Shown here piece after piece: positions 1 to 64,000 of a stretch of DNA of 64,000 bases. Origin of the DNA: Thuidium tamariscinum. Its lineage: Eukaryota > Streptophyta > Bryopsida > Hypnales > Thuidiaceae. Position 1 is the first letter of the stretch. Every line of letters starts with the position of its first letter. The stretch lies in NCBI GenBank assembly GCA_947034885.2, contig OX344754.2, positions 2,294,001-2,358,000 on the forward strand. Direction: 5' to 3'. A program made the position numbers and the translations under genes. The notes under the pieces were generated by a model, which searched no databases, was not told the origin of the DNA, and saw only the letters and a list, made by a program, of their open reading frames with translations.

Positions 1-1053
1 TTGGTGTTGAAAAGATACATTGACAATTTTTATATTCTCCTCATCTCTTATAACCATAGACAAATCTTCTTTAAGTCTTACATTCTTTTCCAACAAGTGG
101 TTTTTTGAAGATGATACTTTAATAGTAAGATGATTATACTTTTGTTTTAAATCTTCCACCAAACTAAATAAAGTACTATTATCTATTTCCAATGATTTTG
201 TTAAATCTTTTTGTTCAACAAGCTCATTTTCCTTTGACAACAATACCACGTCCAAATTTGCATTTTGTTTAATCATATATTCACTAAATTTAGAAACTTT
301 GAACAAATCATTTTGAAGTACCTTAATTGAATCTTCATAAATTTCTTTCATTTTCTTTGAAGACTTTTCAAATTCTTCATGCAACTCTATCTGAAGATCT
401 TTACACTTCTTTTCTTTTTCAATCTTTTGATTATTCATAATTGACATTTGACTTAAAGATAATAGAGCTACAATATTTGAAGCATCACGTTGATTTGTCA
501 TATCGTTTAAAGAACATAGAGCATTTTCTAATTGCAATTGAGCATTTTTCAAATTTTTCAAATTTACAAAATTTTCATTTTCAATATGACTTTTGCATTC
601 AAGAGCTTCTCTACAATTACTTTGTGCAAGTTTGAATTCTCCTTTCAAGCTTTCTACTTCATTATTCAAAGTAGCCAATGACGATTCCAATGTAACTCTA
701 GTCAAATCCATTTTTTTGATTTCCATAGACAAACTCAAATTTTCTTTTTCACATTCATGTAGCTTATTTTCCTTGGCAATACCATCAATAACCCGATTTT
801 GATATTCCATAATGACAAAATCTTGATGTTGGCGTTGCTCTTCAAAAGAATTTTTTTCATTCTTTAGTGATTCTAATTCAACTTTTGTTTCTTGAAATGA
901 TTGATATAATCTATTCCAATTCAATTTTGATTTTTCTAATTCACTCAATAATAATTTATTATAATTCTCAAGAGATTCTATTTTGTTTCCATATTCAAAG
1001 TTTGAATATACAATTCTTGGTTGACCATTCCAACTACCTTGGTAATAAGCCAT
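1..1053 (-). CDS. Coiled-coil protein, 3' part beyond the window (partial)
   Basis: Read on the minus strand from an ATG at 1053-1051, the frame stays open for 351 codons to base 1 and continues off the left edge. In DNA this AT-rich such a run without a stop is very unlikely by chance. The product starts MAYYQGSWNGQPRIVYSNFE and then becomes rich in Glu, Lys, Asn, Leu and Ser with heptad-like spacing (for example KIESLENYNKLLLSELEKSK near residues 29-48), so a long coiled coil is predicted. No catalytic motif, membrane segment or signal peptide is visible. Upstream the frame is open without another ATG back to a stop at 1095-1093, so this Met is the likely start unless an exon is joined. I do not recognise the family. 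It lies about 2 kb downstream, on the same strand, of a primer-binding site at 3129-3147, so it may be an accessory frame of a fossil LTR element rather than a host gene. Confidence 0.6.
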   Translation of the reverse strand, partial: MAYYQGSWNGQPRIVYSNFEYGNKIESLENYNKLLLSELEKSKLNWNRLYQSFQETKVELESLKNEKNSFEEQRQHQDFVIMEYQNRVIDGIAKENKLHECEKENLSLSMEIKKMDLTRVTLESSLATLNNEVESLKGEFKLAQSNCREALECKSHIENENFVNLKNLKNAQLQLENALCSLNDMTNQRDASNIVALLSLSQMSIMNNQKIEKEKKCKDLQIELHEEFEKSSKKMKEIYEDSIKVLQNDLFKVSKFSEYMIKQNANLDVVLLSKENELVEQKDLTKSLEIDNSTLFSLVEDLKQKYNHLTIKVSSSKNHLLEKNVRLKEDLSMVIRDEENIKIVNVSFQHQ

Positions 1054-1095
1054 TTTAAAAATCTTAATGAAGTCTCTTTCTCATTAATGCCCTAT

Positions 1096-1780
1096 TGTAC
1101 AAAATTCCCGGGAAGCGGTGTCGGGTAGAGAGGAGCGCGCTTAGGGAACACGCGGGGTGTCTGGCTGCAAGTCGTTGAGTCAGTGACAGGTAATGTCGAA
1201 AACTCGAATCTTCACTCGATCTTCGCTTCAATCTTCTATAGACTTATCTTGTGGTGGCTCTATGGGGCCAAAGGTAAGGGTGTGTAATAAGAAACAAGGT
1301 TTCGGACAGGTAAAACGGGACGGCCAACACGAGTGACCGTCCGGATGATGGGCCCCTAAACTTCAAACCCACGATGACCAGGAAGCGCCTTTCATCAATG
1401 GGAACAACATAAAAGATCGACCATGCGGGCCATTAACCCCACTTCGTCGCCACAAACACAAAACGGGGCTAATAACTGTCATAAGAATGACTCCATAGCC
1501 CGCAACCAAGTTTACAATGCAAAAATTGAAATAACAACTAGCCTCCAAAACCGGCTAGGAAAAACAAGAAAATCACAACGAGCCTCCAAAACCGGCTAGG
1601 AAAAACAAGCCACAAGCCACACACACGAATCTTCAATCTTCTTCCCCTTTGAGTCCCAAATCTTCAACCTTGAGTCTTGAGAACTTCTTTCACTTTCAAA
1701 CTTGAAGAAATCTTAACAAAAACTAAGTAAAACTAAGTTCTATACAAGCTGCGACCTTCCATCCACTGTCACAGGTGCTC
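1096..1780. other. Leader-like stretch of mixed composition with a short direct repeat
   Basis: Between the coiled-coil frame and the 180-bp repeats lies a stretch clearly richer in G+C (about 1105-1560) than its surroundings. At 1541-1568 and 1582-1609 a 28-bp segment beginning GCCTCCAAAACCGGCTAGGA is repeated directly with a period of 41 bp. No convincing coding frame is seen. If the LTR reading of 3129-3400 is right, this is untranslated leader of that element. Confidence 0.4.
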
Positions 1781-2600
1781 TAGGAACTCAAATGCTAAGT
1801 GCTTTAGCAATTTAGAAAGCTAAGAGCACGAACTAATCACTCACAAAATTTGAGCCTATTCTAAGATACTGTCCAAAAGTTATATGAGAGCAAAGTTGAG
1901 GTCCTCCTCCTTCTTTTTAAATAATCACTGCCTCTTTATATCTCAATAACTTTTGATTAAAAACTCCAAATACTAAGTGTAAGAGCAATTTAGAAAGCTC
2001 TCAATAACATCTATAACTTGTGAAAATATCACAATGATCTAAGATATTGTCCAAAAGTTATGAAAGGTAGAGTCTCGGCCTTCTCAAATAAGAAGGTATG
2101 AAATTCTCCAACCTTTGATATTACATAACTTTTGCATCACAACTCCAATTCATACAAATAAACTCAATTTGGAAAGATAAAATGATGATCTATCACGTCT
2201 CAAAGTTTCAATTCCATAAAAGAAACTGACCAAAAGTTGTGGTCGTTGAAGATACAGCCTCCCTCCTTCAAGTCCAAACTTCACTCTAAAGTTTGTCACC
2301 TCATAACTTTTTGATAAAAACTCTAAACGGTAAGTGTCATATCTTTTTAGAAAGATACACACAAGGAAAATACACCCTCCAAATCTCAAGTCAAACAAAC
2401 AAGTATTACAAAAGTTATAGCTTGTTGAAGCCTTTGCCCTCTCAATGGAGATCCTTGGGTCTTCACAATTTCAAACTCTCATAACTTTTGACACTCAACT
2501 CCAAATTCAACTTGTGAACACTCTTTGAAAAGCTCTAAACACAAAAAATGTCATGTCAAAATTTCATTACTCAATTCTTCATGCTCAATGAGCTACATCA
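1781..2600. repeat. Five degenerate tandem repeats of about 180 bp
   Basis: Units begin near 1781, 1963, 2137, 2315 and 2497, giving spacings of 182, 174, 178 and 182 bp. Each carries the same order of words: ACTCCAAA-like start, then TTTAGAAAGCTC or a variant, then about 70-80 bases on CAAAAGTTAT(G), then a CTC-rich stretch, then CATAACTTTTG. CAAAAGTTAT and ATAACTTTTG are reverse complements, so each unit could form a hairpin. Units are strongly diverged, so the array is old. No continuous reading frame crosses it. Confidence 0.75.
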
Positions 2601-3128
2601 ACCCGAAATTCGGCCAAAACTCCCCAAAACACACACACACTTCTCTCTCTCCACACATCATCTAACCAAAAAAAACTCCCCATGAAAAAACTCTCCAAAC
2701 TCCCCTAAGAGGAGGAAGAAGAACACTCACCAACTCTAAGTTAAGTGGGAGATGCCCAAATGGATCTCCAAACAACTATTGTCCAAAGGAAAAGAACAAG
2801 AACATAAGTTCAAGTTTACTCTCCAAAGCTAATGAAACTCAAGATCAAACTAAAAAATAAACTAATTCTAACTCATAATCTTATCTTCTAAACATATGGA
2901 TAAAATTTAAGATTAAAATGAGATATTAAACTTCAACTAAACTAAATGGAGGTAAAAACTAAAGTCAAAGAAGAATCCTAAGACTCTAAATCTCATGACT
3001 TCATAAAAACCCTCTAGTTCAACATTTTAGTGTTGAACTTCAAACCTAAATATAGATTCTAGAACTTGAATTCTAAAATCTAATTTGAATATAAAATACG
3101 TATACATTTTAAATAATGTATGCATTTA

Positions 3129-3400
3129 CATCACGACAACGGCGCCAAATGTCGAGCCAAAAAGAATAACAACCCGGATAGGATTGTCCATTTTTCTTGT
3201 AGTATAGTAGCAAAGGTTCATTCGCTAGGAATTTTGTAATCAAATAGGAAAAATTATGAATAAAATATAAATAATATAAACTAATCATTAGATTTGACAC
3301 ATTGTCCATTACAAATTGTCAAAGAATATGAAACCAAACACAAATCAAACACAACCACAAGAATAATAAATTTTATTACAAATTCCAATAATCAATTTCT
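3129..3400 (-). mobile_element. LTR end and tRNA-Asp primer-binding site of a fossil LTR element
   Basis: On the minus strand 3147-3129 reads TGGCGCCGTTGTCGTGATG, matching the complement of the plant tRNA-Asp 3' end (TGGCGCCGTTGCCGGGG), the primer site of Athila/Tat-type Ty3 elements. Just upstream the minus strand ends GGCTCGACA, an acceptable LTR terminus in CA, so an LTR should occupy 3150 upward and the internal region should run toward base 1. The far LTR end was not located. No polymerase region is in the window, so the element is partial as seen here. Confidence 0.55.
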
Positions 3401-6229
3401 TAGCTCCAAAAACAAATCAAGAGAGAGGGTTAGGAGAATGTCAATTTGTCTTACCTATATATCTAAACAATAAGACAACTATTTGCCTTGAAAGGACTCC
3501 AAGAGAATTTGCCACCTTTCTAATTTAGTCTTTATAGAGCTTTCTATATCTAAGGCATATAAAATGACAATTAGCCAATTATCCTCTATAAATGTGAAAA
3601 CGATTTGATAATTGGTCTCATTTTATATAGAAAATGACAAGTAATCAAAAACAAAAAAAATCTACTTGACTACACCCCCCTACAGTTGTAGTACACTACT
3701 ATGTGCATTTATAGAATTGTTTCTAAAAACTTTGACTTGGCAAGTAAAAAGAGTACATTCTATTAAGGCCAAAAAAATAAATTAGAGGCCCACTCTATAC
3801 AAGGACAACAAATTATATTGTTCCATCCAATAATGTATTGCACAATTCATAGTTTTTTGGTTAATTCTACATTTAATTTCATACAAGTTATACACTTGCA
3901 TAATTTCCAAGATACAAGAAGTACTTTGCACATGCTCATACGAGTTTTTTGCCTTGTCTAAAAACCTACAAAATATCACCTCTACATTAAAAAAACTGAA
4001 AAATAATTATATTCTGATAATGACAATCAATGTCTATAGTTTCTATAAAAATTTGAAAATCTTTCCTTTTGAATTGACTTCTTAGACCCTACATCCATTA
4101 AAAAAATTCCAACAACCAATTGGCCTTTTTCATGTTCAATGTCTTCCATTTGCATCACTCACCTTACCTTCTCTACACTTCATGCTTGCTTCAAATGTAC
4201 TGGATTGAATTGCAATAGTTTTGTAGGTGGAAATGTGGGATTCTAAACTTAAGATTGTTGCACTTAAAGCCCTAAAGTATTTTCTCCTTTGCATATGAAA
4301 CTATAGAATCTTGCATGAATTTAATATGCACTTATATAGAAGAAATCTCATAAATTCTAATATATAAGCATTCCAAATGACTTAAAGAATTTTTTATGGC
4401 AACTTCTCAAACCTCATTATAAAACTTTCTATCCTCCTAATTTGAACCTCAATACTAAGTCTCCACATTTACAAGGTGGGAAAACAAATTTTAGAATTTG
4501 ATAGAAAAACACCTTACCACTTCAAGAACCAAGGATTTTATTTTGTTGAAAACACTCAAAATTGCCATTTCTATTTCAAATAGTTTAATGGAATTGAATT
4601 GAAAATTATTATTTATGAACATCTTATTACTAGATATTACACTTAATTTGCATGACAATGGATGGAATGAATATCCAAAATTTTGACAATTCAAATTACA
4701 AGATTCTTACGTTTAGAGTGAAGAAAACAATTCTCTTAGCACATACAAAGACTATGCTTTTGGACTTCACACCTTCTTTATTTTAAAATATGCCACCATT
4801 CAATTATGAGTTTCAAATCTTTATAGAAGAAAACTTGGTTGAGATTCTAGAAATAAAATAATCCACAAAAATCTATTATTTATTTTTTTAAATTTGTTAG
4901 ATAGAAGTATTTATGAGTTATAAACAAAACCTAAATTAATAATGTCTACAAGATGACAAAAGAATTACTAATGAGACTGCCATAGATGAGTTAAGTAGCA
5001 TTGTTGTGTGAACAATGAAAGGTTCTTATTGAAAATTTCATTTATAAGATTCAAAGACTTTAAATTCAAAATATTCAAAGTGAATATCAAAGTCCATCAA
5101 AATGCAAAATATTCAATTCTTATCTGCTTCAAAACCAAATTATTGTGATGTATAATAATATAAATGCATTATATATCTTTTGTACATCATTTTAATAGTT
5201 TTCTAGCGACATGAAGGTCAACTCTAATTAACTAGTAATATTCTGTAAGGTGACTATTGCAACACTTATCTTCTTTGAGATCTAACCTTAAAAAAACTAC
5301 ACAAAATTATATAGATATTTAGTGCATGATTTTAGATACATAAAACACTATCATGGAACACTAAAGGATATTTTGTGAAATGAATTGTCATAATTTACAA
5401 ATAAAATAAAATAAAAGCACAATTTATATCCTTGAACTTGTCTATGACTCAATGTATAGATGCTAGACTTTCCAAAAATTTCTATAAATTCCAACATTTT
5501 TTTTCCTTATTAGAGCCGGTAAACACTTGCACTTCTCTACTTCTTTCTATTATTTGAGACAATTTCAATATTGCAAAGAATCTACATAAATTCTTCTAAA
5601 AACTATCCCATTTGTAGAAGTTTCACTTCCTTTTCTTGAAAACATTTACATGTCATTTTTTTCCACCTAAAAAATTTTAGCAACTTCTTCAAAATGTAAT
5701 TGTTTGGTATCTGACTTGGAGGTGGTTTATCCTTTATAATTATACCTTCCAAGTATATTTATAAATAAATAAATAATTTTTAATATATGCTTTCTCAATC
5801 ATTTATTATCTCACTTTCCCTAAGGTGTAGTTATAGACAAGAAATGAAAAATTCAAATCTATCATTATGAATTATTTCTAACTTACAACTCTTTAATTGA
5901 TTGACTTGTTGACCAATTGATTCTTCTAATTTCAAAGTCTTACAATAGATTTTTATGAAAGTCAAGAAATTTTTTATAATGTCCAATAAAACTATAACTT
6001 TCGAGATTACTCAGGTAGGTAAGTATATACATATAATGCCTTCAAAAAATATAGTTTTCAAATCAATCTACATTTGTGATATATAATCATTTTTTCCTAA
6101 GCACAATATGTATTGTGCTTCTGTGCATTCACTTAAAAACTTTGTACACTAAATTTTCACATGGAGGGGCTTAAATTCTTTTAATGAAAAATCAAATGAT
6201 GAATTTTTATTTAACCTATGAAGCTTTCT
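3401..6229. other. AT-rich intergenic DNA, nothing assigned
   Basis: Short frames only, none with domain-like composition. The first few hundred bases may be the rest of the LTR whose end lies at 3150. No inverted-repeat ends were recognised. Confidence 0.5.
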
Positions 6230-6720
6230 TTCTTTCAAAAATAGTTTACTATCCAAAAACATATCCAAATTAAATGTTATATTATCTAGTTTGGAGGTTA
6301 TTAGATCTACCCTAAACCTAAGAAACAAATTTAGAGGACAAATGTAGATGACATGGTCTTCTAGTAGATATGTAGCTCTCCATTGACAGAATTTTAAAAC
6401 AATGTATTATTTTATGTTGTGGGAGTCAAGAAAGTGAGTTCCTTTGTGCTTACATTTTGAAAGGTAAGAAGTATTATTTTACTAATTTGTTTGATAGATA
6501 ATCATGTCATAAAGTTTTTTGAAATGGCCATATATGATGTTATGTGAATGTACCTTGTTTTTGCAGTTTTTCCTAATCAAAACATCACAACATGTTTTTT
6601 CTTGAGACTTGGCACTTTACTAGTTCTCCTTCTTTCATGTTTTTTATATGGAATTCCTTCCTTGGGTACCTTTGTCTAAAAGATGTATACATTTGCAAAC
6701 TACATGTACATTACAAGGTG
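6230..6720 (+). mobile_element. Old diverged copy of inverted-repeat family A (no ends seen)
   Basis: The order of words matches the interior of the clear copy at 42430-43152: AAAAATAGTTTACTATCC, then CATGGTCTTCTA, then GTGAGTTCC..TGTGCTT near AAGTATTATTTT, then AATGGCCA, then CTTGGCACTTT..TAGTTCTCCT. The terminal GGGTGATTGCAAG motif is not visible, so this is an eroded or truncated relative in the same orientation as that copy. Confidence 0.6.
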
Positions 6721-7728
6721 CCCATCTTCAATGTTTTGCATTGTATATTCAAAACTAATGTAATCTTTCTGAATTTGGATAGAATTTTTATTAGTAATGG
6801 ATGCCTATAGTGTTTGAATTGTATTGCATGCTTGTAGTATAGGAAAGAATAGTAGACCTCATCCTAAGAAATTGTATAGCAACGGATGCACTAGCTAGTT
6901 GCACATTTAGTTTTATATTGCCATTAATAACATTGTTGGTGATTTTTGGGTGTTTGTGTTGAAGCACCAATACGTTCTCTACAATTCTTGTGAAATACTT
7001 TAGAAAAGAGTATGTTTAGATGTTATATTGAAAATTTTTAACGTAAATCCAAAGAAATTTACAATGCCAACATAAGTGACATTTCTATTAGTTTCAAAAA
7101 AGAAAGAGGATATATACATTATGTACAATGATGGGGAAGCCATAGTTCATAATTCTACAACAAACATGTAAAAATGTGTTTTATTGTCATTTTTTTTGGT
7201 GCATAATTACACGTATTTTTGTAATTTATTGGGATAATAATATTACTCCCACTTCTATTAATTTTTATTTTATTTTATTTTAATTCAAATTCAAAGTAAA
7301 TTAATCTTTGAAGTATAAATTGTCTTAATTTATTTTGCATTTTCATTTCATGAATGAAGTGAAAGGTAGTATATAATTTATTCTAATAAAAGAATGAAAA
7401 ATTATGTTTCCTTTGTAGTAGAAATTGTTGATCACAAATTCAAGCTACCAAATTTTCAAAACCAATAACTATATATTTGTTTTAAAAAATGAGTATTGTG
7501 TGGGAATACAATTTGGAGGTTGGTATGTAGTTCATGGGAGAATAAAGTTTATCTTATTGAATGTTATATCACTAGGTGATTTAATTGTAATCACATTGGA
7601 TACAACAAATACTTTGTAATCTATAGGGTTTTTTTTTCTGAAAAGAAGGCGACACATTCACTTATAGAAAGTTGAACATGTATTTTTTTTTATAGCGCAA
7701 TATGGCATTGAAAGTGAACTCAAAGTAG
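6721..7728. other. AT-rich intergenic DNA, nothing assigned
   Basis: No coding signal or repeat boundary recognised. Several pentamer runs of TTTTA near 7265-7280 are simple-sequence drift. Confidence 0.5.
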
Positions 7729-8064
7729 GTAGAGCACAGGTGGTGGATTGCAGTTGATGATAAAGGCAATCCAAGTTTATGGACAACCGAACTTGCAATT
7801 GAGGAGGACCGTGATTGGTCACCGTTGGGATCTTTAACGGGAACCGTGATGGCTTTAGCAAACACGTGTGATGCAAGAGTGAAAGTAATTGTGAGTAGCA
7901 AAGGGGAAGATCTGACAAAGTATAAGTTGAAGAAACAACTTATACTTGCATCAATTCATTTATTGCTTGGTTACATCAATCTTGGAATCAGCTTCACAAT
8001 TTCTGAAGGACAATTGATGCCCATTGTTAAAGGGAATAGTGGATTCCACCCTTCCACCAAGTGA
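7729..8064 (+). CDS. Exon-like open frame of unknown function
   Basis: A frame open for 111 codons between a stop at 7726-7728 and a stop at 8062-8064. It contains readable protein-like text (for example HRWWIAVDDKGNPSLWTTEL and later DRDWSPLGSLTGTVMALANT), and its G+C is clearly above the flanks. A splice acceptor-like CACAG sits near 7735-7739, so it could be an exon. No ATG lies near the beginning of the frame; the first Met is at 7825. I cannot name a family. It ends less than 100 bp before family A element 8150-8881 and may be an isolated gene fragment. Confidence that it is translated is low. Confidence 0.3.
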   Translation, partial: VEHRWWIAVDDKGNPSLWTTELAIEEDRDWSPLGSLTGTVMALANTCDARVKVIVSSKGEDLTKYKLKKQLILASIHLLLGYINLGISFTISEGQLMPIVKGNSGFHPSTK

Positions 8065-8149
8065 ACCTCTAAATGATGAACTAAGTATGGATGAAGACAT
8101 ACACAGAATTGTCGGAACAAAAACGAAGGAAAAGATTTAATCCTCTGTA

Positions 8150-8881
8150 GGGTCATTGCAAGAAAGACCGACCGATTTATGTAGCGTTTTCCACGGTACT
8201 GCTGAAATTTTTGGGAGTACTGTATAATTAGAAAAAAAAAATTTAAAAATATAAAAAATATGTTTTATGTATATACCTCTAAGAAGAAGGTATACTAGGA
8301 AGGAATAGTGTAGAAAAATTCTCTAAGTAGGAGAACTAGAAAAGTGCAAATTTTCATGAAAATAGGTACTTTGACATTTTAATTTGTAAAAAATAGGGAA
8401 TTTTTTTTAAAAAAAAACTAAAATTTTTCAATTTGGTAGAACTTTATGATGAAGAGATTTCACCAAAAGAATGATCTCAAAACCATCTTAAATGTTCAAA
8501 AGTATGCGCACAAGGGAGGCATGTTCGTGCACATGTAGAGGAAAGAGAATAATGATTTTTGAGATTTCCTTTGGCAGAAACATGACTACCTAGTATGGAA
8601 ATAGGCCACAAAAATTTCAGCTTTAGATCATTAATTTTGGATTCTCCCTAGTACTAAAAACCCCTAAACCGCAAAGTGTGACAAATTAGCTTAATTGAAA
8701 TTTAATTATAAAATGATTTTTGAATTTTTTTGAAAAATAAGGAATTTGATTATTGTCATATCAGACATCTTCAGTCAAAATTTCAAGTTAATATGATTCA
8801 TACTTTAAAAGTTATAATCAATAACAACTCCGTCATTCAAAGTGTGACGCAAAATAGTACCGGTCTTTCTTGCAATCACCT
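8150..8881 (-). mobile_element. Family A non-autonomous DNA transposon, copy 1
   Basis: Ends read GGGTCATTGCAAGAAAGACC on the left and, reverse-complemented, AGGTGATTGCAAGAAAGACC on the right. They are flanked by the 4-bp direct repeat TGTA (8146-8149 and 8882-8885). The length of 732 bp matches copies at 23520 (729) and 42430 (723). Interior words (CTAAGTAGGAGAACTAGAAA, AAAAGTTATAATC) are the reverse complement of those in the 42430 copy, so it lies inverted relative to that copy. No transposase is encoded. Confidence 0.85.
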
Positions 8882-8885
8882 TGTA

Positions 8886-10160
8886 TGAGTAGTAGAAACA
8901 CCAAAAGAAGAATTGTTGTGAGGAAGGAGAAGCAAATGTTAATGTGAAGCTAAACAAAGAGTTAGTGTAGGGAGTTTATGTGGTTTTGATGTGTGTGTAT
9001 GAATGCAGTAGTCAATACATTTTGTGTGTTGCATCTTTGAATAAAAAAAATGAAGTGGTAATATATTGTCTACCATTTCATACTATTATGATGAATGCTT
9101 ATGCAAGTGCTTTGCAAATACTATTGGTACACTAGTGAAGTTTGCATGAAAAATGTGCAATGATCAAGTTATAGTAATATGCACACTGTGAACTAAATAC
9201 GAAAATAAGAAAAAAATATTAATTAATGAAGAGTTCATTAGTATATTTTTTTTTCAAAGAAAGAAAAATCAGAGGCTCTACAAAATCAACAACTAATGCT
9301 AAAACAACATTGATGGATGGAACATCAAAATAGAATTTTCTAAGATTTAAGGGGTACCAAAATTTTATAGAAATTGTTTTTGAAGCCCAAATTGTGTTTA
9401 TAATGAGTGCATTTCAAGAATGTCTAATTAAGTGTTTAATAGACATCTTTTAATTACTAAAAATTGGAGTTTTTCTTTGAAGTTTCAAACCTCATTCAAC
9501 CAAGCATTTGTAAAAAATGCATTATATAGCAGTTTAGTGACATGAATGACACCATTCTTTGGCATGAATTAGCTAGATATTAGAATAAAATTTTCACTTT
9601 TGTAGTGCTCATTTTATATAGTACTAATACATATCATTCCAAAATTGTAGAAGCCTTGCCAATAATTGTGCAACTTTTAAGCATTATAGAAATCAAGCTT
9701 TTATAGCTTTGGAAATTTTTTTCCCTTCATTGTTCATTGGAGATTCTATGTCATACTTGAAGGTTATGGGTGGATTCTTGATGTGCTTTTTAGAAATTCC
9801 AAAAGATTCAAAAGATTTGCAAAAAAATACTTCGCTTTTCTAAAATAATTTGTTCATCTAATATTATAATCTCAATATTCTAAGGATATATTCTCTTAAA
9901 AATTGCACATTCACATTTAGGTAGTTGGTTCAAATATTCATCAATGAATTCCTCAATAAATAAGGCAATTTCAAATTATTCCATTTTTCCTATCAAACGT
10001 GTAAAAGCTTCTTACTTCCAATGTTTTGCCTATGATATTTAGAGGTTTATTAGATAAAGTGCATTTTTTTTTCATTTGCAATCCATCTAATGGATGGTTG
10101 AGCACTTAAGGACTAATATCCAAGTACTACTTACAAGACTGCTTAGCATAAATGGATTTT
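8886..10160. other. AT-rich intergenic DNA, nothing assigned
   Basis: No gene or repeat boundary recognised between the family A copy and the family B copy. Confidence 0.5.
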
Positions 10161-10520
10161 TTTTGTTGAACATTACCTCAGGGATGCTATTTTGTGAACA
10201 TGTGAGTGTAAGCCTATGAGCCTGTAAGCATGTGAGCCTAGAATTTTTGGTGAAATTTTTAGTGATTTTTAGAATATGAACCTATTATTGTGCTTTAAGA
10301 ATTTAGGATTTTTTTATAGCTAGTAACCCCCTTGTGGGATTTGAAATTTGTGACTTTCAAATTTATTTTCTTTTCAATTTTCAATTTTTTTCAATTTTCA
10401 ATTTTTTTCAATTTTTTTTGCAACTCCACCCTCCGAAATCCTTCTTGATATTGATGGAAGTAGAAGGCTTCAAAGCTTTCAAAACTTTTTTTCTTTTTCT
10501 TTTTTTAGGCTTGAATTCTA
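10161..10520 (+). mobile_element. Family B repeat, copy 1
   Basis: Shares GCTATTTTGTGA, GTAAGCC..GAGCCT, AGCCTAGAATTTTT, AGCTAGTAACCCCCTTGTGG and GCAACTCCA..CC with the copy at 20225-20735, in the same order and orientation. T-rich tracts (10375-10420) separate the conserved blocks. Exact ends and target duplication were not resolved. It does not look coding; the 66-codon frame through it follows the T-tract. Confidence 0.6.
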
Positions 10521-10892
10521 GGTATTTTTCCTAGATTTTCGTCAAAGTCTATTGCTGAATTCTGGGATAAGTTACATAGAGATTAAAATCTTTTTCTATT
10601 GTAAATTACAATATGAAGACTCCTTATTTGTATACTTTCTGTTATAACTCATGCAAATAGAAGGACTTAATCCATAATAGATACAAGTCACCCAAGTTAC
10701 ATCCCAGAGCATTGCTTTGTATCCTATACAAACTTAAATGCAGCATAATAAGCACTCATACCCAATTTGCAAATTTGATTTGTACATGGTAGTCAGAGAT
10801 ATCCAGGGTATCCTCTAACACTTATCAGCATATATTATAGAATAAGTGACGGTTAGTTGGGGCTTGTGCCTTAACTAGGGCAATTAAGCTGC
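10521..10892. other. Intergenic DNA, nothing assigned
   Basis: No gene or repeat boundary recognised up to the Tourist-like element. Confidence 0.5.
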
Positions 10893-10895
10893 TTA

Positions 10896-11355
10896 GAGCA
10901 TCCCCAACGCATGGCTCAGAAGAAGGCTTTGGCCGGTTGGACATGCCGTGCGTGAAGAAGGCGGCTTGCGCTTGTGGGGAACGTTTGCCCCACCGCGTGG
11001 CTCCAGGAAGCACACGGAATGGGGAGCTCGGCTCGCACTCCAAGACTGTAGCTTTACCAGATCATGCCGTAGCCTGACTTGTCAGGTGTGTGTGGGGTCA
11101 GCTGCATCTTTGGTCTTGGCCCATTGGCCCATTGAAGGAATGGGCGACCTTCCTAGTGATGCTCCGAGTTTGGAGTTCCGAGCCAGACAATACCACGCGT
11201 TGCCTCCCTCTCCCCAATTGGCCGTGTGTTGGGCAAATTTCGCCGCGGCCGTCTATTTTCCGTGCCAAGTCTTGCGCGCCGTGGGGAACTATTTCCTGCT
11301 CGGCTCGGCAACTCACTCAACTTGCGTGATATCTTGCGTGCCGCTGGGGATGCTC
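10896..11355. mobile_element. Tourist-like (PIF/Harbinger) MITE, 460 bp, GC-rich
   Basis: Begins GAGCATCCCCAACGCATGG and ends, reverse-complemented, GAGCATCCCCAGCGGCA. It is flanked by TTA on both sides (10893-10895 and 11356-11358), the target duplication of PIF/Harbinger elements. The interior is markedly G+C-rich against the AT-rich surroundings. The overlapping frames on both strands follow from this composition and carry no transposase motif, so the element is non-autonomous. Confidence 0.85.
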
Positions 11356-11564
11356 TTAGCAAAGCTGGCAAACAGGATGCATGAATGCATCCAAACTGCC
11401 ACGCTTCCACATCCCACTGATACTTTCAAAAGTTTTTGAATTATTAGTGCGTTTGTTGCACTACCTTCAGGGCTCCATATGACTGTGAAGCAATTTACAG
11501 AATGAGGATTACGCTGGGGTGATTTGCAAGCTAGTATCAAGTGCTGTAATTTGATTTAGGGTTT

Positions 11565-11860
11565 GTTAAACATGGTGCTTGGCTCCCAGAACAGCGGCCA
11601 ACAGGTGCAGTTTAGCTCATACAACAAAACCGTAAACTCTGTTGTGATGTGGCCATTTTTGCACGTTTTATACGTTAAATTTTGAGTTTTGTGTGCATTT
11701 TCTCTTGTGATATAACAATAACAAGTTGTGGTAGGCTGTAGACACCTCGTACACGTCAAATGGCAGACTAATGGTTGGCTAGTTGGCATGGATACAGGTG
11801 AGGACTACCACCTCTCGGGAATTGCTTCAAAAAACTCCAATTCCACTTTACAGATGGTTG
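11565..11860. repeat. Family C dispersed repeat, copy 1
   Basis: Shares GCGGCCAACA, then GTAGGCTG.AGACACCT.GT.CA, then TTGGCATGG or variant, and GTGAGGACTACCACCTC with 41240-41530, in the same order and orientation. The two copies are diverged. Ends, and whether it is a mobile element or a duplicated gene remnant, are unresolved. Confidence 0.6.
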
Positions 11861-12424
11861 ATGATATTGAGTGTTAGCAATGCTTGTTGAGTTTATTCTT
11901 TCATAGTTTTCTACTCAAGAAACTTGTTATTTGCAGTTGCTTCAAAAGATCTGTCTTAAGCGGTTGTTGTTGTTTACTCAAGTCTTGGTTATGATTAAAG
12001 TTTGTGTTTTGTGTTTTGTTGACAAAGATCAAGAAAGAAGGTTCCTAGTTTACTTTGATCATTGGGTTGGATCTTACTCGCTTTGTACATACAATTTTTT
12101 AATGGAGTTCCTCGGCTCTACTTCCCAGTAGTCAAATAGTATTTCTGAAGGAAGTTTCTTCTTAGTGGCTCTCACAGACAAGGCTCACGTATTGTGCTCA
12201 TTATATTTATGATGCATAAATTGTTCCCGGGATCACTCACTCATAACATTCAGTAGCATTCCTGGACGCTGCCTTTTGCTCTCTCAGTTCTCCATCCAAG
12301 GGTCTGTTCAGGTTTTCATTCAAAGTACTCCCTTTTTTTGGGAAGGGCAGAACTGCCCACCCAACTGAACATATTAAATAGTAAAGCAGTTTGCATCTGC
12401 CGTGATCATGTCAGACTATGTAAA
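11861..12424. other. Intergenic DNA, nothing assigned
   Basis: Somewhat less AT-rich than the flanks; no coding signal recognised. Confidence 0.4.
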
Positions 12425-12558
12425 GCAGTTCCATTTCTGAATGAAGGAGGAAAAAAAATTCACCCACCCACTTCCCAACAAGCAGTTCCATTTTCGAATG
12501 AAGGAGAGAGAAAAAAAAAACCCTTCACCCACCCACTTCCCAGCCACACCCACCCACT
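12425..12558. repeat. Two tandem copies of a 57-65-bp unit
   Basis: The unit starts GCAGTTCCATTT(C/T)(C/T)GAATGAAGG, continues through an A-run and ends CACCCACCCACTTCCCA. It occurs twice in a row, followed by further CACCCACCCAC. No coding meaning is apparent. Confidence 0.65.
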
Positions 12559-12715
12559 AAGTAATTTCATTAACTGATACTACTGGCCAACTAAATCAAA
12601 TGACGTATTTAATATCATTCAATTCACTGAACACTCATGCCCCTGACACCACACAATGACAATGAGCCATGGTCTGATTTGCTTCCTCATCCTTGCATCA
12701 GTAGTTACTGATTTC

Positions 12716-12795
12716 GGACGGAATGATGTAGAATATTCCACATCATTCCATCCATGTGGATGAAATGGTGTGGAATATTCCACACCATTCCGTCC
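12716..12795. repeat. Twin 38-bp palindromes with heat-shock-element-like centres
   Basis: 12716-12753 and 12758-12795 are each an imperfect palindrome of 38 bp centred on GAATATTC, separated by 4 bp, and the two together form a larger inverted repeat (outer ends GGACGGAATG and CATTCCGTCC). Each centre fits the nGAAnnTTCn dyad bound by heat-shock factors. It could extrude as a cruciform or be the core of a small foldback element. No downstream gene is apparent. Confidence 0.7.
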
Positions 12796-13059
12796 AGGAG
12801 GAGGCAACTCTCTCAACTGCTACAGAATGTTATGCTCTCTCTGCCTTTTTAGCTAGCTTTTTAGTACTCAGTATAAAGATTACTAAAAGTCCTATAGAAT
12901 ATGATATGATCATATACTTCAAGTCATATTGTCTTGAAATGCATAACCTCATACTATCTCTACATTGACAATCTTGGTAGAAATTATTTGGAGTGCTTAC
13001 AGGTACTAGGAAGTTTGATTTTAGAAAGGGAGTTGGAATCTATTCTGAGTCTATTAGAG

Positions 13060-13535
13060 AAGTACCAAAAAAACTTTTTTTTTGTGACTTTTCACCCTTT
13101 TCACCCTTCACACCCTTCTCTCAATACCGAGAGAACAATTTTTGGGTGATGGAGTTGCAAAAAAGAAAACTTTTTTTGTGATTCCATCACCCTAGAAAAT
13201 CCCTGGTTGGACTCTGGATTTTGGACCTCAAAAAAAATTTCAAAATTTCAAAATTTCAATTTTTTTTTTGGAAGGTATTGAGAGGTCCTTTAGAGATAGT
13301 AGGGTTTGAAATTTTAAAATATGTTAACCACACTTCCACGGTCATAGGTCCATAGTCATGGGGTTGAAATTTTACTGTAAGTAGATTTTTTTTAAAATGA
13401 CTTCACTTTTTTTTCTTTTGACTTAAAAAATTCAAATTTATTTTGGTTAATTCTTTGGAATCACAAGACTTACACTCACAGCTTTCAAGCTCATGCTTTT
13501 ACGCTTATAAACTAGCGTCATTGAACATTGCCCAA
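13060..13535 (-). mobile_element. Family B repeat, copy 2 (with an empty site for family A)
   Basis: Opposite orientation to 10161 and 20225. It shares with 42190-43325 the blocks AAGTACCAAAAA, CATCACCCTAGAAAATCCCT, TTTTGGACCTCAAAAAA, CCTTTAGAGATAGTA, CACTTCCACGGTCATAGGTC and CTCATGCTTTTA..CT..AAACTAGC. At about 13371-13385 it reads TTTTACTGTAAGTAGATTTT, the uninterrupted counterpart of the site in the 42190 copy that carries the family A insertion. Confidence 0.75.
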
Positions 13536-14046
13536 AGTTCTTTAATAATAAACTACATATATAATAACAAGTAGGTAGTGTCACTACCCCTTTCATAACT
13601 TGTCTCAAATAATTTGTCTCATTTTTATCTTGGAGAAATATTATAAATATTTGAATCCATTATTTGTGATGAAATCTAGAGTGTGATGATCAGTCATTTC
13701 TACAATTCATCATACACTTCTTTCTTCTACAATATATGTAAATGAAGCTAGTAGTTATTGAATTCTAATATAATTCAAATATTACAATTTGTTTTGAAAT
13801 TTTTTAATTCTCAAGTTCATTACAAATACCCCTTAAAGATGTGAAAATAGGAAACTTTAACCAAATTAGGTTTCAAAAATATAGACCAAAAATACAAATA
13901 ATGAACTTTTTGAACTCTACACAAATGAACAATGTTTCATAATGTATTATAACACTTCTTTAAAATAAATAATAAAGGTATAATAGTAAAAAAAAATTAT
14001 CATTAAAATATAATCCATAAACACATTTTATATATATGTATTTGTA
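13536..14046. other. AT-rich intergenic DNA, nothing assigned
   Basis: This would be the 3' flank of the CCCH frame. No terminator or repeat identified. Confidence 0.4.
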
Positions 14047-14979
14047 CTATATGTGAATACAATCAACTGATTCTATATTTTTGATACTTTCTATAAAATT
14101 GGATTTTGCTTCTTCCATTTGAGAATATTTCTCATGCAAAATGCGCATTTCATTTTTCAAAGTTGCATTCTCCTTTAGAGTTTGGTGGAGGCATTTGTTG
14201 ATTTTTTCACAAGATGCACAAAGATTGTTCTTAGATTCAACTTCATTGCAATCATCTTGCGTATTCGTTTCAAGATCTTCAGGATTTGAACATGAAACAT
14301 CTTCTAAATCAGACTCATTTCTAATTCCTTGTTGATTTTCTTCTGAAACTTCAACAATTGTTTTTTGCAATTTGGTATCATCATCAAATGCATTGATACT
14401 CTTATTATCGTTCAATTTTCTTCGCTTTGGTGAAGGTGACAATGATGGTGAAAAAACTTCTTCATGATGCTTTGAAAATGACCTCAAATTCACATACTCT
14501 CCTTCTTCAATATCATCATCTACTTTTTTATTACAAGGCTTTGGACTTTTTTCTTTGTATGACCTTGATGACAAAGGCAAATCTTCACGTGGCCGTTTAT
14601 CATTTTCATAATTGAAAACCGTAGAGTGGTGAATATGACTCGTACGGTCAAGCTTTTTAAAATGGTAATCTTTTGATTTGTACTCATGATCATAATGGTG
14701 ATAGTTTGGTTTGTATTTGTCATTGTATCTCTTGTCACAATTTGACTTAGGATACTCACTTTCTTTCCTTTGATTCCTTTCCAATTCATTCTCTCCATGT
14801 GCAAATTTACACCTTGATCCCATCTGACACTGCCCATGTTTTAGCCAATGTCTACATATTTTCATCTTATGAAAAGTCATTGGAATCCAATCACTTTGCA
14901 TTACAAGTAAACACCAATATATTATAACATACTCACTAAATAAGTTCTCTAAATATAACGTCTTGAACAAATGGTTCAT
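14047..14979 (-). CDS. CCCH zinc-finger protein with C-terminal coiled coil
   Basis: A 310-codon frame. Residues 42-61 hold one canonical C-x8-C-x5-C-x3-H zinc finger (CRHWLKHGQCQMGSRCKFAH) followed by GENELE, typical of RNA-binding CCCH proteins. Residues about 66-200 are basic and polar with His/Tyr-rich and Ser-Pro segments (SPSLSPSPKRRK, probably nuclear), and residues about 255-305 form a short coiled coil with a CASCEKINKC pair of cysteines. The first 26 residues are hydrophobic and unlike the rest. A TATA-like tract ends only a few bases before the first ATG, so translation may begin at Met27, Met34 or Met39, just ahead of the finger, or an upstream exon may be joined. One finger is fewer than in most plant tandem CCCH proteins. 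Function is inferred from the finger only; whether it is a host gene or carried by an element is open. Confidence 0.6.
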   Translation of the reverse strand: MNHLFKTLYLENLFSEYVIIYWCLLVMQSDWIPMTFHKMKICRHWLKHGQCQMGSRCKFAHGENELERNQRKESEYPKSNCDKRYNDKYKPNYHHYDHEYKSKDYHFKKLDRTSHIHHSTVFNYENDKRPREDLPLSSRSYKEKSPKPCNKKVDDDIEEGEYVNLRSFSKHHEEVFSPSLSPSPKRRKLNDNKSINAFDDDTKLQKTIVEVSEENQQGIRNESDLEDVSCSNPEDLETNTQDDCNEVESKNNLCASCEKINKCLHQTLKENATLKNEMRILHEKYSQMEEAKSNFIESIKNIESVDCIHI

Positions 14980-14981
14980 AC

Positions 14982-14996
14982 TTTTATATATATATA
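14982..14996 (-). promoter_or_regulatory. TATA-like tract upstream of the CCCH frame
   Basis: On the minus strand the tract reads TATATATATATAAAAG and ends just before the first ATG of the frame. With the usual 25-35-bp spacing, transcription would start inside the first codons, favouring a more internal start codon. Similar TA runs are common in this window, so this is suggestive only. Confidence 0.3.
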
Positions 14997-17900
14997 GGTG
15001 TGAAAATGTAAAAGTTGAAGCAAAAGTAAAAGATTGAAAAATAAGTGGTTATGAAGAACATCATAGATTGTAAAGTAAAAATTTTAAAAATAATGTTTAT
15101 AGAAAAATATTATAGATATTAAAGTAAATTTTTTGATAAAGACTAAATATTTTTCCTAGGATTGAAATAAAATATCAAATTAAAATAACATCTATTGTAA
15201 ACATTTGACTAAGAGTTTTTGGGATAACAATTGGAATTTCAATTATTTATATCCTAAAATTAGAATTTTGTATATAGATCTACACAAAGATTATCATGAA
15301 GAAGATCAACTTGTAGGATTTGGACTAGTGGTATCAAAGTTCAATCCAATTTAATTTTTTGGTTCTCAAGATGGACATGTCAAGCAACAAAACTTTTTTT
15401 TTACATTTGTGTTTTTTTTTCTTAAATTTTATTTCAAGTATTTTCAACTAATTTTTATAAAAGCCATTAGCATTGTTGATTTTTTGAGACACTTGCATTT
15501 TTTAGAAAAATTTCAAAGATGAACTTGCATTTGCAATTCAATTGGAAAAACTTTTATGTAAAGTTTCAAATGGTAAATATCTTATAGTCAATAAGTTTTT
15601 GTACTTTATAATTTTGAAACAATATATTTCATTAAGTTAGCTACTAAATGTTATGGTCAGATTAAAAATAATAATAAAGGTCATACTACTTTTTAGTTGA
15701 ACAAAGTTGAGAATAAAATATAATTTACCTCAAAATTCTACAGATCCCTAGTCAAATTGGGCACAAGTTATGTGTGCGAATTAGCTATTTACATGATACA
15801 TTTTTTCCTCAATATAATTTTAAAAGATGATTATATTACTTAACAATGATGTGCCTAAAAATTCAAAAGCCCAATATTGGTCTCACAATCATTTAGGAAC
15901 TAAGCAATGTCAAATATTGTAGTCTAAAAAAAATGGTAGTTTTTATAGATTGATGCCAATCGAAGTGCAATCATTTGAAATTTGAAACATCATTAAAAAT
16001 TATTTATTATATTTTATATAAAATGAATAATAAAATTATCCACAATAAATCATTAAGAAAACTAATGAAAAAATATTCTTATTGCAAAGGACTTCGTAGT
16101 TTTGCAAGAACTGATATTTCAAAATCTTTTTTTTTGGGTGGGGGAGGTTCAAAATTCTTATTTGACTTCAACAATTTGATAATTTATATTTTAGTAAGTA
16201 CACAATGGCATAGGGTCCTATTTGTTTTTTGCAATTCAATACATGCTTATTCAAAAAACATGTATTCCTTGTGTATATCTATTATAGAACAACACTTGGA
16301 TTTGAACATAACTATGTCATGTTAGTGTAGGCTTTTTTATGTTCATTATGTTAGATTTTCTTAAAGTTTATTAGAACTTGTTAAATTTTGTTATTTTAAC
16401 CCCTAAAGGTGCAAAGGCCCTATAAAGGACTCTTTGGATTTTGGATAGGCTTGATTGCTCTCAATTTCTTAATATGATTTTTTAAAACTTTTCTTAAAGA
16501 TAGAAAATGAAATGAGCTTTTAGTGAATATGATTTTTTTCAATCAATGCTTGGAAGCAAAAGGCATGCCATCCTAAGTACAGAAAGCAACATGAAGGGTT
16601 GCCAAAAAAAATTACAAAAATTGAATTTTTTTTAAGTTAAATTTTTTCTCTCCAAGATTGTATTTTTATTTTAATTTGATCCTTTGGTTCATTTCATTTG
16701 AATTAGTGATGTGAAAATTATAAACAATGATCTTGTTTTTTGAGCAGTGTAAGCATCTTCTTGAAAAATTAACTTATAGATTTCTCTTTTGAATGCAATT
16801 TTTACAATTTTTCAACAAAAATTGCTATATAGAATTAAGTTTGCTTGCTTCAACCATCTCACCATTGAAAATAATTGTATTTCAATTCCACTAGAGAGAT
16901 ATTAATTATGGTTTAGTTTTTCCTTCAATTTTGGACCTCTTCCTACTTAAACTTTTTTAATGAATGAAAATTTATGTGTTGTTGTGGAAATTTTTTCCTA
17001 GAATTTCAACTCAATTCTTTAGCATAAAAATTCAGAAAATCAAAATTAGTGGTGAAAAAATTTTTAATTAATAAAACTTACAGCCAAAAATCTAATAAAA
17101 CAAGGTATAAAAAAAAGCTTGTTTTCTTCACTTTAAATGCAAATATCTTTCAATCTTTGCAATCAAAGTTTTTAAAACTTCTTCCTAGTATTTTTTTACA
17201 AGTTTAGTGCAAGATCCTACAATTATGCAAAAATACTAAAAACCCTTAACTGCTAAAGTCATAAGGCCTTATTATGATTTAAATTTTTTTAAATCATAAG
17301 CATAATCTTTTTAGTATAAATTTGTCATGTTAAACTTAGGTATTGTTTCTTTATTGATAGATTTTTGTTCAAAACTGTCAAACTTGTTAAAGTTGACATG
17401 TTTTAATTACTAGAATTTCATCAAAATCCAAGATAATAAATATCAAAGAAAAAATTGATGGTATAGTTGTGTGGCTTGTAGCAGTATAAGGTGCTATACT
17501 TGTGCATCATAAAATTTAGATGTAGAAATGATATCAAATGAAAGATTTCAATTGTTGAAATATCAATTCAATGGTATAAGTATTGCTATGTTTTAGTACT
17601 TAATTTTGATTTTAGGAATTAACTATAAAATTATATATACAAATCTCTATATTAAAACCTTTAAGATTCCAAAAGGCTCCTACAACCTTTGCCTTTGAAA
17701 ATTTATAACTTATCCAAATACTACCTATTGTAAATAGTACTATAGGAGAAATTTAGTATAGAAAATCTTGGAAAACATATTATAAGGAGATTCAAGAATT
17801 AATCTAAGTTGTCATCTCAGAGCTTCTTGTGTATGGTTCCTACCATCAATGTAGACAATATCTCCACCGGTCAAAGTTAATTCCTAAACTTTCTTCACTC

Positions 17901-18333
17901 CATATTGAAGATAATAAATTAAATATTTGAGGATGATGTTCTCATCAATTAATCTTTTATTCATTGAAATATTTGAATTTTTACTAAACAAGCTTTCTAT
18001 GCAAATTTGAAGTAAGTAATATTTTGTAAAAAAATTAATCTAAAATATGCAAAATTAAATAACATGAAGAATTTAGTTCAATGGATATAAAAGCTTGAAT
18101 AGATGCATGAAGTCTAATTAGTATGAAAAAATAAGATGAAATTTAAATGGAAATTGGATAAAGGTTTGTAAAAGGGAATAAAAGATGGATGATTTGAAAA
18201 TAGTATAGAAATAGTAGATTACATTACATTGGGTCTCTACAATATTGAAAACTTCTATATTAGTACACTTTATAAATTCTTATACTTATAAAATTAGTGC
18301 ATAATGGTATTATTGTTATATCAATTGCACTAA
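14997..18333. other. AT-rich intergenic DNA, nothing firmly assigned
   Basis: No frame has protein-like composition. At about 16395-16410 a TTAACCCCTAAAGG word resembles the ends of the TTAA-flanked elements, but no matching right end was found. T-runs and A-runs are frequent. Confidence 0.45.
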
Positions 18334-18337
18334 TTAA

Positions 18338-19276
18338 CCCTTAAAGGACCAAATTGCATTTTTTGGCAACATAGCAATTTTGGGTAGCTCACTACAAATG
18401 GAGTTTTTTTTTTCTTTGGAATTTTCACACATGTATCCAAGGGGTATCTTTAAGGTTCAACAATTTTCATGACTTTTGACTATATGGTTAAAAAGTTATG
18501 ACATGATATGTTGTTTCCTTCGTTCGGCGGGCAACCTGGGCAGGAAAAAAAACTTCTTTAAAAGTTACTTTTTTAAGAAATTAAAATTTGAAATTTGTTT
18601 CTTTGATTTTTATCTAAGTGAAAAGCTTTGAATCATTCCATTTTGATTAATGAGTCAAAAGTTATGAAGATTTTTAGTTTGAGGTAGTTTGCGGCTAGTT
18701 ATAGAATCTCTATACTCAAAAAAAGTTTGAAATTCTTTATTTAATTTAATTTTTAATATTTTTGAAAAAAATTAAAAACATTGGGTGTATATTGTTTAAC
18801 ACAACATTACAACCATTGGAATTGTCTTTTTTTAACTCTATAAATAAATTTTTAATAATTTAGTATTTTGGCTCATTTTCTACTTCTATCTACTTACTAT
18901 TTTTTTCCTATATGTTGTACAATTCCAAATGATCTGAACATTTTCAAGCATGTATTCAACTTCACTTGAAGGATGAATCTAAAGAGTTACAATCATTTTG
19001 GACATTTTTCCATACAAATATGGTCTTTTGAAGTGCAACTGCCCGGATTTTTGCAATGGCAAGAAAATGATTTTTGTCACTTCAAACACTAAAGACTTGT
19101 AATCTACATGGCGGAAATTGCTAAAAAAAAATTTCACACCTTTTTAAATTTTTTTTCTAAAATATTCTACGGTTACTTTTGTCTAAAAATGTTTTTTCCT
19201 TAAAATTTGGTAGTTGTCTAAGAAATGACAGTTTCGAAGCAATTTCAGTGAAAACATAGTCAAAAACCTTGAGGGG
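18338..19276. mobile_element. TTAA-flanked non-autonomous element H1, 939 bp
   Basis: Begins CCCTTAAAGGACC after TTAA (18334-18337) and ends CCTTGAGGGG before TTAA (19277-19280); reverse-complemented, the right end reads CCCCTCAAGG. TTAA duplication with CCC-starting inverted repeats is the hallmark of piggyBac-type elements, although Kolobok and some Sola elements also use TTAA. The interior holds TCAAAAGTTATGAAG and no transposase. Confidence 0.65.
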
Positions 19277-19451
19277 TTAAACTAACTTGAGTTATTAAAA
19301 TTGCACAACCACTAGAATTTTATTTCATTTAAATGAGACAATTCATGTACATGTGTTATTCCTCATTTTCTAATGCATGAGCATTGAACCATAAAATACA
19401 TTTTACTCCAGATTTTACTATGGTAGTTTTAGGTGCAATTGCATTATTTAA

Positions 19452-20207
19452 CCCTTCATTGCCTAGAGAGACAAAATGTGTTCTCACAATCCAATTCAAA
19501 GTGCTATAACTTTTGCATTTAAGATTTTCAAATCAAATCAAGATGTAATGATTTTTTAAAAACCAACTACAGTTCATAGGTTCAATTTGAATTCACCAAA
19601 CTAGAATTAATAACTACAACTCTGGAGGCTTGTATCTCCTTCATCCAATGTTTGTAATCAATAAAAAAAATTTTGATTATGTTTTTCTAAAAGTCTAGTT
19701 ATTGTGGTCAAATATTCATAGCAATCCAAGTTGTTTTGAATGTTTAAGAGCAATTCAAAGTTCAAAAACCAAGACATTTTTGGATTACAATGAACTTTGT
19801 CGACTTGTTTCTAATAAAAAAAATTAAAAAATTAAGGAAATCTAGTCTAGTTTGTGTGGCTAATATTTCATATCAATTCAATAATTATGAATGACTAATA
19901 AGCATTTTAGTAGAAGGAGGTGCAGTCATAGATGTGTTTTTTGCACTTTTTTTTCACCCTATTTTTTTGACATTTCAAAGTCATTTTGCAAACAATTCAA
20001 AGCATTTGAATGACTTTTTTTTCCCACCAATGTGCTTATATGTTGGTTTTGAAGCTTTTTTGAATTTAAAGTTTTTTTCATTTGAGTATTTACAATATGC
20101 CAACTACAAGATTTAATGGTTGAAATTTTCATGGCTTAGTGATCTTTAGATAAGGCTTGAAAAACAAGGATGTTTTTAGATACATTTGGACCTTAGGTGA
20201 TGAAGGG
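19452..20207. mobile_element. TTAA-flanked non-autonomous element H2, 756 bp
   Basis: Begins CCCTTCATTGCCTA after TTAA (19448-19451) and ends, reverse-complemented, CCCTTCATCACCTAAGG before TTAA (20208-20211). Only 167 bp separate its TTAA from that of H1. The interior includes CTATAACTTTTGC near 19503. No coding capacity for a transposase is seen. Confidence 0.75.
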
Positions 20208-20224
20208 TTAAAGGAAACTACACC

Positions 20225-20735
20225 TACTTGTGGTGGGGGCGCTATTTTGTGAGCTTGGAAGCATAAGCCTTTGAGCCTTTGAACCTAAGAGCCTAGAATT
20301 TTTCGTGAAATTTTTCATGATTTTTAGGATGTCGACCTATTACTGTGCTTTAAGAATTTAGGATTTTTATAGCTAGTAACCCCCTTGTGGGATTTGAAAT
20401 TTGTGACTTTAAATTTTTTTTTTAATTTTCAAAATTTTCAATTTTTAATTTTTCAAATTTTTTTTTCAATTTTTTTTCAATTTTTCAATTTTCTTTTGCA
20501 ACTCCATTACCCTCCAAAATCCCTCTTGATATTGAAAGGGGTTTTGGAGGTAGAAGGCTTCAGAGCTCCCAAAAATTATTTTTTTCATTTTTTCAATTTT
20601 TTTCTCACTATGTCACTGGTTCACTTTTTTGCAACTTTTCATCCTTCATACCCTTCGCTCGGTACTAAGAGATCAATTTTAGGGTGATAAAGTCACAATT
20701 TTTATTTTATTTTTTTAAGATTATAATTATAGGAA
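20225..20735 (+). mobile_element. Family B repeat, copy 3
   Basis: Collinear with 10161-10520 (GCTATTTTGTGAGC, AGCCTAGAATTTTTCGTGAA, AGCTAGTAACCCCCTTGTGG) and extends further, including ACCCTTCGCTCGGTACTAAG, which matches CACCCTTCTCTCAATACCGA in the inverted copy at 13060. The 100-codon frame through it is a Phe-rich translation of T-runs and not a gene. Confidence 0.7.
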
Positions 20736-21157
20736 TAATTCCTAGAATTCCATAATCTTCCGCTTTTATATGAGTTAGCAGTGTACAAACATAGAATTAA
20801 TTTCTTTGCGTCTTTGAAATAAACCAGGAAGAAGCGAGTACTAGTTCATTTAAATTGATACATATTCCTGATTGACACCATACAAATAATCTGTCCAAAC
20901 TAGACACACATACGTTAATAACCTGCATCTTCCAAGCGCACATACACGGGTGCTATAAACAAGTTTGGGTCTCATATCCTATTTGTATTTCTTTTTTAAA
21001 ATATGATGACACTAATGTCTTGAACTTGGGTGATTGTGCCTTAATGAGGCAATATTAAGAGTGGGCCTAAGAGACAAGAGTACTATTGGTTCATAGGAGT
21101 TTCTTGATTGCTATGATGCCATCAAACCTGAGAATTTTTTTGAATTTTATGGATGTC
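20736..21157. other. Intergenic DNA, nothing assigned
   Basis: No coding signal recognised before the Harbinger-related block. Confidence 0.4.
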
Positions 21158-22484
21158 TTAGAGCATCTCTATGGCTACTCGCTAAAAGGCACAAACTAGC
21201 TATTTGGACGGGCCAGGCTGCTGATACTTCCCTATGGCACGCATATTCAGGCGCGCAAAATGGCCGGGCACGGCCAATTTTGGCGAGTAGACGGCCAAAT
21301 AGAGAGCGAAAGGGCGGGTACGCTAAGTGTTGTTGCACTCCTTTCTAGGTACGGAGCGGATCCTCTGCCGCAATATTTCAAGCACTATGTGTACGTCAAA
21401 GTCATCTCTGTCGATGATATCCAAGATGGCTGGAGGGCAAGAAGTTCTTGGTGGAGGGAGATTGAACAATGATTATGTCAGTAATCCCCATCATAGAAGA
21501 GGTCAAGGTTTACGACAATTTAATAGCGCTGTGAATTTGACGGAGTGCCCCCAAGGGTTTACTTTTGAGGATGATTTGCGATTCATTGTGGAGGAGGGAG
21601 GAAATGTGGATTCTAGAAGATGGCTGCAAGCATCTATAAATGAGGAAAGAAGACGTACAGTAGCGGCAGTTGGAGAGAGCCCTTTCACGCAACTTGCAAT
21701 AGTGCAAGAGGCAATGGATGACTTCGTGACCAACGGTGCACAGGGCGTGAGGGGCATGTAGGTCGCAGTGGATATGAAAGGAGAGGTCGAGGGCATGCCG
21801 ATTGTCTAGGCACTAGCCAATTACAAGGTGTGAATGCAACTCCAAATGCCACTACTGCAGCCGATAGGGCGGTCCAACAAATAGTAGGCGCAGCTTCGTA
21901 GGTAGAGCATCTGGGATTTTGCAAACAAGAGGGACACTTCCACGCTCTGCAGCAGCAGTTGATGCAGAGGTCAACAATGTTGCTTTGAATTTCTCAAAAT
22001 TAGGGTTCTGGATTTCAGCAGCTTTCTTCCTTGTGCTACAATTGAGTGCACTGTCCATACATAGCGTTTCAGATTTTCACAAAATTCCTTATTATGAATG
22101 TGTGAATTTCCTTGAATTGCATCGATGCATTTTTGACATTGCTCAAATTGAATTCGACCTTCAAGTTGCTGAAATTAGGGCTCATTACGCATGAATCTAT
22201 CAACTAACTATATTCTGCCATCATTTCTATTCTATTCTAGTCATGCTACTTCTATGTGTATGCATTTTAATATTTAGGTTCTTATGCTTTTGAAAAATGC
22301 TCATATCTCTGGTAGCATTTGGTTATGTGAAGAGGCATGTGAGGTACAAATTTGGTACTTGGTTTTCAATTTTCATTATGAAGCTCCTCTATCAGTAACG
22401 TGTTTTTTTTCATAGGAGAATGCTGGTTCCGATTTGCAGGAAACTGATACACAATAGAGAGACAAGTCAACAAAAGGGAAGAAT

Positions 22485-23450
22485 TTCTCACCTGAGGAAG
22501 AACGCTAGCTAGCATGAAGTGTCATTAGCATTTCACAGGATCCCATTACATGAAATGGTCAAAAGGCTTCTTCATTTTGGAAGAGGATTTGCAAGCACTA
22601 CAACGACCGATGACCGTTGCAATACCGCCCCATGCGATGATTGCGATCCTTGGAGTCAAAGTGGGGCCATATCAAACATGATGTTTCAAAATACATAGCA
22701 GTGCTACAACAGTGTATCAACCTCAATGTTAGTGGCGCTAGTGCAAAAGATGTGGAGAGAAAAGCATTAGAGCTATATAGATTCAAAAGTGCCAAGAACG
22801 CTGAGTTCACTTATTTACACGTCTGGGAGATTGTGAAGGACATTCCCCGTTGGAATTGCGGCTCTGCACAAGAAAAAACTATTGTCCTCAGTATGAAGAG
22901 AAAACAAGTACACTCTAATTTTCACAGCACTTACATGGAGCCAACCAATAGCACCGATGGTGGGGGTGGATCAAGCTCCAATTGCAAAAGAAGTCAACAT
23001 CTTGGGGCAAAGCGAGGAAAATTGCATTGGCACCAGACTACCGCTACAGATAATGCTGCCAAGGACCAAACGCAAGCCACCAAAGCCATGGCCGAGGCAA
23101 CCTTTCAAAAACACAGGTTATAGATGATCAAAATTTTTACATGCTCATGACTCATGCATTTGATGGTGAGATTTTAGAGATTGAGGTCGAGCATTTGAAA
23201 CTGTGGCAACAATAGGAACTGCGGAAGTTGAAAGCCAAGATAGTAGAGGAAGAGTGGAAGGTAGCAAATGTCAAAAATTGCCCATCTCTAATCCCGGGCA
23301 AGACCCCCGAAGCACTATACCGTAGAGTGGAAGAGACAAAGCGTAGGGTACAAGGTAGCCTTTCTGACAATGAAGATGAAGAATGCTACGCAAGCCTTCA
23401 AGGTATTTTCTTTCTTCGCAGTGCACATGTTATCTTCAAATGTTGTTACT
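22485..23450 (+). pseudogene. Harbinger Myb-like / NAM-associated protein, decayed
   Basis: In Harbinger elements a Myb/SANT-like protein helps bring the transposase to its DNA ends. From 22485 a frame reads FSPEEER, then, after in-frame stops (TAG at about 22507, TGA at about 22516), SVISISQDPIT, GQKASSFWKRI and KHYN, the layout of that Myb domain. The intact frame at 22641-23123 continues with RSLESKWGHIKHDVSKYIAV and KALELYRF..FTYLHVWEIV, matching the NAM-associated C-terminal domain (SLKSRW..I..V..F, ALE.Y......F...H.W..L). A further Glu/Lys-rich piece lies at 23150-23400 in another frame (GEILEIEVEHLKLWQQQELR), shifted relative to the first. Stops and frame changes show it is no longer functional. 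Family assignment rests on pattern memory, not a search. Confidence 0.6.
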
Positions 23451-23519
23451 ACTGATTTCATATTCTTTGAGTGAAATTGCAATTGTTTTTGTTGCTTAAT
23501 GGAATCACTTCTTGTACCT

Positions 23520-24248
23520 GGGTCGTTGCAAGAAACACTTACCGGTTTTGGCTCAAAATGGCTCAAAATCAATGAGTCCTGTGAGTCCTGTGACCCTTTG
23601 AAATAAATTTTTTTTAAATTGAAAAAAATATGGATAATTTGAAGAGCAATGAGAATATTATGTCTCTTGAAATTCAGACCTAAGAAATTTTTTCTCTAAA
23701 TGTTATAGACAATGGAAAATGCAATGAAAATAGCTCTTTTTTCACTAATTTGGTAAAAATAGTCAAAAAATTCAAAAAAAGAAAATGAAAAATCCTTTTT
23801 TTCTTCAATTAAAGGTATTTCTTTTCCAACAAATTTCATATTTGGAAAAAATAAATTCTATTCTCTACACGTGCGCAAAGTCAGCCACTTTGACGACATG
23901 TGGAAGTTGGACAGTTTAATATTTTCAAAAATCCTTTTTAGGGATTGTGTAACTATACTATATATCTAAGCATGCCAATTTTCAGCTCAAAATTTGCATT
24001 TTTGGGTCAAAAATAGGACTAAAAACCCCCCAAAATGGCCAAGGTAGACAGCCAATCGGGGTCAGTTTAAAAATAGTAAACTAATTTTTAAAAAATTGAA
24101 GAAATTAAACAACATATAAAACTTTTGTGCTCACCTTCATTCCAAATTTCAAGTTGATAGGGCAAACTATGCAAAAGTTATAAGCAAAAAACTACCTGTT
24201 GGAAGTCAAGGGGACAAAAAATAGGACAAGTGTTTCTTGCAATCACCC
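23520..24248 (-). mobile_element. Family A non-autonomous DNA transposon, copy 2
   Basis: Begins GGGTCGTTGCAAGAAACAC and ends, reverse-complemented, GGGTGATTGCAAGAAACAC. It is flanked by 4-bp repeats ACCT (23516-23519 and 24249-24252). Length 729 bp. Same orientation as copy 1 (GCAAAAGTTATAAGC near the right end). It sits inside the decayed Harbinger block and is therefore younger than it. Confidence 0.85.
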
Positions 24249-24800
24249 ACCTCTTCAATTCCTTTCTTGTCTTTGCCAACATACTGTGGTTTTTATGCCT
24301 TTATGGTCCTTGCAATGCTATGTTTGTCATGCATGCTTTATGAAGCGTTAATGAGAAAGCAAATGTTGACATTATAATTTGTCCGTTTGCCAGAGGAGGG
24401 CTGTCTACTTTGCCAGCCAAAGATCAACATGAGGATCTATACCTACGGTATAGGCCGTCAGAGCTGCAAGGAGAAATGGATGGCGACGAGGACGTCACAA
24501 CCAAGGGATTCATTGCAGTAGGAACTTATGAGAGCACGGACATGGGACACACAAGGGTCACATGAAAGGCTGCAGTGCCTAGATTTGGTGACATGAATTT
24601 CGACACAAATAGCGTGGGAAGAGTGCATGACGACAGGGATGAGATGCAACATCATGGGTATGAAGATGTCACGACGCTTGAGAATCGCTATGGGAGGTAT
24701 GGATTGGACTCCGGCAATTTTGAAGACTCCTAGGGATGCCACACTGCAGGCAATGCGAACTTGGATTTGAATATTGCTTTCTTTGAATCCTAAATTCTCA

Positions 24801-25452
24801 ACCTCACTTAGAGCTTTAGACTGCCGTGCTAGCGAAAGCCTTCAGTCATTTCTGTGTATATCTGTATAGCGTTCTGAGTCTTGCGTCTAATTAGTATGTG
24901 AACGTCTTATTAGCTATGCATCGTATATATCCTACAAGTATCACTTGTAAGTAGAAAGCGTGTCAATTTTCTTGTGCATGACATGTCGCAAGTTCATTAT
25001 AGATTATAGGCGGAGACTTGGATCGATCTAAGCAGTCATAGTTGTAATTTGGTCTTTCGTCGTAAGTTGTTGTTGTTCTTTGATCTCTTGTAATAGATAT
25101 ACATGTACAAAGCTATGGCTATGTCAACAAGTGCATACAAGTTTCTCTCAACAATCTGCATATGAGTTTGTGTTAATTTCACCCCAACTTTTTCAGCCAA
25201 ACTAACTTTAATATCAACGAAGGAATCAAAGCAGATACTTCACATTCAGAAATTGTTCTCCGTCCACCACACCATAGTCGATCAGACCCATGTCAATCAA
25301 TCAATTAGAGTAACAGACTCCAATCCATCAAAGAATGAAGGCCCAATCAATTAGACACTCAGGCTCTAGTCAATTACAGAGGCAACCTTCACTTCATTTG
25401 ACACTTCTTGATCAAACCTTGTTGTTGACACTCTGAACATAGAGTTGCTATG
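24801..25452. other. Intergenic DNA, nothing assigned
   Basis: May include the unlocated right end of the Harbinger block. No gene recognised. Confidence 0.4.
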
Positions 25453-26864
25453 TGTGAGCCCTCGATTCGTCACCGGGGACTCACAAGTTCTTTTTTTAGA
25501 TTCCTACACAATCCAAGGCATAGTTAGGCCCATAAAACCCACAAAAGAGTATAAAATTGGTATTGGCATCCTACATACCAATATGCCATTTGGTCATTAG
25601 AAGGGGTTTGGGATAGTTTGTATCCAAAAAGGGTCTTGTCTTAGTCAAACAGATGTCAATCCAAAAGTAATGTGCAAGTTTAGGGTAAGAAGTCTAAAAA
25701 GGCCTTGCTAGGTTAGAAAGTCCTCATGGAGGAATCTAGGAGGGAATCCAGGAGGGAATCCCCCACTCCCCATAGCTTCAAAGAGAATACGGGCGGAATA
25801 CTAACCTTGGATTGCAGGTATCAGGCGTTTCCCTAATTCCAGGCACACGCAGTGGGGATGTCAGTTCACACCCTCTTGGGGGGATTCCATGGGTGGTCTC
25901 CTCCGAAGTTTGGAAATTTTCCAAGATATTATGGATATTTTCCCAGGCGGTCAACCGTGGCAGTCTTTGGGTGGGAATTTGCAAGAATATCCCAAAGTGC
26001 GATAAAATCCCACTAAAAATCTGGCGAGGCCGTCTCACACCAACGGAGTACTCCCCCAAGTTTCAAGACAAATTGATAGGCAGAAGACCCCGAATCGGCG
26101 ACATCCCTCAACAAATGGCAATTTAAATGACGGTATTGAAAGTTGACCGGCGTATTGGGGGCATACGACATCATATCGAGGCCTAATTTAAGTCTATTCC
26201 TACCTCTTTCTATCTACTTAAGAGCTTGGTGAAGGATTGGGGTCCAAAAAAAGTCAAACTCCCAAAGTTAGGAATCTATCCCAACTTTGACCTCAACCTA
26301 CACTATGTTTCGTTAAGATTTAGGGCATAATGTAAGAGGAAAGGGATTTTTTGAGGCTAACTATGGCCTTCCGGACCCAATGGCGCAATCCGTTTGCCAA
26401 TCGGAGTTAAACTCCAAAAGTTAGCCTTTTGGGAACAACACATGGAGGAGAAAATGGGGTTTAAGGCCCCCCAATGCAAATTTGAAGGATTTGGGCACCA
26501 ATGGCCGTGGGGAACATGTAGGGAACGTGTGGGGAACTTCGGGCACATGTGGGAGCAAGTACCACCTCAAAAAGTTAGTGGAGGAAGCTCCAAGTGCTTG
26601 GTGTAAGTAACTTTGAATTTTTAACTAAAAGTAGGTGGGAACACATGTGAACCACTCCCATGTGGGAACTTGTAGATTTTGGAAAGGTAGAAGTAGGTAG
26701 ATTGCAAGTTCTTGTAAGGTTTAGGTGAGATTTGAATTCTCAATTCAAATTACGTAGATCTTAAGTGGATAGTTGGATTTGGGAAGAATAAACATATACG
26801 GCCCACCTAAATTTCCTTATCTAGTTTTTCTTAGTAGATTAAGGGGGGGGGGCTCCCTTTTGAG

Positions 26865-26873
26865 TATAAAAGG
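26865..26873 (+). promoter_or_regulatory. TATA box of the putative LTR promoter
   Basis: TATAAAAGG is followed about 12 bp on by a pyrimidine-rich CTCCTCTCATTCTCTTTC stretch, a common plant start-site context. It probably belongs to the LTR. Confidence 0.5.
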
Positions 26874-27261
26874 GGCGGCATTCTCCTCTCATTCTCTTTC
26901 TTTCTCACTCTTTACAATTTGGGGTGAGTACTATTGGGACCGGGTTATGCCGGATTTCCTTTGGTTTGTTATGCCAAAAGAGCCTTTGATAGTTTTGGGG
27001 GGGTTGTTACACCCTTGGTATTTGTGGTTGTGGTTTGCACTTGGAGACTTGAGACCCTCCCAAGTTTGGTTGGCATTTATATAAGTTGATGTTTGGTTAC
27101 TTTTTGTGTTGTGGCACCATTGAAGGATGTTGTGAGAGAGGCTTGGGAGGAACCAAGGGGTTAACTAGTGAGGTGATTTCAAATGTATGTTGCTTATTGT
27201 ATCCACCCTCTTCTCCCTCTTCTCTTGATCATGGAGTTAAATTAGTCCTATGAAGGACGGC

Positions 27262-27395
27262 AGAGCTTTGACCCCCCTAGGTTCCTAGGAAAGCTAAAGT
27301 CTTAGTCAAGTGTCAAAAGCATTATCCTCATGGCGAAGCTTTGAACCCCCCAAGTCTTAGCGGGGTGTCAAAAGCAACCCTCCTTAGGTTAGTAT
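27262..27395. repeat. Two diverged tandem units
   Basis: AGAGCTTTGACCCCCCTAGG..GTCTTAGTCAAGTGTCAAAAGC is followed by a shorter version, GAAGCTTTGAACCCCCCAAG..TCTTAGCGGGGTGTCAAAAGC. This lies in the putative LTR downstream of the TATA box. Confidence 0.5.
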
Positions 27396-27719
27396 CAACG
27401 TTTAGCGTCCAACACGTTTGGCACTAATTCAACGTTTAACATCCAACAAAGTGACGATTAGGAGGCTCTTTAGGTGGAATGAATCTTGGCTACACCTTCG
27501 GTAAAGCCTTGCGTAGTAATTAGTTCAATTAAAGGGTGTAGTTAGTTAAAAAATTGGTACTTGTGAAAATCAGTAGTTTGGGTTTGGATGAGCTAGCACC
27601 AGCCAGCACCTAGCCAACCCCAGCCAAGTACCCCACAGTCCGCAGTCAAGCACCCCAGGGGCCTTGGGTCACAAAAAACTAGTTTAGAATTGAAAAAAGG
27701 GTAATTAGGGGAGTAGAAT

Positions 27720-27990
27720 AGGGATAGTTTAGAGGTAGAAAATAGTCTAAAGGATAGTTAGAAAGTGAAAATTAATTAAGGGGATAGTTTAGAGGTAGAA
27801 AATAGTCTAAAGGATAGTTAGAAAGTGAAAATTAATTAAGGGGATAGTTTAGAGGTAGAAAATAGTCTAAGGATAGTTAGAAAGAGGAAATTAATTAAGG
27901 GAATAGTCTAGAGGTAGAAAATAGTTTAAGGGATAGTTAGAAAGTGAAAATTAATCAAGGGGATAGTCTAGAATTAGAAAACAATTAAAG
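27720..27990 (+). repeat. 60-bp tandem repeat, four full units and a partial
   Basis: Units start GGGATAGT(T/C)TAGAGGTAGA near 27720, 27780, 27840 and 27899, with a partial unit from 27958. The first two are almost identical, so the latest duplication is recent compared with the 180-bp array at 1781. Confidence 0.85.
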
Positions 27991-28299
27991 AGGAATAAAT
28001 TTAAAGAAGTGGGACCATGAACCAATTGGAACCAAGAGATGGCTATGGTGGACATGGCGTGGGATGAAGCGGGACCGGAGAGCGCCGCCACACATGCATT
28101 GGAGGTGGGCTCCTAACCTTAACTCCTACCTTTCCTTCCTTGTACAAACATTTAGATCACGTAGGTGATTAGGAGGCGGTTAGGATCAAGGGCCGTAAGC
28201 TAATTATAATCAAGGACCGGCGATTAGCCAGTATGGAATGAACCAAAGGAACAACCATGAGTTAGAAGGGACAGTGGAAAAGAATGCGATACGTAGGAT

Positions 28300-28620
28300 A
28301 AAAAATACAATACATAGAGATAGATTAAACAAATACAATCCATAGAGTAGGCTAAACAAATACAATCCATAGAGTAGATTAAACAAATACAATACGTAGA
28401 GGTAGGGTAGGAAATACCATACATAGTGTAGATTAAAAGAATCCAAGATATAGAGGTAGGGTAGAAAATACCATACGTAGAGTAGATTAAAAGAATCCAA
28501 GATGTACAGATAGGGTAGAAAATACCATACGTAGAATAGATTAAAAGAATACAATTCATAGAGGTAGGATAGAAAACACAATACATAGGATATATTAAAT
28601 ACAAGACATCGAGTAGACCA
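28300..28620. repeat. Tandem array with units of about 57-60 bp
   Basis: Repeats built from TAGATTAAA(C/A)(A/G)AAT(A/C)CAA and TAGGGTAGAAAATACCATAC. On the minus strand the array gives long Tyr/Phe/Leu-rich frames with a repeated YVWYFLPYLYILDSFNLL-type unit; these are by-products of the array and are not supported as protein. Confidence 0.75.
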
Positions 28621-28629
28621 AAAGCATAA

Positions 28630-28978
28630 GAGGATTTTCAGCTGCTGTACAAGACTGCGAGTTCCCAAATGTTGGGAACGCATTGGGAACTCTGGGAACG
28701 CGATGTTGATGTGATCGAGCGACTGCCACGTCAGAAAATAATATTTTTTTATTAATTTAATTAAATATTAAATATTTTAAAAATATTTTTTGAAAAAAAA
28801 ATCATTTTTTTAAATCATTTTTTTTCTCTTTAATACATTTTGAAGTTTTTTGGAAAAAAAATTTTAATTTTTTTTTCAAAATTCAAAAATTCAGACCAGC
28901 AAGGGGTTGGTCTGCAGCAGTGGGAACAATTTCAGGGAACATCCCTGAAACGGTCTTCTAGGGGCCCAAAAATCCTCT
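28630..28978. mobile_element. Family D MITE, copy 1 (TA-flanked)
   Basis: Starts AGAGGATTTTCAGC after TA and ends, reverse-complemented, AGAGGATTTTTGGGCC before TA (28979-28980). It contains GAGTTCCCA..TGGGAAC near the left end and CTGAAACGGTCTTCTAGGGG near the right end, shared with the copies at 39769 and 44142. TA duplication points to a Tc1/mariner (Stowaway-type) origin. Confidence 0.75.
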
Positions 28979-29218
28979 TATGAATACGATACGTACGATG
29001 AGGTTAGTGAACATGGGGTAAAAATAAAAGCCCAATTGCATTGAGTAGGAGTAGGAAAGCATAATATAAGAACGGGGTCCAAACTACTTGCGTAGGCAAA
29101 GAAACAACACCTAAGTAGGATCAACCCATGCATTAGGATAGGTAGGTTAGTAAAAAGATTCATTGCTTGGAAGGCACAATGGATTGATGCTTAGACACCC
29201 ATAGGTAATAAGAATCAT

Positions 29219-29231
29219 TAGTACCAGAGCC
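29219..29231 (+). other. Possible tRNA-Met primer-binding site
   Basis: TAGTACCAGAGCC lies directly after the proposed LTR end. It differs from TGGTATCAGAGCC, the common plant primer site, at two bases. Confidence 0.4.
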
Positions 29232-29399
29232 TGGTTGTGATCGCTTGATTGCAAGGGTGGGGATAAAACGCCCACACTATGTTTGTTCAGTTTGAAGTAA
29301 TAGCAATATTGGAAGCTGCATCGACACTAAATTTTTCCTTAGCAACACACATAATAGAAAGTATTTTAGAAAAATAATTATTAAAATTGAAAATAAAGA

Positions 29400-29780
29400 A
29401 GTGGTTCCAACGTGTACCCTTTGAGGGTGTGGGGTGCTTTGGAACCAATTGTTCAACAAAACACACCCACATATTCTTGGAGGGTGGGGAAAATTATACA
29501 AGACTTTACATGTAAAAAATTAAGAAACATTTTTCTATGTATACCCTTTTAGAATGTGGGGTGCTTTGGAACCAATTGTTCAACAATGCACACCCATATA
29601 CTCTTGAAGGGTGGAGGAAATTATATGAGACTTCACATGTAAAAAATTAAGAAACCTTTTTCCATGTATAGTTGTATATTCTTTGAGAATGTGGGGTGCT
29701 TTGGAACCAATTGTTCAACAATGCACACCCATATTCTCTATAAGGGTGGGAAAATAATAAAAGACATTACATGTAAAAAT
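29400..29780. repeat. Three tandem units of about 127-135 bp
   Basis: GTGGGGTGCTTTGGAACCAA recurs near 29429, 29556 and 29691, each time followed by TTGTTCAACAA, CACACCCA(C/T)AT, GGGTGG and ACATGTAAAAA. Divergence is moderate. No coding frame crosses all units. Confidence 0.85.
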
Positions 29781-30362
29781 ATTGGATTACATAACATTTC
29801 ATTCAAACATAAATTTTGATATTCTAAAAATATTGAAACATAGCATGTCTATGTCATGCACATTTATAATGTAAAAGGTAAAGCTCTTATTGTTAATGTA
29901 GTAGTAAGTGCTCTTAGAAGTAGTTTATGAAAAGCAATATACTTCACTCTTCATTGTGCTTTTTCTAAATTCATGATAATGTAAAAGACAAAGCTTCTAT
30001 TTATAATGCATTAGGGATACATTGAAGTGGTTCCAAAATTTAATTCAATAAGAGGAAGTACACTTCACTCTTTCTTGTGATTTTCCAAATTTTTTGATGA
30101 TGTTGAACATATAGTTTCTATTTTTAATAACATACACTCAACTCTAAAATTTGTCTCTATTGTGAGGATAAAAAATAATGTGAAAACTTGTAAGAAATAG
30201 AAATACACTTACTTGAAAATTATATGTCATTTTGTATGAAGACCAAAAGTGTATATCTAAAGTTTTAAGGAAAAAACAGAGAGAAAAAAAGGGATTGAAG
30301 CTTAAAGAGGTGTAAGTCTTGAGCAATACCTGCTCTCGCTTCTATTGTGTGGGGCAATGTTG
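29781..30362. other. AT-rich DNA, nothing assigned
   Basis: Probably includes the 3' flank of the Harbinger transposase pseudogene; no terminal repeat was recognised. Confidence 0.4.
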
Positions 30363-33300
30363 TCAAGCCTCCGTGCTGGCTCCCTTCAATGACCACATAT
30401 ATTCAATCAGGTCACCTCGTAAGTTGTAGTAGGCATCTTCATGTTCAATATGAAAAGTGCCCATGACTAATTGGTCATACGTGAAGTCCCATTGCACATG
30501 TAAAAGTTGATGACTGTAGATTGGCAAATCAAGATCTTCATTTTCTTCATCTTCTAGAATCATGTTGTGTAAGATGTAGAAAGCCAACATGATGTTTGTA
30601 ATGCATTCCACACTCCATTGTTTGCAAGGATTTTGAATTATTGCGAAGTGCACTTGCAAAACCCCAAAGCAGTGTTCAACATCCTCGCGAGCGCTTTTTT
30701 GTTCTTTTGCAAAGTGCGCTTGCTTAGCATCATCAGGCGCAAGCAATGTTTGTACAAAGTGTCACAATCCGAAAATGTCCAAAATATAGTGTTATATTAT
30801 ATCTTGCTAGAATAATCCGATTCTTTGATTTTTTTTGAAGCTTAAACATAGGAGTAGGACAAATTAGAGCATTTTATTGTTTAAGGGGTTCCGAAACTAG
30901 AAATTCCAGAACTATGATCCATATTCCGGAAAATCCGAAAACAATCCGGAAAGAATCCGGATCCGGATTTCTAGGGATCCGGAAATTTAGGACTTCCGGC
31001 TGTGAATGTTCTAGATATGGATTAGCAAACCATAGGGTCTCTTGATTGAGACAAAATGGTTAAGGAGGAAGATTACATTCTTTGTCTTTACCGGAAACCA
31101 GAACCCAGATAGTAGTCCAAAAGTATTTTGGTACTATCAGCACTGGATCCGGAAATATTTAGGAACAGAAATGTTCCGTAAATATTGACGATTCAGATCC
31201 GGAATGGATCCGAAATGGACCCGGAATGGGAGATTTGGACCCAAGCGGCAATCAAGACTACTCTAGTTTACGAAGGCTTTTTGCGAAGACACCAGGGAGT
31301 CAAAGTGGGAGCAGTTTGAAGATGGCGCATTGGAAGAGGTAGCTAAAGGCTATTTCCACTTAGTTAAATTTTAGAATCTGAATCCGATTTTCCGAATGCG
31401 GATCCGGATTCCGGATTTCTAGGAGTTCCGGATTTTTAGGAGATCCGGATTTTTAGGGACAGTTGGTTGTGACCATTCCGGATATCTTGGGGTGTTCACT
31501 AATTGGTTGCCCTAATTTCCGTGGTTCCTTTTTGGCTTGTTAGGGCGTTGACTTTTGTTTTGATTTGGACTTTTAAGGGGCGGGCAAGTTAGTTGGCCTG
31601 TCATTCCTTCCTAGTGCATATTCCATTGTATTTCATTCCCTTCTTTAATCTGAACCGGCGGATGGACATTCCAGCTCTGACTTATGTTTGAGTCTCTCTT
31701 GGTGTGTTTGTTTGAGCGTTGAGAGGCAAGAAGGACGGGTGAGGAGGAATCCGGATACTTAGGCAACTGAGGTCTGAACTGAGTGACCAGTTTTTTAGAA
31801 CTTGGGTTTAGAATTGTGCGTTTGTGCGTGGAGCCTTTAATTCGTTGGAACGGCAATCCGGTGTGAGCGTGGAGGAGGTTTCGGAACCACGGGGGTGGAT
31901 CCGTGCGGAGCTAAGCAGCCGTCAAGAGGAAAGTTTCCGTCCACCGGAAGGTCTGCCAACCACTAAGTCGATCCACCGATCTAGGGAAGTACGTCCTTTT
32001 GGGCTTCGATGCCTTTGGATCTGTCGTTGTAGTAAGGGTGAGTGAAAGTAGTCTTGAGTGACCTACTAACCGGATTGGCCAAGATCCATCCGGGAAGTTG
32101 TGAGGATCCAGATCTGCCCCTAATGCAACATCGGATATATTTGGGTGTCTTTGTGTGTTTTGTTTGAGAGGAGAGAGCGTGAGGTTTACGAGTGGTAAGT
32201 CCCTACCCCTCTAAAGAACAAGAGAGGACCCCCTGAGGGTAAAACAGGGGTATCTAAAACTAATTATTGAGTGACGGAACCGGAATCCGGATTGAGACGG
32301 ATCTGGAAAAAGGTGTAATCCGGATCCGAAGCGGATCCGGAAAGAGTGGAGAGACGGATCCGGAATTCTGGGAAGGAATCCGAACACAAGGTTGTGTTCC
32401 GGAAGAAAGTAATAACTTAGGGATTTGGGGGGTGAAAAGCCTAGAAACCGGAAAACGCAACTATTAGTAACGTCTGGAATCTCCTGGGACGATATTCCGT
32501 GTCATATTATCACGTTTGGGTGTGATAAAGGTGCTTTCTGCTAGACTGCGCGTACGACACAAAGCAGGCCCAAGATGGATATATCCCATCCGCCAATAAA
32601 TAATAGCGGTTGTATTGGACTCCATTTACAATGAAATGCATATCATGTCTTTCACTGGTGAGCATATTACACACAAGAGGGCTTCGATTTAGAACATTTA
32701 TATCATTGTTGGCACCAGGAATCCCGAAGAAAGCATGCCAAATGCGCAAATTCCTGTCTACCACAGCTTCCAAAATGATGGAGTTGTAGCCATCCCTATT
32801 TCCACAATCTTCTTGCCATGCCACTAGGCAGTTTTTCCATTTGTAGTGCATGCAGTCAATGGAAGCGAACATTCCTGGCCAACCTTGTTCTACATTGATA
32901 GCCATTTGTTTTTGTAAGTCTGCTCAAGTAGGCTGCTTCAAGTAAAAAGGCCCAAATTTTGCACGAACTGCTTTGCAAAAGCGTTTCATTATCTCTATTG
33001 TTGTTGATTCTACTAGTTTGCAATATTCATCTACAGCATCAGCACTAATCGCATACGCCAGCATTCGCAGAGCAGCTGTGCATTTCTGCAATGAAGAAAG
33101 ACCTAATTTCCCAACAGCATCATGTTTATGTACAAAGTATCTGTCATAGGCACAAACCCCATCCATAATAGACAAGAACAACTCCCTCCTCATTCGAAAG
33201 CAACGCTTGAACATTGATGGGCCATAAACGGGGTTTTCAGTAAAATAATCTACAAAAAGTCAATCGTGCCCATCTTCTCTGTCTCTATCTAAATTGCCCC

Positions 33301-33475
33301 GTTGACCTGGCTGTGATCCTCTAACTGGATTAGCAGGGATAGAACTCCCAGGCCTCTCAATATGACGTAGAAAAGAACTAAAAATTATATCTTCAATCTC
33401 TTCATCTTCATATAGCTCTCGTTGTTGGGCTGCTAATCTTTCACACCAAGAGGCCATTCTTAATGAAATATGCAA
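30363..33475 (-). pseudogene. PIF/Harbinger transposase, split by an LTR-like insertion
   Basis: Three minus-strand pieces are collinear with Harbinger (HARBI1-type, DDE_Tnp_4) transposases. 33475-32924 gives the N-terminal part (ERLAAQQRELYEDEE, then FKRCFRMRRELFLSIMDGV, LGLSSLQKCTAALRMLAYAI). 32905-32526 holds the nuclease core with SIDCMHYKWKNC (first Asp), GANNDINVLNRSP (second Asp) and YYLLADGIYPSWACF. 30759-30363 holds EDVEHCFGVLQVHFAI (the Glu of DDE) and LHNMILEDEENED. The first two pieces are in one frame, with TGA stops at 33262-33260 and 32926-32924 where the family usually has Arg (CGA), consistent with CpG decay. The gene is interrupted at 30760-32525 by an LTR-like sequence with a 5-bp duplication. 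All three catalytic residues remain, but the gene is dead. Family terminal repeats were not found. Confidence 0.85.
30760..32525. mobile_element. Solo-LTR-like insertion, 1.77 kb, rich in CCGGAT words
   Basis: Starts TGTCACAATCCGAAAATG and ends TTTGGGTGTGA, near-mirror ends of the TGTCAC..GTGACA type common in Ty3 LTRs. It is flanked by CAAAG (30755-30759) and TAAAG (32526-32530), a 5-bp duplication with one change. It contains no gag or pol and so looks like a solo LTR, a fossil. Two stretches (about 30895-31460 and 32275-32400) are packed with GGATCCGGA/TTCCGGAT words. The frames inside it follow from these words. Confidence 0.6.
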
Positions 33476-34498
33476 TAAATGCTTGAAGCTAATGACAAAA
33501 CAATCTACATTACAGGAAATGTTGTTAGTAAATTTGAAGTAGCAGTATTTCTCTTTTAATTCTTACATTGTATGAATCTGTAGCGATGACCACCTAATAT
33601 TTTTCAACTCCATTGTATATGACATGTATGAAAAAAATGAAAAAAAAGAAGTGAAAACAACATGTACATGTTCAAGGAAGAGCAAAGGAGGGGCACAAGT
33701 GAATAATGTATGCAAGAAAAAACCTTTACAAATGATGTGCAAGTTCTTTAAAATGAAGATGAAGCTAATGGCAGTGTGCTCTAGAACTTTTTGCGCCACA
33801 ACTCCTTCTGTTTTTCTAGGCACATGAAATGTCCATAGTGCTTTCAAATAATGGGAAACTAAAAGCCTATAGGAAGAAATTTGGTCCACAATTGTAGCAC
33901 AAATGAACTTCTAATGTAATGGAATTCCACAAAGAAAAGAACAAAAGAGTTTCTTAAAAGGTAGGATTCATGAAAATTATTTCAAAAAAGAAACAAAGCA
34001 AACATGCTATACCTTGACACTATTGCATGTACTATTTTATAGCGCAATTGTATTTTGAAAGGTAAACATAGTATATTGTAAGTTCAATTGTTGGCTACAA
34101 CAAGCCTTGCCCTTTGTAAATAAAGGCAATATTGAAATAAACAAAGCTTGTCATTCAAATATCATAAATGAAGGTCAAATTAAGTGAGTAGATGCCAAAA
34201 TAGAATATTGAGATCCAATTTTTACAAGTACACAATACCTTGCACCAATCAATAGATCCCATAAGGTGCATTTTTGAAAACGAACAATTTATGTAAGATA
34301 CTACCTCTATATAAGGTATTACTTTGAAATACAATTCTTTATAGAAGAAACCACCATATTTCATGTGACTATTCTTTAGTCTTTTTTTAGAAAAAATCAT
34401 GGTTGGCATGCAACAAAACAATTAGTATTTTTATATTAGTTATAATGTCCAATGAAACATCTAGATGTTACATAGGATGTTCTATTTGACATATATTT

Positions 34499-34502
<4 letters not shown>
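33476..34502. other. AT-rich DNA upstream of the transposase remnant, nothing assigned
   Basis: No inverted repeat matching the far side of the Harbinger remnant was recognised; overlapping frames on both strands have no protein-like features. Confidence 0.4.

Positions 34503-34581
<79 letters not shown>
34503..34581. repeat. (TA)n microsatellite, about 78 bp
   Basis: An uninterrupted TA run, likely variable in length and prone to cruciform formation and assembly error. Confidence 0.95.
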
Positions 34582-34582
<1 letters not shown>

Positions 34583-36679
34583 TTGTTTTATTGAACATCT
34601 TCTAAAATTTGTTACAGAAATGATGAAAACATTATATACAACACAAGATTCTTATAGTCACTGTTGACCTCTTATTAATTAATTTTAGCAAATGTACACA
34701 AGTAGCCCTTAATCGCTTCAACATTAAAAATAGTCTAGTTTTCAAAAATGTGAAGATGTGTAATTACTTAGAGAATTTTTGTGACAACTTTCAATGAATA
34801 CTTGTAAACTATAATCCATAGATAATTTTAATGTGGTTTGACTAACCATTGCATCAACCAATGCTTAATAATACATTCTCAAATACATCATTTAAAAATC
34901 TTATCAATATTAATTATGAATTGAATACTAATAATCATTACAATAACTTTTTATAGTAGAATTCAAATCTGAAGTTCTTGATGGATTAGTATGAATTTCA
35001 TCTTTAATATATTGTTATAGAAGTCATTCTTTCAAGTGACAAAAATTAAACCTAAAAGTCATTACACAAAGTGAAATATTTTTAATGAATGGAAGATCTT
35101 CATAAAATCCTTTCACAACAAAAGCTAGTCATTCATAGGGCCATGTCCTTTAAGCTTTTGGAAATTCACGAACTCTGTCTTAAATTAGTGTAACGTAAAA
35201 CTTCTTCACACTTTCAAGCCACATAGATAGGAAATATAAACACTGTCAGCTATTTTTTTGAGTGTGCTCTCTGTGCACAAGGATTTTTCTAATTTGAACT
35301 TATCATCACATATATTTTGACGATGAACATTATGTAAAACAATGAAAACAAAGTTCAATAATTCACTGGAAAAGATGTTTCCATTTGAGCACTTAAGATT
35401 TTCATATGTTCATACTAAGCTATACCTTTAATGTAATCCTATTTATAGGATGAATTCATAAAGGAATTGAAGAAGGATTCTATGAAAGACTTCATTGTGG
35501 GGTTGCAACTTTTCTTTGATGACATTTGACATTACAAGCTATGGTACAAAACTTGTCTAGAGCCAATTTACCTGTCGAAGCCAACGATACACAATGAATT
35601 CAATTCGTTTGTACATAATGCAATTCTCTAGCACAATTTGTGCTCTATGAAAATGTCATTTGCACAAAAAAACCCAGCAAAAGCATGCACTAACATTGTC
35701 TTCTACAAATGCTCTACTTTAATCCTAGAATGGCATTGAGGACAGAATGTGTCCTCAAGTATTTGTAGAAACTAAATAAAACCTGTCCGAGTTATTATTT
35801 TTAGAAGTTTATATTCTTGGAAGATTCCTTTTCAAGTGTGATTTTTTACATCAGAAATCCAATTTTGAAAGTGAATGATCATGGTTTTTTAATTCAAGAT
35901 TTTGTGCACAGGTGTCCATTGCAATCTTGACTTTCTGTAGTGTTGAGGGCACTTCAAAATGAGTCTTAAATATACTACATATTGGAGAAAAAATCACATT
36001 CAAAATTCATTTCTGAAAATTGTAGAGATGATTTTGAGGTCATAAATTGATTGGGATTTTGCATGTTTGGTCGTTTAACCTCGTATTTTTTTGGTGAACA
36101 AATTTTTAGATCTGACATGTCAAAAAAAGATTGAAATACTTTAAATCATTTTTATAGTTTTCACACCTCTATGATCAAACATTAAAATCTTTCAATCTAT
36201 AATTGATATTGTTGTATTTTCTTTTCCTATGTAATGTCTAACATGTCTACTTTGAATTTTTACGGTTACAATTCAAAAAAATTAGAACAACTTATCAAAA
36301 TGTTGGCATTTTATTCAATGTGCATAAAATTCCTTAAAACTAAAGAAAACTCAAGGTCATTTTGGGGTTAAGAGCATATGTGACTACTTCACACAAACCT
36401 CTACAATCTCCACCATGAATACCATAGGACATGTTTGTCTTATATAAGACATTTTCTTTTAAGCACATGAAGCACACAGAAGTTCAAACATAATTCTTCC
36501 AAAAATCCACTAAGCTTTTCCATAGAAGAAGCTCACTTCAAATGGACATGCATTCAATCTCAAGTTCTTGGAAGACAGCAAAGTCCTCACATATTCTTCA
36601 CTATACAATTGTAGTAGAGAGTTACTCGGGAAACAAAACCCAAGGAATTCCCTAGTGGTGGTTCTTTCGTTTGGGAAAA
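34582..36679. other. AT-rich intergenic DNA, nothing assigned
   Basis: No coding signal and no repeat ends recognised. Confidence 0.45.
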
Positions 36680-38650
36680 GTCAAATAGTCTATTGTTTTG
36701 TATCTAAAGTCACTTTTATGTAGGATTATCACTCATTTATGAAAATTAAAAATTAAAATTAATTTTTTTTTCTAAAGGTATTTCATGTCTTAAACTATCT
36801 TAATTTCTGTCCAATTCCCATGGAAACTAACCCTTGACTTATTGTCCTAGTCTTAAACTAGAATTCTAATGTCAAATAGTCAAGGCCGGTGTGTCAAATA
36901 GTCTTGGTTCCTATTCTATCGACTTAATCAAACCCACACTTTATTTATATATATATATTGGTGTGAAAATACACTTGTGAAAATATACCTTTGTAACTCC
37001 TTAATTATTTCCTTAATTTGTATGTGTCAAATAGTCTAGTAATTAACTTTACTAGCCTAATTTCTTTAATTGCAAAATTCAACTACTGTTTTCATCAATT
37101 TGGCCAATTCCACAATTGTTAGTATTGATTTATTTACTTGATTAATTATATGTTTGGTCAAATAATCTGAGTAGCTTGTCTTCAAAGTTTTAGTAACAAG
37201 TCCATTGGTCCAAAACCCACATGTTAGCTATTACAATTGCATAACCAATCAATAAGTTGAATAGTTTTCTATCCCACTAACTAATTCTAACTACTTTGAT
37301 CTCAATATCAATTGTCAATTTGTCCAGATTTGCATACACATTAGTTTCCATCAACTTGTATAAAATTCTATCAACTACCACAAAAGATTTTGCTCCCTTA
37401 CTTCCCTGCAACAACCAACTTGTCACTCAAAGTTAATTTAAATTTGTCAATATCATTTCAAACACAAGGCAATTTGACTGTATTGAAACTTTATAATTAA
37501 ACCATTCAGTTCATGATCCTATTGATACATACACATTAATTTGGTTTAGTAACTTTGATCATCTTATTATAGACTAATTGACTAGTTTAACATAATTGGC
37601 AAAGTTGTCATATTCAACACTCTCTTTTAAAGTGTTTACAATTAACTTGACTACAACACCACCCAGTAAACCACTCAATTAATTAGACAATTAGTTGTAA
37701 CATACATATTTAGTTTCCTTCTGAACTTTTCAATCTCTCATTAATAATTATTAAAATAATTCTTATTCAGACAATTAGACCAAATCAATTCTCAAAGCAT
37801 GCAACATCTCATATATATATATATATATCGATTTCAAATAAGCATCATCTGTAAAGCTTTTAGTCAATTTTGTATTTTATCAACAAGTCAACAGACTAAT
37901 TGACTTCACAAAATAAACATTCTTGGTATACTTATAATTTTAATGAGTCTATCTTACTACTTAGCATTGTCAATTTGACTCCAAACTTCTAAGTGTTCAG
38001 AATTGGCTTAATCCAATATGACTATTAGACTGTTAACATAAAAGAATAATATCACCATTCACTGGCTTGACAAATTTAATGCAACTTAAGTTTTCTCCTT
38101 CCAACAGGCCTCTCATAGTCTATTAGACATCAAGAAATCACTTATTGATTCGACTTTGGTTACCATAGACCATTAGTCATGACTTCATTCTAAACTTTAT
38201 ATTTGCTAATTTATCAAACAAGGTAAGTCAATCTCTGGCTTAACCAAATTTCCCTTCTCATACTATTTGACTTAAAATACCAATCACTAGTTATTACATA
38301 AATAGAATTAACTTCATTTTATAAAGAACAACATTATTCTTTGCTTTCTTAGTACTTCGTCAATTAGTCAAGTTCAAGAAACTAATTACCCCACACTGAG
38401 AATGGGTAAGGAAAACTTATAAGCTAATTGTCTAGTCGGTCTGCACTCCCGCAGCTTTACTCCTCGGCTCTTGCTCCCTGGCTTGAACTTCATTTGAGCT
38501 CCAAATATAAGCAATTTGACAACTAACAAATATCAAAATCAATCCCTGGTTTTGTTTAAAGAAATATATCAATCTCTTTTTATTCCACAGAGCTCTTCAC
38601 AGCTTAGACTAATAGCCAACAAATCCAAGACAGAACCTCACCAATAAAAT
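36680..38650. repeat. Region with a recurring GTCAAATAGTC / AATTGACTA word
   Basis: GTCAAATAGTC or a near variant occurs at least five times between about 36685 and 37165, and related words (TTGACTA, CAATTAGTCAA, GACAATTAG) recur through 38650. No fixed period could be established by eye. This may be an ancient eroded array or biased composition. Confidence 0.4.
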
Positions 38651-39327
38651 CTTTGGCTAACAAACTTCCACAACTACCACTGAATTAAGGTTGCGGGAAT
38701 ACATACATGGGAAGGAATTAGCATTAAAAACCAATTTTTTTAGAATATTACTATTGAAATTGGTTCTTTATTCTTCATCTTTGACCCTTAGTATTAAAAA
38801 ACTATTTCTTAAAAAATCCTATTATTGAAGTTGTTCTTGCTCAGGAATGTTCTTTATCTTTTGGTAGTTAGTTATTAATTAGATTCTTAGGAAGTTTGGA
38901 TTTTGTTAGCTTTGTTTTATTAGGCCTAATAAGCCAAAAAGAAAAAGACATAATTGACAACCAATTTCTTTAAGAATTAAGGGAATTTAAAAATTAATTA
39001 GATTTGAAAGAATTTGGTTAGATTTTTAGATTCTTCATTAATTAATTGACATTTGAAATTAGGATAGAAACTTTAAAGGAAAAAAAAACAATAATAAAAA
39101 TTAACAAATAAGTTAGAATTTCCAATTGAGTTTTAATAGAGATTTATTTGTTAGGAATTTAATTGCTTAAATTGCTTAAATTAATTTGTGGTATTTTTTA
39201 ATTATCGGAAAATTAGGAATTAATAAGAAATATGCAATTAATTTAGATCTCTATAACCATTGCTATTTTTTGAATTAGGATAGATTTCTATTTTATCAAT
39301 AAACATGAGAAATTATTATAGATTAGA
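38651..39327. other. AT-rich intergenic DNA, nothing assigned
   Basis: Very A- and T-rich with TTAATTAA-like words; no gene recognised. Confidence 0.4.
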
Positions 39328-39329
39328 TG

Positions 39330-39422
39330 GACGGCCACGATGAGTTCAATGGCGAGATTGCTAGTGATTACATTCACATGATGATGTTCAATGACAGGAC
39401 GATGGAGATTTATACCAAGGAG
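39330..39422 (+). CDS. Exon-like frame of about 31 codons, unknown
   Basis: An ATG-started frame (MDGHDEFNGEIASDYIHMMM, then FNDRTMEIYTKE) with G+C far above its flanks, ending at a possible donor (GAG|GTAAAT). It could be an isolated exon or gene fragment. No partner exon was recognised nearby, and the family is unknown. Confidence 0.25.
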
Positions 39423-39594
39423 GTAAATCGATCCCATTTGATTTTTATTCTCATTGTTTTGTTGTTAAGTTTTCTTTTACCAAATGCTTGAACTCTTACA
39501 TTATAAATTAAGATAGATTAGAGTAGAATAGTTAATATTTTAGACTAGAATTAGATTAAAAAATTTAACAAAAAATCCTTTTAGTGAAATTGGT

Positions 39595-39765
39595 GATTTT
39601 TTAGAGTCAAAAGACCTAATTAAAAGAGTTCATTGCTTGGAAGGCACTCTTTGAACACCCATTTAGGAGAAGATACTTGATTGGACACATGACCCGTGTG
39701 TTAAATTTTAATCTCAAAGGTGGAGTTAGAATCACTCATGTGGAGGCTTGAGGTTGTTTGTCACA
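39595..39765 (+). mobile_element. Fragment resembling the right end of the LTR at 25453-29217
   Basis: TTCATTGCTTGGAAGGCAC followed by GAACACCCAT..AGGAGAAGATACTTGATT parallels the sequence at 29159-29215, and AAAGGTGGAGTTAGAAT beyond it parallels AGGGTGGGGATAAAA past the primer site at 29219. A diverged fossil fragment; boundaries are unclear. Confidence 0.45.
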
Positions 39766-39768
39766 TTA

Positions 39769-40011
39769 GGGGATTTTTGAAGCCATTGAAAGACTGTGGG
39801 AATGCAGTTTCTACTGCGTGAATAAAAATCCTACATGGTAGAGAGAGTGCCACATCATTAATTTGTTTTGTTTTTCATATTTCAGGACCCCCAATTTTTT
39901 ATTTATTTATTTATTTATTGGATAAATGATGGCCTGAGAGCGGCCAACAGTTACGAGAACAGTTTGGGGGAAGAGCCCCAAAACGGCCCTTTGGAGGCCT
40001 CAAATCCCCTC
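39769..40011. mobile_element. Family D MITE, copy 2 (TA-flanked)
   Basis: Starts GGGGATTTTTGAAGCC after TA (39767-39768) and ends GGCCTCAAATCCCCTC before TA. It shares GACTGTGGGAA and CCCCAAAACGGCC.TTTGGAGG with the other D copies. Shorter than the other two (243 bp). Confidence 0.65.
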
Positions 40012-40013
40012 TA

Positions 40014-40473
40014 ATGATTCTTGTCTTTCTTGGTTGAATTCATTTTATTGATTTTTACAAAATGTAATTGGTTTATGATGATTTTCAAATGATTGATTTC
40101 ATCATTATTGAATTGAATCATAAATTTTTTGAAGATTGAGGTGCTAACTTAACTTGTATTTGAAATGTGTGTAGGTGTTTCAGTGTTTCTAGCAAATGCT
40201 CTGAAGGAGATGGAATCACAAACTTCATTTTTTGTAGTTGTAGGTTGGTAGGGAATTTTTTTTAAAAATTGCTTTGATTTATCTAAGAGAGCATGCATCT
40301 TTTATTGTAACATCCTTTCTTAGAAATTGTTTTGATAGGTTTAGAATATAAAGTTGGAATGATTGGGAAGATGTAGTTTGCCCTATCTAAGCATTTCATA
40401 TGTTTAATTTATTATGATTGATTTGATGCCATTTGTACTTTGCTGATGAAACCCTTTGTTTTTGCCCAGCATG
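40014..40473. other. Intergenic DNA, nothing assigned
   Basis: No gene or repeat boundary recognised. Confidence 0.4.
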
Positions 40474-40475
40474 TA

Positions 40476-40747
40476 AGGTAGGTACACCCCAAAGCGCCAG
40501 TTTCTCTACTGTGCCTAGTTCCTGTTATTATGTTGTTCAAATTTTTTTACAGTCTTGTTGGTGAGTGAAAGCATGTTCCAACGCACCAAAGAACAATGGA
40601 TTTGGATACCGTATGCAAAAGTTATTAACAGTCAAAGTGTGTTTCTGAAAGCGCCATCTACAGTCTGGGTACATGACTGATTTTGAAAATCTATGCACAT
40701 TGTACAGAGCGCTTTAAGGTCAGGTGCCATTTTGGGTGTACCTACCT
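40476..40747. mobile_element. Family I MITE, 272 bp (TA-flanked)
   Basis: Starts AGGTAGGTACACCCC and ends, reverse-complemented, AGGTAGGTACACCC; TA flanks both sides. The interior carries AAAGCGCCA near both ends and GCAAAAGTTATTAACAG near 40614. Probably a Tc1/mariner-type MITE. One copy seen in the window. Confidence 0.75.
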
Positions 40748-41010
40748 TAAGCTGTATGGCAGCTGAAGAGATTCTTACTGATTGTATTGAGGAAATAATT
40801 ATTAGAATTAATCATTTGTATATTTAATTTTAGTAAAAATGTGTCAAAGTATGAATAATTTGCTCCATAATTCTTGCAGGTTCAACTTTTCACTGTAGTA
40901 AAAAGAATATGGAATGGTAATTGTTAAAAATGACATTACCATTGGAATAAAATATAAAGGACTAAAGGAGTAATATTGATACAATAAAATAACTTGAGAA
41001 CTTACAATTT

Positions 41011-41171
41011 GTTGTTTCCATGAACTAAACAAACGTTGCAAAAATGCATGTTCCAAAACGTTGTTACACCTGAGCAACATTTTTGGCCAAGCTTGAAACA
41101 ATGTTTGAATGGCCCTTCTACCATACTTCTCTAGTGTATTAAGCAACATTCTAGATGTTGCAAAGGGTACT
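41011..41171 (-). CDS. Exon-like frame ending at a splice donor, unknown
   Basis: On the minus strand, after a possible acceptor (CCTAATTAG|), about 53 codons read VPFATSRMLLNTLEKYGRRA, IQTLFQAWPKMLLRCNNVLE, HAFLQRLFSSWKQQI, then a good donor (ATT|GTAAGT). The composition is that of a folded helical domain, with Trp and Leu well spaced. The frame extends a little upstream to a Met at 41191. I do not recognise the family; no neighbouring exon was found, so it may be a gene fragment. Confidence 0.35.
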
Positions 41172-41239
41172 CTAATTAGGATCAAGTTCAAGCAAAGTTA
41201 GAATCACTATGGACAGTATTATAGTGGGTGTACAAAGGT

Positions 41240-41530
41240 GTCACAATGGTGTTGGGTTCTCAAATTAGCGGCCAACAAGTAGTGTCGGACTGGTTCCTCA
41301 TTCTGTAAAACAAGATCATACCTTTATTATGTATGTTGGTTACATAATATTTCTTTGTAGAGAGTTGAAGAAGTCTTTCTCGGGTGAATATACAATGACA
41401 AGTAGTAGTAGGCTGCAGACACCTTGTGTACATCAATTTAGCACACTAGCTAATAGTTTGCTTGTTGGTATGGGCACAAGTGAGGACTACCACCTCCTGA
41501 GGATTTTTTCAAAAATTCCACACAATCTTT
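41240..41530. repeat. Family C dispersed repeat, copy 2
   Basis: Diverged relative of 11565-11860 (GCGGCCAACA, GTAGGCTGCAGACACCTTGT, GTGAGGACTACCACCTCC). The 70-codon frame inside it has no counterpart in copy 1. Confidence 0.6.
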
Positions 41531-42189
41531 TTGGTGTATGAAGGACAGAGAGAATGTTGGAAAAACACTATGTTTTCTCTTTCTATCTTGTTTCTCTTCT
41601 TATGTTTGGAATATGTTTGGAATATGGGCATGTTACTGCAAATCGGTGAACTAAAAACTTGCCAGTACGTACCTTGAGGGTTTCTGATATACTGCTATAG
41701 AGACTCAAGTTACAGTACAGATAAGGAATAAAAGTAACGGAAGTTGAGTTGATATGTTACTGAGTAAGATCCCAATACTCAGGTGTAACTTATATGGAGA
41801 CTTCTAGTTGTTACGATATACTACCAAGTTCAGATCAGCCCTAGAAACGGAATCACATGTTTGAGCAGGTTGACCGATTAGATGGATCGATCAGACCAAT
41901 CGATCAGGTCGTTTGATCAGTGACATGAGTTTCTGAATTTGAGTCCGGGGAGTATGAGGTCGGTTTGGATTATTGGATCGGACTTCTGAATCATATTTGT
42001 TTGGACTGACGATCAAATGACTCAAACTGATATTTTATTTGAGTATTGCAAAAAGCTAAATGCAATAGGCTGATGCTACAAAATAGCCTTGTTGATCTGA
42101 ATGAGATTTGAGTGCAAAATCAGAACTCATCCTAGTACTACAGGTAGTTTGATTCTCGATAGCAAAACAAAATCTACCCTGATTCTATT
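41531..42189. other. Intergenic DNA, nothing assigned
   Basis: A short run of GATC-containing words (GATCGATCAG, GATTAGATGGATCGATC) lies near 41875-41925. No gene recognised. Confidence 0.4.
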
Positions 42190-43325
42190 ATGGGAAGTAC
42201 CAAAAAGTCATTTTTTTTTTCCAACTCCATCGCCCTAGAAAATTCCTTGTTGGGTTCTGGATTTTGGACCTCAAAAAAAAATTTCAAAGTTTCAAATTTT
42301 TTTTGGAAGATATTGAGAGGCCCTTTAGAGATAGTACGGCTTGAAATTTTAAAATATGTTAACTACACTTCCACGGTCATAGGTCCACGGTCATAGGTCC
42401 ACAATCATGGGGCTGAAATTTTACTATAAGGGTGATTGCAAGAAACACTTGTCCTATTTTGTGTCACACGTCGCATTCTGATTTGTTTTTTGGCCATAAC
42501 TTTTGTGTTTTAGCTCCAATTGACTCAAGATTTGGAGGGAAGGTGCTCATAACTATCATAAACCTTCCATAATTTTTTCATAATTTTCAAAAATAGTTTA
42601 CTATCCATAAATAGACCCCAATTGGATGTCACACTTGGTAGTTTAGGGGTTTTCTATACCTGAGCTATACCTTTTTTTAATGATTTTAACATGAAATTTG
42701 GATGAGATGGTCTTCTAAAAGACTTCTAGCTTTCTAGCGAAGGATTTTTAAAAAAAGTTAATTTTGTGAGGTGTGGAAGTCTACAAAGTGAGCTCCCTTC
42801 TGCTTGTATTTTGAAACATATAAAATATTATTTTGGTGGTTTTTTTGGTGAATGACCATCTCTATAAAGTTGTCGCAAATGGCCACTTTTTATTTTTTGA
42901 AAATATCTATTTTTACTATTTTTCCCTAATTAAAACATGAAGATATGTATTTTCTGGAGGTTTGGCACTTTTCAAGTTCTCCTACTTAGAGAATTTTTCT
43001 ATCCATTTCCTTCGGTCAAAACCTTCATCTTAAAGGTATATTAACTATTTATATTTTTCAAATTTTTTAAAAATTAATTTTCTAATTTTAAAGTACTCCC
43101 GAAAAAATCAGCCAAACGCAACAAATAGGATAGGTGTTTCTTGCAATCACCCATAAGCAGATTTTTTTTAAATGACTTCACTTTTTTTTCTTTTGACCTA
43201 AAAAATTTTAACTATAAATAAAAAATTTTGGTTAGTTCTTTAGGCTCACAAGACTTATGCTCATAGCTCTTAAGCTCATGCTTTTAGGCTCACAAACTAG
43301 CATCGTTGTATTTGTGGCTTGTATT
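42190..43325 (-). mobile_element. Family B repeat, copy 4, split by family A copy 3
   Basis: 42190-42429 and 43153-43325 together match 13060-13535 block for block. The split falls exactly at the family A insertion. The copy also carries a local duplication of CACGGTCATAGGTC at 42373-42400. Confidence 0.85.
42430..43152 (+). mobile_element. Family A non-autonomous DNA transposon, copy 3
   Basis: Begins GGGTGATTGCAAGAAACAC and ends, reverse-complemented, with the same 19 bases. ATAA flanks both sides (42426-42429 and 43153-43156). Length 723 bp. The host repeat's other copy (13371-13385) shows the site without insertion, which confirms both the boundaries and the 4-bp duplication. No transposase is encoded. 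Confidence 0.92.
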
Positions 43326-43586
43326 TTAAACCATCTCATTGAGATTCTTGCCTAGTATATACATCTTCTATTCCTAAGAGCCTATAAGATAGACTTACTA
43401 TTAATAATTATAAATTTCATAGATTTTTCATATGGTGTCTAAAATATGCAATATGTGTTCTAAAAAAATAAATCTCTTTTGACTACAAATAAGACCTCTA
43501 TAAAACATATTTTAGTTTATGCAAATATAAACCATATTTGGCATGAAAGTACAAAATACTTCTACTATTTTGGTGTTGCATATTGC
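43326..43586. other. Intergenic DNA, nothing assigned
   Basis: Short spacer between two mobile elements. Confidence 0.4.
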
Positions 43587-43590
43587 ACAT

Positions 43591-43901
43591 ATGGTGAATT
43601 TTGTTAAAATGGCGATATTCCATTAGTTTGACATTTTTGATAGTTCAGACCGCGCAGTCTGAAATCTAAAATGTTTATAGATTTTTGAAATCTACATGTG
43701 TTGTAGATGTTTGAAATCTACACTTGTCCAAGATGTTTTTGACCATGCGGTCTAAAATCTAAACTTGTCATAGATTTTGAAAATCTACATATGTCCTAGA
43801 TGTTTGAAATCTATACCATTCCTAGATGTCAGTTTTCAGTTCAGACCGCGCAGTCTGAAAAATGGCATAAGGAATACCGCCATTTTAACGAAATTCGCCA
43901 T
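43591..43901. mobile_element. Family J MITE, 311 bp, with internal palindromes
   Basis: Terminal inverted repeats of about 31 bp (left start ATGGTGAATTTTGTTAAAAT, right start ATGGCGAATTTCGTTAAAAT), flanked by the 4-bp repeat ACAT (43587-43590 and 43902-43905). Inside each terminal repeat lies a near-palindrome TTCAGACCGCGCAGTCTGAA, and the centre holds several TAGATNNNTGAAATCTA units. No coding capacity. Confidence 0.85.
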
Positions 43902-44141
43902 ACATCCAACACAAAATTGAATGATTAGTTTTAGGGATTTTTTGCTATAATTGAAATTTATACTAGAGATGAATAATTAATACATTGTTTAAGTCAATAG
44001 ATATTTTTTGTATAGTTCTCATAAAATTAAATATTTATTTTCAATTTCTCTAATTTTTCACATTGTAGATCTTTGAAGTTTCTAATATTTTAATGAATCC
44101 AAAACAATGGTTTTCATTTGAAAATTTGAACTCCATACATA

Positions 44142-44438
44142 AGAAGATTTTTCAGGGCTTTGAGAGACCGTTTCAGCCCTGTTTCCTAGTTTGTGAACCT
44201 GTTAGATTAAATAATTTTTTTTTTAAAATTAAAAAAATATATTAAAAAAAAACAAAACATTATTAAAATATTATTAAAAAATATTTAAAAAATATTCGAA
44301 AAAATATTAAAATATTAATTAAATGTTATTATTTGATGTGGCAATCTCTTGGCTACGTCAGATTTCCTCTGGGGTAGCTTTCAGCGAGTTCCCACAGTCT
44401 GGGAACTCACAGTCTTTTATACAAGCTGAAAATCTTCT
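44142..44438. mobile_element. Family D MITE, copy 3 (TA-flanked)
   Basis: Starts AGAAGATTTTTCAGGGC and ends, reverse-complemented, AGAAGATTTTCAGC, each flanked by TA. It is the reverse orientation of copy 1: GAGACCGTTTCAG at the left and GAGTTCCCA..TGGGAACTC at the right. The middle is A/T runs. Confidence 0.75.
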
Positions 44439-44440
44439 TA

Positions 44441-45485
44441 TGTAACCAACCTTTTTTTTGTCTATGTCTTGATTTTTGGCTTTGCAATGTAGGCTAAAAC
44501 TTTGAGGGAAAGTAACAAAGAGGCTAAAATCTATCAAATTGTGCAAATTTTGCTCATAAATGTAACATTTGCTATATGTAACCATATACAAATTTATGTC
44601 ATTTGAACTCTAAAAAAAAAAAAATTCTTTGTACATCACATAGAAGACTTCTTTGTGCATACATTCTAAACATCCAAAATGCTTTTTACGAGTTTAGTTT
44701 TTGGTGAAATCTCATCTTCAACAAATTGTTATTTTTTTTAATAAATGCTTTGGCTATTTTTTGAACACTTCTATTGACTTATTTTTGGATATAATTTTAA
44801 GGGTATATTTCTCTTAGGCCTCAATTTTTAGAAGTATGTATTATCTGTAGACTTCTACTTATATGCTATTTTATTTTATTTCAAAAGCCAATAATAATGT
44901 GAGACTATTTCCAACAAAACCAACAACATATATTTTATATTTCATAGGTAGGAAAAATTGACCCCCTTTTATTTCTCTACATTAGGATACATGTAAAAAT
45001 ACCCCCTATTTTGTGCCATCTATATTTTATATTTCTTCACCTACCCTTGCTAATGTTGGGCCTTTAATTGCAAAGATGAATTTAGATTTGCAAATTTTAA
45101 CATAGGTAGCAAATAAGAAATTTTAGTATTTTTTGTAAGAGTAAAATCTAGCAATAAGGGTGCCAATTCTCTTTGGCCTTGCCTATTTCATGCTTTCCTG
45201 TATTCAAACAATTCTATATTAGGGGTAGTTACACCTTCTTCACTGTACTAAAATTCTCTAAAGAATGAGAAAAAAGAAGAACCAATAGGTAGCCAAAACT
45301 CACAAAGGAGATATGAACTCCTCTAGATGTGAGTAGACAATGGATATGGAAAACGGAGGGCACAAAATACTAAAAATCATGCAAAAGTATTGTAGTGTAC
45401 TAGATAGAACCAATTAGAAGAAGCAAGTTAGGCAACATAGGTGGTGAAGGAACCAACGAGAAGAAGATAGTGGCCCTATGAGTAG
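44441..45485. other. AT-rich intergenic DNA, nothing assigned
   Basis: No gene or repeat boundary recognised. Two C-rich words (GACCCCCTTTT near 44960, ATACCCCCTATTTTG near 45000) faintly resemble element ends, but no partner was found. Confidence 0.4.
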
Positions 45486-45578
45486 AATATACTCGTTTTG
45501 AAAATGCTTCTTCCCCTCCATTATTCCCCTCCAAATGAGAATAATGGAGGGGAAGAAGCATTCTCAAACAAGTATATT
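45486..45578. repeat. Hairpin with arms of about 40 bp and a 12-nt loop
   Basis: The left arm (45486-45526) and right arm (45539-45578) are nearly perfect reverse complements, including an exact 22-bp core beginning AATGCTTCTTCCCC, with a few changes toward the base. Transcribed, it would fold into a foldback the size of a plant pre-miRNA; it could equally be a tiny foldback element. Identity of the arms suggests recent origin or selection. Confidence 0.85.
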
Positions 45579-45904
45579 TTGCTCAAGACATGTGGACAAA
45601 GCAGAAGCCACTGCAAAATTGCCACGTCTCCATTCTTTGTAATAGATTTCAAAATTGAAGGTGTGACTATTCTTTTTGAATAGGGTTTTGGGGGGACCCA
45701 TATTAATTAATCGACATTTCATGCTATATAGTATCTACCTTTGTTGTACATCAATAGTTATTGAAGTCTCAAAGAGTTGCACATCATGTTTCTGCTTTCC
45801 CTAAATTTATCCCTGTAATATTTTGTTCCCCTTCGAACCCTTATTTAGTCTATCGGTAATGTTTTGCCTTGGATTTCACCTTTCTACATATGGAGAACAG
45901 CAAA
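45579..45904. other. Intergenic DNA, nothing assigned
   Basis: Spacer between the hairpin and the next mobile element. Confidence 0.4.
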
Positions 45905-45913
45905 TAAGTTTGG

Positions 45914-46148
45914 ATGGAGTGAATTGACCCCCTCGCTCGGCCACTTGGAAAAACGCTGAAATTTTTTTATTTCTTGCAAACAATCTTCTTTGCAAATTCA
46001 AAATTCGTATTTGCAATCAGAAGTCCCAAATTAGCTAGGAGGAGTGTACAAGGTAATTTAGTTCAGTACAAAATAGGGGGCTTTTTGATTTCCTTGCACC
46101 CGGGAATTACTTGAAGTGGCCAAGCGAGGGGCCAGTTCACCCCGACCC
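45914..46148. mobile_element. Family G MITE, 235 bp, 8-9-bp target duplication
   Basis: Inverted ends share GTGAA(T/C)TG(A/G)CCCC and CTCGCT(C/T)GGCCACTT. The flanks read TAAGTTTGG (45905-45913) and TAAGTTTGA (46149-46157). A duplication of 8-9 bp fits hAT or Mutator-type elements. No coding capacity. Confidence 0.75.
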
Positions 46149-46359
46149 TAAGTTTGACATGTCTGGAAGTTTCAGTCCCACAAAACAGTAACTTACTGAT
46201 GAGAAAGGACTGGACTCACTTAAACTAATCTTCAGCTTAGAACCTTCGGGAAACACTATCAGGGAACTATCAGGGAGTGTCCACGTGTCAACGTCACAAT
46301 TCTTCTCTCTGATCCTGATTCACACTGCAACTGCTAATTTATCAGGCAACCATGTTTAA

Positions 46360-47086
46360 CCCTTAAACGACGCCGAAGCCATTCCGTGGCCTTTGGATGA
46401 CTGCAAGGGACCAGAGGAGGAGCTGAACAGTAGTTTTTTCATCCGTATTTTTTTTAATGCCCTTGCATGTTGAGTTACGAAGAGTGTCCAACTGAGTTTT
46501 TTGTCTGGCTGATGTTTGATTTCATGTGGTTGAGAAGTAATTACCAAAAACGGATGGCAAAATTTGTTGTTTTAGTGTATTTTGAGAAATTGAGTAAATT
46601 TAAAATTTCTCCTTGAAAATGACATTTTTTGAATTTGAGCCCAACTAACAAAATGAAGGTCCTCACTTCTAGTTTCTACTGCAATTGGAATTTTGGAAAA
46701 ATTCGTAAAATCGAATGTTCTATAGCAATTTGAATTTTGGCTGCATTTTTAATGTCCACTGCAGCCTAGAAATAGGTGTACACGGAAGTTGAGTTTACAC
46801 CATAATGTTTGTCACTATAATGTACACACATGGTGAAATTTTCAGATTTTTTGAGATTATTTTCTATTTTCTATTATTTTTTCTTCACTTTTTCTTCAAA
46901 AACTGTCATGAAAATCAATTTTCCTCAAAAAAATCTGAAATTTCTGTGAAGTATAGAAGAGATGTACTTTCATCTCTGAAAAATAAAAATAAAATTTTCC
47001 AGACATGACTGGTTCTAAAACGGTAACAAATTGTGTGACGGGAGAGGAGTCTTCAAACCAGTGGTCATAGGCCCGTCGTTTAGGGG
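46360..47086. mobile_element. TTAA-flanked non-autonomous element H3, 727 bp
   Basis: Starts CCCTTAAACGACG after TTAA (46356-46359) and ends, reverse-complemented, CCCCTAAACGACG before TTAA (47087-47090). The inverted repeat is 13 bp with one mismatch. The same pattern of TTAA plus CCC(T/C)T ends is seen in H1 and H2. No transposase frame. Confidence 0.8.
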
Positions 47087-47090
47087 TTAA

Positions 47091-47470
47091 GAGCAGTGTA
47101 ACAGCTAAGTTATGTACACTGTGAAGTAACATTGTAAATATTTTGCACTATTGATCTTCTTTTCACAACCCCAAAAACTCGCCATGGATTCAAGTGGTCC
47201 AATAGATGACTTCACTGTTAACTTAAAAAAAAGAAAATACACCTATTGGTTCAATAATTGGAGAATTTTGGTGTCTACATTAGGCATGGAGGTTCATGTC
47301 TTTATAAGGTCAATTGAATGAAATACACACTTTTGTTTTCATTTGCTAACATGACATGATTTTTGTGTGTTGAATTGTATTCTTAATTGTTGCTTCAGAA
47401 AGAAGTGTTGATCCCTTGATGATGCTGTTAGCTTTCAAACTACACCTTCTACTATTCATATCAAGAATTA
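47091..47470. other. Intergenic DNA, nothing assigned
   Basis: No gene recognised; may hold part of the promoter region of the receptor kinase gene. Confidence 0.35.
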
Positions 47471-48330
47471 CTATAAGATAAACTACCCCATTGCGGTCAG
47501 AATTAGAAGTAAGCCCATTGAGGTTTATCTTAGTTTCTCTGGCCAAGGAACTCGCAGTTCATGCATGCAGCGCAGAAACCGCATTCACACGATTCCTGGC
47601 TCTTTTCCCAAGAATTCTCAACATTTCCCTTCCCAGAGTGACAATTGCCAACAATGCATCTCCTCAAACTAACCCCGCAATTTCCGATTCTGTCATCAAT
47701 CAATTCCCAATTACAGAAAATTTCCCAACAATATTCAATTCATGAGCGCTTTGCACCGACATGCTTTGGTGCCGCAATTTCACGCTCAGCGTGGTTGCTT
47801 CAACCCGCTTCCGCAGGTTAGTGAGGAGAAGATTTAGCTTGCATTTGAACATACCCACAACCAAGAAATCTTCAATTCTCGGAGCTCAAGGTTGATCGAA
47901 TTGTCGCAGTGCGTACTGTAGTCAAATTTTGAGGAGATGTGTTTCTTGGAATTTGTTGAGAAACCTGTCTCTTTGATTTCTCAACCACACAATTCAGTTT
48001 GTAAGGGACAAATCTCTCGATCTGCATGTGATGTTGTGTTTGTGATGGATTCTCTTTGAATTTAATCTGTGGGGTTTGGGGTTTGGGATTGTAGGGAGCT
48101 GGAGAGGGAGGGAGACGAGGATTTGGATGACTCTGTTGCGAAATTCTCGCAATTAGAATGGTTGTTGGCGAGTTTGATAAGGACTTGAAGTTGAAGTCCT
48201 GCGCATCATGGCCATGCAGACATCTTTTGCGACCATTTTGTTCGATTTGGTTGTTGTGTACCACGGGATCTGCTTCAGTTCGGTTGCGGCGCAGATGGCC
48301 TGGAACAATTACGCCAGACACGACTGTAAG
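47471..48330 (+). promoter_or_regulatory. Candidate 5' exon/leader region of the receptor kinase gene
   Basis: This stretch is clearly richer in G+C than the DNA on either side, contains small ATG frames (for example from 47743, MSALHRHALVPQFH), and has plausible donors at about 47816 (CAG|GTTAGT) and 48325 (ACT|GTAAGT). It may be untranslated leader with an intron ending before 49043, or a short separate gene. The long minus-strand frame across 47872-48321 is Pro/Ser/Asn-rich and looks like chance. Evidence is compositional only. Confidence 0.3.
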
Positions 48331-49042
48331 TCTGATTCCCTGCTTCGCGTGAAACAGTACTCCTTGTTATGCTCGTCATAATATTACTATGATTCTTGTG
48401 CAATTCATGCTTTTGCTCGCGCTTGTGTCGTGACATTATAAAGCAATGCACCAGGGGCAAAAACTCTCTAGATATCAGACTCGTAATCCTCAACGTTTCA
48501 GGATGAAGAAGCCCTTATTTGGCCTCATGTTTTCTTTACAGTTTTCAAGAGTTTATATGGGGATTTTTTAACTCAATTTTCTTTAATTTGATTCAACACA
48601 TGTATGCAAAACTCTTCACTAAATCTAATGACATACAGATATTCTCTTTGTAAATTATACTTTCTGCAATATGTTTAATCAAAATGGTTGCAATAAGATC
48701 AAGAATCTTTCCTTTTTAGAGAGCAAACAGACCAGCCAGTTAATTGCACCTAGCTGAGCTACACCGGTTACTAAAGAGCCCCCGCTTGCATTGGTTAATA
48801 ATGTTTTGGTTTGGTTTCCTAGATTGCATTTGTGAAAGGTCTTATGAGGTAGTATTGTGGGAGTTTTTTTGTTGTTGCATGCATGATTGAGGGGACTCTG
48901 TTGATTGTTGACAGACATCTTTAAATTAATTAAACTGGTGTCTTTCTAAGAGTCGAAATTGTGGCATTCAAGTGCATAGAGCTCTCAAAAACTTAGAACA
49001 GTGCCTAAAGAAATGCGAATTTCTTGAAATTTTACCATTTTA
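48331..49042. other. Probable leader intron or promoter-proximal DNA
   Basis: No protein-like frame. If 48325 is a donor, the matching acceptor could be one of several AG sites ahead of 49043 (for example TTGACAG at about 48914). Confidence 0.3.
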
Positions 49043-52000
49043 ATGAATGTGATGATTGCGGTGTTGTGGTTATTGGTGGCGACAGTGTATGCGTTGGAGC
49101 AGCTTTGGGGTGCATGGAGCAACAGGACACCAGACCTGCAGCACAACTTGGCAGGATGGAATGGGCAAATTGAGAAATTTCCACCCTGTGCTCAGACGAG
49201 TCCATGGCAAGGAGTGTTTTGCAATGCCAAGCCCAGGTCCCAGTACGGAGTCGAGGTTTGGGACTTCGACATTGTTGGCTTGTGAGTTTTTTCATCTCTA
49301 TCAACTCTCAACCCTTCAACGGTCATATCCTTTTTGAATTTTTGCATCATTTCACTTTTTGCATACATTATACTGACCGAAATTTTATCAAATTCGTTGT
49401 AAAAGAAAGTTGGTTTTACTAATTCAAATACTTTGGAAAAATGAAGAGTTATATAGATGAACATCATCCTCAATCATTGCGTTCATCACTTTGGAGTCCT
49501 TCAGAAAGTTTTGATTGTACTTGGTGTAAGGAGTGGTGTTAGCGCAGTGAATCTAATCCAAAAGTATACCGGTATTCATTCGGAACACCACTCTTAACCA
49601 AGTGCGAGCATATTTTATAAGGTTGAAATTTGGTCGTGCGTGAGTGTTATTTGCTGATGTACACTGGACATGGATGACAGGACATTGAGAAGTGCTTCAA
49701 TCTGTGGCAATCTGCCTCCAGCCGTTGGAAATCTCACCAGTCTTGTAACTTTGTAAGTTGGAAGGCAAATTTTGAGGAGCCTCTACACCTACTTTATTGA
49801 TTGTTAGATGTAAGAATTGAAGGTACCAATGCATAATGCTCTAAATAGGAGATATGGTCCCACGGTGTCTCTGATATTTGATGGGATTTGTTGCCTTCTG
49901 TGCAGAACACTAACAGAGAATCCAGGACTAGCGGGCCCTCTTCCTGAAGAATTTGGCTACTTGTTAAGTTTGTTTGATCTGTAAGGATCATATTGTTGAT
50001 CTTGACGGCATGAACCTATCTTTTGTAGTCAAGATTTGGGGGTGGATTACCATGTCAGAGATTTGTTTTATTACAATTCTTTTCTTAGCTATTTGTTTCT
50101 GGTTCATTTATCTCTAATCTTGTATACCATGTGTTTTGCTCTTGTATATCCAGCTCCGAGAAAGGATCAAAGCTTTTGAATATTGCACTGACCGAGCAAA
50201 AATATTGTAAATCACATCTGTTGCAGGGATTTACATGGTAACGGTTTCACAGGAAGCATTCCTGAATTCTTTCTGGAATCTTTTGGGTTTCTTCAGTCAA
50301 TGTAAGTTGTGCATCACTTTTGCTGTTATATGTTTGAAGGTTTTACAGAATTTGCACTCTTAAAGGTTTGGGTTTCTTTTTGCTATTTAACTTTCCGAAT
50401 GCTCAATTTGACCTTTTGTGGGGGTTGTGAACTTGTGATTCAGAAGAAATGTCAGTCGTTTATTTAATCATCGTCCTACTTCTCTTTGCAGAGACTTGAG
50501 TAGCAATCAGCTAACTGGGGAACTTCCAGCGAACCTTACTTTCTCATATCGCACTATACAGACAATGAACATGTCGAATAACTTATTTTCAGGGCCAATA
50601 ACCCCTGATTTATTCTTATATCTTTCAAACCTGGTTTCAGCGTAAGAATCTTACTTGTGAGCAGTTTCATGTTATCGACATTTCAATGCTGAGTGAGAAT
50701 TTTATTTCATGATCTTTAGAACTCATTAGAGTCATAAGAAGAAATTCCTTAGTCACTTGACCTCCAAGACTTAGTTCTTTGTAGTCACTATTGCACAACC
50801 TTTCAAAAACTTTGGCAAAACTTTGCTTTCGCATCGGAAAAAAAGTCCCCATGTAGGCATAGGCTCTAAATTTTGATAATTGTGCGACATTTTGACACGT
50901 AGATAGTCGACGACTGTAAAACTAAATGGAATTCAGTGACCATAACCATCAAGTTTTTCCTCTAACGCTCAATCTCTGCTGTTTCAGTACACAATAGGCA
51001 ACCAATTTTGATGACACAGTGACCACTTTTCCAGGGATTTATCTCACAATAACTTCACGGGTGGCATTCCAGAAATGAGATATCCAAACAAAACCAAGCT
51101 TTTAGACCTGTAAGTGTATAATTGTGACGATGCTCCCTGAACACTACTAATTGTGTTTGTTAGTTTGTGTACATTCTCATTGATGATAAAAAAAAAAGTA
51201 GGTTTGGTTATCACTAGGTCAGATGTTAGGGTTTTTGATTTATTTGAATGTATATTTCTTACACTCGGTTGAAGCTTTGACCTTCTTTGAATTAATTCAG
51301 GGACGTGTCGAACAACAAATTCAATGGTTCACTTCCAATGATGTCCGAGCACCCAACAATTCGACTCTTGTGAGTGAATTCTGCTCACTTGATATACTTA
51401 CATGACTGATGAATTGCAACTTTTTCCAACGGATTACTGCTTTGTTTTGAGCATGAATCTGATTCTTTTGTGGGTTGTAAGTACAATCAGGAAGGACTTT
51501 TTCAACCTGTTCTAATTTTCCTCGAATTTTAGCTTCAAAATCTTGCATTGGCATTATGGATTATGACTTAGCTTTTGTGTGGTGCAGCAACGCAAGCCAA
51601 AATCTTCTTTCTGGAGGATTGGATAAATTGTTATTCAACATTTCCTTTTTAATGACGTTGGATCTTTCTAAGAATCAATTCACGGGCACCATTCCCGACT
51701 TGAGCTCGTTGGCAAAACTGAAGCATTTGTAAGCAGCGTGTGGAGTTGCATTTTTTTATTTTGTGAAGTAACATTCTCAAACTAAAGGTTGCAGGTTTAC
51801 AAGGTCTGAAGTATGTTATGTGGAAGTGTGGCTGTTTCAATTCGCTTGGATGTGATATTTGGGCTCACTGACAATGTCACGTTTCTGATTCTCAGAGATC
51901 TGAGCTACAACAATTTCACAGCGGAGTCACTTCCCAGTTGGGTTAACAAACTCGAAAACCTAAAGACCCTGTAAGCTCAACCCTCAACCCTAAATCCCTA

Positions 52001-55000
52001 ATTCATCAGATATTTCATATCAATATGCTTGATATGTCTTAACGCTTCGTCATGTTGCTTTACAGAATGTTGCGAGGAGTCTCTCTTACTGGTGCCGTCC
52101 CCCCGTCCGTCCTCGGAAGCTTCGAGAGCTTGGAAACCTTGTAAGAAACCAACATTTGTTAGACGTAAACTTCTCAAAATATTGTGCAAAATTTAAAAAA
52201 AACAAGGGCTTTACGATGTGAGCAACAGGCATTATTTTTTATACATTGTGTTGCTGTTATGGTAGTACTTTCTGAATGCTAATACTTTCTAATATGAGAA
52301 GGTCTCATTACAAGTACAATGGCAGGGGTCTAGATGACAACAACATGACAGGAACATTAGACATCGACAGCCTGCTTGCTGTCAATTTGAGCCGGCATTT
52401 GCAATTTGTAAGCCTCACGAACAACAAGATTGTCAGCGTTGTTTACTCGGATAAGATTGACAAACTGGATGTGAAGTTCAAGTGAGTCCACTCATTTCCA
52501 TAGGTTCTGGTATTTGGTTTTCACATTTTTTAGGACGAAGCATTCGTGATTCCAAAGTGAATATTTTGATGGATAATGTTGTGGGACGTGTAGCTTAATC
52601 AGACTTATATCATTAGATTGAGCAAAGAGTATAGCATATGTTAATCCCCCAAAAATAATTATTTGAACTAATCAAAGCCCCCAGATCAGCTAAAAAAACA
52701 TGGGGGTAAATTGTAGGTTTCTTTGTCCTTTGAGGGATAAGAAATTGCTCAATTGCTGTAAAATTGAAGAGAATCTGATTTCTAACATGTCTAGGATTTC
52801 CTATGAATTCCCAAAATTGAAAACCTGAATCATCCATAATCTTTACCTACATTTGGTGTGTACATTTTGTATCTCAATGCGCACCAAATTTGCAAGATTT
52901 GGTGGAAGATGGGAGTAGGTTCGCAGATGGTTTTAGTTTCAGCTGCACTATGTTTTACCCTATTTGTAAGGGGGAAATCAGTGTCACCTACAAAATCAGT
53001 TTCACTAGTTTTATTTTTGTTGGACATTAGTACAATCGAGTAATATTCCAGCCTGGACAAATTTTAGAATTTAGTGTGGCTTTGGTGAATTAGTGTCACA
53101 CGCACTAACAGGATAAATCGCTGTACCTTAATTGTATTAAGACATTGGGTTGGACTAGCAATGCCATTGATAAGTGCTAAATGGTCACGGAAATGGCCAG
53201 TTCAGCAGCTCTTTGAGGTGAATTTGGAGTCTTGGCTTGGCAGTTTATCAGGGAATCCCTATTGCGAAAACGATTCCAGTTCAGGGAGCGATTTGAGACG
53301 TTGTGTTTGCAAGCAACAATGCTTCTACACAGGTGAGATATCAATATCTAGTGATCTCAACAGTTTTCAGCTAACTTGTAAGGATTTTCATCAGCTAAAA
53401 TTTTTTAGATCAGGAGGAAAATTATTGGATTAACATGGAGTAAGTTCAATTATCTTTCCTGCTCAGTCTGACTCCATTTATTTGTGCACATCATATTTCT
53501 TAAAATGTCACATTCGCGTGGGATGTTTCTATTAGGCCAACCAGTTGAGACTATGTAGACAATGGATTTGGTTGTTCAAATGCAAATATTCTCATTGTTC
53601 ACATAAATGGACAGTTCCAACACCCACATGCTTTTTTATGAATCATATTACACTACTCATTCTTAGCAAGACATGACCCACCTCTTTCGAACTTGCGAAA
53701 ACTTGTCACTCATGATGTTTTCAAGTACCATTTGACATTCCACGTATACTAATTAACCGTGTTTATGATTCTTTCGATGACAGGAAACCTTGCGGGTAGC
53801 AGAAACACCATGATCATTTCGTTGGTGGTAGCTGTGTCATTATTGATATTGTTCTTCTTAGCATGCAATTATTACTTTTGCCGAGGCAGGAGGGAGAGTA
53901 AAAGACTTATCCAAGAAGCTAATCAAAGTAAGCCTTCAGTTATTGAGTCCCTCAAGTTATATTCTGGGCTCAAATGCAATTGAAGTTCATAGAGCATCAT
54001 GCGAAATTGACTTTTAAAAACTTCTTGGGTTAAGAGCATATTAGAGGGTTGTATATATCAGAAACCACTCTTGTGACTTCCATTGCCATATGATGCAATG
54101 CGGTCGGAAAGAGGGTGGTTTTGAGCTTGATTTACGAGTACAATTCAGCATTATGTCCTCTAATCTTCTCGAACCTCCTGGCACTTGAAGGTTATGTAAT
54201 CCATTTTGATGGAAATTTTAACCCGGGTGATTGTGAATCCTGCTATGTTGAAATTTTTTTTTTAAATACATTTGATTTGGCCATGGTAACTGATGAACAC
54301 TGGTTACGAACTGCATTCTCCCTGTCTGAATTTTGCAGAATTTGCAGAGTATGAAGTCAAGCCTACACTGTACACATATACCGAAATTCGGATGATCACT
54401 GATGATTTTCACCCAGACATGAAGCTTGGACAGGGGCATTATGGTGCAGTTTATAAGGTCTGTGCAACAGCCTTTTGGGAATGTTTATTCAGAGACACTG
54501 AAAACTAGCACCTGACATAAAGGAGGAACAAACAAAAATTCTTGCTTACATTGCTTACATCGATCTCCACAGAATTAAATGCTGGATGCTGACACTAGAA
54601 GGAATGATTCATTAATGACTAATTCGAAGTGAAGTCTCTTTGGCAAAAACAGACGTGATTTTCACTTCACTAATTTACCTATTAATTAAAGCGTAGCAGA
54701 ATTGTTATTGCAAAATCAGAAGATTTTCCAAGCATCTGGTTTCATATTGTAGAACTAGAGTACTAGAGAAGCCACGGATTTGTCAAGCACTAATTTTGTT
54801 TCATGGAAATGATTACAAAATATCAAGTACTTCTGCCAACACTAATTCTAACAGATCACAAAGAGTTTCATATGAAAAATAGTGTCACATGCACTAACAG
54901 GGTACGATAAATAAATGCACTGTGCAATGTCAAAGGAGAAATTTGAGCCAAAAGCAATCAATATCCGTAGTTCTATGTTTCTACTAGGTTTTGTGTTTCA

Positions 55001-57913
55001 TTTGTTTGGTTGTTTCATGTTCTTTACTTTCAAGAAATAGATTTCTTTTCGGAGATATTTCTGACGCTGCTCGACAATTCTTCTGAAGTTTTGAATTTTT
55101 TTGAATCAACATTTTAGGTTCATGAACCAATTCATCTTACAAAACTATCGTTTCTTGCAGGGCAGAATTGCAAATGGTACTCAGGTTGCTGTGAAGCAGC
55201 TGTTTTCAAGGTCCCAGCAAAGTTTGGACATCTTTCTCAACGAAGTTGTTCTCGTGGCAGCTGTCAAGCACCGGAACCTTGTGAAACTCAAAGGATGCTG
55301 CATTCGGAGAGACCAGCGTTTACTTGTGTATGAGTATGTCGAGTTGGGTGATTTGGAGCAACTGCTGCTCGGTAAGTTCAGTCAGCTTCTAAATTATTAT
55401 TATTTTAGCCTGTATTGGTTGTGCTACAATGCTCGCTCTTTCCGTGAGGTAAGGTAGTACCATAAATTCTTTAACTCGTCAAGACTGGATGCTGGAGTGG
55501 GATTTCAAATGAGTGGCTACTTTGGCACGTTTCAGGATTCTCAGCGTGAAACATCAGTTTCTACTTATTTTCGTTTGTGACCTACTATTAGGCCTTTGCC
55601 AATCGACGTATGTCTAAATTGTTGACCACCAAATCACGTGCCAAATCACAAAATTGACACTACCCAGTTTTAGAAGGAAAAAAAGCTGACTATTTCTGTA
55701 TTCCCCTGGCATTTGAGGGCAACAATTTTTTGTTGATGCAGAGCACAAGAAGAACGTGACTATGAGCTGGTCTGTCCGCAAGAACATCTGCCTGGGCGTG
55801 GCACACGGCATCCATTACTTGCATTCTCTGGCTCAGCCCAGAATCATCCACCGCGACATCAAGGCCAGCAACATTTTGTTGGACAAGAACCTGGAGCCCA
55901 AAATTGCGGACTTTGGCTTGGCTTTGCTGTTTCCAGACGACCAAAGCCACATCATGACAATCCATGTCGCAGGCACTAGGTACCCACCCTCTTATGAACT
56001 CCACCTCTTTGAAGTTAAAAAAGCCAAATTTAACCGAGCGTCTGACATATTTTCTTTCAGCAGTTTTGGAGAGTTCACATGGATATATTTTAGAAATGTC
56101 CTTTTAAATCGTACTTTGTGTAGTGCAACACCTCGAAGTGGTCATTTGAAACACTTGAATCTATGGTCGTGAAAGAGTTAAGCAGAATCTGTTGAACGAT
56201 GAACGGTTGTGAAAACAGTTTTGTGTAGAGTAGGGAAATGACCTCAAGAAGACTCAAAACTAGACTAATCAGCCATGTGGGTCTTCTTGTGAATCATCTT
56301 CCTACTGTATGTAAACCATGTTTCTACTAGTGAAACTTTAACTCGGGGGAATTCTTGAATGAGCACTTCCCATCAAACAAACGTAGTAATTGGGCTTGGA
56401 TTATGCAGAGGTTATTTGGCCCCAGAATATGCAACTTTGGGACAACTGAGTGAGAAAGTTGACGTCTACAGCTTTGGAGTGCTCCTTTTTGAGATTGTAA
56501 GTGCCAGGAAAAACATCGACAATAAGCTGCCGGAAGACAAGGTTTATCTTCTAGATAGGGTGAGTAATCACGTCTTTGCATCAATCTGATACAAATTAAA
56601 GATCAAGGATCCAGTTTTCATTAAATGACAAGGTTGTGAGACCAAATTTTGAATACATAATTAAGATTGGGTCAAGTTTTACATCACCAAAATCAGTGAT
56701 GGACATTGCATCGCTTGACAAACAAAAAATTCAAGAAAACTGAAGGAAAAAAATGGTCTATTCAAAACACAAGAGGTTGAATTTGGACTCAGTCTTGGTC
56801 ATTTAATGCGCGAAGTAGTGAACCTTTTCTCGTGGAAAACCTTGTGTGGTATGGATAGACCATGAACAGGTCATAAGCAAAACAAATATTGATGCAAATA
56901 CATACTTAGAATCTCGTCAATATGGCAATGGACAAGAGCTACAGAGTCAAGGAATACAGACCCAGCAACCCACAATTTTGCCTTGCCTACGAACAAAACT
57001 TTGAAAACTCATAAGTTGCGTGATGAGAACCTCATTGGAACTCTAGAAACAACTCAACCAGCTGAAAGCCGAAAGAATGGATTTCCTGCCGGCTGCTAGA
57101 GTTCTCCCTTACTGCCACGTTTTGTGGCAATATTGCGTCCAAAGTCGACATTCAATGTCGCTACGAAATATTGTCCAAATTAATGCTGTCCAGAGCGAGC
57201 AACATTTCAAATGAGTTTGCTGAAAATCATTGCATGATTGCTTGCTGAATTTCGTTCCGAAATTCTCATGTTTGCTGAAACTCGTCACACGATTGTTTGC
57301 TGAAGTATGTTCCAAGACTTTCATGTTTGCTTTTATCGATCTTCCACTAAGTTTCATGTTGTTAAAAACGTCGTTGGGAACACTGATACAAGCCCTGACT
57401 CGAAATTCAAGCAGTATGTACCTTTCCTTAAAGTTTCCAGATAGCTCTGGACCTGGTGAATGACGTTCTCAAACTACCAAGCCTCTGACAAGCTCACCCA
57501 TGTCGATGTTCGCCTCCATGCAGGCCTGGCGTCTCCGCTTGGAAGGCAAGATGACGCAACTCATCGACCCAACCCTGACCCTGCAAACAGACGAAGAGTT
57601 CGTGGAAGTGCAGCGCCTGCTCAACATCGCCTTTCTGTGCATTCAAGTGTCCGCCGACAAGCGCCCCCACATGGCCAGCGTGGTGGCCATGCTGCAAGGC
57701 GGAATGGACGCCGAGCTCGCGGAGCTCACGCGACTCAGGGAAGCGCAAACACGATTGGAGAATCAGTTCGACTGCTGCGAGTCTGCTGTTCTCCCCAGAG
57801 CCTGCTCACTCTCCACCTCGACCCACACGAAATCGCGTCTCGAATACCAAGATGGGTTGCTGGAGACGGGGAGTGGGCCAATTGAGATGCCTGATATCGA
57901 ATGGATCAGGTAG
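49043..57913 (+). CDS. Leucine-rich-repeat receptor-like kinase, 18 exons, 847 residues
   Basis: A plasma-membrane receptor kinase. Exons: 49043-49281, 49681-49752, 49906-49980, 50227-50301, 50492-50641, 51035-51109, 51301-51369, 51588-51728, 51896-51970, 52066-52140, 52326-52481, 53244-53332, 53784-53927, 54339-54457, 55161-55371, 55742-55979, 56409-56559, 57524-57913. All introns are GT-AG and the joined frame is open. Residues 1-18 look like a signal peptide; about 12 LRRs follow, mostly one per 69-75-bp exon cut in the same Leu codon phase (for example [15 protein letters not shown]). A short Cys-rich linker ([16 protein letters not shown]), a membrane span at about 439-462 ([20 protein letters not shown]) and a kinase at about 503-775 come next: glycine loop GQGHYGAV 509-516, Lys530 in VAVK, HRD 625-627, DFG 645-647, APE 672-674. 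All catalytic residues are present and it is an RD kinase. There is no malectin-like domain. The kinase resembles subfamily VIII LRR kinases (inference); the ligand is unknown. The start was chosen as the Met opening the signal peptide. Confidence 0.9.
54337..54350 (+). other. Two in-frame splice acceptors 9 bases apart (exon 14 of the receptor kinase)
   Basis: TTTTGCAG|AATTTGCAG|AG offers acceptors ending at 54338 and 54347. Both keep the reading frame (LysPheAlaGluTyr versus LysTyr), so the juxtamembrane segment may vary by three residues. Confidence 0.6.
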
Positions 57914-58300
57914 CGTGGGGTTGCAGGCACGAACACAGAGCCAATATGGCCAACTTTCCTAAACCCTAATCCCTAAGCGTGGAACCCTAAGCGTGGAGCA
58001 AATCTAGCTCCTTTTGTGGCTAAATTCCATTCGGAGTGTTATCCTATTCTACTATCGAGGGATGGCAATCATGGAATACCCCAAATATTCCATAGACTGA
58101 CATTTGCACTTCAATCTCCTGTGGCAGGCCCATTTGGGATCCAGAAAGAGAAGGTTTGCTCTCAAGTTGCAGTTCAGAAGATGCCTGATTTGGAATGAAT
58201 CCGACAGTCCCTGAAGAATTGAACCGAAATTTGGGTGACAGACTTGAAGTTTCAGTGATCTATTTTTGGACATTGTGAGTGAGGCAGCAAGTCTCTTTGG
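57914..58300 (+). other. 3' flank of the receptor kinase gene
   Basis: Directly follows the TAG stop; likely contains the 3' untranslated region. No clear polyadenylation signal stands out. Confidence 0.4.
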
Positions 58301-59148
58301 AGTGAGTCCTTCCGAAGTGTTTGCAGAGACAAAAGCAACAGAGTTTTTCAGTGAAGGTGAGGAAGTTTGAGTAGAAGTTTGAGTAGAACTTCAAGGTGGT
58401 CTGCTTTCAGAGTGATTGCCTTTTCAGGAAAGCTGAATTCCTTGAAACAATTTTGAGTATGCAATGGATTTCCACTTGTTTGGACATTGGATGCAAAAGT
58501 TACAGCTCTTTAAATTCTATGAGAGTCCACTTTTTAGCCCCTTGGGCGGTCTAGGGTTAAAGAAGAAGAAACAATTTTCAGTATGTTGCAGGAAGAAAAA
58601 TGGAATTGGCATCTAACCCAAGTTGTTTCATATTTCTTGGACCTTCATGAAATTAGTTATAAATTTTAGAAGTTGAAACTCAGTACTAGTGTGTGAGTAT
58701 GACTATGCAAGCATGTGGGTCCTGAGCATATGTATGAGTAGATATACTACATCCAATGAAAGTATTTTAACATCTATAATATAGTTGTATAGGCTTTTAA
58801 GTTCATGGGTTCATGCTCTTGTGCTCACATAATAGTAACCTTTTGCAATAGTCACTAAAAGCCATCACCTCTTAAAAAGTACACTATTGGTACATTGATT
58901 AAAGCAAAATGTACCTTGGGTTTATAATTGCTTTTAGAGCATGGGTGTTTTTCGAGAAAATGACCTTACTTGAAAAGCAATGGCAATGTCACATAATGTC
59001 TTTTGAAGAATGTTGGAGTCTCACACTTTGTCACAAGTAGTTTCTTCTAGGACAAATAAATAATACATGTCTTCATTGAATTGGCTAGAATTTGGAGCTC
59101 GAGGGACCTAGTTACATTGGGCAAAACTTGACACAGAGAGTGAATTGT
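58301..59148. other. Intergenic DNA with a possible family B fragment
   Basis: At about 58785-58845 GGCTTTTAAGTTCATGGGTT and CATGCTCTTGTGCTCACA resemble the terminal block of family B (CTTAAGCTCATGCTTTTAGG). A single GGGTTAA word with CCTT upstream (58540-58560) recalls the TTAA elements but has no partner. Otherwise nothing assigned. Confidence 0.35.
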
Positions 59149-59222
59149 GAATTGGTAGTTACTGCCACTTTTTGGTACATTGTGTGAACAATGTACCAAA
59201 AAGTGGCAATAACTACCAATTC
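59149..59222. repeat. Hairpin with 34-bp arms and a 6-nt loop
   Basis: The arms 59149-59182 and 59189-59222 are reverse complements with one mismatch (core CCACTTTTTGGTACATTG). The whole is 74 bp, short and nearly perfect, so it could be a miRNA-like foldback, a small foldback element or a replication-slippage product. Confidence 0.9.
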
Positions 59223-59321
59223 TAAAAAACTTAAAATTTTGATTTTGATTTAGTATACTTGGCATGTGCTTACAGGCCAAAGAATTAAAAATTTTAAAAA
59301 CTTTTAAATCTTCATTTCCCT

Positions 59322-59340
59322 CCCCCCCCCCCCCCCCCCC
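59322..59340. repeat. Poly-C tract of 19 bases
   Basis: Uninterrupted C run at the outer edge of the left arm of the family E structure; the right arm has GGGGGAGGGG at the matching position. Confidence 0.95.
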
Positions 59341-60509
59341 TTCTCCTCTTATAATTTCTTGAAACCAACTTGATTGACAAACATTATGGAACATGTGTTC
59401 CTGTATATGTATTCATATCTATATTTGTATATGTATTTGTATTCATATATATACCTATACTTGTATTTGTATCTGGACTATATCTGGACCAAATCCGTAT
59501 AATCTGTATAATACATGTAGAATATCCGTATTCATATTCATATTTGAACGGTTCAGATTATATCTTACATGATCAATGGCTTGGGAATTTTCGAGAAATC
59601 AACATTGATTACAAAGGTAAGTTGCTGTTTTTTTAAATCAATGGCTTATAACTTTTTTGAGAGAGGAGGGGGGGCTAATTAATTGACCTGGGTGGTACGT
59701 CATTTTTCGTCACATTGCACATTGTGAAACATAAGTAGCTACAAAAAAGATTGTTGATCATACAAGGTCATTTGAACCTTCTTTAAACCATTGATAATAA
59801 ACATGACCTTAGAGATTTTGTCAAATTGTTAGCTAATAAAAGCTTTACAAATGCTTGAAATTTCCTTTCATTTTAACTATAGGGCGGTCTTAGAATATTA
59901 CACTAAATTTAAGTACTAAATCAAACATTTCTATATTATATGCTTCTAAATTCACTTATTAAAGAGTTTTTTATGTTTCACAATCAAAGAAGTTCTAAGA
60001 AACCATATCTCACATTGTTTCTTTTTACCACAAACATTTAACAATTGAAAAATTTACTTGTAGATTATCTAGTCAAAATTATTGGATGTGAAATAATTAA
60101 CCTTAAATAAGGCTTTATATTCTCACTCAACTTTTACATATTTTATTAGTAGATTAAAGTACATTGCTTCAACAACTTAAGTTGTTAAGTTTTCATTAAT
60201 TTTATATGAATTTGAATGTTGTGTTTGGTCAATTCTCTATCAATCAAGTATTAAAAGTTGCAAATGTTATTTTCAAATGATGCAAAATAGACAAAAATTT
60301 CCATACAAGAAAATGAAGAACAGTTTTTCTAAAGTTTGGTATTTAATTATAGAGTTCTTTTTTATAATAATCCACACCATCAAGTATAGTATCATAGTAT
60401 GCTATAATTTTTAAATGAAATTGTTAAGAAAATATATCCATACATCAAATTAGATTAAATTTTTTTACTATATTTAGGCTATTTGTTTTGTTCATAATAA
60501 TGAAATCTC

Positions 60510-60970
60510 TAGAATTGTATGTCTTTTGGTTGTGCTTTTGGTATTGCATGTTAGAAAACTCTAGGGTGTTTAGACCTTGTTTTATTACATTTAGATATAC
60601 AATGAAAAAGTTATGGATTTTTTAATTATTTTTTAATCTTAAACTATCTTAAAGCATGGATCCTTAGAATTGTGTATATTCTAGTCATTTTTAGAAAGCT
60701 CTTTGCAAGGTAAAGTATATAGACTTTATTTTGTGGCATTTCAACATATAATGTGAAGGAAATGAATTTTTGAATTATTTTTTATCTTAAATTATCCTAA
60801 ATTATTTATGTACCTTTTTGACTTTGTATTTTTAAATTGTGCTCTTTGTATTTTTAGAAAGCTCTATATGGAGAAAGGTGTATAGACTTAATTTTATAAC
60901 ATTTGGACTTATAGAGTGAGAATTATGGATTTTTGAGTTACTTTTGGATCTTCAATAATTCTAAATAATG
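60510..60970. repeat. Three tandem units of about 150 bp between the family E arms
   Basis: Each unit has TTTTTAGAAAGCTC or GTTAGAAAACTC, then GTATAGACTT or TTTAGACCTT, then (A/C)ATTT(A/G/C)(G/A)A, then GGATTTTT(G/T)A.TTA, then ATCTT.A..T. The GAAAGCTC word recalls the 180-bp array at 1781 but the rest is too diverged to claim kinship. Confidence 0.6.
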
Positions 60971-61940
60971 TAATTTGGACCAATAATACAAGGCCTCACT
61001 AATAAACATGAATTCTTAAGTGCACCAATGCCTATATTCTAGACAATGAATAGTGGGCTTGTAGGTGTTGTTTACTATAGGCCAACTAATTTTTCATTCA
61101 TCCAATTTAATATTTGAATTTTAGAAAGACAAACCAATTTCTTTAATGACCAATTTCATGAAATTTTAATAAATGATATTTGATAAAAAGATATAAATAA
61201 TAGACTATTGAGCTTCAAAAAAAGATTGATGCCACATGACTCTAACCAAGTTTTTTTGGCTTCATAGTGCAAATTTTGTACTAAAGCTCGGGCACTAAAG
61301 AATGAAATTGACAAATCCACAATTCCAATACATCCAAAATTGGCAATCACCTTCTAGTTTGCCATTAGTCCCCCCCTCTCAAAAATCATAGGCTATTGAT
61401 TTTTTTTTAAATGCTTTCCCTCCAAAATGCCATTGATTTCTCAAAAAATCACAACCCATTGATCTTTGTGAGATTTAATTTGAGTCATCCAAATACAAAT
61501 TCAAAATATGGATATGGATACAATATGAATACCAAATATAGATATGATACCAAATATAGATACATATATTTGATAGGGTATGAATATTGAATAGTAAATA
61601 TGAGTACAAATGTAGATATGGGAGCGGATATGGAAGCGGATTTGGGATATAGGAAAGAAGATATGGGATTTTGAATTATCCGATATTGATTGTCAAGTTG
61701 ACTAGATTCTCAAAATTACAAGTATGGTGGGGGAGGGGAGAGAATTAATTAACTTTAAATCCGGGGATATTTATTATTTTTCTTAAAAAATTTTAAATTT
61801 TAAATTTTTTTTTGGATGCATTGAAACACATAGTTAGACAACAATCCATGCAACTAAAAAATGCAATCACTGCTACTACAAAAGCATAATAAAATCCAAT
61901 TAAAAAATTGCATGACAATATTTCTATGTTGACTTCATGC

Positions 61941-63223
61941 CCTAGTACCACGGAGGGACACTTCCCGCGTTTTAACAACCCATGTATGGCAGAATATAGG
62001 GTGGATTTAATTCATTTTGGGTAATATTTATAAGTATTTATAAAAAAATTACATATAAAGTAGGAGACATGCTAGGGGAGGACACTTCCTGTTTTTTAAT
62101 AACCTACGTGTGGCGGAAGATAGGGTACATTTAAATAATCTTGGGTAAAATTTATAAGAAATTTATATATAAAATAAGGGACATTAAAAAGGCAAAGTGT
62201 TTTAAAAATAAAATAGGGATGATAATATGGCTGATTTTTCCGCTTTATGGTAAAATAGGGGCTCTTTTAATGTTGCCAAATAATGATTACAAGTAATTGA
62301 TAGCCCCCCTAAAAATACCCCACCGCCGCACGTGGGTCCCCCAAATACACAAGAAGTGTCCTCCCCGGGGAGACATGAAAAGTAGCAAGTCCATTATAAG
62401 TAATGTAGGTAGCCAAAAAATATGGTCCATTAATTTTTAGGTACATGTAATTTAGGGGCAAAAGAATTAGATCCAAGGAATTGTATTTAGTAGGGTCTAT
62501 TTATATTACATCAAAATTACAATATAGTACAATATTAGACTCATAATATAGTACTTGTACGTCAAAGTTACAAGATGAAATTCCAAATTAGTGGATGAAG
62601 GTGTGATTTTATAGACTTAAAGTTTAAGAGTAGCCATTGGATGGCAAATGGTAGGTTGAATGGGTTTTTTTCTAATGCGCAAGTGTGTATTAGAAATGCA
62701 GCAAGGTGTTTTGGGTTTAGTTTTTTCATTTGCTCTCAAGCATTTCTTCTTATTCGCATTTTGACATTGAGGCACATTTTTAGTACTTTGTACATTTATC
62801 ACTTTCATTAACTTTGGCTTTGTGTTTTTGAACAAATTCTTCATGTGGCTTCTAATTGTTAAGTACAACTTTCAATTCTAATGTTTTGTATTTGATTCAT
62901 TCATGCTAATTGGTGTTTAGAAATTGAATCTTTTTTTTCTATAAATTTTTTCCTTGTCACTTTTACTTTCTCATTAGTTTTTTATTTAGTTTTTTTATTT
63001 ACAAAAAATGTAGGCTAAAAAAAATTGCATTGACCTACATATAATAAGTAATAATATGGATGATTATCGAGATGATTATATAGGAATTTTTTTTGCATTA
63101 GGTAATGATAGGGTCCCCCTCTATGTTGTCTAGGAGGTAAATAGGCCCCCAAAAAATACCCCTCCACCGCACATGGATCCCCCAAATGTAGTCAAAGTGT
63201 CCCCCCCCTACCTAGTACTAAGG
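61941..63223. mobile_element. Family F element F2, about 1.28 kb
   Basis: Left end CCTAGTACCACGGAGGGACA and right end, reverse-complemented, CCTTAGTACTAGGTAGGGGG are followed on both sides by ACACTT and by a CCGCAC(A/G)TGG-type block. A related shorter element (62072-62368) lies inside it near the left end. The interior (62400-63100) has no convincing gene. Target duplication unclear. Confidence 0.55.
62072..62368. mobile_element. Family F element F1, 297 bp, 9-bp target duplication
   Basis: Ends share GGGGAGGACACTTC as inverted repeats, with CGTGTGGCGG inside the left end against CCGCCGCACGTGG inside the right. The flanks GGAGACATG (62063-62071 and 62369-62377) are an exact 9-bp repeat, the size typical of Mutator-like elements. 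It is nested in F2. Confidence 0.8.
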
Positions 63224-64000
63224 TGCTAGATGAGCTCCTGTATTCTTGTTTATTTGCTATAATACTGCCAACAAAGCTTTTGGATATTGCTTGATGAGTT
63301 TTGCTAGCATCTATATGGCTCCATTCTATAAGATACTTTAATTTTGCAAATATTGATGTCAATTTGTCTCAGAGGATATACTATATATAGTAGTTGGTTG
63401 TAATTGCAACCCGTTTCTTCAAATCGTCCCTATGGGAGGTTGCATAATAGATCCTATATGTTTGTTAAATCAATATGTGATGGTCATTGAATCAATTGTG
63501 GATATTGCCAGAGCAATTTAAAAGTCGTTCTATATTCATTTTCACTTCAACATGAGACATAATAAAAGGCATATTGAGTTTATTTTGAACTCAATGTACA
63601 TGTGTCAATTTTATTGTAAAAATGGAAATAGAGTCAACTTTGTCAGACTTTTACAAAACTATAACACATTCTTCTCCCATATGTAGTTAGGGGTCTATTT
63701 TAGTTTCCTCCTAGTTGCATTTTGGAACCTTGCATGTTCCTTAAAGCATCTTGTAGTGCTAATATTGGAACTAGCCTTATCTTTTCTTGGTGTCTCCGAA
63801 TGCGGATTTAGTAATTTGTAGGATTTGAATTAGGTACTTATGGCTGATATCTTTGGAAACTCTTTACTAATTCAAAAAAGCTCAAAAAATTATGCCACCT
63901 CTTCCATTTGGTTTCGCAACTCTTTGTCCTTCTTCCCTGCATATTTGGACTAAAAAAATAGCAAGCAACCCTAAAAGGTTGCTTTATGAGCACCCTACCA
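63224..64000. other. Intergenic DNA, nothing firmly assigned
   Basis: On the minus strand a frame is open from base 63999 for about 50 codons and runs off the right edge upstream; it contains KQPFRVACYFFSPN and ETKWKRWHNFL. It could be the tail of an exon or an old transposase piece, but nothing decides it. Confidence 0.3.

Follow-up and report, generated by a model that had tools for sequence, protein, structure and literature searches.

A diverse group of ~730-bp non-coding elements with 4-bp target duplications, probably large MITEs, in the moss Thuidium tamariscinum

The window analysed here is a stretch of 64,000 nucleotides from the moss Thuidium tamariscinum (contig OX344754.2, positions 2,294,001 to 2,358,000 of assembly GCA_947034885.2), and the genome assembly searched alongside it spans 363 Mb in 19 contigs. 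Dynein heavy-chain exons are present in this genome (9 matches, all over the cut-off); flowering plants are not known to have dynein heavy-chain genes. The exons therefore speak against a flowering plant and, taken together with the receptor-kinase-like frame mentioned below, suggest a seed-free land plant. An initial annotation, made from the letters of the window, had placed three transposon copies at 8150, 23520 and 42430, with the target duplications TGTA, ACCT and ATAA, and an eroded relative at 6230. All of these are present: the three copies measure 732, 729 and 723 bp, have paired inverted ends and stand between exact 4-bp direct repeats, and the relative is real and extends over 6233-6693.

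6233..6693, no strand assigned: eroded interior of a related element, nearest to the subfamily-C lineage
8146..8149, no strand: target duplication TGTA, left
8150..8881, plus strand: non-coding element of 732 bp, subfamily A (cluster 11), ends GGGTCATTGCAAGAAAGACCGACC / AGGTGATTGCAAGAAAGACCGGTA
8882..8885, no strand: target duplication TGTA, right
23516..23519, no strand: target duplication ACCT, left
23520..24248, plus strand: non-coding element of 729 bp, subfamily B (cluster 4)
24249..24252, no strand: target duplication ACCT, right
42426..42429, no strand: target duplication ATAA, left
42430..43152, minus strand: non-coding element of 723 bp, subfamily C (cluster 6), terminal inverted repeat of 30 bp at 93%
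43153..43156, no strand: target duplication ATAA, right

The ends of the three copies had been described as shared, and this is correct for GGGT[C/G][A/G]TTGCAAGAAA, which is common, but GGGTGATTGCAAG is not found in all of them. In the 8150 copy the right end is ...CACCT, probably through mutation. Comparison of the copies with one another gives ~70% identity between those at 8150 and 42430 over part of their length only, and the main part shared by those at 8150 and 23520 is a terminal stretch of ~120 bp. Rather than forming a single tight family, the three window copies each lie in a subfamily of their own. The best match of the eroded relative is an element at locus L030 (75% over 305 bp), and a search of 6233-6693 for the end motif with up to 3 mismatches revealed none. 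When the window was queried with 54 of the 56 elements collected below (2 doubtful ones excluded), no further region was found at E 1e-8 or better, and weaker short matches were seen, for example at 44654-44720.

The 19-mer end pattern GGGTSRTTGCAAGAAASAC has 8,597 exact matches in the genome, of which 4,250 are forward and 4,347 reverse, and the reversed pattern, used as a control, has 0. A rough estimate of ~9,300 elements genome-wide, which would together make up about 2% of the genome (7 Mb), is based on 20 sampled elements near one end of contig C1, 6 of which have both ends exact. Of 6,043 candidates for the 8150 copy, 40 were scored, and 39 of these, not counting the copy itself, match it over nearly the full length at 93-94%. 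A literature search with four end 13-mers, for which most subscription journals were outside reach, found no transposon context; the matches obtained were to work about an algal photoreceptor and about the growth of yeast.

For analysis of the target sites, nearest opposite ends lying 300-1,300 bp apart were paired with no duplication filter, in loci of at least 1 kb and in the window. The resulting 56 distinct end pairs are a non-random set: they were drawn from loci that resemble the 8150 copy, from the exact ends listed first for C1 and from a few additional stretches. An exact 4-bp duplication borders 45 of the 56 pairs, an exact 3-bp or 5-bp duplication borders none of the 56, and an exact 2-bp repeat is seen at 8; the numbers expected per shuffle when flanks are shuffled among elements are 0.85 (4 bp), 2.02 (3 bp), 0.06 (5 bp) and 5.78 (2 bp). 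The 11 pairs without an exact 4-bp duplication comprise 5 with one mismatch and 6 with at least two, and among these 6 the pair at L125 is false and that at L053:4250 may be false. At L026 and L049, inspection by eye finds an identical 4-bp repeat when the flanks are read one base farther from the element. The 45 exact duplications comprise 30 different 4-mers; they are AT-rich, and A or T is the first base in 40 of the 45.

Comparison with unoccupied sites leads to the same duplication length. At L047 and L040 an element is inserted within another repeat of the same group, and when the flanks are joined minus one 4-bp copy they align through the junction to uninterrupted siblings. At L002 (1-2491), two complete GGGT elements interrupt a copy of a DUF7869 gene, and the end of a third borders this copy; the gene bears stops, and its likeness to the protein at L125 resumes beyond the insertions, at residues ~947 and ~984. 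With 45/56 exact 4-bp repeats, 0/56 exact 5-bp repeats and two empty-site comparisons, the 4-bp duplications other than TTAA that were initially seen in three copies find support in genome-wide copies. The annotation would have been contradicted by duplications of another length or by ends that do not coincide; both were checked in these copies and neither was found.

The elements are steady in length and diverse in sequence. Lengths fall between 711 and 756 bp in 45 of the 56, and a divergence limit of 20% sorts these 45 into 12 clusters, with mean divergence of 8-16% within clusters (five clusters with at least 3 members) and identity of 44-80% between them. Both ends and a few interior blocks are the best conserved parts, and some modules are common to several lineages; subfamilies A and B, for example, share the terminal stretch of ~120 bp. 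The defined DNA-transposon family that the initial annotation called "family A" is supported, and what had been taken for one family becomes one MITE group of ~12 subfamilies. A long-repeat subfamily of ~1,080 bp (representative 1,079 bp) is a palindrome that is 94% identical to its own reverse complement. Among 11 representatives compared, long arms are confined to this 1,079-bp palindrome and an 804-bp relative, and the others have a terminal repeat of ~20-30 bp or none above threshold. Single-strand folding with DNA parameters gave z of -5.55 for the 8150 copy and -3.92 for the 42430 copy against 20 shuffles each, such that both are more stable than their shuffled counterparts.

Do the interiors retain traces of a gene? 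The longest stop-to-stop stretch in the accepted elements is 103 codons, and no clear three-base codon periodicity was found in 8 pairwise comparisons, in which the lowest p was 0.050, a value seen in two comparisons that share one sequence. Neither periodicity nor stop-to-stop lengths support a coding relic in the interior. Non-coding lineages that align at only ~45-55% overall are nonetheless all close to 730 bp long. That length should vary so little among non-coding subfamilies of such different sequence is a puzzle that bears on what a transposase requires of its cargo.

Terminal inverted repeats at both ends, the absence of coding capacity and a target duplication of fixed length with an empty site are among the features by which MITEs are recognised, and these three are found here. 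We therefore take the elements, with a probability of about 0.9, to be large MITEs, that is, non-autonomous cut-and-paste DNA transposons of ~730 bp, and infer that they move in trans by a DDD/E transposase. A transposase encoded elsewhere would bind the terminal repeats of the GGGTSRTTGCAAGAAASAC-ended elements and excise the element, which would then be inserted into target DNA, mostly AT-rich, whose two strands are cut at positions 4 bp from each other, and repair of the gaps would leave the 4-bp duplication. Such movement probably came in several waves spread over a long time, as the divergence of the subfamilies and the nesting of copies suggest. Spread of a repeat with common interiors by segmental duplication, without transposition, would agree with the high copy number but is exceedingly improbable, because flanks differ among copies and a separate 4-bp repeat borders most of them.

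Tourist, Stowaway, hAT-type and Mutator-type MITEs of plants have duplications of 3, 2, 8 and ~9 bp, respectively. Like the present elements, these MITEs are short and non-coding, with inverted ends, high copy number and nested insertions; the elements described here differ from them in their 4-bp duplications and, at ~730 bp, are larger than most MITEs, which are mostly under 500 bp according to the accessible text of PMC10741241. Foldback elements are similar to the long-repeat subfamily in being near-perfect palindromes, whereas most other representatives here differ from them in being without long arms. The group is large, diverse and of an ordinary type; what sets it apart is the 4-bp duplication, the number of copies and the constancy of their length. 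Since 4-bp duplications other than TTAA are uncommon among plant DNA transposons, the 19-bp end motif together with the 4-bp target rule provides a handle for finding the transposase, and the family allows a test of whether the genomes of seed-free plants have been shaped by Sola or by an enzyme yet to be described.

Which enzyme moves these elements? The initial annotation had called the superfamily open and proposed looking for a longer autonomous element with the same ends and a transposase frame. No autonomous copy with GGGT ends was found in ~300 kb of sequence (overlaps included) and in partial end lists, and for this reason the superfamily still stands open. After removal of duplicate ends and of self matches via overlapping loci, 131 of 135 distinct ends lead into an interior for which a second element of the group provides a match of 150 bp or more. 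The four that do not are L022:2442 (a copy cut by GC-rich sequence), L022:563 (the L040 element), L051:7511 (doubtful) and L125:1553. Long-TIR ends were listed at 106 places, and among the first 100 there are 64 that have no exact partner. For 60 of these, the sequence 1.0-1.16 kb inward was searched for a partner end with at most 4 mismatches, which was present in 43 and absent in 17. One of these 17 reads all N, and 3 of the 17, read for 3 kb, have an element-like start followed by unrelated sequence with no recognisable transposase. The first 100 of 430 places with a 34-bp end pattern contain one pair 0.72 kb apart and one 24 kb apart.

Three longer candidates for an autonomous copy were rejected. 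The 2,426-bp element at L039 proved by eye to be a 732-type copy with an inserted element that bears an 8-bp repeat; the insertion (~901-2590, ~1.7 kb) has the ends CCCGGGTAGATCACT and the 8-bp repeat ACTTTATG, likewise read by eye. A 15-kb end pair on contig C4 consists of two ~1.08 kb elements that flank a host-like gene and further elements. The 1,037-bp element at L040 belongs to the group and carries a different, very common repeat of 348 bp, which is located at ~1718-2065 of that locus.

Sola is reportedly described by Bao and colleagues in a paper of 2009. We hypothesize that the moving enzyme may be of the Sola kind and not of a rarer or undescribed lineage, a tentative assignment to which we would give somewhat under even odds. 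The 4-bp target duplication that characterises Sola is present here, and the available portion of PMC10741241 credits Sola with 4-bp duplications, very variable ends and inverted repeats of 11-1124 bp. The duplication length and the stated variability of the ends fit the present elements; in contrast, no Sola transposase was linked to the GGGT ends. The same portion of that source reports Sola in the moss Physcomitrella and as uncommon in flowering plants (PMC10741241). In Repbase, as stated in the accessible part of PMC4455052, a non-autonomous element is assigned by its terminal bases 1-11, which have to align with those of an element already placed in the superfamily; the rule allows one mismatch at most and requires an equal duplication length. 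The family is not filed under Sola here.

An alternative hypothesis is that the mover lies outside the superfamilies described as making 4-bp duplications and represents a new cut-and-paste branch, rare or already lost in this genome. We consider this unlikely; if true, the non-coding passengers of a new branch would have reached roughly nine thousand copies and kept ~730 bp despite interiors that have diverged past easy alignment.

Plant PIF/Harbinger transposons make 3-bp TWA duplications. It is rather improbable that the mover is a PIF/Harbinger-IS5 type transposase with relaxed 4-bp targets. Such an enzyme would accord with the 0-4 bp duplications given for the PHIS group overall in the accessible text of PMC10045372, and among 20 scanned frames 2 match PF04827 and 2 match PF13359, the matched frames being, we infer, those of the window at 30366-33259. 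However, the exact 3-bp repeat expected of PIF/Harbinger was found in 0 of the 56 pairs, and the window fragments at 30366-33259 have no convincing inverted ends. On the minus strand, these frames resemble a broken PIF/Harbinger transposase.

DUF7869-type domains may occur in transposons. Two DUF7869 loci are referred to below.

L125, 1576 onward (C10:10095075-10119502): giant DNA transposon with AACAC[AC]CAATTAGACATTCTTGCACTTG ends
L124 (G000:C2:19309200-19315400), 1363-4284, plus strand: DUF7869 protein of 974 aa

Could the mobilising transposase come from a lineage not described for 4-bp duplications, such as a further branch of DUF7869? We regard this as quite unlikely. This genome is rich in DUF7869 genes (855 candidates, of which 150 matches were scored); they lie in large repeats, and many have long open frames. 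At L125 a 1,069-aa DUF7869 frame is found ~340 bp away from a GGGT end in which the element-like sequence is limited to 24 bp, an arrangement expected of a partner. Among the flanks of 12 further copies, 2 (L126 and L134) resemble the GGGT end, with only 1 of 500 shuffles as good, a count uncorrected for the 12 tests; for the other 10 flanks, however, 60-358 of 500 shuffles are equally good. The 1069-aa type has inverted ends of its own, AACAC[AC]CAATTAGACATTCTTGCACTTG, with 25 exact matches, 12 of which form six inverted pairs 15-24 kb apart, and each pair, the L125 copy included, encloses a DUF7869 match. These pairs indicate a giant transposon with its own ends and not a partner of the GGGT elements, and the DUF7869 transposon at L125 was rejected as a partner on this basis. 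In 43 non-self alignments the GGGT start at L125 is never reached, and 33 of the 43 begin just inside, at query 171-180. L125 is also the one site in the genome where ATTGNARGAAAC and CAATTAGACATTC are 2-32 bases apart. With up to 3 mismatches allowed, 6.9 kb at the 974-aa type copy of L124 contain no GGGT end. At the L125-type junction, 12 copies have the common start (A)ACAC[AC]CAATTAGACATTC with small differences. Most likely, the giant DUF7869 transposon at L125 sits inside the end of a GGGT element; 700 bases further beyond L125 contain neither a GGGT end nor element sequence. The resemblance of L126 and L134 to the GGGT end reflects either chance or insertion into such ends.

Ginger-type elements, moved by an integrase-like transposase, had been suggested together with Sola. 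Ginger elements can yield 4-bp duplications according to the accessible parts of PMC10741241 and PMC10045372, and Ginger1 and Ginger2 share this possibility with the present elements. The ends expected of Ginger are TG..CA (PMC10741241, as far as available), whereas those observed are GGGT..ACCC, and none of the 45 exact duplications is CCGG or CCGT, the targets for which Ginger1 is specific in the accessible text of PMC2836005. A Ginger origin is very unlikely. Of the two suggestions, Ginger1 fails on ends and targets and Sola fits the features that could be checked.

The duplications of hAT, CACTA and Harbinger transposons are 8, 2-3 and 3 bp long. Those of Mutator and Tc1/Mariner are 7-12 bp and TA (PMC10741241, available portion). 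None of these five duplication lengths agrees with the 4 bp seen here.

Further features were observed at the loci examined. The L124 transposon has 10 other copies at 99-100% over ~4.87 kb and apparently moved very recently. Its type has the right boundary ...AAGGCCTT, and upstream of its DUF7869 frame the near-palindrome TATCTTCGASTCGAAGATA occurs at six places (424-1151); these repeats may be transposase binding sites. A literature search for "DUF7869", for which most subscription journals were outside reach, found nothing. The giant DUF7869 transposons measure 15-24 kb, and a size of up to over 15 kb is stated for Sola in the accessible text of PMC10741241, a comparison that is worth a look. 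Contig C11 (17.5 of 363 Mb) holds 47 of the 150 scored DUF7869 matches and is perhaps a sex chromosome. A very common short repeat, a palindrome of 226 bp, lies at L125 5735-5958. A 214-aa frame at L048 (1370-2011, minus strand) matches nSTAND3 NTPase weakly, below the cut-off (E 0.00076), and a frame like that of a plant-type receptor kinase was recognised by eye.
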